From an uncultured Prevotella sp. (GTDB taxonomy: Bacteria > Bacteroidota > Bacteroidia > Bacteroidales > Bacteroidaceae): a stretch of 37,417 nucleotides of DNA. This document shows, one piece after another, positions 1 through 37,417 of this stretch. The notes under the pieces were generated by a model. That model ran no database searches, was not told where the DNA came from, and worked only from the letters and a program-made list of their open reading frames with translations. Each line of letters begins with the position of its first letter. The stretch's first letter is position 1. The DNA lies in assembly GCA_946184025.1 (NCBI GenBank), contig CAMHEA010000003.1, positions 1-37,417 on the forward strand, given 5' to 3'. Both the position numbers and the translations under genes were made by a program.

Positions 1-225
1 GATAAGGGAGTATTTCAACTGATATATGTGCAATGAGGAAGAAGATAAAATCTGCAAGATCTGCATGACCTAAAGAAAAAATTCGTTGAATCCGTTTAAT
101 TCGTAGTTTAGTAGTTTAGTTGTTTCGCTTAGAATGTAAATCCGTAGTTCGGAGAAGGAAGAATTTCGCTGTTGGGATGAACAATTCTTGCAAAAAAGTT
201 GTTTTGGTTAAAGGTCTTGGTTTGC
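1..225. repeat. Intergenic stretch with a partial copy of a dispersed repeat
   Basis: No gene is visible in this stretch. Positions about 48-130 hold a partial copy of an AT-rich intergenic repeat that recurs at 3697-4020, 6400-6460 and 7913-8218. Its hallmark words are 'atctgcatgacctaaag', 'attcgttgaatccgtttaat' and 'tcgtagttt'. This copy is degraded and lacks the promoter half found in the other long copies. Confidence 0.7.
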
Positions 226-256
226 TTGGGCATGGCGGAAAAGTTTCCTATCTTTG
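226..256 (+). promoter_or_regulatory. Bacteroidetes-type promoter
   Basis: A TTG at 226-228 is followed after 20 nt by TATCTTTG at 249-256, matching the TTTG/TAnnTTTG promoter of Bacteroidetes sigma-ABfr. The predicted transcription start falls a few bases downstream, almost on the ATG at 263. Confidence 0.65.
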
Positions 257-262
257 CAGTCC

Positions 263-334
263 ATGAAAGACCTGGACATAGCATGGAATGACAAGATTGG
301 TTTTAACTTTTATTTTCTGGAGGAACAAGAATGA
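263..334 (+). CDS. Possible 23-residue leader peptide
   Basis: The reading frame is MKDLDIAWNDKIGFNFYFLEEQE. Its ATG lies 6 nt after the -7 box, so it would be translated from a leaderless transcript. Its TGA at 332-334 overlaps the ATG of the next gene at 331 (ATGA), the usual geometry for translational coupling. The peptide resembles no family I know. It may simply be 5' leader sequence that stays open by chance. The promoter position and the exact ATGA overlap are the only support. Confidence 0.35.
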   Translation: MKDLDIAWNDKIGFNFYFLEEQE

Positions 335-765
335 TGGATTACACAAGAGACGGGGAGACACTGGCTCCCAAGGAGAAGATGGGTATGGGCGACGAACGGC
401 TCCGCGCCCGCGACATGGCGGTGGAAATGTTCCGGCAGTTGCTGTCGCACTCGCCGGAGGATGGCATTGTGTGGCAGTCTACGGCACGCGACTTGGTGGA
501 ATTGACGCATGAGGTGTGGCTCACCGGATTGATCATGGACAATCGGGGACGGCAGATGACGTTCAAGGCGATGGTGCACCACATATTTAATATATTACAC
601 GCGCGCGAGCCGGCATCGCCGACGGGCGTGGTGAACGTGCTGCGCAACCGTAAATGTATGAAGACGCTGCCGGTGCTGGAACGCTATGCGAACCTGCTGC
701 GTGTCCGTCGGGGGATGAATCCAATGCTGGCGGACTTGCGGGGATGGCCGGAAAAGCCCTGCTGA
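331..765 (+). CDS. RteC-C-like domain protein of unknown function
   Basis: This 144-residue soluble protein has no signal peptide. An SD-like GGAGG lies at 319-323, 7 nt before the ATG. Residues about 50-135 ('DLVELTHEVWLTGLI', then an '..IFNI..' helix, then '..RNRKCMKTLPVLERYANLL') follow the helix pattern I associate with the C-terminal domain of RteC and related Bacteroidetes proteins. In that pattern a 'DLIELIYAL..SG.IN' segment is followed by 'FNIDLGD.YRTF.EIR.RK..RTKFLD'. RteC regulates excision of Bacteroides conjugative transposons, but the domain is also found elsewhere. The gene opens a cassette with an M15 peptidase, an HU-like protein and smalltalk. The family call is by eye and could be wrong. 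Its role here is unknown. Confidence 0.55.
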   Translation: MMDYTRDGETLAPKEKMGMGDERLRARDMAVEMFRQLLSHSPEDGIVWQSTARDLVELTHEVWLTGLIMDNRGRQMTFKAMVHHIFNILHAREPASPTGVVNVLRNRKCMKTLPVLERYANLLRVRRGMNPMLADLRGWPEKPC

Positions 766-807
766 AGCCCGATACGACAAAGCATACGCCAAAGCATAGC
801 ATGATTA

Positions 808-839
808 TTTGCTTTTGGAGGAAAAGGGTTGTACCTTTG
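808..839 (+). promoter_or_regulatory. Promoter of the M15/HU/smalltalk genes
   Basis: TTTG at 808-811, a 20-nt spacer and TACCTTTG at 832-839 give a near-perfect Bacteroidetes promoter. It starts 43 nt after the stop of the preceding gene, so the peptidase, HU and smalltalk genes can be transcribed independently of it. Confidence 0.8.
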
Positions 840-923
840 CAACAGCAAAACGAAAGAAATCGGAAGGGAACGAAAGGAAACGGACGATGACTTCTGAACT
901 GAATTAACCACTAAAAAGAATCA

Positions 924-1421
924 ATGTCAATGAAGACAAATGGAAAGCTGGCGGTAGGAGGAGCTATGGCCTCCTCCACTGCCACCCCTGCCACAGGGCA
1001 GGAGGAAAGGATGCTGACGGCTCACTTCTCGTTGGAGGAGCTGACGCGGTCGGGAACGGCCATCAGGCTGGGCATCGACAACCAGCCGCCGGAGAAGGCG
1101 GTGGTGCGGATGCAGGCTTTGTGTGAGCATGTGCTGGAGCCTTTGCGGCAACGCTACGGACGCATCATCGTGACGAGTGGCTACCGGTCGGAAGCACTGA
1201 ACAAGGCTGTGGGTGGCGTGGCTACGTCGCAGCATCGGCTGGGTGAGGCGGCAGACATCTATGTGGCGAGTCGTGAGAAAGCCCGGAAGTATGCCATGTT
1301 TATCCTGGCACACACGGACTTTGACCAGCTCATCATGGAGCCGCGGGGCGGCAAGGTGGTCAGGTGGCTGCACGTCAGCTATACGCTGCGCCGCAGAAAC
1401 AGGCATCAGACATTATCATAG
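924..1421 (+). CDS. Peptidase M15_3-family murein peptidase
   Basis: This is a 165-residue zinc peptidase of the M15_3 type (D-Ala-D-Ala carboxypeptidase or endolysin-like), expected to cut peptide cross-links of peptidoglycan. From residue 30 the protein matches the family: FSLEELTRS, the SGYRS motif, then the zinc ligands His104 and Asp111 in 'SQHRLGEAAD' and His150 in 'WLHVSY'. No signal peptide is visible. Residues 1-29 are Ser/Ala/Thr-rich and poorly conserved in style. An in-frame ATG at 966 is preceded by a strong AGGAGGAG, so the true start may be 966 (151 aa). HU and smalltalk genes follow on the same strand. M15 peptidases of this kind commonly sit beside HU-like and smalltalk genes in Bacteroidetes. 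Whether they act in lysis, cell-wall turnover or DNA transfer is not known to me. Confidence 0.85.
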   Translation: MSMKTNGKLAVGGAMASSTATPATGQEERMLTAHFSLEELTRSGTAIRLGIDNQPPEKAVVRMQALCEHVLEPLRQRYGRIIVTSGYRSEALNKAVGGVATSQHRLGEAADIYVASREKARKYAMFILAHTDFDQLIMEPRGGKVVRWLHVSYTLRRRNRHQTLS

Positions 1422-1483
1422 GCATGCATGCAACGCTATAAAAATCATTGTTTAACCATTAAAAAAAAGAAAGGAAAAGTATT

Positions 1484-1942
1484 ATGGCAGTACGTTACAA
1501 ACTGTACAAGAGCAACCGAAAGAATTCTCCGATGAACGGAATGGTGTATGCGCGGGCAGCTGTGCAGAACACGGTGACCCTGAACGAGCTGGCGAATCGC
1601 ATCCAGCAGAATTGCACGGCTAAGAAGTCGGACGTGAAGGCTGTGCTCGACGAGCTGGTGGAGGTGATGACCACCGAACTCCAGAACGGCAACCGCGTGA
1701 AGCTGGATGGCTTCGGATCGTTCAAGATCAACATCGCATCGAGTCCGGCAACATCGTTCAATACCTTCAACGTGGCCAAGAACATCAAAGGCTTGCGCGT
1801 GATTTTCCAGCCGGAGGTGCACACCAGCAAGGCTACGGGTCGTCAGAAGACGTTCCTCAGCGGCTGTGCCGTGAAGGAGCTGGACCCTTACCTCGTGGAG
1901 AAGAACGACGGTGAGGGCGAAGAGACTGGTGGCGAAGGATAG
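1484..1942 (+). CDS. HU-family (HU-HIG type) DNA-binding protein
   Basis: This 152-residue member of the extended HU/IHF family binds DNA non-specifically. It begins 'MAVRYKLYKSNRK' as the Bacteroidetes HU-HIG proteins do. The HU fold covers about residues 30-115: a helical 'TLNELANRIQQNCTAKKSDVKAVLDELVEVM', then 'LQNGNRVKLDGFGSFKI', the region that leads into the DNA-embracing arm. The tail (residues 135-152) is acidic and glycine-rich. An AAGGAAAAG lies 10 nt before the ATG. The gene lies 62 nt after the M15 peptidase with no promoter between, so the two are probably co-transcribed. This is the paralogue type that accompanies smalltalk and amidase/peptidase genes, not the housekeeping HU. 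Confidence 0.9.
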   Translation: MAVRYKLYKSNRKNSPMNGMVYARAAVQNTVTLNELANRIQQNCTAKKSDVKAVLDELVEVMTTELQNGNRVKLDGFGSFKINIASSPATSFNTFNVAKNIKGLRVIFQPEVHTSKATGRQKTFLSGCAVKELDPYLVEKNDGEGEETGGEG

Positions 1943-2076
1943 TCTGCATGGCATGAGGAGCTCCGGCTCCTCTGCCTTTGTCTTCCTTGGTCTATAAGTA
2001 TGAATGTCTGAAGTTTCTTAACTACACAAATCTTGAGAACATCCGAAACTTAAATGAATGTAAAAAGGAAAAGAAT

Positions 2077-2169
2077 ATGAAGAAGGAATATTGGAAACTG
2101 ATTTTGCAGGTAATCATCAGCGTGCTGACAGCACTGGGAACCACGGTCGGAATAACGAGCTGTGGGTAA
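2077..2169 (+). CDS. Smalltalk-family small membrane protein
   Basis: The protein has 30 residues: a short charged start MKKEYWK, one hydrophobic segment (about residues 8-24) and the ending ITSCG. Length, start and ending match the Bacteroidetes 'smalltalk' family, usually encoded directly after an HU-like protein, as here. The start at 2077 is preceded by AAAAAGGAAAAG. The open frame reaches back to 1978, but the family begins at this Met. Function is unknown. A single membrane helix beside a peptidoglycan hydrolase recalls a pinholin and endolysin pair, but that is only an inference. Confidence 0.85.
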   Translation: MKKEYWKLILQVIISVLTALGTTVGITSCG

Positions 2170-2181
2170 GGGGGCGTGTGT

Positions 2182-2205
2182 AGGGACGTGATTCGTCGCG
2201 TCCCT
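2182..2205 (+). terminator. Small hairpin after smalltalk
   Basis: AGGGACG (2182-2188) pairs with CGTCCCT (2199-2205) over a 10-nt loop, 13 nt after the smalltalk stop. The T-tract is weak, so it may only assist the larger hairpin downstream. Confidence 0.4.
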
Positions 2206-2214
2206 CGTCTGTTT

Positions 2215-2274
2215 AATCTGCAAGATCTGCGTGACCTGTTATTTTTTCAGCAGGTTTCGCAGATCTTGCAGATT
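2215..2274. terminator. Long bidirectional hairpin between convergent genes
   Basis: A perfect 17-bp stem (2215-2231 with 2258-2274) is extended by ACCTG/CAGGT (2234-2238 with 2251-2255), leaving a T-rich loop. It lies between the smalltalk gene and the convergent lipoprotein gene, and T-rich sequence follows it on the plus strand. Its arms are built from 'AATCTGCAAGATCTGCG', the same vocabulary as the dispersed repeat. Confidence 0.75.
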
Positions 2275-2309
2275 TTTCCTTTCGTTATTTATTAGCAACC
2301 GTCTGTGCC

Positions 2310-3587
2310 TTACTTCTTGCGGATAACGTTGGTTGTTCCTGTGTGCTGGGTGGTAGACTGAGAGGAGGTTGCCGACCGTGCCACTTTCGTCGTGTTGCTG
2401 ATTGTGCGGTTACTATTGCTTGGTGTGGCTGTGGTTGTTGCAGGACGGCTACTGTTGGCGGCTCCGTTGCGCACGGGTGTCGTCGTTGTGGTCGCAGGCC
2501 GTGTAATGGTGGTCGCCGGGCGTGTGGCTCTTGTCTCTGTTCTTGTGGTGGTCGCCGGGCGTGCTGTTTCTGGGCGCGTGGCATTTGTCGCAGGCCGTGT
2601 GACTGTCACCGGCTTGGTGATGGTCGTAGCGGGTCTGGTGGTCTGCGTCTGGGTGGGCTGTTCCTGCCTACTGATTTGCCCGGTAGGACGTATCGTTGAA
2701 GGTCTGGCGGTTCCTGTTGCCTTCGGGTTGCCTGTTATTCTCGAGTTTCCGTTGCCCAGCGTATTTCCGTTGCCGTTCACGTTGGTGGTGTTGTTGGTCG
2801 TATTCGTCGTGTTGTTGATGACCGTCGTATTATTATTGTTGATGATGGTCGTCGTGTTATTGCTGTTGTTGCCGGTGTTCCGGTTGTTCGACTGGTTGCC
2901 ACTGTTCACGTTTCCCTGGTTGCCGCTGTTCTGTGCGCCGTTTCTTCCGCCGCCGAAGGTGGTGCCGTTCGAGTGGTGTACGGTGCCGGTGGAGTGCCAG
3001 TTGGGCGTTGGCGGCTCACCATAGCGGTTGCCGAAGCGTCCGTTGTAGTAGTTGCCAGTGTTGTGTCCGCCGCGATAGGTGTCATAGATGGACGGCCGTG
3101 AATAATAGTAGTAGTTGTGATTGGTATAGTGCGTATAGATGCTATAGGTGTACGCATTGTCGTACCAGCTCACAGGACGGTAGAAATAGTCGAGGTCTAT
3201 GAAACGGTTGTACTGCCGTGCATCCAAGACATAGAAAAGGTCATGGTTGCGCTGTGACCACGCCGCGCTGAAGAGGTTGTCGTAGTGGTCTACGGAGAGC
3301 AGGTAGTCGAGGTTGATTTCATAGACGGCGGCATACTGCTGGGGGGTGAGTCCGAGCTCGTAGGCCATCTTGTCGGAGAGGAACAGAGCCTGGCGGCGTG
3401 CCTCTTCGTAGGCGATGCGATAGCGGTTATAGTTAGCATCATAGCCGGTCTGGTAGCCGTCGCTGACGACTACGGTGGTCGTGGAGGGACCCGGGTCCGT
3501 CATGGCGTCGAGCATGACTCCGCATGAGGTCATCATCATGGCCATCATGGCGGCGGCTGTTGTGTGGATGTAGTTGATCGTCTTCAT
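2310..3587 (-). CDS. Low-complexity Asn/Thr/Pro-rich lipoprotein
   Basis: This 425-residue protein has a signal peptide ending in 'MMTSC' (Cys22), so it is probably a lipoprotein. I chose the Met at 3587 because the signal peptide begins there; the frame runs 18 codons further upstream. Residues about 50-160 look folded, with a helical 'EEARRQALFLSDKMAYELGLTPQQYAAVYEIN' stretch and many Tyr. Residues about 165-215 are Tyr/Gly-rich. The remainder is disordered: Asn/Thr runs such as NNNNTTVINNTTNTTNN, then about 150 residues of degenerate 'RPATTITRPATT'-type repeats and a basic end (NVIRKK). I do not recognise the family. The Thr/Pro tail resembles a cell-surface stalk or a substrate for O-glycosylation, which Bacteroidetes perform on exported proteins. 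Confidence 0.75.
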   Translation of the reverse strand: MKTINYIHTTAAAMMAMMMTSCGVMLDAMTDPGPSTTTVVVSDGYQTGYDANYNRYRIAYEEARRQALFLSDKMAYELGLTPQQYAAVYEINLDYLLSVDHYDNLFSAAWSQRNHDLFYVLDARQYNRFIDLDYFYRPVSWYDNAYTYSIYTHYTNHNYYYYSRPSIYDTYRGGHNTGNYYNGRFGNRYGEPPTPNWHSTGTVHHSNGTTFGGGRNGAQNSGNQGNVNSGNQSNNRNTGNNSNNTTTIINNNNTTVINNTTNTTNNTTNVNGNGNTLGNGNSRITGNPKATGTARPSTIRPTGQISRQEQPTQTQTTRPATTITKPVTVTRPATNATRPETARPATTTRTETRATRPATTITRPATTTTTPVRNGAANSSRPATTTATPSNSNRTISNTTKVARSATSSQSTTQHTGTTNVIRKK

Positions 3588-3611
3588 AATCGTAAGGGTT
3601 TTATTCTGCTG

Positions 3612-3619
3612 CAAATGTA
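3612..3619 (-). promoter_or_regulatory. -7 box of the lipoprotein gene
   Basis: TACATTTG on the minus strand lies 24 nt before the ATG at 3587. I see no good -33 element at the right distance. A complete promoter lies further upstream in the repeat at 3697-3728. Confidence 0.45.
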
Positions 3620-3696
3620 TGTATAATCTTCTAAAGCGCATGCGGGGAACACCTAATCTTTTCGGGGGATTTCCCTATCATCGCATCTCTTGGTGG

Positions 3697-3924
3697 CAAA
3701 GTTACGATTTAGCGAGGACAAAACCAAAGGAAAGCTTGCTTTTCTTTTCTTTGTCGAGCGTCAGTAACTTCTGCAAAGTTCTCTCACAGATAGCACAGAT
3801 CTACTCAGATTTTAACAGCTGCAATGGTAAATGCCTCTGCAAAATCTGTGAAATCTGCATGACCTAAAGGAGAAATTCGTTGAATCCGTTTAATTCGTAG
3901 TTTGGTTATGCAGATTTCGCAGAT
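3697..3924 (-). repeat. Left arm of a long inverted repeat carrying a promoter
   Basis: This about 228-bp segment is a near-identical inverted copy (over 90% by eye) of 7913-8218. On the minus strand it starts a promoter, TTTG (3728-3725), 20-nt spacer, TAACTTTG (3704-3697), pointing at the lipoprotein gene. The rest is a run of short words such as 'cacagatctactcagatttt' and 'gaaatctgcatgacctaaag'. A degenerate direct copy of the second half continues to about 4020. The whole 3588-4103 interval has no gene. Confidence 0.85.
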
Positions 3925-4047
3925 CTACTCAGATTTTAATTACTCCAATGATAAATACATCTGTATGAATCTGTGTTATCTGTGAGAGGAAAAATTCTTT
4001 TAATCCGTAGTATGGAGAAAGAAGTGTTCGCAGTCATGCTTCAACGG

Positions 4048-4079
4048 CAAACGGGACGCAGCTGGCTGCATCCCGTTTG
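4048..4079. terminator. Hairpin after the 56-residue gene
   Basis: A 14-bp stem with one mismatch (4048-4061 with 4066-4079) closes a CTGG loop, 24 nt past the stop of the minus-strand small gene. It lacks a T-tract, so termination there is only likely. Confidence 0.55.
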
Positions 4080-4103
4080 TACATGTTATGTTATGTCTGG
4101 TTC

Positions 4104-4274
4104 TTAATCGTCCCAAACACTCTTTTGCTTCGGCAGTTCGTCACCAAAGGCGTTCTCTTTTCCGAGGATTTCGCTACCGTCGACAGTGCCGCCAGGGTTC
4201 GACCATTGTTCCATCAGCTCTTCCTCATGCATGTTCAAGGCCTTGACGGCCGGAGTCATATATGTTTTCTTCAT
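4104..4274 (-). CDS. Small orphan protein, 56 aa (MKKTYMTPAV type)
   Basis: The protein begins MKKTYMTPAVKALNMHEEEL and ends in a Gly/Asp/Glu-rich segment (SNPGGTVDG..., then KENAFGDELPKQKSVWDD). A good AAAGGAACGAAG lies just before the ATG. It lies 15 nt downstream of the large secreted protein gene on the same strand and has no promoter of its own, so the two form an operon. There is no signal peptide or membrane helix. The layout of a short conserved-looking 'KKxYxxPxxxxL' head and a flexible small-residue tail is one I have seen in many short Prevotella proteins of unknown function. It resembles a precursor peptide, but no modification enzyme is adjacent. I do not know its role. Confidence 0.7.
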   Translation of the reverse strand: MKKTYMTPAVKALNMHEEELMEQWSNPGGTVDGSEILGKENAFGDELPKQKSVWDD

Positions 4275-4289
4275 TTCTTCGTTCCTTTC

Positions 4290-6164
4290 TTATTTAATGA
4301 ATTTCTTACCGTTCTGGATCACGATGCCGCGATAGTCGCGACCAACACGCTGACCAGCGAGGTTATACATCGGTGCACGGCCGTCGATTACCTGTGTATT
4401 CACACTTTCAATGGCTGTGGTCTCGGCAGGAGTCTCCTCGTTGTAGAGCAGGAAGGCGGCAACAGCAGCCTCGTTGTACTCCGAGATGTCGTTGTTGATG
4501 ATGTAGGCCTTGTTGCCTTTGGTGATGCTGGTGCCTTCGGTTACCTGCATGAAGCCAACCTTGGCGTCTGTGGCGCGTACGCCCAGTGCCCATACAGAGG
4601 GAGCACCCGCTACGACGCTACCGTCTTGGATGGCTGACGTAGCCAGAAGGATGTTGTCGGCAGGAGCCGTAGCCTCATCGGCATAGACTGGAACCTTATA
4701 TTCGCCAATCTCTGCACCCTTGAAGAGCAGACCTGTATTGGCAGGAACGGGTTCGCTGATTTCTTCGATAATGGTGTAGTCCTTTGTCAACTCGGTCACC
4801 TTGTAGGCTGTCAACCCTTCCGGCAGCTGGCTCAGGTCAAGTGCCTTCTCGCCGTTGCTGTAGGTGGCATACATATGGCGGTTGATGATAACGGATACTT
4901 CGTCGGCTTCCTTTTCAGTGAGATAAGTAACGGTCATCGTGTTGATGCGAGAAGCACCGTTACCAAAGGTGAACATTACGTTGGGTACACCTGCTGTATT
5001 AGACGGAGTCCATTCTTTTCCGCTAAAGGAACCTTCAACATTACTTGACGGAGCAGCCCATGTCGATGCTTCAAACTCTATTTTTATAATCTTAGTCTTG
5101 TCGTTTAAGGCTCCCACCGTCAAGGTATTTCCTTTGTAGATTCGCAGCGTTCCTTTCGTCGTATTTCCAGAAGCGTTTGTTGTTGTCGGATACCATGCAG
5201 CCTTAGAAGGATCATTCAAAACCGGAGTAACGCTGATCGGACTTTCTACAGCAGCGGAAGATATACCAGTTGTAGCGTTACCAGAGTTTGCTGTCCAACC
5301 ATATTTACTAGCTGTTCCTGTAAAATCAAACTGAGCCGTTCCTTCTTCTGTTTCACCACCAGGAGTGGGTTCTTCCTCTTCTTTAATGGTATAGACAGCT
5401 TCCACCTCGTCACTGTAATCATTGCCGACGAATGATTCTGCATGGATGGAAACCTTTCCGTCTTTCACCATACCTTCTGTAATGGTAATGGTTACCGTTT
5501 GGGCATATTCAAAACCAAAAGCTTCGGTCTGTCCGTCTACGCTAATTCCATCCGTGGAGTAGATGATGCCAGCATTATCACCCGTCGCTGTCGTGTTAAT
5601 GGTGATTTGATCGCCCACTTTCACTTCTGCTCCACTTTCAGGATTGAACGTGGGAACGGGGATAGTCACGACAGGAGGTGTTTCGCCGCTTGCCTCATAA
5701 ACAATGTCAATGCTGGTGAAGCAGAGTTGTCCTGCTTTAGTATCTCCGTCAGAACCATAGTCCGCTTTATCCCCAACAGTAAGAACAACAGAAGTGGCAG
5801 AACCTGTCCACGTTACCGCTTCGTCTCCTGTTGTCTGAGCAGCAACGGTACCGTTATCAGCAGTGATAGGAGCTAAACGTTTTTTACCTTGAGCTGAAAG
5901 ATTAAAGACGATGCTCTTAATCGTTGCAGAGGTTGAACTGATAGAAATACTTCCTTTTGCATAGATGCGATAATCTTCTGCACCAGTATTGTAGGTCGGG
6001 GCTGTACTTCCACTATTTTTTTCAGTAGTAATGGTAAAAGGATCAGTCTCGGTTGCGACAAGAATATTAGCTGCACTAATACTCTTCTGGACATCCTCCG
6101 CCCACGTTGTACTGACGACTGCGCATAGCAGCATCAGCATCATTAATCGTAATTGTTTCATCAT
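4290..6164 (-). CDS. Secreted multi-domain protein with Por/T9SS-like C-terminal tail
   Basis: This 624-residue exported protein carries a signal peptide MMKQLRLMMLMLLCAVVSTTWA. The open frame extends upstream only through a TTG, so I take the ATG at 6164 (or 6161). Residues about 25-150 and 275-405 look like beta-sandwich modules. About 160-255 ('PTFNPESGAEVKVGDQITIN...IIYSTDG...') matches the chitobiase/hexosaminidase C-terminal type domain (CHB_HEX_C_1). About 410-560 is another beta-rich module. The last 25 residues ('MYNLAGQRVGRDYRGIVIQNGKKFIK') have the form of a Prevotella Por secretion (T9SS) sorting domain. Binding to a glycan or to another cell is plausible, but no catalytic domain is seen. 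It is followed by the 56-aa gene. Confidence 0.8.
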   Translation of the reverse strand: MMKQLRLMMLMLLCAVVSTTWAEDVQKSISAANILVATETDPFTITTEKNSGSTAPTYNTGAEDYRIYAKGSISISSTSATIKSIVFNLSAQGKKRLAPITADNGTVAAQTTGDEAVTWTGSATSVVLTVGDKADYGSDGDTKAGQLCFTSIDIVYEASGETPPVVTIPVPTFNPESGAEVKVGDQITINTTATGDNAGIIYSTDGISVDGQTEAFGFEYAQTVTITITEGMVKDGKVSIHAESFVGNDYSDEVEAVYTIKEEEEPTPGGETEEGTAQFDFTGTASKYGWTANSGNATTGISSAAVESPISVTPVLNDPSKAAWYPTTTNASGNTTKGTLRIYKGNTLTVGALNDKTKIIKIEFEASTWAAPSSNVEGSFSGKEWTPSNTAGVPNVMFTFGNGASRINTMTVTYLTEKEADEVSVIINRHMYATYSNGEKALDLSQLPEGLTAYKVTELTKDYTIIEEISEPVPANTGLLFKGAEIGEYKVPVYADEATAPADNILLATSAIQDGSVVAGAPSVWALGVRATDAKVGFMQVTEGTSITKGNKAYIINNDISEYNEAAVAAFLLYNEETPAETTAIESVNTQVIDGRAPMYNLAGQRVGRDYRGIVIQNGKKFIK

Positions 6165-6210
6165 CGTTAATTTCAATGTTTTACGTTATTATTAAGTGTT
6201 TGTTTGGTTG

Positions 6211-6241
6211 CAAAGATACGAATAAAGATTGAAACGGCAAA
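6211..6241 (-). promoter_or_regulatory. Promoter of the secreted-protein operon
   Basis: On the minus strand TTTG (6241-6238), a 19-nt spacer and TATCTTTG (6218-6211) form a consensus promoter, giving a leader of roughly 40-45 nt before the ATG at 6164. Confidence 0.8.
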
Positions 6242-6611
6242 GGAATTGTTGTTTTTTATTTGGGCGTTGGATTTTTCACAGTCGGATTCTTGTTGGCCGT
6301 TCCTTATTTTTTCTTCCCTTTCGCCACTCAGACCGCTCAGTCGAATTTGTAATGTAATCCTTATTTCTTAGCATTCTCTTGAACTGGGACATCCCGTAAT
6401 TTGGTTGTTTAGTTGTTTCGTGTAATTTGGGAAATTCGTAGTTTGGTTGTTTTGGTGTTTGATCATGGAATGAAAAAAGTTGGTTTTTCCTTCTCGTTTC
6501 TCTCGTTTTTGAGTAACTTTGGCTTTGTCGAAGTTACGGTCACTCGGTTATGGAATATAAAAAAGTGTTTTTTCCTTTCCATTCCTCTCGTTTTTGCGTA
6601 ACTTTGTGACC
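6242..6611. repeat. Gene-free interval with a duplicated upstream element
   Basis: No gene fits here. Positions 6400-6460 carry fragments of the dispersed repeat ('attcgtagtttggttgttt'). A roughly 58-bp element then occurs twice, at 6465-6522 and 6550-6608. Each copy runs from 'atggaat' through 'tcctctcgtttttg'-like sequence to TAACTTTG. The second copy supplies the promoter of the methyltransferase gene. Confidence 0.7.
6599..6606 (+). promoter_or_regulatory. -7 box of the methyltransferase gene
   Basis: TAACTTTG ends only 5 nt before the ATG at 6612, so the transcript would be leaderless or nearly so. A sister box TAACTTTG lies at 6514-6521 in the upstream duplicate. Neither copy has a clean TTTG at -33; a T-run is there instead. 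Confidence 0.6.
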
Positions 6612-7862
6612 ATGAATGAAGCAACACGATTGTTTGTAGAGCGTCATCGTGAGGAGGATGTGCGTCGGCTGGCTTTGCAGGGTGGTGGCAACGGTGTGGA
6701 CTTGCGGATAGCTCTGCAACAGATTCAAGGCTGGCAGACGGCACGCACAAAGCTGCCTACATGGGCGGCTGTGGCAGGAGTATGGTATCCTCCGCACCTG
6801 TCGATGGAGCAGTGTTCGAGTGAACTCACGGCCCGCTATAAGGCGGCGTTGGTCTTGGAGGTAGCTCAGACGATGGCACCGGGTGTCGATGGCGGTGCTG
6901 GTGTGGTGGATCTGACGGGTGGTTTCGGCGTAGATTTCTTTTTTATGGCTTCAGCCTGGGCTACCGCAGCCGTCTCTCGCTCGCGTACCTATTTTATATA
7001 TGTAGAGCGAAGTGAGGAACTTTGTAGGCTGGCCGCGCATGATTTTGAGCTATTAAACCTTCGGAGTGAAGTAAAAAATGCCGATTCCATCGAGTTTTTA
7101 AAGTCTTTGGAGCATGCTTCGGTCTTGTTTTTAGATCCGGCGCGCCGTGACGGCCATGGTGGTAAGGTGGTGTTGCTGGAGGACTGTACGCCAGATGTGG
7201 TCGCGTTGTGCGACGAACTGTTGGCAAAGACAGACTGCTTGATGCTGAAGCTGTCGCCGATGCTGGACTGGCACCGGGCCGTGGAGCAACTGTCACGTCC
7301 CGGCTGGGGCATGACGGTGCATGTGGTGTCGGTGAAGAACGAGTGCAAGGAGTTGCTGCTGGTAGTGAGAAAGGGTGGTTCGGAGATGGTTTCGGTGGTG
7401 TGTGCCAACTGGACGGGCAACGACTGGGAACGGCTGGCGTATGCAGACGATGAGAATCGGCCGGTGACGGTGTGGCCGCCGGCGGCGGATGAGACCGTGC
7501 TGAAGGGGTGTTGGCTGTTGGAGCCGAATGCGTCGGTGATGAAAGCTGGCTGCTTCGGGGTGTTGTGCCATCGTTTCGGGGTGTCGGCATTGGGTCAGAA
7601 CTCGCATCTTTTTATTGCTGATGACAGGGTGGAAGGCTTCCCCGGTCGGCAGTTGCGCATCGAAGGGGTGTCGGGTATGAACAAACGGGAACTGAAGGGA
7701 CTGCTACGGGGTGTGGAACGTGCCAATGTTTGTGTGCGAAACTTTCCCTTGACGGCTGAGGCTCTTCGCCGCAGGCTTGGTGTGAAGGATGGCGGAAGGG
7801 ATTTTCTCTATGGTACGACTCTTGGTGACGGCCGGCATGTTGTGTTGCGTGGGACTTCCTGA
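6612..7862 (+). CDS. Class I SAM-dependent methyltransferase with THUMP-like domain
   Basis: This 416-residue protein is of the Bacteroidetes type beginning 'MNEATRLFVERHREEDVRRLALQ' and continuing 'LPTWAAVAGVWYPPHLSMEQCSSELTARYKA'. The SAM-binding motif I is 'VVDLTGGFGVD' (about residues 98-108), followed by the acidic 'YVERSEEL'. The motif 'LFLDPARRD' is the DP-x-R signature of this group. The C-terminal third (from about residue 290) fits the THUMP-like domain. It is probably an RNA methyltransferase, target unknown. A segment of about ten residues near 115-125 ('ATAAVSRSRTY') between motif I and 'YVER' looks longer than in homologues I remember. The ATG at 6612 is preferred over the TTG at 6594 because the latter lies upstream of the -7 box. 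Confidence 0.8.
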   Translation: MNEATRLFVERHREEDVRRLALQGGGNGVDLRIALQQIQGWQTARTKLPTWAAVAGVWYPPHLSMEQCSSELTARYKAALVLEVAQTMAPGVDGGAGVVDLTGGFGVDFFFMASAWATAAVSRSRTYFIYVERSEELCRLAAHDFELLNLRSEVKNADSIEFLKSLEHASVLFLDPARRDGHGGKVVLLEDCTPDVVALCDELLAKTDCLMLKLSPMLDWHRAVEQLSRPGWGMTVHVVSVKNECKELLLVVRKGGSEMVSVVCANWTGNDWERLAYADDENRPVTVWPPAADETVLKGCWLLEPNASVMKAGCFGVLCHRFGVSALGQNSHLFIADDRVEGFPGRQLRIEGVSGMNKRELKGLLRGVERANVCVRNFPLTAEALRRRLGVKDGGRDFLYGTTLGDGRHVVLRGTS

Positions 7863-7912
7863 TCACGTCTTTTCAATGAGCAGCGAGGAGAACGGCTGGA
7901 TTTTGTACTCCA

Positions 7913-8218
7913 CATCTGCGAAATCTGCATAACCAAACTACGAATTAAACGGATTCAACGAATTTCTCCTTTAGGTCATGCAGATTTCACAGATTTTGCA
8001 GATGTCTTTATCATTGCAACTGTTAAAATCTGAGTAGATCTGTGTTATCTGTGAGAGAACCTTGCAGAAGTTACTGACGCTCGACAAAACAAAGAAAAGC
8101 AGACTTTCCTTTGGTTTTGTCCTCGCTAAATCGTAACTTTACAGAAGTTACTGACGCTCGACAGAACAAAGAAAAGCAAGCTTTCCTTTGGTTTTGTCCT
8201 CGCTAAATCGTAACTTTG
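7913..8218 (+). repeat. Right arm of the long inverted repeat, with a 77-bp tandem duplication
   Basis: This is the inverse of 3697-3924. Its promoter-bearing end is duplicated in tandem: unit 1 at 8065-8141 and unit 2 at 8142-8218, each beginning 'cagaagttactgacgctcga'. Unit 1 ends TAACTTTA and unit 2 ends TAACTTTG, so only the second keeps the consensus -7 box. The 7863-8250 interval has no gene. Confidence 0.85.
8187..8218 (+). promoter_or_regulatory. Promoter of the GNAT-GNAT-parE-ybeY operon
   Basis: TTTG (8187-8190), a 20-nt spacer and TAACTTTG (8211-8218) lie inside the right repeat arm. The leader before the ATG at 8251 is about 28 nt. No other promoter is seen before 13152. Confidence 0.8.
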
Positions 8219-8250
8219 CAGGGTTGAAACAGCATATAAACAAGACGAAG

Positions 8251-9402
8251 ATGGCTATGATTGAAATCAGGAAAGTCGAGACGAAGAAGGACCTGAAGCG
8301 GTTCATTGACTTTCATTATGATCTTTATAAAGGTAATGCGTATGATGCGCCGACCCTTTTTCTGGACGATATGAACACGCTGAGCAAGGATAAGAATGCA
8401 GCGTTTGACTTCTGTGAGGCTGAGTATTATCTGGCCTACAAGGACGGAAAACTGGCGGGGCGTGTGGCGGCTATTATCAATAACCGGGCCAACGAACGGT
8501 GGAACCGTAAGTCGGTGCGCTTCGGATGGATTGACTTTGTGGACGACCTGGAGGTGAGCACGGCGTTGCTGAAAGCCGTGGAAGACTATGGCCGGAGCAA
8601 AGGCATGACGGAGGTGGTGGGGCCGTTGGGCTTCACTGACTTTGATCCGGAAGGCATGCTCACTTGGGGCTTTGACCAGCTGGGTACGATGGCTACCATC
8701 TATAACTATCCTTACTATCCGGAACACATGGAGCGGATGGGCGGCTTTGTGAAGGACAATGATTATGTGGAGTTCAAGCTGTTTGTTCCGAAGGAAATGC
8801 CGGAGAAATATCAGAAGATAGCGGAGATGGTGGAGAAACGCTACAATCTGCATGCGCGTACATTGACCCGTCATGAGGTGTTCAAGGAGGGCAAAGGCTA
8901 TGAGGTGTTCCATCTGATTAACGATACGTTCAAGGATTTGTATGGCTTCTCTGAACTTACAAACCGCCAGATTGACCAGTATCTGAACATGTGGATGCCG
9001 TTGGCCGACATGAACCTGATTGTGGTGGTGGAAGACTGGACGACTCCTGAACATCAGATGATCGGCGTGGGCATCACCATTCCGTCGCTGTCGAAGGCGG
9101 TGCAGAAATGCCGGCGTGGCCGACTGTTGCCGTTCGGTTGGTGGTACCTGATGAAATCGCTGCTCTTCCACCAGACGAAATATGTGGATCTGATGATGAT
9201 CGGCATCCTGCCGGAATATCGGAAGAAAGGTGCCAATGCATTGTTGTTTGCCCATCTGATTCCTTGGTACCAGAAGTATGGCTTCGAATGGGGTGAGACG
9301 CAGGTGGAGATGGAAACCAACGACAAGGTGCAAAGCCAATGGCAGTATCTGGAAACAGAACTGCACAAGCGTCGTCGGTGCTATGTCAAGACGTTGGAGT
9401 AA
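8251..9402 (+). CDS. GNAT-like N-acetyltransferase, paralogue 1
   Basis: This 383-residue soluble protein is about 50% identical by eye over its whole length to its neighbour at 9443. The N-terminal part begins 'MIEIRKVETKKDLKRFIDFHYDLYK'. It contains '[14 protein letters not shown]' and 'VRFGWIDFVDDLEVSTALL', and 'VVGPLGFTDFDPEGML' lies near residue 145. Near residue 325 'MMIGILPEYRKKGANALLF' resembles the acetyl-CoA pyrophosphate loop of GNAT proteins (basic-x-x-Gly-x-x-Ala). Substrate unknown. The start at 8251 is fixed by the promoter at 8187-8218, although the frame is open upstream. It heads a run of four same-strand genes that ends with parE and ybeY. Confidence 0.7.
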   Translation: MAMIEIRKVETKKDLKRFIDFHYDLYKGNAYDAPTLFLDDMNTLSKDKNAAFDFCEAEYYLAYKDGKLAGRVAAIINNRANERWNRKSVRFGWIDFVDDLEVSTALLKAVEDYGRSKGMTEVVGPLGFTDFDPEGMLTWGFDQLGTMATIYNYPYYPEHMERMGGFVKDNDYVEFKLFVPKEMPEKYQKIAEMVEKRYNLHARTLTRHEVFKEGKGYEVFHLINDTFKDLYGFSELTNRQIDQYLNMWMPLADMNLIVVVEDWTTPEHQMIGVGITIPSLSKAVQKCRRGRLLPFGWWYLMKSLLFHQTKYVDLMMIGILPEYRKKGANALLFAHLIPWYQKYGFEWGETQVEMETNDKVQSQWQYLETELHKRRRCYVKTLE

Positions 9403-9442
9403 TTGGAGTAATTGGACATATAAGGGAACTATATTCTAATCT

Positions 9443-10591
9443 ATGAAGAGACAGATTGAGATTAAAAAAGTTACAGATAAGAACGGATTGAAGGCATTCA
9501 TGCAGTTTCGCTACGACCTCTACAGGAACGACGCGAATGATGTCCCGTATCTGCGATTTGACGAATGGCGGACACTACGGGCTGACAAGAATGCGTCTTT
9601 TGAGGATTGCGATGCTGACTTTTTCCTGGCCTATCGTGACGGACGCGTCGTGGGACGCGTGGCGGCTATCATCAACCGCAAAGCCAACGAACGATGGGAC
9701 AACTGGGTGGTGCGTTTTGGATGGTTCGACTTCATCGACGACCTCGATGTTTCGACAGCACTGATGGATACCGTAGCCGAATGGGGACGCGAACGGGGTA
9801 TGACACAACTGGCCGGGCCGATGGGCTTTGCCGATACCGACCGTGAAGGCATGCTCGTAGAGGGTTTCGACAGCTATACTACCGCCTACGCCAGCTATAA
9901 CTATCCGTATTATCCGAAACACATTGAGCAAATGGGCGGCTTCAGAAAGGACAACGACTATGTGCAGACGATGGTGAAGGTGCCTGAGAAGGTGCCTGAG
10001 AAATTTGCCCGGATTGCCGAGATGGTGGAACGTCGGCATAATCTTCATGTGCACAAACTCACCCGGAAGGAACTGCTCAAGTATGGCTACGGACGCGAAG
10101 TGTTCAGTATGCTCAACAGCACCTACGGCGACTTGTATGGCTTTGCCAAGCTGAATGAGCACAAGATAGACCAGCTGGTGGAGCAGTATATCAAGATTGC
10201 CGACTTGAATCTGGTCAGTATCATCGTTGACGGTAACCGTAACAACAAAATGGTAGGTTTCGGCATCACCTTTCCGTCGCTCTCCGATGCACAGCGCAAG
10301 GCTCACAACGGGCACCTGCTGCCAACTGCATGGTATCATCTGCTGAAAGCCATCTATTGGAAACGTGCCGAAACCGTTGACATGCTGCTCATCGGTGTGC
10401 TTCCGGAATATCGCTCGAAGGGTGCCAATGCCATCATCTTCAAAGATTTGGTGGAACAATACATCCGCTATGGATTCAAATGGGCACAGGCTATGCCACA
10501 GATGGAAACCAATACCCATATCCTGAGTAACTGGCAGTATTTTGATGCGCATGTGAACCGACGGTTGCGGTGCTTCATCAAGGATTTGTAG
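9443..10591 (+). CDS. GNAT-like N-acetyltransferase, paralogue 2
   Basis: This 382-residue tandem paralogue of the preceding gene is almost identical in length. Conserved blocks: '[24 protein letters not shown]', '[13 protein letters not shown]', '[21 protein letters not shown]', '[23 protein letters not shown]' and '[19 protein letters not shown]'. It starts 40 nt after its neighbour, with no promoter between, in a short spacer where 'ttggagtaa' is repeated around the upstream stop. The two probably arose by duplication and may act on different substrates or as a heteromer. Function unknown. It precedes parE by 55 nt. Confidence 0.7.
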
Positions 10592-10646
10592 GCAAAAGAA
10601 ACAAGCAACGAAACAACAAGAAAAAAGGAACGAGAAAGGAAGATAT

Positions 10647-12626
10647 ATGGCAGAAAACGACGATTTCATCGAAAAAAAAGCTCCTGTTCAGGGCAAATAT
10701 GACGACGAGAATATCCGGACACTGACGGGTATTCAACACATCCGTCTGCGTCCGGGAATGTATATCGGTCGCCTGGGTGACGGCTCACTGCCCGAAGATG
10801 GTATTTATGTACTGCTCAAGGAGGTTATTGACAACTCTATCGATGAGTTCAAGATGAATGCCGGCAAGCGTATTGAGGTGGACATTGACGAGAATCTTCG
10901 GGTCTCGGTACGCGACTATGGACGTGGCATTCCCCAAGGAAAACTGGTCGAAGCCGTTTCCGTGCTCAATACAGGAGGCAAGTACGACTCCAAAGCATTC
11001 AAGAAAAGCATCGGTCTCAACGGTGTCGGCGTGAAAGCCGTTAATGCCCTGAGTGCTCGTTTTGAGGTGAAATCATATCGGGAGGGCAAGGTGCGTAGCC
11101 TGACCTTTGAACGAGGAGAACTCAAGAGCGACACGACGGAAGCCACCGACGACGAAAACGGTACCTATATTTTCTTCCAGCCTGACGGGGACGAGAAACT
11201 GTTCAAGAACTACCAGTTCCAGAACGACATTGTGGAAACGATGCTCCGCAACTATACCTATCTGAACCAAGGGCTCATCATCATGTACAACGGACGGCGT
11301 ATCGCCAGCCGTAACGGTCTGCAAGACCTTCTGACGGACAACATGACCACCGACGGTCTCTATCCGATTGTACACATGAAGGGCGACGACATCGAGATTG
11401 CCTTTACCCACACCAACCAATATGGTGAGGAATACCATTCCTTTGTCAACGGACAACATACCACGCAGGGCGGCACCCACCAGAGTGCCTTTAAGGAGCA
11501 TATAGCCCGCACCATCAAGGAGTATTTCGGCAAATATGAATATGGCGACATCCGAAACGGTATCGTTGCTGCCATCGCCATCAATGTGGAAGAACCGGTC
11601 TTTGAAAGTCAGACGAAAATTAAGCTCGGTTCCACGCAGATGGCACCCGACGGAGAAAGTATCAACAAGTATGTAGGCGATTTCATCAAGCAGCAGGTGG
11701 ACAACTACCTGCATATCCACAATGAAGTGGCTGAAGCCATAGAGGCAAAAGTCAAGGAGAGCGAACGTGAACGTAAGGCGATGGCAGGTGTAACTAAGCT
11801 CGCACGCGAACGTGCCAAGAAGGCAAACTTGCATAACCGCAAGCTGCGCGACTGCCGAATCCACTACTGCGACGTGAAGAATGACCGGAAGGAAGAGTCC
11901 AGTATCTTCATCACTGAGGGCGATTCTGCCAGCGGCAGTATCACCAAGAGCCGCGACGTGAACACACAAGCCGTATTCTCTCTGCGCGGAAAACCCCTCA
12001 ACTCGTTCGGACTTACCAAGAAAGTAGTCTATGAAAATGAAGAGTTCAACCTGCTGCAAGCGGCACTCGACATTGAAGACGGTCTTGAGACACTCCGTTA
12101 CAACAAGGTCATCGTTGCTACTGATGCTGATGTCGACGGCATGCACATCCGGTTGCTCATCATCACCTTCTTCCTCCAGTTCTTCCCTGAGCTCATCAAG
12201 AAAGGACACGTCTACGTCTTGCAGACACCACTCTTCAGAGTGCGCAACCGCCGTACCAAGATCAAGAACAAAAAAATCATTGCCGAAGCTGATGCACGGC
12301 GTAGTGAAAGAGAGAAAAAGACCGATTTCATTACGCACTACTGCTACAGCGAGGAAGAACGTCTGCGTGCCATCAAAGAACTGGGACCAGATCCGGAGAT
12401 AACCCGCTTCAAGGGACTTGGAGAAATTTCGCCTGAGGAGTTCGTTCACTTTATCGGTCCGGACATGCGACTCGAACAGGTGACCCTCCACAAGAACGAT
12501 CAGGTGCAGAAATTGCTCGAATATTATATGGGCAAGAACACCATGGAGCGGCAGAACTTCATCATTGACAACCTCGTTATCGAAGAAGACAACTTCAACG
12601 AAGGCGAGGAAGACGACAACCAGTAA
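10647..12626 (+). CDS. parE: DNA topoisomerase IV subunit B
   Basis: This is the 659-residue ATPase subunit of topoisomerase IV, which decatenates daughter chromosomes together with ParC. The GHKL ATPase shows 'EVIDNSIDE' (Asn63 for Mg-ATP), 'DYGRGIP' (90-96) and '[14 protein letters not shown]' (123-136). The Toprim domain has the catalytic Glu424 in 'EGDSASG' and 'DADVDGMH' (493-500). '[10 protein letters not shown]' (446-455) and the C-terminal 'RFKGLGE' match ParE-type rather than GyrB-type proteins. The end is acidic ([14 protein letters not shown]). 'AGGAACGAGAAAGGAAG' precedes the ATG. The partner parC is not in the window. The gene probably shares the promoter at 8187 and is followed by ybeY after 22 nt. 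Confidence 0.92.
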
Positions 12627-12648
12627 GCAACCTGTAAATTACCAAAGG

Positions 12649-13059
12649 ATGATAACCTACAATACCGACGGCGTGAAGATGCCGAAAATAAGAAAGCGTG
12701 AGACCACGGCGTGGATTAAAGCCGTGGCGGCCACCTACGGACGACGTGTAGGAGAGGTGGGATATATGTTTGTTGATGACGAGAAAATCCTTGAAGTCAA
12801 CAACGAATACCTCGGACACGACTACTATACGGACATTATTACCTTCGACTATGACGAAGGAGACATCATCAATGGAGACTTGGTTATCTCCCTTGACACC
12901 GTGCGTACAAATGCGGAGAAGTTTGGAAAGGACTACGATGAAGAACTCCACCGCGTCATCATACACGGAATCCTGCACCTTTGTGGCATCAATGACAAAG
13001 GACCAGGAGAAAGAGAACTGATGGAAGCAGCAGAAAACAAGGCGTTATCAATGCGATAA
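12649..13059 (+). CDS. ybeY: Endoribonuclease YbeY (rRNA maturation factor)
   Basis: This 136-residue single-domain metal-dependent RNase acts in 16S rRNA 3'-end maturation and ribosome quality control. Diagnostic segments: 'INGDLVISLDTV' and 'RVIIHGILHLCGINDKGPGERELM'. In the usual H-x3-H-x5-H zinc site the first two histidines are present, but the third position is Asp ('GIND'). I believe this is common in Bacteroidetes homologues but have not checked. The start at 12649 follows the parE stop by 22 nt; the frame is open further into parE, but YbeY proteins begin near this point. The stop codon lies inside a terminator hairpin. Confidence 0.88.
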   Translation: MITYNTDGVKMPKIRKRETTAWIKAVAATYGRRVGEVGYMFVDDEKILEVNNEYLGHDYYTDIITFDYDEGDIINGDLVISLDTVRTNAEKFGKDYDEELHRVIIHGILHLCGINDKGPGERELMEAAENKALSMR

Positions 13060-13076
13060 CGCCTTGTCTTCTTTTA
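13037..13076 (+). terminator. Intrinsic terminator overlapping the ybeY stop
   Basis: A perfect 13-bp stem (13037-13049 with 13055-13067) closes a 5-nt loop and is followed by 'cttctttt'. The left arm encodes the final codons of ybeY and the stop codon TAA (13057-13059) lies in the right arm. Confidence 0.9.
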
Positions 13077-13151
13077 ATTTGTTTTTAAGTAGGTGTCTAT
13101 TTAAATGTATATAAAAAAGTTTCTGGACATATAATAAAAATCTTTTTTTTC

Positions 13152-13183
13152 TTTGTCGACATAAAAAAATTTTCATATCATTG
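13152..13183 (+). promoter_or_regulatory. Promoter of the repeat-peptide/fimbrillin locus
   Basis: TTTG (13152-13155), a 20-nt spacer and TATCATTG (13176-13183), a one-base deviation from TAnnTTTG, follow an AT-rich tract at 13085-13170. The predicted transcript has a leader of about 280 nt before the gene at 13468. Confidence 0.65.
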
Positions 13184-13188
13184 CCACG

Positions 13189-13467
13189 ATGTTAGCCTTT
13201 TGTTGGGCGGGCATCATATTTTTGAGGGATTAAGAGAGACGGTATGTCTATTCTTGTAGCTGGGAATCTGGAAAATTTCAATGCAACACAAGATGGCATA
13301 GTGGGATTCTCCGCGCGTAAGCGTGGGCTGACATCACTATATCTTTGTTGCACAGGTAATTTCCAGAACCTCCAGTTAGAGATGTAGAACATATCAGTTC
13401 CACGTCTTTTTCGTTTATAAACATTGGTGTGCTGAGGGACTGAACACCGCGAATAGAAAAAAAGGAA
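13189..13467 (+). promoter_or_regulatory. Long structured leader with short reading frames
   Basis: A 14-codon frame (MLAFCWAGIIFLRD) begins at 13189, 5 nt after the -7 box, and stops at 13233. A 47-codon frame begins at 13244 (MSILVAGNLENFNATQDGIV...) and stops at 13387; it matches nothing I know. The RNA can fold back: CTGGAAA (13268-13274) pairs with TTTCCAG (13360-13366), and TGCAACA (13282-13288) with TGTTGCA (13346-13352). Leader peptide plus foldback would suit attenuation, but this is inference. No known riboswitch class is recognised. Confidence 0.4.
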
Positions 13468-13767
13468 ATGAAGAAATCAGCAAAATCAATTTTTCCGGCT
13501 GAATCCATCCGTGGTGACAGCCGACGCAGAGTCTATCTCTGCCCCTGCACGGAGTTGTTGCCTGTGGAGTGTACTCTCATGTGGTTTGTTGGGTCATTGA
13601 AAGAACGGAGTAACTATGGCCAAGGAAATGACCCTTTTGAACAGATTGAGTTTGTGGATGATGATGTGCAAGAGCGTTCTGACTACGAATGGGGTGGCAA
13701 TCCCTTTGGTTCCACAGCAAGCAGTCGCAGCTATCGTGCTGGTGGAAATCCTTTCAGCGACATTTAA
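13468..13767 (+). CDS. 99-aa protein with three C-terminal YxxGxxPF repeats
   Basis: The frame begins MKKSAKSIFPAESIRGDSRR after 'aaaaaaaggaa', which supports this ATG. Residues 1-45 include 'RVYLCPCTELLPVE' and a short hydrophobic 'CTLMWFVGSL'. The tail holds three related segments: RSNYGQGNDPF (47-57), RSDYEWGGNPF (70-80) and RSYRAGGNPF (87-96). They are separated by acidic or Ser-rich linkers, and the protein ends three residues after the last copy. I do not recognise a family. It lies 73 nt before a lipoprotein gene with no promoter or terminator between, so the two are probably co-expressed. Repeats of a short aromatic/Gly/Pro-Phe unit at the C-terminus are typical of multi-core precursor peptides, but no modifying enzyme is nearby. 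Confidence 0.6.
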   Translation: MKKSAKSIFPAESIRGDSRRRVYLCPCTELLPVECTLMWFVGSLKERSNYGQGNDPFEQIEFVDDDVQERSDYEWGGNPFGSTASSRSYRAGGNPFSDI

Positions 13768-13840
13768 ACAATCTGAAACTGTGACTATAACCTTAGGCAA
13801 ATAAAAGAAAAAAAGAGTAACATCCTTAAAAAACAAGACA

Positions 13841-15451
13841 ATGAACAGAATTAGAAATTTTTCCCAGTGGCTGTCAACTTCGACGGCAATAATGCTGTTA
13901 GCACTTGTCGCATCGTGTAGCAGCAGTGACAATGACACAGAAGGAATCTGGGCGGAGCCTGTTGCACAATCCGCACCCCTACACTTCGTGGCACGATTGG
14001 AGCCCATGAGCAGTGATATTAACAATGCTAAAGCCATCAACCTCGGCGAAGATATCTGCGAGGATGCCGTGGAACCCGGCGCAAAGTACGGTGCTCCACG
14101 CCACATCATCGTTGCTCCTGATGAGGATGCCACGGAAATCGAAGCGAAATGGGCTGAAGGTGAGAAAGTGGGCCTCATCTATACGGTTGGTAATACAAAG
14201 TATCTGAGCGAAGCCAGAGTCGAGAGTGTCGCGGATAATGGTGAAGCCAGAATCGAAGGTTTTCTTGAATATGCCCCCACAGACAATACGCCAGTCAAGA
14301 TCGTCTACCCATACGCTGCTGCTGATAAGGATGAGGAGAGCGGTGTCAAGGCTGGCTATCTGAAGGATGGTCAGGATGGAACCATCGCTACAATCTCCAG
14401 CACGTTCGACGTGGCTACTGCCGACGGCTACCTTGACATTAACGGAACAGATGCCACTTTGAAGCAGAAGGTTGCACTCGAAAACCAGTATGCCATCCTA
14501 CGGCTGCGCTTCATCACTGCGGGTAGTTCTCCAATAAGCAATATCCACCGTCTCTATGTAAGCAACGAGTCTACTGACGAAGACATTATCATCGTCCATG
14601 GCAGCAACCTTGAAACCATCTATGTGGTCATGGAGCCGGTGAGCACTCAAACAACTCTTCGCTTTACCATCATTAGCGACGAGGCTACATATAGCAATAC
14701 CGCCTCGCTGCAAAGTCTCGAAGCAAGCAAATACTATAAATCCTCGTTGGGACTGAATATCACAGGTGCCGGTGCTGTCGACCTCGGCCTGCCCAGCGGC
14801 AGGTTATGGGCAACCTGCAATGTCGGTGCAGAAAAGGAAAACTATGCTCCTGAGGCTTATGGTGACTTCTTCGCCTGGGGCGAGACGACGGGGTATAGTA
14901 GTGCTAATAATCCTCCAACAGATGGTCGTTCTTTCTGCTGGGATGAATACACAAAATTCGGCACCCACAGCGATGCAGCTCCCGACTATGGTTTTATAAA
15001 GTACAACACAACCACTCCTACTCCCATACTCGAAGCCGCGAACGATGATGCCGCCTTCGTCAACTGGGGCAGAAGGTGGCGCATGCCGACGAAAACTGAG
15101 TTTGATGAGTTGCTCACGGCATATCCTGAAGTCGCAGATCCCGTTTCCGGCAAGTACAGAGCATGGCTTAACAACTACAATAGCACGGGTGTAGCTGGTC
15201 TTGCCTTCTACGATGCCTCAAACAACGTCTTGCTTTTCTTGCCCGCTGCGGGCTTACGTTACTTAAATAGTCTGAGTAATCAGACGACAGGAGGTCGCTA
15301 CTGGTCGAGTTCACTCTACCAGGATGATGTCCAGATTGCTTGGTACTTGAGTTTCAATAGGGATCCGAACTATTCCATTATGAGTAACAACGGCGGCCGT
15401 TTGTATGGTCGCTCTGTTCGCCCCATTGTCGCCGATAAGAGTACAATTTAA
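13841..15451 (+). CDS. Fimbrillin-like lipoprotein with C-terminal Fib_succ_major/DUF1566-type domain
   Basis: This 536-residue surface lipoprotein has a signal peptide ending 'LVASC' (Cys26). Residues about 45-305 resemble fimbrillin (Mfa/FimA-like) sandwich domains: 'WAEGEKVGLIYTVGN', 'KIVYPYAA', 'LENQYAILRLRF' and 'SLEASKYYKSSLGLN'. Residues 313-530 form a second domain opening 'VDLGLPSGRLWATCNVGA', with 'FAWGETTGY', 'WGRRWRMPTKTEFDELL', 'YWSSSLYQDD' and 'GRSVRPI'. This is the module seen at the C-terminus of many Bacteroidetes surface proteins. It is probably outer-membrane anchored and adhesive or fimbria-associated. No fimbrial assembly genes are nearby, and it is followed by its own terminator. 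Confidence 0.82.
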   Translation: MNRIRNFSQWLSTSTAIMLLALVASCSSSDNDTEGIWAEPVAQSAPLHFVARLEPMSSDINNAKAINLGEDICEDAVEPGAKYGAPRHIIVAPDEDATEIEAKWAEGEKVGLIYTVGNTKYLSEARVESVADNGEARIEGFLEYAPTDNTPVKIVYPYAAADKDEESGVKAGYLKDGQDGTIATISSTFDVATADGYLDINGTDATLKQKVALENQYAILRLRFITAGSSPISNIHRLYVSNESTDEDIIIVHGSNLETIYVVMEPVSTQTTLRFTIISDEATYSNTASLQSLEASKYYKSSLGLNITGAGAVDLGLPSGRLWATCNVGAEKENYAPEAYGDFFAWGETTGYSSANNPPTDGRSFCWDEYTKFGTHSDAAPDYGFIKYNTTTPTPILEAANDDAAFVNWGRRWRMPTKTEFDELLTAYPEVADPVSGKYRAWLNNYNSTGVAGLAFYDASNNVLLFLPAAGLRYLNSLSNQTTGGRYWSSSLYQDDVQIAWYLSFNRDPNYSIMSNNGGRLYGRSVRPIVADKSTI

Positions 15452-15494
15452 GAGAATTGTAATATTTTAATACTTAATCTTTTATAGTTTGAAG

Positions 15495-15527
15495 CTGCCG
15501 CTGTTGTGATGACAGCGGCAGTTTTTT
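15495..15527 (+). terminator. Intrinsic terminator
   Basis: CTGCCGCTGT (15495-15504) pairs perfectly with ACAGCGGCAG (15512-15521) over a 7-nt loop, followed by TTTTTT. It lies 43 nt after the fimbrillin-like gene. Confidence 0.95.
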
Positions 15528-15641
15528 GAATATTCTCATGGTGAAAGGTACTTGGCAATGCTCGGATCCCCCAAAAAATTGTCTAAAAGATATGGATACG
15601 ATGTAGGGTGTATATTGCACTGGCTTTATTCCAGAAAAAGA

Positions 15642-17255
15642 TTACTCCCGCAAGGCTTTCTGCTTATCGGATATTAGTTCTTTGCTTTCCAGCAGGCTGA
15701 CGGCTTTCTTGACAATGTCGCTCTGCTCGTTCCATACCTTGAAGTATTCGTTCATGCCCCAAAGGTCGCGCACGATGAGTGCCTTGAGTTGGTGGGTGAG
15801 ATAGGGAAGGGTGCGCAGGCGTTCCTCATCGTCCTTGGGACGTACGTCTTGTTTGTCGCCTTCGGCCATGATGTCGTCGAGGAGCGAGGTCGGAACGGTG
15901 AAGGTGGCGTTGAAATCGTCGAAGGTCTTATACCGTTTCTTGAGTTCCTTGCGGTGCCGGTCTATGTATTTCAGGCTCTGGTTGATAACGATGTTCTTGA
16001 CCATAAGCTGTCGATGGAACTTGGTATATTTCAAGGTGTCGAGCGGAACAAACTCGTCAGGCATGATGCCTCCGCCTCCGTAGACGGTACGATGCAGCCG
16101 GAGGGTTTCGAAACGGAGGGAATCCGCAAAGTGGATACTGTCGCGGTTGGTCAGTTCCCCGCGTTTAAGCCGGTTCTCGATGTCTTTCTGATAGTCGGCC
16201 TTCTCGCCTTTCTTGTAAGGCTTTTGTATACAGCGGCCACTGGGCGTGTAGTAGTGGGCGATGGTGAGGCGTATCATGGAGCCGTCCGGGAGGTCAAGGG
16301 GGCGTTGCACGAGCCCTTTTCCGAAAGAGCGGCGACCGACGACGGTACCGCGGTCATGGTCTTGGAAAGCTCCGGTTATGATTTCTGCGGCCGAGGCGGA
16401 ATACTCGTCGATGAGCACGGTGACGGGGAGCGAGCGCAGTTTGCCACGTCCATGGGCGCGGTATTCGTTGTGTCTCACCTTGCGTCCTTCGGTATAGACA
16501 ATCATGTCGCCATCTTCAAGAAATTCGTTCATCACGCGCACGGCACTCTCCAGATAGCCGCCACCGTTGTCCTGAAGGTCCAGGATGAGGTGTTCCATGC
16601 CTTGTGCGCGAAGGGAGTCAACGGCTCCCATGAACTCGTCGTAGGTTTTGGCACCGAAACTCTCAATACGGATGTAGCCGATGCGTGGCCGAATCATGTA
16701 GGATGCGTTGATGGAGTGGACGGGTATCTTGTCGCGCTTAACCATGAACGTGAGCGGTTCTGTCACGCCGCGGCGCACAATGCCGAGCTTCACCATGGTA
16801 CCCTTCTTTCCACGCAGGCGTTTCATAATTTCAGTGCGGGCCATCTTCACGCCGGCAATGAGCGTGTCGTTGACCATGACGATGCGGTCGCCGGCTTGGA
16901 TGCCCACTTTCTCTGACGGGCCGTTCACGGTAGGCTGTACTACGAGCAACGTGTCTTCGACCATGTTGAATTGTACGCCGATACCTTCAAAGTCGCCTTG
17001 CAGCGGTTCGTTCATGGCCTTGGTCTCCTTGGCATCGGTATAGTTGGAGTGGGGATCAAGCTTCTCGAGCATGCCACGGATGGCATCTTCCACCAGTCGC
17101 TCTTCGTCGACGGAGTCCACATAGAGGTTGTTGATGGCCACCTCGGCCATCTGTAGCTTTCTCAGCGGGCTGTTGCCCCCGAGGTTAAGATGTATCTGTG
17201 CCATGCCCTGCATGGTGATGAGCAGGCAGAGGGCTGTAAGGGTCTTTCTTTTCAT
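15642..17255 (-). CDS. S41 family C-terminal processing peptidase
   Basis: This 537-residue tail-specific (CtpA/Prc-like) serine protease has a signal peptide (MKRKTLTALCLLITMQGMAQ) and is therefore probably periplasmic. A PDZ domain covers about residues 85-175 ('GDFEGIGVQFNMVEDTLLVVQP', 'GIQAGDRIVMVND'). The protease core follows: 'YIRIESFGAKTYDEF' and 'HLILDLQDNGGGYL'. The catalytic serine is probably Ser286 ('YSASAAE') and the lysine Lys313 ('RRSFGKGLVQ'). A C-terminal region of about 190 residues is helical and charged. The ATG overlaps the coaD stop by 4 nt (17252-17255), so the two are translationally coupled. Such enzymes trim or degrade envelope proteins; the substrate here is unknown. 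Confidence 0.92.
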   Translation of the reverse strand: MKRKTLTALCLLITMQGMAQIHLNLGGNSPLRKLQMAEVAINNLYVDSVDEERLVEDAIRGMLEKLDPHSNYTDAKETKAMNEPLQGDFEGIGVQFNMVEDTLLVVQPTVNGPSEKVGIQAGDRIVMVNDTLIAGVKMARTEIMKRLRGKKGTMVKLGIVRRGVTEPLTFMVKRDKIPVHSINASYMIRPRIGYIRIESFGAKTYDEFMGAVDSLRAQGMEHLILDLQDNGGGYLESAVRVMNEFLEDGDMIVYTEGRKVRHNEYRAHGRGKLRSLPVTVLIDEYSASAAEIITGAFQDHDRGTVVGRRSFGKGLVQRPLDLPDGSMIRLTIAHYYTPSGRCIQKPYKKGEKADYQKDIENRLKRGELTNRDSIHFADSLRFETLRLHRTVYGGGGIMPDEFVPLDTLKYTKFHRQLMVKNIVINQSLKYIDRHRKELKKRYKTFDDFNATFTVPTSLLDDIMAEGDKQDVRPKDDEERLRTLPYLTHQLKALIVRDLWGMNEYFKVWNEQSDIVKKAVSLLESKELISDKQKALRE

Positions 17256-17710
17256 TGCTTGTCGGATTGGGGAAGGAAGATGCTGACATCGCGTCCAAAG
17301 TGGCGAAGTTCTCTTACTAAACTGGAGGAAACGGCCGACAAATGCGGTTCTGCCAACAGCAGCAGGGTTTCCACTCCACTCAGTTGGCGGTTGATGTCGG
17401 CTTGTTCGCGTTCGTATTCAAAGTCTTTCACCGTCCTTACACCTTTTATGATATATCGGGCACCTTCGGCCTGGGCAAAGTCCACGGCCAGGCCATGGAA
17501 AACCTTTACCTCCACGCGGGGTTCTTTGGCGTAGAGGTGTCGGATGGCAGCAACGCGTTCGTCGGCTGCCGTCATGTCTGGTTTGTGCACGTTGTCGCCT
17601 ACCACGCCAATAACAATCCTGTCAAAGAGCGGCAGTGCGCGTCTGACAATGCTGTCGTGCCCGATGGTAAAGGGATCGAAAGTCCCCACGAAGATACCTG
17701 TTCTTTCCAT
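17252..17710 (-). CDS. coaD: Phosphopantetheine adenylyltransferase
   Basis: This 152-residue enzyme catalyses the fourth step of coenzyme A synthesis: 4'-phosphopantetheine + ATP to dephospho-CoA. The nucleotidyltransferase motif 'GTFDPFTIGH' lies at residues 9-18 and the second nucleotide motif 'VSSSLVREL' near 126-134. 'IIKGVRTVKDFEYE' is the substrate-binding region. Thr replaces the more common Ser in GSFDPxT. The start at 17710 lies 14 nt after the stop of the specificity-subunit gene. With no promoter visible between them, coaD may now depend on read-through from the restriction-modification genes or on a promoter inside them. The S41 protease follows with a 4-nt overlap. Confidence 0.93.
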   Translation of the reverse strand: MERTGIFVGTFDPFTIGHDSIVRRALPLFDRIVIGVVGDNVHKPDMTAADERVAAIRHLYAKEPRVEVKVFHGLAVDFAQAEGARYIIKGVRTVKDFEYEREQADINRQLSGVETLLLLAEPHLSAVSSSLVRELRHFGRDVSIFLPQSDKQ

Positions 17711-17724
17711 ATTCTATTTTTTTA

Positions 17725-18729
17725 TTAAAGGGAAGAAGAATACGCCAATCCTTTCATATAATCCTCCATATAATTCCAATCAGGTTTTTCATTTGAATCT
17801 ATAGGAAGTTTTATCAGTGAAGCTGGCATCCGTTTAGGTCTCCATTTTCTTCCATAGGCCCAGCGAAATTGCTCTTTTTCAATCAGTGTTGCAAGAAAGA
17901 GAGCAATATATTTCGTCATGGGACGATCTTTAAGGTAGAGAGGGTTTACATCATGGGAGCATGTGAACGCTTTTTCTTGGTAAAATGCATATCCAATAGA
18001 ACCATTATTGGAGACTGTCAGACAATTTCCTTTAAAAATCTTTTGTTCAAGATCCTGATTAGGCTCTTGCCCTGTCTTACTTGCTCTTTCGATGTCTTGT
18101 AAGGCATAGAAACCTGTGATTCCATTATTCGTGTCAGTCGCCCCAATAAAAGGAATTTCATGGCCGCTGGAAAAATCTGGTTTCTTATTATAGAATCCTT
18201 TTCTTATATCAAAAACTTCATCATAACGGAACCATTTCCATTTATGACAATCGGTTAAAATATGATGTGTTCCTATACGATCAGAAGAGGGCTTTATCAT
18301 ATTCTTTGAATAGACCCAATCTGGAATGTCTTCTTTTTCAGGTATCAAAATGTCATCAAAAGTGCTATTCGCTTCTCTTGAATGAGAGTGGTAACGGAAC
18401 CGATTGTGTTGAAAAACAGCACAATAGAAGAGTTTTTCTTGTAGAGACATCGGATTCTTGGGGCATAAGACTTTAATGTTTTGTGCTGTGTAGAATGGGG
18501 CTGGTTGAACAAAGGATGCTAATAAATAAGAACCTCCCATTGTTACAGTAATGAGGCCAGCAGGGAATGGTTCTGTATCTCTGTATCTTTGCACTTTTGC
18601 CATAAATCCATTATTCGTGGAGCCTCTGCTGATAAAATTGATACCAGTTTCATCTGTTGACATTTCCATCTTGGAAAAGTCAAACTGATTTCCATATCGA
18701 ATATGAAATAAGTCTTTTACCGGTTTCAT
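17725..18729 (-). CDS. Restriction-modification specificity (S) subunit, BcgI-B/HsdS-like
   Basis: This 334-residue protein has two target-recognition half-domains. The first (1-about 150) starts 'VKDLFHIRYGNQFDFSKM' and holds 'INFISRGSTNNGFMAKV'. The second (about 165-325) starts 'WKWFRYDEVFDIRKGFYNKKP' and holds 'IPFIGATDTNNGITGFY', 'GNCLTVSNNGSIGYAFYQ' and 'RKWRPKRM'. The paired layout means each half reads one part of a split DNA target. The size is close to BcgI subunit B. Codon use and base composition are AT-rich like the partner gene upstream, and unlike coaD. The gap to the partner is 18 nt, with GGAAAGGAAG before the ATG. A type I HsdS role is the alternative, but no hsdR is in the window. 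Confidence 0.85.
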   Translation of the reverse strand: MKPVKDLFHIRYGNQFDFSKMEMSTDETGINFISRGSTNNGFMAKVQRYRDTEPFPAGLITVTMGGSYLLASFVQPAPFYTAQNIKVLCPKNPMSLQEKLFYCAVFQHNRFRYHSHSREANSTFDDILIPEKEDIPDWVYSKNMIKPSSDRIGTHHILTDCHKWKWFRYDEVFDIRKGFYNKKPDFSSGHEIPFIGATDTNNGITGFYALQDIERASKTGQEPNQDLEQKIFKGNCLTVSNNGSIGYAFYQEKAFTCSHDVNPLYLKDRPMTKYIALFLATLIEKEQFRWAYGRKWRPKRMPASLIKLPIDSNEKPDWNYMEDYMKGLAYSSSL

Positions 18730-18747
18730 CTTTTCTTCCTTTCCATG

Positions 18748-20589
18748 CTATTCTTCTATACCGCTAAGTAACTTGAATGCTGCATATTCTTTGATTTTCT
18801 TTAAAAAATCCGTTTCACTTAGAGTCGAATAGTCCGTTTCCATATATGCTTCAGCACACCATTCGTCTTCTGCCGTGACTTCATGCCTGACAGAGAGCCC
18901 CTCAATTTCATCCTCCGCTTGATAAGCAGACACCCATTTCTTATGAATGGTGTTTTTAAAAAGACCATGTGCATCAATTCTTCCTTGGTGCTTTCGCTTT
19001 TCAAAGCCATCATCTTTAAAATATCCGAACCATGTCTTTCTTCCTTTGTTTGGCTTGTTGGCCTCCCATACCATGATGCATGTTACTACCCCTACAGGAT
19101 AGAAAAGATCATCAGGCATTGACAAGACGGCCTTTAAGTGATGTTTTTCTAATAAGTCTTGTTTTACGACATGTAATTCTTTCTCATCTTTGATGGCGCA
19201 GCTCATCTGTACAATGGCGACAACGCGTCCATTTTGTGGTGCAACAACTTCTAACGCGTGTTGTATAAAGCGCATTTGTTCTGCAGTGCCTACATCGTAT
19301 GGAGGATTAAGGAAAGATACCGTTGGCTTATGATTATGCAAAACCTCTTCCTTGGTTTGGAAACAGTCTCCGCAATAAATATTGCTTTTGCCGTCACCTC
19401 TCAGCATCATGTTGGAACAAGCATAGGTATACATGCTCGGTCTCATTTCAACCCCTATTAGTTGTTGGGTACGAATACTTTTGAATCTTTCTGAATTATG
19501 TCCTGCTTTCCTGAACATTCTTTTCATACCAGCAACTAAAAACCCCGCAGTTCCACAACAAGGGTCATAGAGGACATCATATTCATTTAGTCCTGCTAAA
19601 TCGCAAAAGAGGTCTGTTATATGAAAGGGAGTAAGCACTAATCCTTGCTTTTGTTCACTACCTGCATATCGGATGAATTCCGTGTAGAATCGTCCTAAAA
19701 CGTCGTATCCGGAATGCTCCATGGTTGTTAACGGATAGACATTTTTATGTAGATAGTCAATCATTTCTTTTAGAACTTCTAATGTGGAAAATTCCTTTTT
19801 ATTCTTTTTGTTCTTTATCCGTGTTTGAGTAAATAGCGGGTCATTTTGAATCTTTCGCAGTTCTCCTAACATGGCATCCTTATTTCGGACACTATTGGTT
19901 GTTAGTGTCACCTCTATGGCTGCCATCATTTGCTGGCTTAAAAGCTTAATGGTTGGAGATACCTTATAACTGAGTCTGAATCCTTCGTCAATTAGCGAAA
20001 GCAGGATTGCACTGACCATGGTATTGCGCATGGTCTCGGAAATGGAATAATTGTTGTATTCCTCGTTCAATTCAATTGCCTTTTTGACAATGTCTATATT
20101 CCTTAAATTTTCTGCAAATTGTTCATTTTGGAATAAATGCAGATAAGCATTAATCGAAAGTAATTTCTGATCTGCCAATTCTGTTGGAGATGATATACCT
20201 TTTTTCCATAAAAAGTGAGAAACTCGCAACTCTTCAATACGTTCACCACTGACAGCAATAGCTAAAACATCAAAATCTGAGCATAGGGTTTTTGCATAGT
20301 GGAGAATACCGTCAACAGCAAAGTCTTTTGGATTATCTCTGTTAGGACTTTCATGTTGAACAGGTAAGGCTTTACATTCAATGATTATCAAATATCGGCT
20401 GTCTGTCGGGAATGTGATGATGAAGTCTGGAGCTCCCTTCCCCTTTTTCCCCGTTTTAGAAGCTCCGTTTAAGAGCAAAGAGATTTTCCGTGTGGATGTT
20501 CTTTGCTCTTCTTGCTTGATAGATTTGTAGAGGGCGTCATTTCTAAAATGCTCTCTTACTAAAGCTTCTGTCAGTCTTTCATTTGCCAT
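18748..20589 (-). CDS. BcgI-like fused endonuclease and N6-adenine methyltransferase
   Basis: This 613-residue R-M fusion has an N-terminal PD-(D/E)xK-type nuclease motif: Pro54-Asp55 in 'APDFIITF' and Glu71-x-Lys73 in 'IIIECKA'. A helical middle region covers about 120-290. The N6-adenine methylase domain then shows 'LTPFHITDLFCD' (319-330), SAM motif I 'DPCCGTAGF' (342-350) and catalytic 'NPPY' (428-431). With the S subunit it would methylate and, if unmodified, cut on both sides of a split target, as BcgI (A about 637 aa, B about 341 aa) does. The start at 20589 is chosen because the family-like N-terminus begins there and a -7 box lies 17 nt upstream; the frame stays open into ruvB. The region is clearly more AT-rich than the neighbouring genes, which suggests acquisition. 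Confidence 0.87.
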   Translation of the reverse strand: MANERLTEALVREHFRNDALYKSIKQEEQRTSTRKISLLLNGASKTGKKGKGAPDFIITFPTDSRYLIIIECKALPVQHESPNRDNPKDFAVDGILHYAKTLCSDFDVLAIAVSGERIEELRVSHFLWKKGISSPTELADQKLLSINAYLHLFQNEQFAENLRNIDIVKKAIELNEEYNNYSISETMRNTMVSAILLSLIDEGFRLSYKVSPTIKLLSQQMMAAIEVTLTTNSVRNKDAMLGELRKIQNDPLFTQTRIKNKKNKKEFSTLEVLKEMIDYLHKNVYPLTTMEHSGYDVLGRFYTEFIRYAGSEQKQGLVLTPFHITDLFCDLAGLNEYDVLYDPCCGTAGFLVAGMKRMFRKAGHNSERFKSIRTQQLIGVEMRPSMYTYACSNMMLRGDGKSNIYCGDCFQTKEEVLHNHKPTVSFLNPPYDVGTAEQMRFIQHALEVVAPQNGRVVAIVQMSCAIKDEKELHVVKQDLLEKHHLKAVLSMPDDLFYPVGVVTCIMVWEANKPNKGRKTWFGYFKDDGFEKRKHQGRIDAHGLFKNTIHKKWVSAYQAEDEIEGLSVRHEVTAEDEWCAEAYMETDYSTLSETDFLKKIKEYAAFKLLSGIEE

Positions 20590-20606
20590 GTTTGATATCT
20601 TTTTTG

Positions 20607-20614
20607 CAAAAATA
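20607..20614 (-). promoter_or_regulatory. -7 box of the restriction-modification genes
   Basis: TATTTTTG on the minus strand lies 17 nt before the ATG at 20589. A TTTC at 20638-20635, 20 nt upstream, could be a weak -33 element. It lies between the ruvB stop and the R-M start. Confidence 0.55.
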
Positions 20615-20656
20615 AGAAAAAAGCGGGATATTCTGAAAAGTCCGAAGGAAAGTTTT

Positions 20657-21691
20657 TTATCCGAAGATGTCGGGCTCCATGATGTTGCCGCCATAGGGAT
20701 TGCGCCCCAAGTGGTCGTAGGCGAGTTTGGTGGCCATGCGTCCACGGGAGGTTCGTTTGATGAATCCCTCCATGATGAGGAACGGTTCGTAGACCTCCTC
20801 CACGGTTCCGCTGTCTTCACCGATGGCAGTGGCGATGGTACTCACACCCACTGGCCCACCCCGGAACTTGTCGATGATGGTCAGGAGAATCTTGTTGTCA
20901 ATCTCGTCGAGCCCGTAGCGGTCTATGTTGAGGCTCTGCAGTGCGATGCGTGCAATGTCGAGGTCAATGCGGCCGCTTCCCTTCACTTGTGCAAAGTCGC
21001 GGACACGCCGCAACAGGGCGTTGGCGATACGCGGCGTACCGCGTGAACGACGCGAAATCTCGTTGGCCGCGTCGTCGTCGATGGGTACCCGTAAGATGGA
21101 GGCAGACCGCCGGATGATGCGTGCCAGTGTCTCCGGGTCGTAGTATTCCAGATGCAGGTTGATGCCGAAGCGTGCCCGCAGGGGAGCCGTGAGCAGACCG
21201 CTGCGCGTGGTGGCTCCCACCAGCGTGAACGGGTTCAGGTCTATCTGTATGGAGCGTGCCGACGGACCTTTGTCAATCATAATGTCAATGCGATAGTCTT
21301 CCATGGCGGAGTACAGGTATTCCTCCACGACAGGCGAGAGACGGTGTATCTCGTCGATGAATAACACGTCGTTGGGTTCCAGCGAGGTCAGGATTCCGGC
21401 CAGGTCGCCCGGTTTGTCAAGCACCGGACCGCTGGTGATCTTGAATCCCACGCCCAGTTCTGAGGCGATGATGTTCGAGAGCGTCGTCTTTCCCAGTCCT
21501 GGCGGGCCATGGAGAAGCGTGTGGTCGAGCGGTTCTCCGCGATATTTGGCGGCTTCTACGAATACTTCGAGGTTCTCCACCACCTTCTGCTGTCCGCTGA
21601 AGTCGGAGAACCGAAGCGGACGGAGGGCGTTTTCGAAGTCTTTCTCGGCATTCGAGAGCCGTTCCTGTCTGATGTCGAAGTCGTCTTGCAT
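20657..21691 (-). CDS. ruvB: Holliday junction branch migration ATPase RuvB
   Basis: This 344-residue AAA+ motor of the RuvAB complex drives Holliday junction migration. '[11 protein letters not shown]' opens the protein. Walker A is 'GPPGLGKT' (62-69), Walker B 'LFIDEIH' (about 110-116), sensor 1 'LVGATTRSG', the arginine finger region 'LRARFG' and sensor 2 '[19 protein letters not shown]'. The C-terminal winged helix carries '[29 protein letters not shown]' and 'RTSRGR'. The start at 21691 gives the usual length; upstream codons are leader. A -7 box lies at 21779-21772. The R-M genes follow after 67 nt. Confidence 0.96.
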
Positions 21692-21771
21692 CTTTTCTTG
21701 TTCTTTTGCTGTGCCTTGTCGCAGGAACATCAAGAGTGTTGCGTTCCCTGCGAGCCTTTTCTTACAAGTTG

Positions 21772-21779
21772 CAAATATA
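21772..21779 (-). promoter_or_regulatory. -7 box of ruvB
   Basis: TATATTTG on the minus strand, 80 nt before the ruvB ATG. No clear -33 element was found at 19-21 nt. Confidence 0.5.
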
Positions 21780-21844
21780 AGCATTTATTCTGGATTGCTG
21801 GTAAAAATATGCATCAAAAAGTCGGCTCTTTCAGAAGAAATGCC

Positions 21845-21852
21845 TATATTTG
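21845..21852 (+). promoter_or_regulatory. -7 box of the GH2 gene
   Basis: TATATTTG lies 29 nt before the ATG at 21882, divergent from the ruvB box 65 nt away. Again no consensus TTTG lies at the expected distance, so an activator may be needed. Confidence 0.5.
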
Positions 21853-21881
21853 CAACAAATAACGAGATACGAGAATCGACT

Positions 21882-24374
21882 ATGAAACTGAAAACCTTGA
21901 CACTACTGTTGCTTTGTACCACTGCAGCGTGGGCGCAAAGACAAGAAATCAATCTGAAAGACTGGAAGTTTTCTCACGACGGAAAAAGCTGGGAACAGGT
22001 ACAGATTCCGCACGACTGGGCTATTGCCGGTCCCTTTGACAAAAAGTGGGACTTGCAACGGGTGGCCATTGAGCAGAATGGCGAGACCGAAGCCACCGAG
22101 AAGAGTGGCCGTTCGGGTGCCTTGCCGTGGATAGGCGAAGGCTTCTACGAGACCGATGTGGTGGTTCCCGGTGGCTTCAGCCATGCCGAACTGGTGTTCG
22201 ACGGAGCCATGTCGGAGCCGGAGGTGACGGTCAACGGGCATGTGGCCGGCGGCTGGAAGTATGGCTACAACGCCTTTCGGGTGGATGTGTCGCCTTGGCT
22301 GAAGAAGAGCCCGATGCGCATCCGCGTACACTTGAAGAACGTGGAGGAGAGTTCGCGTTGGTATCCGGGTGCAGGTCTCTACCGTCCGGTAAAGCTGGTG
22401 CTCGCAGGAGCCAACAAGCACAAGGCACGCCTTGACGAATGGGGCACCTTTGTGCGGACGACGCAACTTGGCGAAGGCCGTGCCGAGCTGGAGATGGATG
22501 CCAAGGTCGACGGGTTCAAGGCCGGTCGCAACGTGAAGGTGCTCTTCAACCTGCTCGACAGTGACGGAAATCCCATCAAATACACCACGGCAGCCATTGC
22601 CGCCGACGGCACCAGCCATGCCAAGCTCACCCTCTCGGCTCCCAAAGACGTGGAGCGCATCCATGCCTGGACACCGGAGACTCCCTATCTGTATCAGGTG
22701 GAAGTCATGCTCTATGAAGAGAATGCAGGCAGTGAAGGCTCCCTGCATCATGTGACGATTTTCGACAAGGTTTCCCTGTGCACGGGATTGCGTCTGGTCA
22801 GTGTCTCTGCCGACCGCGGTTTCGTGCTCAACGGCCAGTCGCGCAAACTTCAGGGCGTATGTCTCCATCACGACCTGGGACCCTTGGGGGCTGCCGTCAA
22901 CAAGAGTGCGCTCATCCGCCAGATACGCATTCTCAAGGAGATGGGGTGCGATGCCATCCGTACGGCTCACAACATGCCGTCGACCTGGCAGATGGAAGTG
23001 TGCGACTCGATGGGCATGATGGTTATGGCTGAGAGTTTCGACATGTGGATTTATCCTAAGTGCAAGAACGGCTACGTACGCTTCTTCAGCGAGTGGGCCG
23101 ACAAGGACATCACCAACCTCGTGCTCAACCACCGCAACCATCCTTCCATTGTCATGTGGAGCATTGGCAATGAGATTCCGGAGCAGTGGAGCGAGGAGGG
23201 TGTTCAGATTGCCGCCCACTTGCAGGAACTCATTCACCGCCTTGATCCCACACGTCCGGTGACACAGGGCATGGACCGCCCCGACGATGCCTTGAAGTCC
23301 GGATTTGCACAAGTCATGGACGTGCCGGGATTCAACTACCGCGTACATAAGTACGACAGCAACATCCGCCAGTTGCCCAAGGGATTCCTCTTGGGTTCCG
23401 AGACGGCTTCCACGGTCAGCTCCCGAGGGGTCTACAAGTTCCCGGCCGTAGTCACCAACCAAGGAGTCTATCCCGACGGACAGTGTTCCAGCTACGATGT
23501 TGAGTATTGTTCGTGGAGCAATCTGCCTGACGACGATTTCCTGATGCAGGACGACCGTCCTTGGACCATTGGACAGTTTGTCTGGACTGGCTTTGACTAT
23601 CTCGGCGAACCGTCTCCCTATGACGAGTACTGGCCTTCGCGCAGCAGCTATTTCGGCATCTGCGACCTTGCCGGACTGCCCAAGGACCGTTACTACCTCT
23701 ATCGTTCGCAGTGGAACAAGAACAGCCACACCCTTCACATCCTGCCCCACTGGACATGGCCGGGGCGGGAAGGAGAGGTCACCCCAGTCTATGTCTATAC
23801 CGACTATCCCGAAGCGGAGCTCTTTGTCAACGGAAAGAGTCAGGGCAGGCGGTGGAAACACCCGTCGGCCAACGTCATTATATGCAACCCTGATGCCAAA
23901 GGCAGCAACGAGGAACTCCTCGACCGCTACCGCCTGCGTTGGAATGATGTGACGTATGAGCCTGGGGAAATCAGGGTCGTGGCCTACAACGCCGACGGCA
24001 CACAGGCGGCTGAGAAAACCGTGCGCACCGCCGGCAGTCCGGCCCATCTCAATCTTCAGCCCGACAAGCGAGCCTTGCAGGCCAACGGCGACGACCTTGT
24101 GTTCGTAACCATCGACATGCAGGATGCCGGCGGCACCCTTTGCCCTGACTGCGACGATGAACTGACCTTTGAAGTGTCGGGAGCGGGCTCCTTCCGCGGT
24201 GTATGCAACGGCGATGCCACGTCGCTTGAGCCTTTCACCCAGCCGCAGATGCGCCTCTTCCATGGACGGCTCGTCGTTGTCCTGCAAGCCGGCAAGCAGC
24301 CAGGCACGCTTCTGCTGACCGTGAGAGATGCCCAACGCCAGCTGGAAGAGCGACTCGACATCAGTGTGCGATAA
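21882..24374 (+). CDS. Secreted glycoside hydrolase family 2 (beta-galactosidase type)
   Basis: This 830-residue exported enzyme has the signal peptide MKLKTLTLLLLCTTAAWA. Domains in order: GH2 sugar-binding sandwich (about 20-175), immunoglobulin-like sandwich (about 180-305), and TIM barrel (about 305-610) with 'CDAIRTAHNMPS'. The probable acid/base is Glu431 in 'SIGNEIPEQW' and the nucleophile Glu507 in 'LLGSETAS'. A DUF4982-type module follows (about 615-720, 'VYVYTDYPEAELFVNGKSQGRRW'), then a GH2 C-terminal C5-type module (about 725-830). The architecture fits beta-galactosidases and related enzymes that act on host or plant glycans. No SusC/SusD genes are adjacent, so it is not in an evident polysaccharide utilisation locus. 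Confidence 0.92.
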   Translation: MKLKTLTLLLLCTTAAWAQRQEINLKDWKFSHDGKSWEQVQIPHDWAIAGPFDKKWDLQRVAIEQNGETEATEKSGRSGALPWIGEGFYETDVVVPGGFSHAELVFDGAMSEPEVTVNGHVAGGWKYGYNAFRVDVSPWLKKSPMRIRVHLKNVEESSRWYPGAGLYRPVKLVLAGANKHKARLDEWGTFVRTTQLGEGRAELEMDAKVDGFKAGRNVKVLFNLLDSDGNPIKYTTAAIAADGTSHAKLTLSAPKDVERIHAWTPETPYLYQVEVMLYEENAGSEGSLHHVTIFDKVSLCTGLRLVSVSADRGFVLNGQSRKLQGVCLHHDLGPLGAAVNKSALIRQIRILKEMGCDAIRTAHNMPSTWQMEVCDSMGMMVMAESFDMWIYPKCKNGYVRFFSEWADKDITNLVLNHRNHPSIVMWSIGNEIPEQWSEEGVQIAAHLQELIHRLDPTRPVTQGMDRPDDALKSGFAQVMDVPGFNYRVHKYDSNIRQLPKGFLLGSETASTVSSRGVYKFPAVVTNQGVYPDGQCSSYDVEYCSWSNLPDDDFLMQDDRPWTIGQFVWTGFDYLGEPSPYDEYWPSRSSYFGICDLAGLPKDRYYLYRSQWNKNSHTLHILPHWTWPGREGEVTPVYVYTDYPEAELFVNGKSQGRRWKHPSANVIICNPDAKGSNEELLDRYRLRWNDVTYEPGEIRVVAYNADGTQAAEKTVRTAGSPAHLNLQPDKRALQANGDDLVFVTIDMQDAGGTLCPDCDDELTFEVSGAGSFRGVCNGDATSLEPFTQPQMRLFHGRLVVVLQAGKQPGTLLLTVRDAQRQLEERLDISVR

Positions 24375-24480
24375 GGAAGAAGGCCTTTAGGACAAGGTGG
24401 CGGGATGATGCCGTGAATTGAGTAGGTGCGTCGTATCGGTTATAGACAGAAGTCGGTGAAAGTTCGGATCAAAAGTAAAA

Positions 24481-24557
24481 CAGGGTATATTGCATGGTAA
24501 TATACCCTGCTTTATCGTATAAAAGAGCCTATATTACTTTTCAATATAGGCTCTTTT
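24481..24557. terminator. Two consecutive hairpins after the GH2 gene
   Basis: The first is CAGGGTATATT (24481-24491) paired with AATATACCCTG (24499-24509). The second is a perfect 15-bp stem (24521-24535 with 24543-24557) whose right arm ends in TTTT. They lie between the convergent GH2 and CDF genes and can serve both strands. The rest of 24375-24697 shows no gene. Sequence words are shared with the hairpin at 34405. Confidence 0.8.
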
Positions 24558-24697
24558 ACTTTTTCAGGAATCTATGGACGCGCGTCTTCAATCCCAATTT
24601 GGTTTGTGAGTTGCCTGCTTTTCGAGGAAGCGTGCTTCCTGATAGGGAGTGAACCTGCATGTCCGACCACAGGCAATAGGGAAAAATCTGCCCACTC

Positions 24698-25600
24698 TCA
24701 GCAACATGCGTCGTGGCAGTGGCTGCCTTCCAGCTCCGTTTCCAGCGTGGCATGGGCGATGCCTAAGTCTTTGAGCCGATGCTTCAGGTCGTGCTTCACC
24801 TCCTCGAAATGGTCGGGATGATTCACGACGATGTGCGCCGTGAGGGCGTTGTCGGTCGTACTGATGGCCCAGACGTGTATATGGTGTACGTCGCTGACGT
24901 GAGGATGGTTCTTCAGCGTCGCTTCCACATGGTCCAGGGTGAGGCCTTCGGGCATGCCGTCGAGCGACAGGCGCAGGCTGTCGGAGAGCAGGTTCCAGGT
25001 GGAGACGAGGATGACGGCGGCGATGAGGAGGCTCACCACGGGGTCTATGACGGTCCAGCCGGTCAGTGCAATGACGATGCCGGAGATGACAACGCCGACG
25101 GAAACGAGGGTGTCGGCGGCCATGTGGAGGAAGGCTCCGCGCACGTTCAGGTCGTTTTTCTGTCCCTTCATCAGCAGCAGGGCGGTGGCTCCGTTGATGA
25201 GGATGCCTACACCTGCCGTCCAGGAGATGGCGACTCCGTTGAGTGGTGAGGGCTCGCGGAACTTGTGGATGCTTTCGATGATGATGGCTCCGACGGCCAC
25301 CAGCAGGATGATGGCGTTGAGGAGCGAGATGAGTACGGTGGATTTCTTATAGCCGTAGGTGTAGTGGGCGTTGGGATGTACCTTGGCCAGTTGGAAGGCG
25401 ACCAGTACCAGCACGAGCGAGAATACGTCGCTGAGGTTGTGGCCGGCATCGGAGAGCAGCGACAGCGACCCTTCGAGGAGTCCGATGGTTGCCTCCACGC
25501 CTACGAACAGGAGGTTCAGCGTGATGGAAAGGATGAAGATGCCGTTGAGCGAGGTCATCTTCGGGGTGTGATGGTGGTGATGATGGTGTTCGTGTGCCAT
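24698..25600 (-). CDS. CDF-family divalent cation exporter (CzcD/ZitB-like)
   Basis: This 300-residue inner-membrane cation/proton antiporter probably exports Zn2+. The N-terminus is His-rich (MAHEHHHHHHHTPK). Six membrane segments follow, with the family motifs 'LLSDAGHNLSDVFSL' in TM2 and 'HMAADTLVSVGVV' in TM5 (the HxxxD metal site). A His-rich cytoplasmic loop between TM4 and TM5 is reduced here. The C-terminal CDF dimer domain holds 'VSDVHHIHVWAI', and the protein ends 'SHCHDACC'. The ATG at 25600 is chosen because the His-rich start begins there and the -7 box at 25638-25631 lies upstream. It follows a Fur-family gene on the same strand, separated by two palindromes that probably control it. 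Confidence 0.92.
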   Translation of the reverse strand: MAHEHHHHHHHTPKMTSLNGIFILSITLNLLFVGVEATIGLLEGSLSLLSDAGHNLSDVFSLVLVLVAFQLAKVHPNAHYTYGYKKSTVLISLLNAIILLVAVGAIIIESIHKFREPSPLNGVAISWTAGVGILINGATALLLMKGQKNDLNVRGAFLHMAADTLVSVGVVISGIVIALTGWTVIDPVVSLLIAAVILVSTWNLLSDSLRLSLDGMPEGLTLDHVEATLKNHPHVSDVHHIHVWAISTTDNALTAHIVVNHPDHFEEVKHDLKHRLKDLGIAHATLETELEGSHCHDACC

Positions 25601-25630
25601 AATGTTATCTTTTTCTGTTGTTTCTGGGTG

Positions 25631-25638
25631 CAAAGGTA
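25631..25638 (-). promoter_or_regulatory. -7 box of the CDF exporter gene
   Basis: TACCTTTG on the minus strand, 30 nt before the ATG. The expected -33 region falls on the palindrome at 25651-25665. Confidence 0.65.
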
Positions 25639-25646
25639 GGAAAAAG

Positions 25647-25706
25647 AACATGCAACCGGATTGCAAAAGCCGTTTCCATGGACTTTTTGCAATTCGGTTG
25701 CATGTT
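25647..25706. promoter_or_regulatory. Probable double operator: two TGCAA-N5-TTGCA palindromes in an inverted repeat
   Basis: Palindromes TGCAACCGGATTGCA (25651-25665) and TGCAATTCGGTTGCA (25688-25702) are inverse copies of one another, so together they also form a 23-bp inverted repeat with two mismatches. The first overlaps the -33 region of the CDF promoter. Fur-family proteins bind such dyads, and one is encoded next door. A terminator role for the fur transcript is possible as well. Confidence 0.65.
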
Positions 25707-25732
25707 TGTCGGAGGGGTGTCGGGGACGCGTG

Positions 25733-26152
25733 TCAGCGTTTTCTGCAATCGGGACAGATGCCCTTGAGGATGTAATTGGCACCGTAGACATGGTATCCAT
25801 CGGGTAGCGGCACCTCAGGCACAGGGATTCCGTCAAGGCAGAAGGTGCGTTGGCACTGTTCGCAGTAGAAGTGCACATGTTGGTCGTCGTCTACGTCGGC
25901 GTGGTGGCTGTGGCAGAGTTCGTACCTCACGGTGTAGCTGCTGTCTTCCAGCACATGTACGAGGTGGTGCTCGCGGAAGAGGGAGAGTGCACGGGAGATG
26001 CCTGATTTGTCAACAGTCTGTATTTTTTGCTCCAGTTCGGTCAGGGCGAGTGGCCGACGGGCAGCAGCCAAGGCTTTGACCACGACGATTCGGTTGGCCG
26101 TGGGTCTGATGTCGTGCTGTTCCAGCAGGGCTACGCAATCTTGTTCGTTCAT
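25733..26152 (-). CDS. Fur-family metalloregulator (Zur-like)
   Basis: This 139-residue transcriptional regulator has a winged helix in residues 1-about 80 ('LLEQHDIRPTANRIVVVKALAAARRPLALTELEQKIQTVDKSGISRALSLFREHHLV'). The metal-binding and dimerisation half contains 'HSHHADVDDDQHVHFYCEQCQRTFCL' and a final 'CPDC', so two CxxC pairs form the structural zinc site. The neighbouring CDF exporter and the intervening palindromes suggest a zinc- or other metal-responsive role. Strict Fur, Zur or PerR identity cannot be decided by eye. It starts 67 nt after dusB with no promoter visible, so it may be transcribed with it. Confidence 0.88.
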   Translation of the reverse strand: MNEQDCVALLEQHDIRPTANRIVVVKALAAARRPLALTELEQKIQTVDKSGISRALSLFREHHLVHVLEDSSYTVRYELCHSHHADVDDDQHVHFYCEQCQRTFCLDGIPVPEVPLPDGYHVYGANYILKGICPDCRKR

Positions 26153-26219
26153 GATTTCAGGGGTGGTGCTTTATGGATGGAGGTGGAGATGCTCAGAAGT
26201 GGACAGTTGGTGGCGGATG

Positions 26220-27215
26220 TCATGCCTTCAGCCGTTCCCTGCACTGTTCGAGGATGGCGGTCAGTTCGTCTACAGTCTCGGCACGGAGCATGGCGATGCG
26301 CGTCTGGCGGAAGTCAGGGATGCCTTTGAATACGGGCGTTGAGGCCAGATGGCGACGTGTGTGGATGATGCCGCGACGCTCGTCGATGCGCTCTACATTG
26401 ATGCGCAGCAGTTCTTCGAGCACGTCTATCTTCTCGTCAAGGGTCAGCGAGGGGGCATACTGGGGTTGTCCGGCATCGTCGCAGGCCACGGGCTGCAGTT
26501 CCCTGAAGATCCACGGGGCTCCGAAGGTGGCGCGTCCCACCATCACGGCATCCACGCCATAGTCGTTGAAAGCCCGCTGCACGTCGTCGGGTGTCTTGAT
26601 GTCACCGTTGCCGATGACGGGGATGTGGATGCGCGGATTGCGTTTCACCTCGCCGATGAGTGTCCAGTCGGCTTCACCGGTGTACATCTGCGAGCGGGTA
26701 CGCCCGTGGATGGTCAATGCCTGAATGCCACAGTCTTGCAACTGTTCGGCCAAGGTGGTGATGATGAGGTTGTTGCAGTCCCAGCCCAGGCGCGTCTTCA
26801 CGGTCACGGGCGTATGGACGGCCTTCACCACTTCGTTGGTTATCTGTAGCATCAGCGGCAGGTTGCGCAGCATACCGGCTCCGGCACCCTTGCCGGCAAC
26901 CTTCTTCACCGGACAGCCGAAGTTCAGGTCGATCACGTCAGGGCCGGCTTGCTCCACGATGCGAGCCGCTTCGACCATCGCGTCGAGGTCGCGTCCGTAG
27001 ATTTGTATGCCCACAGGCCGCTCGTCGTCGCTGATTGTCAGCTTGTCGACGGTGCTTTTTACATCGCGTACCAAGGCTTCGGCCGACACGAACTCCGTGT
27101 AGACCATGGCTGCGCCGAAGCGTTTGCACAGCCGTCGGAACCCGATGTCGGTCACGTCTTCCATCGGTGCGAGGAACAAGGGATGCTCGCCAAAGTCTGT
27201 CTTTCCTATTTTCAT
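26220..27215 (-). CDS. dusB: tRNA-dihydrouridine synthase
   Basis: This 331-residue FMN-dependent enzyme reduces uridine to dihydrouridine in tRNA D-loops. 'LAPMEDVTDIGFRRLCKRFGA' opens the TIM barrel. 'GIQIYGRDLDAMVEAARIVEQAGPDVIDLNFGCPVKKVAGKGAGAGML' contains the catalytic Cys of 'NFGCP'. 'TVKTRLGWD', 'LTIHGRTRSQMYTGEADW', 'PVIGNGDI' and 'AVMVGRATFGAPWIF' bind FMN and tRNA. The order and motifs fit DusB. The ATG at 27215 is only 5 nt after its -7 box, so the mRNA would be leaderless; the frame upstream of the box is not part of the gene. Confidence 0.94.
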   Translation of the reverse strand: MKIGKTDFGEHPLFLAPMEDVTDIGFRRLCKRFGAAMVYTEFVSAEALVRDVKSTVDKLTISDDERPVGIQIYGRDLDAMVEAARIVEQAGPDVIDLNFGCPVKKVAGKGAGAGMLRNLPLMLQITNEVVKAVHTPVTVKTRLGWDCNNLIITTLAEQLQDCGIQALTIHGRTRSQMYTGEADWTLIGEVKRNPRIHIPVIGNGDIKTPDDVQRAFNDYGVDAVMVGRATFGAPWIFRELQPVACDDAGQPQYAPSLTLDEKIDVLEELLRINVERIDERRGIIHTRRHLASTPVFKGIPDFRQTRIAMLRAETVDELTAILEQCRERLKA

Positions 27216-27220
27216 CGGTG

Positions 27221-27251
27221 CAAAAGTAGTGCTTTTCTGCGTTTCTGCAAA
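27221..27251 (-). promoter_or_regulatory. Promoter of dusB
   Basis: On the minus strand TTTG (27251-27248), a 19-nt spacer and TACTTTTG (27228-27221) fit the consensus. The transcription start should fall on or next to the ATG. Confidence 0.8.
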
Positions 27252-27317
27252 GGATTTGCGAGGCGAAAGCAACCTGAAACGCTGAAAAATCATCTTTTCC
27301 TCACCTTTCGGCTGGGG

Positions 27318-28445
27318 TCATTCCAGCAGATGGTATGCGCCTCCGGCCAACGTCTTGACGATGCCTTTCATCTCCATCTCAAAGAGCAGGGCCGTGAGAC
27401 GGGCGATGGGGAGTCCTGACTGGGCGGAAAGCATGTTGACCTGAAGGTCGTTGTGCTTGTGCAGGACATCGGCTATAGTCTGTTCGTCGGCCGAAAGGGT
27501 GGGGAAGAGGTTGCGCTCGATGCCTTTCTGACGAGCATCGGACAGGCGGAGGTCGTCGTCCCATCCCATGGCGGTGACGAAATCGCCGGCCGAAGTGATG
27601 AGGGCGGCCTCATTGTTGCGTATCAGTTGGTTGCAGCCTTCCGACTGTGGCCAGTTCACCGCACCTGGAAAGGCGAACACCTCACGGTCGTAGCTGCGCG
27701 AGATGCCTGCGGTGATAAGGCTTCCGCCCTTGATACCCGATTCAACGACGATGCAGGCATCGCTCATGCCGGCCACGATGCGGTTACGCTGTACAAAATT
27801 GCGCTTGTCGGGGCGTGTCTGCGTCATGAATTCCGTAAGCAATCCGCCCTGCGAAACCATCTTGCCGGCGGTTTCGCGGTGCATCGACGGATAGAGGGAG
27901 TCCTGTCCGTGAGCCAGCACGGCAACCGTGTCGAAGCCGTGGGCGAGTGCCTGCCGGTGAGCGGTGATGTCGATGCCATAGGCCAGTCCGCTGATAATGA
28001 GTACGTCGGGACACAGTCTTTGCAGGTCGGAGCAGAAGCGTCGGACAAGGTCTTGGCCGTAGGTGGTGCACTGGCGGGTTCCCACCATGCACACGGCGTG
28101 GCGCGGATTGAGGTCGGCACAGCCTCGGTAATAGACCACAAGCGGCGCATCGTCGCACTGTAACAGCCGTTGCGGATAGCGTGGGTTGCTCATGCAGAGG
28201 GTTTCTATGCCGTGGGCGGCATTATATTTCAGTTCCTCTTCTGCGCGTTTCATGGCCTCTTCCGTGTCTTTCAAAGTCGATACGAGCAAGGGCGAGGCTT
28301 CGGGCATCACGTCGCGGATGTCGTTCCGATGTTCCATAACGGCCGTGGCAGAGCCCAGTCGGCGATAGAGTTGCAGCAGGTTGGCCAGGTTGATGCCGCT
28401 GACACGCGTCAGTGCAACTGCGTAGAAGGTTTCTAAAGTATCCAT
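27318..28445 (-). CDS. dprA: DNA-processing protein DprA
   Basis: This 375-residue protein protects incoming single-stranded DNA and loads RecA during transformation. A small N-terminal helical domain (about 1-70, 'LTRVSGINLANLLQLYRRLGS') precedes the extended Rossmann fold. That fold carries 'PRYPQRLLQCDDAPLVVYYRG', 'VCMVGTRQCTTYG', 'LIISGLAYGIDITAH', 'NFVQRNRIVAGMSDACIVVES' and 'GGSLITA'. A C-terminal winged helix (about 310-375) follows. It starts 26 nt after the thioesterase gene and belongs to the same minus-strand operon. DprA is widespread in Bacteroidetes and is not proof of natural competence. Confidence 0.95.
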   Translation of the reverse strand: MDTLETFYAVALTRVSGINLANLLQLYRRLGSATAVMEHRNDIRDVMPEASPLLVSTLKDTEEAMKRAEEELKYNAAHGIETLCMSNPRYPQRLLQCDDAPLVVYYRGCADLNPRHAVCMVGTRQCTTYGQDLVRRFCSDLQRLCPDVLIISGLAYGIDITAHRQALAHGFDTVAVLAHGQDSLYPSMHRETAGKMVSQGGLLTEFMTQTRPDKRNFVQRNRIVAGMSDACIVVESGIKGGSLITAGISRSYDREVFAFPGAVNWPQSEGCNQLIRNNEAALITSAGDFVTAMGWDDDLRLSDARQKGIERNLFPTLSADEQTIADVLHKHNDLQVNMLSAQSGLPIARLTALLFEMEMKGIVKTLAGGAYHLLE

Positions 28446-28471
28446 GAATTCCTGTTTTTACGATATGTGTG

Positions 28472-28888
28472 CTACGCTTCGGACTGCCGGAGGTATTTCT
28501 GAAAGGCCTGGTTGTAGTCCGGGCTGTCGGCGAGACGGCCGTTGACGAGGCATACCAGCTCCACGTCGGCGTGGAAAGCCAGCCGTTCGTCGTCGGCGCG
28601 ATACAAGTCCTGATGAAAGATGAAGCGGATGCCCTTCTTTTCGAGCCACAGCCGAGAGAGAAATTCGTCGTCACACCGCAGCGGAGTCTTGTAGAGCAGG
28701 TTCATGCGGGCCACGACGGCATCCGTTCCTTGCTCGTGCAGACGGGCAAACGACACGCCGAGGCTGCGCAGGAAGAGGTGCCGCGTGTGCTCGATGTAGT
28801 GCAGGTAGTTGGCATTGTTCACGATTCCTTCGATGTCGCACTCATAGTCGCGCACCTCCATTTTTGTTTCAAAGATATATTGATCCAT
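28472..28888 (-). CDS. 4-hydroxybenzoyl-CoA-type (hot-dog) thioesterase
   Basis: This 138-residue acyl-CoA thioesterase of the 4HBT/YbgC type carries the active-site segment 'VRDYECDIEGIVNNANYLHYIEHTRHLFL', with Asp18 as the likely catalytic residue. Next comes 'VVARMNLLYKTPLRCDDEFLSRLWL'. The start at 28888 follows the DUF2851 gene by 5 nt. The frame is open further upstream but that sequence overlaps the other gene. The substrate is unknown; related enzymes hydrolyse short- and medium-chain acyl-CoAs. Confidence 0.9.
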   Translation of the reverse strand: MDQYIFETKMEVRDYECDIEGIVNNANYLHYIEHTRHLFLRSLGVSFARLHEQGTDAVVARMNLLYKTPLRCDDEFLSRLWLEKKGIRFIFHQDLYRADDERLAFHADVELVCLVNGRLADSPDYNQAFQKYLRQSEA

Positions 28889-28893
28889 AGTTT

Positions 28894-30261
28894 CTATGAT
28901 GATGGTTCTTCTTCGGCCAGCAGGGCGATGGCAGGTGGAATGCCGCCGTTGCCCCGTTGTTTCTTGAACGACGATGCCAGATACTCGTAACCGATGCGGC
29001 AGCGCAGGCAGTCTTTGCGTTCGCAGTAGTTGCGTTTGAGCTGTACGAGTGCCTGCGAGTCTCCGGCGGTCTTCACTTGGAGTCCCGCGCCCCGCCATTC
29101 CCTGACGATGCTGTTGTCTTCGGCTTTCAGTTGTTCCAGAAAGTCAAAGGCACGGTCGCACAACCGTTCGTCCCCTTTGTAGCGGCCGTAGGCGAAGAGC
29201 ATGGGCACGAAGGTGTTGATCATCAGCAAGTGGAGCGAGGCGGCCGACAGGTGTTTCTCGCTGTGCCTGCTCGGAGAGCCGAAGGCATAGTGATCCTGCC
29301 AGTAAGGAGTAGCCTTCGTATGCAGGATGTGCTGTGCCTGTTCCACGGTTGTGCAGTCGATGAGTGCCGAGAGACTGGCTTGGCGGTTGAAGTAGAGGTT
29401 GGCCAGTTGGGCAATGCGGATGTGGGGGAAGTTCTGCGGACGCAGGCGGAGGAAGCGCCACTGGCTGGCATCCATGGGCTGGAGCTTGAACTTATTGGCC
29501 AGAAAGCGGTATTCGGCTTGCAGACGTGTCAGGTAGCCCTCGGCCACGGCGGCATCGCGGTGTTGCCGGGCCACGGCTGTCGGTTCCAGCAGGCCGGCCT
29601 GGCCCAGGAAGAAGGCTTCTATCTGAAAAAGGTCGTCGCGGTGGTGGTCGACGGCATGCAGGGGAATACTGCGTGCCCACGTCTCGAAGGCTTCGCCGTT
29701 GATGCCGAAGCCGTAGTTGCGTGCCAGTGTCACGAAGTAGGCCGCCTCCCAGTCGCCGTTGCAGGCTCTCACGCGGCTGTTGATGGCCTCCGTCTTTTGT
29801 TCCAGCCGTTCTGTCTGCAAGGCATTCATCCATGCGTGGAGCATCAGCGAAGACAGATGGGGGACAATCTGATAGCAAGGCGGATAGTTGTCCACCGCCA
29901 GCAACTCACGGTAGTGCTTCGAAACGGTCTCGGGCACCGCCAGCAGCATTTGCGGCAGTTGCTTGCCGCTTTCAGTCACCACCTCGCTGTCGTCCGTTCC
30001 TGTCACATGCAGAATCACATTGTTGTAGGCTGCGTCTCGGTGGTGACCATGCTGATACCAGTCGCTCGACCGCTCATGGATTTCCACGTTGCCAATCCAT
30101 AGCGTTCCGCCGATGCGGAGCTTCGCGTTGAAGAAGTCGGGGCCGGCATGGTGGTTGTGCAGACCCGTGTCGATGACCTCTACGGGTTCGCCCGCCGTCG
30201 TCTGAAGCTGGCTCAGCGGAAACAGCTTGTGTTTCCATACATAGTGGAGCAGTTGTTCCAT
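28894..30261 (-). CDS. DUF2851 family protein
   Basis: This 455-residue soluble protein of the Bacteroidetes DUF2851 family begins 'MEQLLHYVWKHKLFPL'. It then contains 'GLHNHHAGPDFFNAKLRIGGTLWIGNVEIHERSSDWYQHGHH', a segment dense in His/Asp/Glu (residues 33-80) that looks like a metal or active site and is a hallmark of the family. The middle holds 'ARNYGFGINGEAFETWARSIPL'. The C-terminus has four cysteines: 'YCERKDCLRCRIGYEYL'. The function is not established to my knowledge. The GxDF...E pattern resembles a nuclease-type site, but that is inference. It is the first gene of the operon with the thioesterase and dprA, behind a consensus promoter. Confidence 0.87.
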   Translation of the reverse strand: MEQLLHYVWKHKLFPLSQLQTTAGEPVEVIDTGLHNHHAGPDFFNAKLRIGGTLWIGNVEIHERSSDWYQHGHHRDAAYNNVILHVTGTDDSEVVTESGKQLPQMLLAVPETVSKHYRELLAVDNYPPCYQIVPHLSSLMLHAWMNALQTERLEQKTEAINSRVRACNGDWEAAYFVTLARNYGFGINGEAFETWARSIPLHAVDHHRDDLFQIEAFFLGQAGLLEPTAVARQHRDAAVAEGYLTRLQAEYRFLANKFKLQPMDASQWRFLRLRPQNFPHIRIAQLANLYFNRQASLSALIDCTTVEQAQHILHTKATPYWQDHYAFGSPSRHSEKHLSAASLHLLMINTFVPMLFAYGRYKGDERLCDRAFDFLEQLKAEDNSIVREWRGAGLQVKTAGDSQALVQLKRNYCERKDCLRCRIGYEYLASSFKKQRGNGGIPPAIALLAEEEPSS

Positions 30262-30309
30262 GGCATTCGTCCTCTCTCTGTTGTTCTGCTATATATTATA
30301 TATAAGGTA

Positions 30310-30340
30310 CAAAGGTACGCATTCACGGCGACAATGCAAA
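30310..30340 (-). promoter_or_regulatory. Promoter of the DUF2851-thioesterase-dprA operon
   Basis: On the minus strand TTTG (30340-30337), a 19-nt spacer and TACCTTTG (30317-30310) give a consensus promoter and a leader of about 45 nt before the ATG at 30261. Confidence 0.8.
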
Positions 30341-30455
30341 GAGAATGGCCGTTTTTTCGTAGGAAAAATGTGCTGGAAAACCCTGTTTAGAGCCGTTTGT
30401 AGGCTGCTTGTTAACCTGTTGAGGCTCAGTGATTTACGAAGCGCGTTTCGGTCGT

Positions 30456-30610
30456 GAGAATTTTTAATTTAAAAATTCTCAAAAAATAAATTATTAATTC
30501 TCAAAAAATAAATTAAAAATTGTCGCGACTGTGGCACTTTCGGAGAACGGCCGTGGTACTTTCGTTTGCTGAGTGTGGCATTTTTGGCGAACGGGTAAGG
30601 CAGTTTGGCG
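30456..30610. repeat. AT-rich palindrome and direct repeats upstream of dapB
   Basis: A 25-nt palindrome (30456-30480, arms of 12 with a single central base) is followed by a 20-nt direct repeat (30474-30493 and 30496-30515, 'aattctcaaaaaataaatta'). Three imperfect repeats of about 30 nt starting 'gtggcacttt', 'gtggtacttt' and 'gtggcatttt' then occupy about 30530-30610. The 30262-30710 interval otherwise contains only promoters. Confidence 0.7.
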
Positions 30611-30653
30611 GTGTATTTTTTGGATAGTTTCACATTATTATATATATGTTTCG

Positions 30654-30684
30654 TGTGCCGTTCGTTGTTTTTTTCGTACCTTTG
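30654..30684 (+). promoter_or_regulatory. Promoter of dapB
   Basis: TACCTTTG at 30677-30684 is preceded at 19 nt by TGTG (30654-30657), a one-base variant of TTTG. The leader before the ATG at 30711 is about 22 nt. Confidence 0.65.
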
Positions 30685-30710
30685 CCCCCGCATATAAAAA
30701 GAAATCGCAC

Positions 30711-31466
30711 ATGAAAATAGCATTAATCGGCTACGGCAAGATGGGAAAGATGATTGAACAGATTGCCATTGAGCGTGGCCACGACATCGTCAGCATCATA
30801 GACATCGACAACCAGGGCGACTTCGACAGTGAAGCCTTTGCCTCTGCCGATGTGGCCATTGAGTTTACCAACCCCACGGCGGCCTATGGCAACTACCTGA
30901 AGGCCTTTGCCAAGAACGTGAAGGTGGTCAGCGGCTCTACGGGGTGGATGAAGGAACACGGCGACGAGGTGCGCCGCCTCTGCAACGAAGGTGGGCAGAC
31001 ACTTTTCTGGGCTTCCAACTTCTCCATCGGTGTGGCCATCTTCTCTGCCGTCAACCGCTATCTGGCCAAGATCATGAACCAGTTTCCGCAGTACGACGTA
31101 CGTATGGAAGAGGTTCACCACATCCATAAGCTCGACCATCCGAGCGGCACCGGCATCACCTTGGCCGAAGAAATCGTCAGCGAACTGGACCGCAAGCGTG
31201 AGTGGTGTGTGGGCAGCCTGACCCAGCCGGACGGCACCGTGGTCACGGAGAACCAACCCGCCGACAACCAGCTGGCCATCGACAGCGTGCGTCGGGGCGA
31301 AGTGCCGGGCATCCACAGCATCACCTACAACTCGGAAGCCGACCAGATCACGATTACCCACGATGCACACTCGCGTCAGGGGTTTGCGCTCGGAGCTGTC
31401 CTGGCCGCCGAATACACTGCAGCCCACCAAGGTCTGCTTACGATTTCCGACATGTTTAACTTTTAG
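30711..31466 (+). CDS. dapB: 4-hydroxy-tetrahydrodipicolinate reductase
   Basis: This 251-residue cytoplasmic enzyme of the diaminopimelate/lysine pathway makes precursors for peptidoglycan and lysine. The Rossmann start is 'MKIALIGYGKMGKMIEQIA'. 'AIEFTNPTAA' and 'VVSGSTGW' line the active site. 'EVHHIHKLDHPSGTGITLAEEI' contains the catalytic HH..K region and the substrate-binding 'PSGT'. The C-terminal 'RGFALGAVLAAEYT'-like end has 'SRQGFALGA'. The start at 30711 follows from the promoter. lepB begins 14 nt after the stop. Confidence 0.95.
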   Translation: MKIALIGYGKMGKMIEQIAIERGHDIVSIIDIDNQGDFDSEAFASADVAIEFTNPTAAYGNYLKAFAKNVKVVSGSTGWMKEHGDEVRRLCNEGGQTLFWASNFSIGVAIFSAVNRYLAKIMNQFPQYDVRMEEVHHIHKLDHPSGTGITLAEEIVSELDRKREWCVGSLTQPDGTVVTENQPADNQLAIDSVRRGEVPGIHSITYNSEADQITITHDAHSRQGFALGAVLAAEYTAAHQGLLTISDMFNF

Positions 31467-31480
31467 AGACTATCCCTGCA

Positions 31481-33013
31481 ATGATAGACAAGGAAAAAGC
31501 AAAACTCAATCCGAAGCGGCAGTGGGCTAAATTCATCATCGTCACGCTGCTCTTCCTGGCTTTCCTCTTCTGGGTAAAAAGCTGGTGGGGAATCATCGTA
31601 GTGCCTTTCATCTACGATGCCTATATCAGTAAGAAAATCAAATGGCAATGGTGGAAGGATGCCGAGGCTCCCGTCCGTTTTGCCATGTCGTGGATTGATG
31701 CCATCGTCTTTGCCCTCGTGGCAGTCTATTTCATCAACCTGTTCTTCTTCCAGAACTACGTTATTCCTTCCAGCTCGCTGGAGAAGTCGCTGCTAACGGG
31801 CGACTACCTCTTCGTGTCGAAGGTCAGCTACGGTCCGCGCATACCGCAGACACCCCTCACCGTGCCCCTGACACAGCACACCATGCCCCTGTTCAACTGC
31901 AAGTCATACATCGAATGGCCGCAGTGGGACTATCGCCGCGTCAAGGGACTGGGACAGGTGGAGCTCAACGATATCGTCGTGTTCAACTATCCGGCCGGAG
32001 ATTCCATCGTGACCGACCTTCGCTATCAGGCGCAGGACTATTACCGGCAGGTCTACGAGACAGGAGAAGCCCTGCTGATGCAGCAGAATCCCAACATCCG
32101 TCTGGCCGATATGTCCACGGAGGAGCAACGTGCCTTCTTCGCACAGGCCTATCAGACGGGTCGCAACTACATCGTGAAAAATCAGGCGGAGTTCGGAGTC
32201 ATCGACTCCAGGCCCGTCGATCGCCGCGAAAACTATGTGAAACGCTGTGTGGGACTGCCCGGACAGACCTTGCAGATCAAGGAAAAAATCGTCTATCTGG
32301 ACGGAAAGGCCAACAAGGAACCCGATAACGTGCAGTACACCTACTTCGTCAAGCTCAACAATATCAGCGTCTCCGAGTTCTTCGGAGCCCGCTACGACGA
32401 CCTCCGCAAGGAACTGGGCATCAGCGAGGAGGACATTTCGAGCCTGTCGCGCCTCCACGGCTACGATCTGGAGCAAGGCTATGTGCTCAACAACCAAGTC
32501 TTGCAGCAGTATGACGGTTACCTGCCGCTCACCAAGGCCGCTGCCAAGGAGCTGAAAGCCCGTGGCGTGGTCAAGGCATTGCGTCCCGTCACCGACCGCG
32601 ACCTCTACGGCGGCTCCATCTACCCGTTGAACGGCTTCACGGGATGGACGCGCGACAACTACGGACCCGTATGGATTCCCAAGAAAGGCCAGAGCATCAA
32701 GCTGACGTTGGAGAACCTTCCTGTCTATGAGCGTTGCATCAGCGTCTACGAAGGCAACAAGCTTGAGGTGAAAGGCGGAAAGATCTACATCAACGGTGCA
32801 CCAGCCAGCCAATACACCTTCAAGATGGACTACTACTGGATGCAGGGCGACAACCGCCACAACTCCGCCGACTCGCGCTATTGGGGATTCGTTCCTGAAG
32901 ACCATATCGTGGGCAAGCCCTTGTTCATCTGGTGGTCGTCCGATCCCGACCGCCGCGGCCTTAAAGGCATTCGTTGGAGCCGCCTGTTCCATTGGGTCGA
33001 CAACATTAAGTAA
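31481..33013 (+). CDS. lepB: Signal peptidase I, long Bacteroidetes form
   Basis: This 510-residue membrane protease removes signal peptides of exported proteins. Two N-terminal membrane segments (about 17-45 and 68-90) precede the catalytic serine, Ser99 in 'VIPSSSLEKSL' (Leu follows instead of the usual Met). The general base is Lys254 in 'NYVKRCVGLPG'. 'MQGDNRHNSADSRYWGFV' (about residue 455) is box E. An insert of roughly 90 residues separates 'DIVVFNYP' from the lysine region, and another of about 180 lies before box E. This makes the protein much longer than typical enterobacterial LepB. I believe long forms are normal in this phylum. It probably shares an operon with dapB and the WbqC-like gene. 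Confidence 0.93.
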   Translation: MIDKEKAKLNPKRQWAKFIIVTLLFLAFLFWVKSWWGIIVVPFIYDAYISKKIKWQWWKDAEAPVRFAMSWIDAIVFALVAVYFINLFFFQNYVIPSSSLEKSLLTGDYLFVSKVSYGPRIPQTPLTVPLTQHTMPLFNCKSYIEWPQWDYRRVKGLGQVELNDIVVFNYPAGDSIVTDLRYQAQDYYRQVYETGEALLMQQNPNIRLADMSTEEQRAFFAQAYQTGRNYIVKNQAEFGVIDSRPVDRRENYVKRCVGLPGQTLQIKEKIVYLDGKANKEPDNVQYTYFVKLNNISVSEFFGARYDDLRKELGISEEDISSLSRLHGYDLEQGYVLNNQVLQQYDGYLPLTKAAAKELKARGVVKALRPVTDRDLYGGSIYPLNGFTGWTRDNYGPVWIPKKGQSIKLTLENLPVYERCISVYEGNKLEVKGGKIYINGAPASQYTFKMDYYWMQGDNRHNSADSRYWGFVPEDHIVGKPLFIWWSSDPDRRGLKGIRWSRLFHWVDNIK

Positions 33014-33022
33014 GGTAGGAAG

Positions 33023-33664
33023 ATGGGTGATTGCCTCCTTTCCACCACCTATTTCGGACCGGTGCAGTGGTATCAGAAGCTGTATCGGTCCGAAACCGCC
33101 TGGCTGGAGCAGCACGAAACCTTTCAGAAGCAGACCTACCGGAACCGCTGCGTCATAGCGACGACCAACGGTCTGCAGACGCTCTCCATCCCCGTGGAGC
33201 ACGAAAAGGAGCCACTAAGTCCCCCGTCCTCCATCCCCCGACCTTCGACCATCCGTTCCCTGCGCATCTCCAACCATGGGAAGTGGCGTGCCGAACACTG
33301 GAATGCCTTGCAGAGTGCCTACGGAGACAGCCCGTTTTTTGACTATTATGTCGACGACTTGCGTCCGTTCTTCGAGAATCGGTGGGAGTTTCTCTTCGAT
33401 TTCAATTTGGCCATCACCCGTAAGATGTGCGAACTGCTCGACATCCAGCCGCACATCCGACTCACGGAGACCTATCGGACGGCCTCGGAGATAGCCAGCG
33501 GCGACTACCGTGAGGCCATTCGGCCGAAGAAACCCGTTGCTGACGCAGACTTCCAGCCCAAGGCTTACTATCAGGTCTACCAACAGTGTTATGGATTTCA
33601 GCCCAACCTGAGCATCCTCGACCTGTTGTTCAACATGGGCAACGAAGCCATCTTCTACCTCTAA
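33023..33664 (+). CDS. WbqC-like family protein
   Basis: This 213-residue soluble protein fits the WbqC-like family: an early 'LLSTTYFGPVQWYQKLY', then 'FQKQTYRNRCVIATTNGLQTLSIPVEH', a variable Ser/Pro-rich stretch (about 65-80), 'NHGKWRAEHWNALQSAYGDSPFFDYY', 'LFDFNLAITRKMCELLDI' and the end 'LSILDLLFNMGNEAIFYL'. Members occur in O-antigen and sugar loci, but the biochemical function is not settled. It follows lepB after 9 nt. Confidence 0.87.
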   Translation: MGDCLLSTTYFGPVQWYQKLYRSETAWLEQHETFQKQTYRNRCVIATTNGLQTLSIPVEHEKEPLSPPSSIPRPSTIRSLRISNHGKWRAEHWNALQSAYGDSPFFDYYVDDLRPFFENRWEFLFDFNLAITRKMCELLDIQPHIRLTETYRTASEIASGDYREAIRPKKPVADADFQPKAYYQVYQQCYGFQPNLSILDLLFNMGNEAIFYL

Positions 33665-33751
33665 ACGCCTGTGTCGCCATGGAAAGGCGATTCCCTTTCG
33701 GTAAAAAAGACTAGTATTCATGATTTTTTATAAACGCAAACAAGATTCAGT

Positions 33752-34303
33752 ATGAAAAGAAATGGTATGAAAACGATGGTCCTCCTCTTGGCAGGAACCA
33801 TCCTCACGAGCTCCTGTGTTGGCTCGTTCGGTTTGTTCAACAAACTCGCCCAGTGGAATAAGACAGCCACTGACTCGAAGTTTCTCAATGAGTTGATCTT
33901 CCTGGTACTCTCACCCGCCTATGCCGTGTGTGGCGTGGCCGACTTCTTTGTGCTTAATTCCATTGAATTCTGGACGGGTGACAACCCCGTAGCCAACAAC
34001 GTTGGAAAGACGAAAACGGTGAAGGGAAGCGACGGACTCGACTATGCCGTGAAGACCTTGCAGGACGGTTACGAGATGACCAATCCCGACGGACAGCGTT
34101 TCTATTTCCTCTATGACAAGGAAACGAACTCCTGGTCCATGATGACGGAAGGTCTGGAAAAGAAACTCTTCAAGTTCAATGAAGACGGAACCATCCAGGC
34201 TTATCTCGACAATGACCATGAGATGACCGTCACACAGGATGCTGCCGGCCTCTTCCAGGTGCGTCAGGCCACGTCCATGGGTACTTACTGGGCCATGCGG
34301 TAG
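33752..34303 (+). CDS. DUF3332-like small lipoprotein
   Basis: This 183-residue protein has a lipoprotein signal peptide (Cys22 in 'LTSSC'). Residues 23-75 are hydrophobic ('VGSFGLFNKLAQWN', 'FLNELIFLVLSPAYAVCGVADFFVLNSIEFWTG') and fit the DUF3332 pattern. The C-terminal half is beta-rich and soluble-looking (repeated 'DG..Y..' strands). It is probably anchored to a membrane; function unknown. It lies 87 nt after the WbqC-like gene without an obvious promoter and ends about 100 nt before a strong hairpin. Confidence 0.75.
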   Translation: MKRNGMKTMVLLLAGTILTSSCVGSFGLFNKLAQWNKTATDSKFLNELIFLVLSPAYAVCGVADFFVLNSIEFWTGDNPVANNVGKTKTVKGSDGLDYAVKTLQDGYEMTNPDGQRFYFLYDKETNSWSMMTEGLEKKLFKFNEDGTIQAYLDNDHEMTVTQDAAGLFQVRQATSMGTYWAMR

Positions 34304-34404
34304 AATACATTACGGCTCTATGGGGCTTCTCCGGCCCTTCCTCAGTGGCCCTTTCTCTTTGCCACGGAGGTACTTTGGAAAAGTAATAAAGCCTTTCTTC
34401 CTAT

Positions 34405-34471
34405 GCAATATACCCTCTTTTACTTGGTAATATGCCCTATGTTGCCAGGTAAAAGAGGGTATATTGCTTTT
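34405..34471 (+). terminator. Strong hairpin terminator
   Basis: A perfect 19-bp stem (34405-34423 with 34449-34467) is followed by TTTT. It ends the dapB-lepB-WbqC-DUF3332 run. Its words GGTATATTGC, TAAAAGAG and GGTAATAT(A/G)CCCT recur in the hairpins at 24481-24557. Confidence 0.85.
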
Positions 34472-34576
34472 GGGGTAAGGCCGGAAAGAGCGGTGAAAGC
34501 GGTTCTTTCCTCATGGAAAACCTCATGGGTGATGTGTGCTTTCTTGTTTCTTGGCAATGGATTACGGCTTAAATGC

Positions 34577-34584
34577 TATCTTTG
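34577..34584 (+). promoter_or_regulatory. -7 box of an orphan promoter
   Basis: TATCTTTG, with TTG at 34551-34553 (23-nt spacer, slightly long). It points at a 13-codon frame that runs into the end of the convergent M16 peptidase gene. Confidence 0.45.
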
Positions 34585-34625
34585 TAGATAAGAAAGGAAC
34601 ACAAAGCAAACCCAAACCACAAGAA

Positions 34626-34667
34626 ATGAAAAAGGAGATTGTTTTAACGGCATTGCTTTATTCGTAG
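34626..34667 (+). pseudogene. Truncated gene start or 13-residue peptide
   Basis: ATG at 34626 opens MKKEIVLTALLYS, which stops at 34665-34667 inside the 3' end of the minus-strand M16 peptidase gene. A promoter box lies 40 nt upstream. The sequence looks like the first residues of a signal peptide. It is most easily read as the stub of a gene whose body was lost, though a tiny functional peptide cannot be excluded. Confidence 0.35.
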
Positions 34668-35923
34668 ATGAGTGTGGTCATGTGGTCGGCTGGAAACAGC
34701 TCGGCGGCCACGGCTTGGAGCTGTTCTGCCGTGACGTTGTCAATTTGCCGGTAGAGCTGTTCCACGTCTTTTTCCTTGCCGTCGTGTAGGAATGCTTTTC
34801 CGAAATCAATGGCAAAGTTCTCCCGTTGGTCTGTAGCTACGCCAATCTGACCCTTGATCTGCTGTTTGGCAATCTTTAGTTTTCTCGATGAAATGGGCGA
34901 TTTTATCAGCTTGTCGAGCTCTTTTCGTACCAGTCGCAGGCATTTCTTCACGTCGGTGCGGTCGCATCCGAAGTAGACCGACCAGATGCCGGTGTCGGAA
35001 TAGGCCACCATCGTACTCTCAACGGTATATACCAGTCCGTGCTTCTCACGCAGGCTGAGGCTGAGCAGGGCGTTCAGTCCCGGTCCGCCGAGCATGTTGT
35101 TGAGCAAGTAGAGGGCTGTCCGGTTAGGGTGGTGCATGTCGTAGGCACGACATCCCAGCATGACGTGTGCCTGGTGGGTGCCTTTGTCAATCATGATGGT
35201 GTGTGGCTCGTCGGTAGCAACCTGTTCTTCTGCGTGATCAACTTGTATCGGCAGCCTGTCGGTGGGGCTTTTTCCCGTGGTGTCTTCCGTCGGAACAGTG
35301 ACGTTCCGATGGTGTTTCTTCAGTGCTTGTACCACCTTTTTGAAGTCCACATCGCCGTAGACGAAGAACACGGCATGGTCCGGTCTGTAGTGTCTGCGGG
35401 CAAAACGTCTGGCATCCTCGGCTTGGAAGCACCTCACATGGGCGGCCGTGCCCAGGATGTTGTGCCCCAACGGGTGCCGGCGGAACAGCCTGTTTTCGAA
35501 ATCGTCGTATATCAGTTCGGCCGGTGAGTCGTTGTAGCTTTCTATTTCTTCTACGATGACTTCTTTTTCTTTCTCTACCTCAGCTTCGGGGTAGGTGGAG
35601 TGGAACACGATGTCGGTCAGTAGGTCTGCGGCGCGACTGAAGTGGTCGCGGAGCAGGGCTGCATAGTATACCGTATGTTCCTTGGTGGTGAAGGCATTGA
35701 GTTCGCCGCCTACGTTTTCCAAGGCGTTGATAATCTGTATGGAGTTTCTTCGGCTTGTCCCCTTGAACGTGGTGTGTTCAACAAAGTGGGCCAGTCCCTC
35801 TTCGCCGCATTCCTCATGGCGCGTGCCGGCGGCCAGTTGATAGCCGCAGTAGACGACCTGCGCGTCTGACGGGAGGTGGATGATGCGCAGTCCGTTGTCG
35901 AGTGTTGTCGTGTTATATTTCAT
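34658..35923 (-). CDS. M16 family zinc peptidase (processing-peptidase type)
   Basis: This 421-residue protein has the inverted zinc motif 'HFVEH' (His46, Glu49, His50) and the distal ligand Glu126 in 'VIVEEIESYND', so it should be catalytically active. The second half has the M16 inactive repeat fold with 'MLGGPGLNALLSLSLREKHGLVYTVES'. There is no signal peptide; it is probably cytoplasmic. The start at 35923 lies 8 nt after a TATCTTTG box, giving a nearly leaderless mRNA. Its stop overlaps the convergent 13-codon frame. The substrate is unknown. Confidence 0.93.
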   Translation of the reverse strand: MKYNTTTLDNGLRIIHLPSDAQVVYCGYQLAAGTRHEECGEEGLAHFVEHTTFKGTSRRNSIQIINALENVGGELNAFTTKEHTVYYAALLRDHFSRAADLLTDIVFHSTYPEAEVEKEKEVIVEEIESYNDSPAELIYDDFENRLFRRHPLGHNILGTAAHVRCFQAEDARRFARRHYRPDHAVFFVYGDVDFKKVVQALKKHHRNVTVPTEDTTGKSPTDRLPIQVDHAEEQVATDEPHTIMIDKGTHQAHVMLGCRAYDMHHPNRTALYLLNNMLGGPGLNALLSLSLREKHGLVYTVESTMVAYSDTGIWSVYFGCDRTDVKKCLRLVRKELDKLIKSPISSRKLKIAKQQIKGQIGVATDQRENFAIDFGKAFLHDGKEKDVEQLYRQIDNVTAEQLQAVAAELFPADHMTTLIYE

Positions 35924-35931
35924 TTGTGGTG

Positions 35932-35939
35932 CAAAGATA
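35932..35939 (-). promoter_or_regulatory. -7 box of the M16 peptidase gene
   Basis: TATCTTTG on the minus strand, 8 nt before the ATG. No TTTG at 19-21 nt; TTTA lies at 24 nt. Confidence 0.55.
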
Positions 35940-36112
35940 GTAAAAACCCCAAATCCTGCACCCTAAACGTCGGACTTTTTGCAAACTTCAGCCTTGGAAA
36001 CAGCGATGAGTAGGGAAATGATTCATGTGGCAACTGAAAAAGACAACGAAAGAAACGAAGGTGATGAATCTTTTCTTTCAAGGTCGTTCCTCTTCGGAAA
36101 AGCTTAAATAAA

Positions 36113-36144
36113 TTTGGCTTTTCACGCGCTTAATCGTATCTTTG
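36113..36144 (+). promoter_or_regulatory. Promoter of the sugar-kinase gene
   Basis: TTTG (36113-36116), a 20-nt spacer and TATCTTTG (36137-36144) form a consensus promoter with a short leader of about 15 nt. The 35940-36112 stretch shows no gene. Confidence 0.85.
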
Positions 36145-36162
36145 CATCGTAAAAAGGAAAGT

Positions 36163-37137
36163 ATGAGAAAAGTAATCGGCATCGGTGAAACGGTGCTTGA
36201 CATCCTCTTCAGAAACGGACAGCCTGTCAGCGCACTGCCGGGAGGCTCCACCTACAATGCCGTGATTTCCATGGCGCGTGCCGGTCTGCCCGTTACGTTC
36301 ATCGGTGAGGTGGGGCACGACCGAGTGGGTGACGAAATCGTGGGCTTTCTGGAGAAGAACGGAGTCGACACCCGTAGTGTCTGCCGCTTTCAGAATACGA
36401 AGTCGCCCATTTCTCTGGCGTTCCTCAACGAGCAGAATGATGCGGAGTATGTGTTCTATAAGGATCATCCGCACGACCGTCTCGACTTGATTATCCCAGA
36501 CATCGGAGCCGATGACATCGTACTTTTTGGTTCCTACTATGCTGTCAATCCAGTGATCCGTATGCAGGTGAAGGCACTCCTTGATGCGGCTCGGTCTTGC
36601 GGAGCCATCATCTATTATGATGTGAACTTCCGGGCGGCGCATGCCCATGAGGCCAAGAAGCTCGTTCCCTGTTTCAGGGAGAATCTGGAGTATGCCGACC
36701 TTGTCCGCGGCAGCCATGAAGACTTCGCCGTGCTCTTTCAAAAGGAAGGGGCTGATGCCGTCTACGACGCGGAAATCTCTTCCTTCTGCCGCCATTTCAT
36801 CTATACGCAAGGCTCCCGTGCGGTGGAGGTGCGTGGTGCTGGTGGCTTTGCCAAGAGCTATCCTGTCGCAGAACAGGCAACGGTGAGTACCGTCGGAGCC
36901 GGCGACAACTTCAATGCCGGATTCATCTATGGGCTGATGAAGTATGGTGTCACCCGTTCCGACCTTGTCCGCGGACTCAGCGAAAACCAGTGGGATGCGC
37001 TTGTAGGCTGTGCCTGCCGTTTCTCCGCCGAATGTTGCAAAGACATCTATAACTATGTGTCGGAATCGTTCGGCCACAGCTTGCGGCAGGACGGTGCCCA
37101 TTTTGGGAAAGATTCCGATGGAATGGGTGAAAAATGA
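36163..37137 (+). CDS. PfkB-family carbohydrate kinase
   Basis: This 324-residue ribokinase-fold kinase is probably a fructokinase or similar sugar kinase. It opens 'MRKVIGIGETVLDILFRNG'. 'ALPGGSTYNAVISMARAGLPVTFIGEVGHDRVGDEIVGFLEKNGVDT' is PfkB signature 1. 'STVGAGDNFNAGFIYGL' near residue 245 is signature 2 with the catalytic Asp in 'GAGD'. A GGAAAG lies before the ATG at 36163; the frame is open 7 codons further upstream but that lies at the predicted transcription start. The gene precedes the flavodiiron gene by 24 nt. Confidence 0.92.
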   Translation: MRKVIGIGETVLDILFRNGQPVSALPGGSTYNAVISMARAGLPVTFIGEVGHDRVGDEIVGFLEKNGVDTRSVCRFQNTKSPISLAFLNEQNDAEYVFYKDHPHDRLDLIIPDIGADDIVLFGSYYAVNPVIRMQVKALLDAARSCGAIIYYDVNFRAAHAHEAKKLVPCFRENLEYADLVRGSHEDFAVLFQKEGADAVYDAEISSFCRHFIYTQGSRAVEVRGAGGFAKSYPVAEQATVSTVGAGDNFNAGFIYGLMKYGVTRSDLVRGLSENQWDALVGCACRFSAECCKDIYNYVSESFGHSLRQDGAHFGKDSDGMGEK

Positions 37138-37161
37138 ATCAATACACATAAAAAGAAAGAT

Positions 37162-37417
37162 ATGAAGACAATCACAGACAACATCTACTATGTGGGTGTG
37201 AACGACCGCAACAAAAACCTCTTTGAGGGCTTGTGGCCTTTGCCCGATGGCGTTTCTTACAACGCCTATCTCATCGATGACGAGCATGTGACCCTCATCG
37301 ACACCGTGGAGGTGGACTTCTTCACGCAGTTTATTGAAAACATCCGTGAGGTCATCGGCTCAAAGCCTATCGAATATCTCGTCATCAACCACATGGAACC
37401 CGACCACAGCGGCTCCA
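37162..37417 (+). CDS. FprA-family flavodiiron protein, partial (N-terminus)
   Basis: The first 85 residues are inside the window and the gene runs off the right edge. 'MKTITDNIYYVGVNDRNKNLFEGLWPLPDGVSYNAYLIDDEHVTLIDTVE' followed by 'YLVINHMEPDHSGS' is the beta-lactamase-fold di-iron domain of A-type flavoproteins, with ligands in 'HMEPDH' (His-x-Glu-x-Asp-His). Such proteins reduce O2 or NO in anaerobes, which fits an anaerobic Bacteroidales host. A flavodoxin domain would be expected beyond the edge. Confidence 0.93.
   Translation, partial: MKTITDNIYYVGVNDRNKNLFEGLWPLPDGVSYNAYLIDDEHVTLIDTVEVDFFTQFIENIREVIGSKPIEYLVINHMEPDHSGS

Follow-up and report, generated by a model that had tools for sequence, protein, structure and literature searches.

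Among the described leader RNAs, some c-di-GMP (GEMM) riboswitches control surface genes, and EAR, put and JUMPstart are structured or conserved RNAs that closely follow the promoters of operons for surface functions or mobile elements. The leader element examined here resembles the GEMM riboswitches in that one leader architecture is scattered before many unrelated genes, but it differs from them in fold and size and has no Rfam match. Like the antitermination leaders EAR, put and JUMPstart, it is structured and lies soon after a promoter; unlike them, it matches no Rfam family and precedes a much wider set of genes. Structured RNA candidates of Bacteroidales include Bacteroidales-1 (RF01693), Bacteroides-1 (RF01694) and Bacteroid-trp (RF01692) (PMC2864571). 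These are Rfam families, yet the element matches none of them even at permissive E-values. In B. thetaiotaomicron, 13.5% of mRNAs have a 5′ UTR longer than 100 nt, and a riboswitch is predicted in about 2% of those (PMC7366714). A search of the DNA analysed here with Rfam 15 at curated cut-offs left the element without a family, as did permissive E-values in 30 loci. No description of it was found in the main texts of the open literature searched, and the unnamed candidates of PMC8040213 may include it. The element is probably an undescribed gene-control element.

The DNA analysed, hereafter the window, is a stretch of 37,417 nt from an uncultured Prevotella sp. (contig CAMHEA010000003.1). The initial annotation had pointed to a 99-aa ORF with three related C-terminal units, ending three residues after the last of them, and all of these features are present. 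It had also proposed a multi-core precursor peptide behind an attenuating leader, and here our reading departs from it. With a probability of roughly 0.6, positions 13176–13467 are the promoter and 5′ leader of an operon, within which 13232–13411 is a copy of an unnamed class of cis-acting switch leader RNA found in Bacteroidales and their relatives (Table 1).

Table 1. Features of the leader and of the two genes behind it (positions in the window).
Feature	Position	Strand	Basis
−7 promoter box TATCATTG, one mismatch to TAnnTTTG	13176–13183	+	sequence
5′ hairpin of the transcript	13188–13215	+	MFE fold of the window; hairpin at that place in many copies
Core leader RNA element, ~180 nt	13232–13411	+	cmsearch R1 197.8 bits, R2 152.9 bits; own-genome repeats
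P1 hairpin, AGAC 13237–13240 / GTCT 13246–13249	13237–13249	+	93.6% of cells paired, 96 copies
P0, GAGAC 13236–13240 / GTCTT 13404–13408, alternative partner of the 5′ strand	13236–13408	+	94.2% of cells paired
Pseudoknot helix, TCTTGT 13252–13257 / ACAAGA 13288–13293	13252–13293	+	95% of cells paired, 56 diverse copies
P2 long-range helix, TAGCTGG 13257–13263 / CCAGTTA 13372–13378 and TCTGGAAA 13267–13274 / TTTCCAGA 13360–13367	13257–13378	+	covariation
P3 stem with P3b hairpin CCGCGC-GTAA-GCGTGG 13311–13326	13282–13352	+	P3b 99.3% of cells paired
P5 hairpin, GTAGAAC / GTTCCAC	13384–13403	+	84% of cells paired; both-sides changes at five pairs
P6/P7, CAGTTCC 13395–13401 / GGGACTG 13436–13442 in a hairpin loop (arms 13426–13430, 13444–13448)	13395–13448	+	excludes P5
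99-aa small protein, three C-terminal repeat units	13468–13767	+	ORF; coding paralogue in own genome
Lipoprotein, N-terminal part putatively fimbrillin-like, C-terminus FISUMP/Lcl_C-like	13841–15451	+	weak Pfam/NCBIfam matches; C85 paralogue

The leader of about 280 nt and its foldback exist as first described: 13188–13467 folds at −92.2 kcal/mol (z = −4.3), and no shuffle was as good. A kissing-loop reading of the foldback was dropped, as both strands form one nested long-range helix. Compensatory changes in this helix were already visible in an alignment of eight copies. For the covariation count, 96 copies were aligned with MAFFT without structural information; 89.7% of cells were paired, compared with 77.3% in shuffles and 39–49% in slid controls; 621 cells were changed on both sides (control, 209) and the covariation score was 0.40 (control, 0.19). 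The two parts of the long helix, P2a and P2b, were paired in 95.7% and 97% of cells, with both-sides changes at 13 of 16 pairs (7/7 and 6/9, respectively) and as many as six kinds of pair at one position. This diversity of pairs per position exceeds the expectation from descent alone, measured against controls that do not fully remove relatedness. Three pairs of the pseudoknot showed both-sides changes, and genuine compensated variants of it, TTTGGT/ACCAAA among them, occur at low frequency. These compensatory changes support one fold, as expected of a structured cis-regulatory leader RNA. G.U cells outnumber A.C cells by about 2:1, which fits selection on the sense RNA.

At both ends of the element there are pairings that exclude each other and could serve as an expression platform, namely P1/P0 and, in a subset of copies, P5/P6. 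Two partners are open to the 5′ strand, which reads AGAC in this genome and elsewhere AAGC or AGGC: a complementary local strand (P1) and a complementary 3′ end (P0). Across the 96 copies, P1 alternates between AGAC/GTCT and AAGC/GCTT, and the 5′ strand and its partners in P1 and P0 all change largely in step. For the 3′ strand CAGTTCC, the partner lies either behind it (P5) or ahead of it (P6); the forward partner is GGGACTG, in a hairpin loop some 20 nt short of the start codon. P6 pairing was found in 60 of 141 copies, whereas shuffled downstream sequence gave 3.5 and none of 200 partner permutations exceeded 43; the flanking P7 arms accompany it in 48 of these 60 copies (control, 22.9). 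The leader thus stands as a cis-acting structured element with mutually exclusive pairings, whereas its proposed action through a leader peptide does not. The 14-codon frame (13189–13233) and the 47-codon frame (13244–13387) exist in the window but are not conserved: the short frame from the same ATG stops at codon 6 in most own-genome copies and gives mostly 4–9 codons in other copies, and no conserved short ORF was found in the leader. A leader peptide was rejected for this reason. An intrinsic terminator at P5 is not general either, as the 3′ end of many copies is CGCTTC with mixed bases behind it, not a clean terminator U-run.

The element is a dispersed repeat with a wide distribution. 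Searching the own genome with 13060–13467 at the DNA level returned eight more strong copies with 73–84% identity. Two models were used, R1 built from eight own-genome copies and R2 from 56 diverse copies; R2 finds the element at 13 places in the own genome, some of them partial. R1 matches occur in 236 of 398 genomes of the genus, in 146 of 251 genomes of the family (20 of 30 genera) and in 59 of 247 genomes of the order (46 of 174 sampled genera). R2 matches 14 of 198 genomes in the phylum sample, the window's own included. Beyond the order sample, its matches extend to further families of the class and to a small number of genomes from other orders, the lowest E-value being 7e-17. The element is also present in Prevotella sp. 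oral taxon 299 (NC_022111.1) and in two unannotated phage-like fecal records. BLAST gave no match in 5,426 E. coli genomes, and the exact element pattern was not found in viral contigs. Three half copies in the own genome (L049, L228 and L229, at C42:410–588, C42:11959–12134 and C25:7111–7280) are nearly identical over the first ~70 nt of the element but lack the partner strand of P2, and BspA-like genes still lie 71–146 nt downstream of them. Other own-genome copies sit at the ends of contigs C162, C102 and C112, and the repeat therefore probably breaks assemblies. Opposite-strand pairs of the element also occur close together, at L061 (1501–1683, minus strand, and 1940–2114, plus strand) and L128 (77–240, minus, and 401–581, plus).

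The placement of the element relative to promoters and genes is consistent. Of 99 copies, 91 are preceded by TAnnTTTG, the known −7 box consensus of the phylum (PMC7366714), at a distance of 15–114 nt (mostly 44–110 nt), in comparison with 8% of shuffled and 6% of coding controls. In 124 of 135 cases the element shares its strand with the ORF that follows it, and in nine the two are on opposite strands, whereas the upstream neighbours divide into 47 on the same strand and 32 on the opposite one. From the element to the next ORF the median distance is 56 nt (interquartile range 47–75 nt), the starts being uncurated first-ATG calls. Such a consistent position and orientation before genes is expected of a cis-regulatory leader. 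One copy (L048, 1498–1679) has no close ORF and lies 311 nt upstream of an acetylornithine-aminotransferase-like gene.

The genes behind the element are mixed, with a tendency toward the cell surface. By a simple hydropathy rule, 79 of 117 next genes are apparently exported, compared with 60 of 179 other ORFs of the same loci. Most own-genome copies with a readable downstream gene precede BspA-type surface proteins, and lipoproteins are also found behind the element. Pfam assigned the next genes to BspA LRR_5 (16), DUF285 (8), HSDR_N (7), zinc ribbon (3), DarT (2) and TerB (2), with single cases of a beta-lactamase and an aminoglycoside adenylyltransferase-type domain; NCBIfam added a lincosamide nucleotidyltransferase match in one member, and there was one ZorA among the next genes. 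On named plasmids, the element lies 47 nt before blaMUN-1 (pBUN1 of B. uniformis); Parabacteroides distasonis has it ahead of a DarT-like gene, and an AbiE-type pair likewise follows a copy. The defence and resistance loci that carry it (L141 3997–4169; L161; L142 4009–4179; L227 3001–3142; L124) include blaMUN-1, a nucleotidyltransferase-type resistance-like gene, a DarT-like gene, an AbiE-type pair and a ZorA-like gene. The downstream genes are too mixed to point to any ligand.

In the window, the gene behind the leader encodes the 99-aa protein, whose units are RSNYGQGNDPF (13606–13638), RSDYEWGGNPF (13675–13707) and RSYRAGGNPF (13726–13755). None of 200,000 shuffles of the protein contained even one unit, for a pattern that had been fitted to this protein. 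A paralogue with 51–52% identity is encoded on contig C85 of the own genome, directly upstream of a lipoprotein that is 72% identical to the window lipoprotein. Differences between the two small-protein genes fall 13/9/28 on codon positions 1/2/3 over 51 codons, indicating that the frame is coding. The protein and five relatives match no Pfam or NCBIfam model, and an AlphaFold prediction from a four-sequence alignment was uninformative, with a mean pLDDT of 51 and a pTM of 0.13. The only two candidate relatives from a contig scan with the protein (L006 and L007) were discarded as false, being antisense to longer, more plausible genes.

Relatives of the small protein were collected by profile search in 239 genomes of the genus. 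They begin with MKRKxYEKPxMxVVELxxxxxLLAGS and carry one to four copies of a C-terminal unit Y-x-x-G-G-N/D-P-F (for example DYTNGGDPF, DYPSGGDPF and DYGNGGDPF), two in L204 and four glycine-rich ones (RSGYGDGGSGF) in L208, L214 and L217; in some relatives the units have diverged. A fimbrillin-like lipoprotein is the next ORF, within ~70 nt, in about 19 of the best 24 relatives, a typing made by eye from the lipobox and N-terminus that Pfam backs weakly, with a weak Mfa_like_1 match in one partner. In the window the gap between the two ORFs is 73 nt, and the lipoprotein has weak matches to Pfam Lcl_C and NCBIfam FISUMP, each below the cut-off. The homologues that the initial annotation proposed to look for are thus found, with the unit and the downstream lipoprotein kept, and the outcome that it named as refuting did not arise; the repeat number, which it also proposed to compare, varies. 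Among the best matches inspected, only the lipoprotein follows most relatives. The arrangement recalls the operons of Mfa_like_1 (fimbrillin-like) lipoproteins, as the small protein and its relatives sit just upstream of such lipoproteins, although the small protein has no family model and the window lipoprotein has sub-threshold FISUMP/Lcl_C matches only. The small protein belongs to a common but unnamed family tied to fimbrillin operons and separate from the leader RNA class. Tentatively, it is more likely to act with the lipoprotein, as a structural or assembly partner, than to yield a processed peptide.

A further, very common class of small proteins of 45–110 aa (MKKxYxxPxTExxxxxxxxMxxxS, with an acidic tail), whose N-terminus resembles that of the family above, was seen in L012–L039 and, for example, at L005 1498–1695, often 15–25 nt downstream of secreted proteins ending in ...GLYIVNGKKVVVK; its tested members match no family model. 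In L086, a 518-aa open frame with the small-protein N-terminus (MKTKHNYEQPSVKVVNMPTANQLLAGS) starts 61 nt behind a leader element and is either a fusion or a frameshift.

The leader and the small protein are mostly independent and do not form a fixed pair, and the leader is not specific to the small protein. Of 22 comparable small-protein operons elsewhere, only one carries the leader (L220, a divergent copy). The C85 paralogue operon has a different leader, since neither R1 nor R2 matches there. That region (L002 1800–2290) is another long leader with its own −7 box, and its similarity to other places in the genome is confined to the first ~49 nt.

Given these observations, we weighed other explanations. 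The RNA may be a constitutive leader that shields the mRNA from decay or Rho, or promotes read-through as put and EAR do, without sensing, and that accessory and newly acquired genes keep for reliable expression. The strong, stable fold, the place right behind the promoter and the mixed accessory genes, mobile cargo included, all suit this explanation; since both alternative pairings of the same strands are conserved, which is more than a shield needs, we consider it unlikely. The promoter box, together with the T-rich stretch that many copies have behind a 3′ hairpin, would also be expected of a stand-alone small RNA that acts in trans and merely lies upstream of genes, but the fixed orientation, the narrow spacing to the next ORF, the P6 partner located downstream toward the start codon and the missing clean U-run in many copies make this improbable. 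Selection could instead act on folded DNA, as in a mobile or recombining hairpin of the REP, MITE or attC-like type, given the many dispersed copies, the half copies and the occurrence on plasmids and beside mobilisation genes. Against this stand the upstream promoter, the fixed spacing to start codons, the strand bias of G.U over A.C and the 16–27% difference between copies within one genome, and a DNA hairpin is improbable as well. Orientation, spacing, promoter and G.U bias are what disfavours both the small RNA and the DNA hairpin.

The multi-core precursor under leader-peptide attenuation, as first proposed, is hardly credible. Three C-terminal units, up to four in relatives, and an LLAGS-like step ahead of the units in relatives are compatible with it, but the units vary in number (one to four) and in sequence, the short frames of the leader are not conserved, and no modification, peptidase, transporter or export gene was recognised beside it in the ORF list around 11800–17700, where family searches covered the small protein, the lipoprotein and YbeY.

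For the preferred reading, a cis-acting switch leader, we counted the dispersed own-genome repeats, the wide distribution, covariation, P6, the promoter box, the same-strand ORF, the spacing and the G.U bias, as well as the same placement before blaMUN-1 and the DarT-like gene on plasmids and the lack of a match in E. coli. Counted against it were the mixed downstream genes, which suggest no ligand, the restriction of P6/P7 to 60 of 141 copies, the half copies that still precede BspA-like genes, and the copy 311 nt from its gene. Under the switch reading, the leader RNA would be transcribed from the −7 box, and a signal, either a ligand or a protein, would favour one set of pairings. The 3′ part, by forming P5 or P6/P7, would then set the efficiency of ribosome start at the next ORF, and the leader would in this way set translation, or less likely transcription, of the gene behind it. 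The alternative pairings appear to be parts of a switch; switching itself and the translation-level step are what we infer from the sequences. In the window, the leader would control the small repeat protein and the fimbrillin-like lipoprotein, and elsewhere other surface proteins and mobile cargo genes.

More tentatively, the element may represent a new Bacteroidia class of riboswitch or protein-responsive leader, which would respond to one common cellular signal and so coordinate a dispersed set of genes for surface, fimbria-like, defence and antibiotic-resistance functions, plasmid genes included. A search model now exists for a leader that would otherwise be read as an anonymous intergenic repeat, and the fold is specific enough for testing by a few compensatory mutants. 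A leader class found in many genera, in many copies per genome and before surface-protein, beta-lactamase and defence genes would give gut and oral Bacteroidales a common point of control over how they appear to the host, to phage and to drugs.
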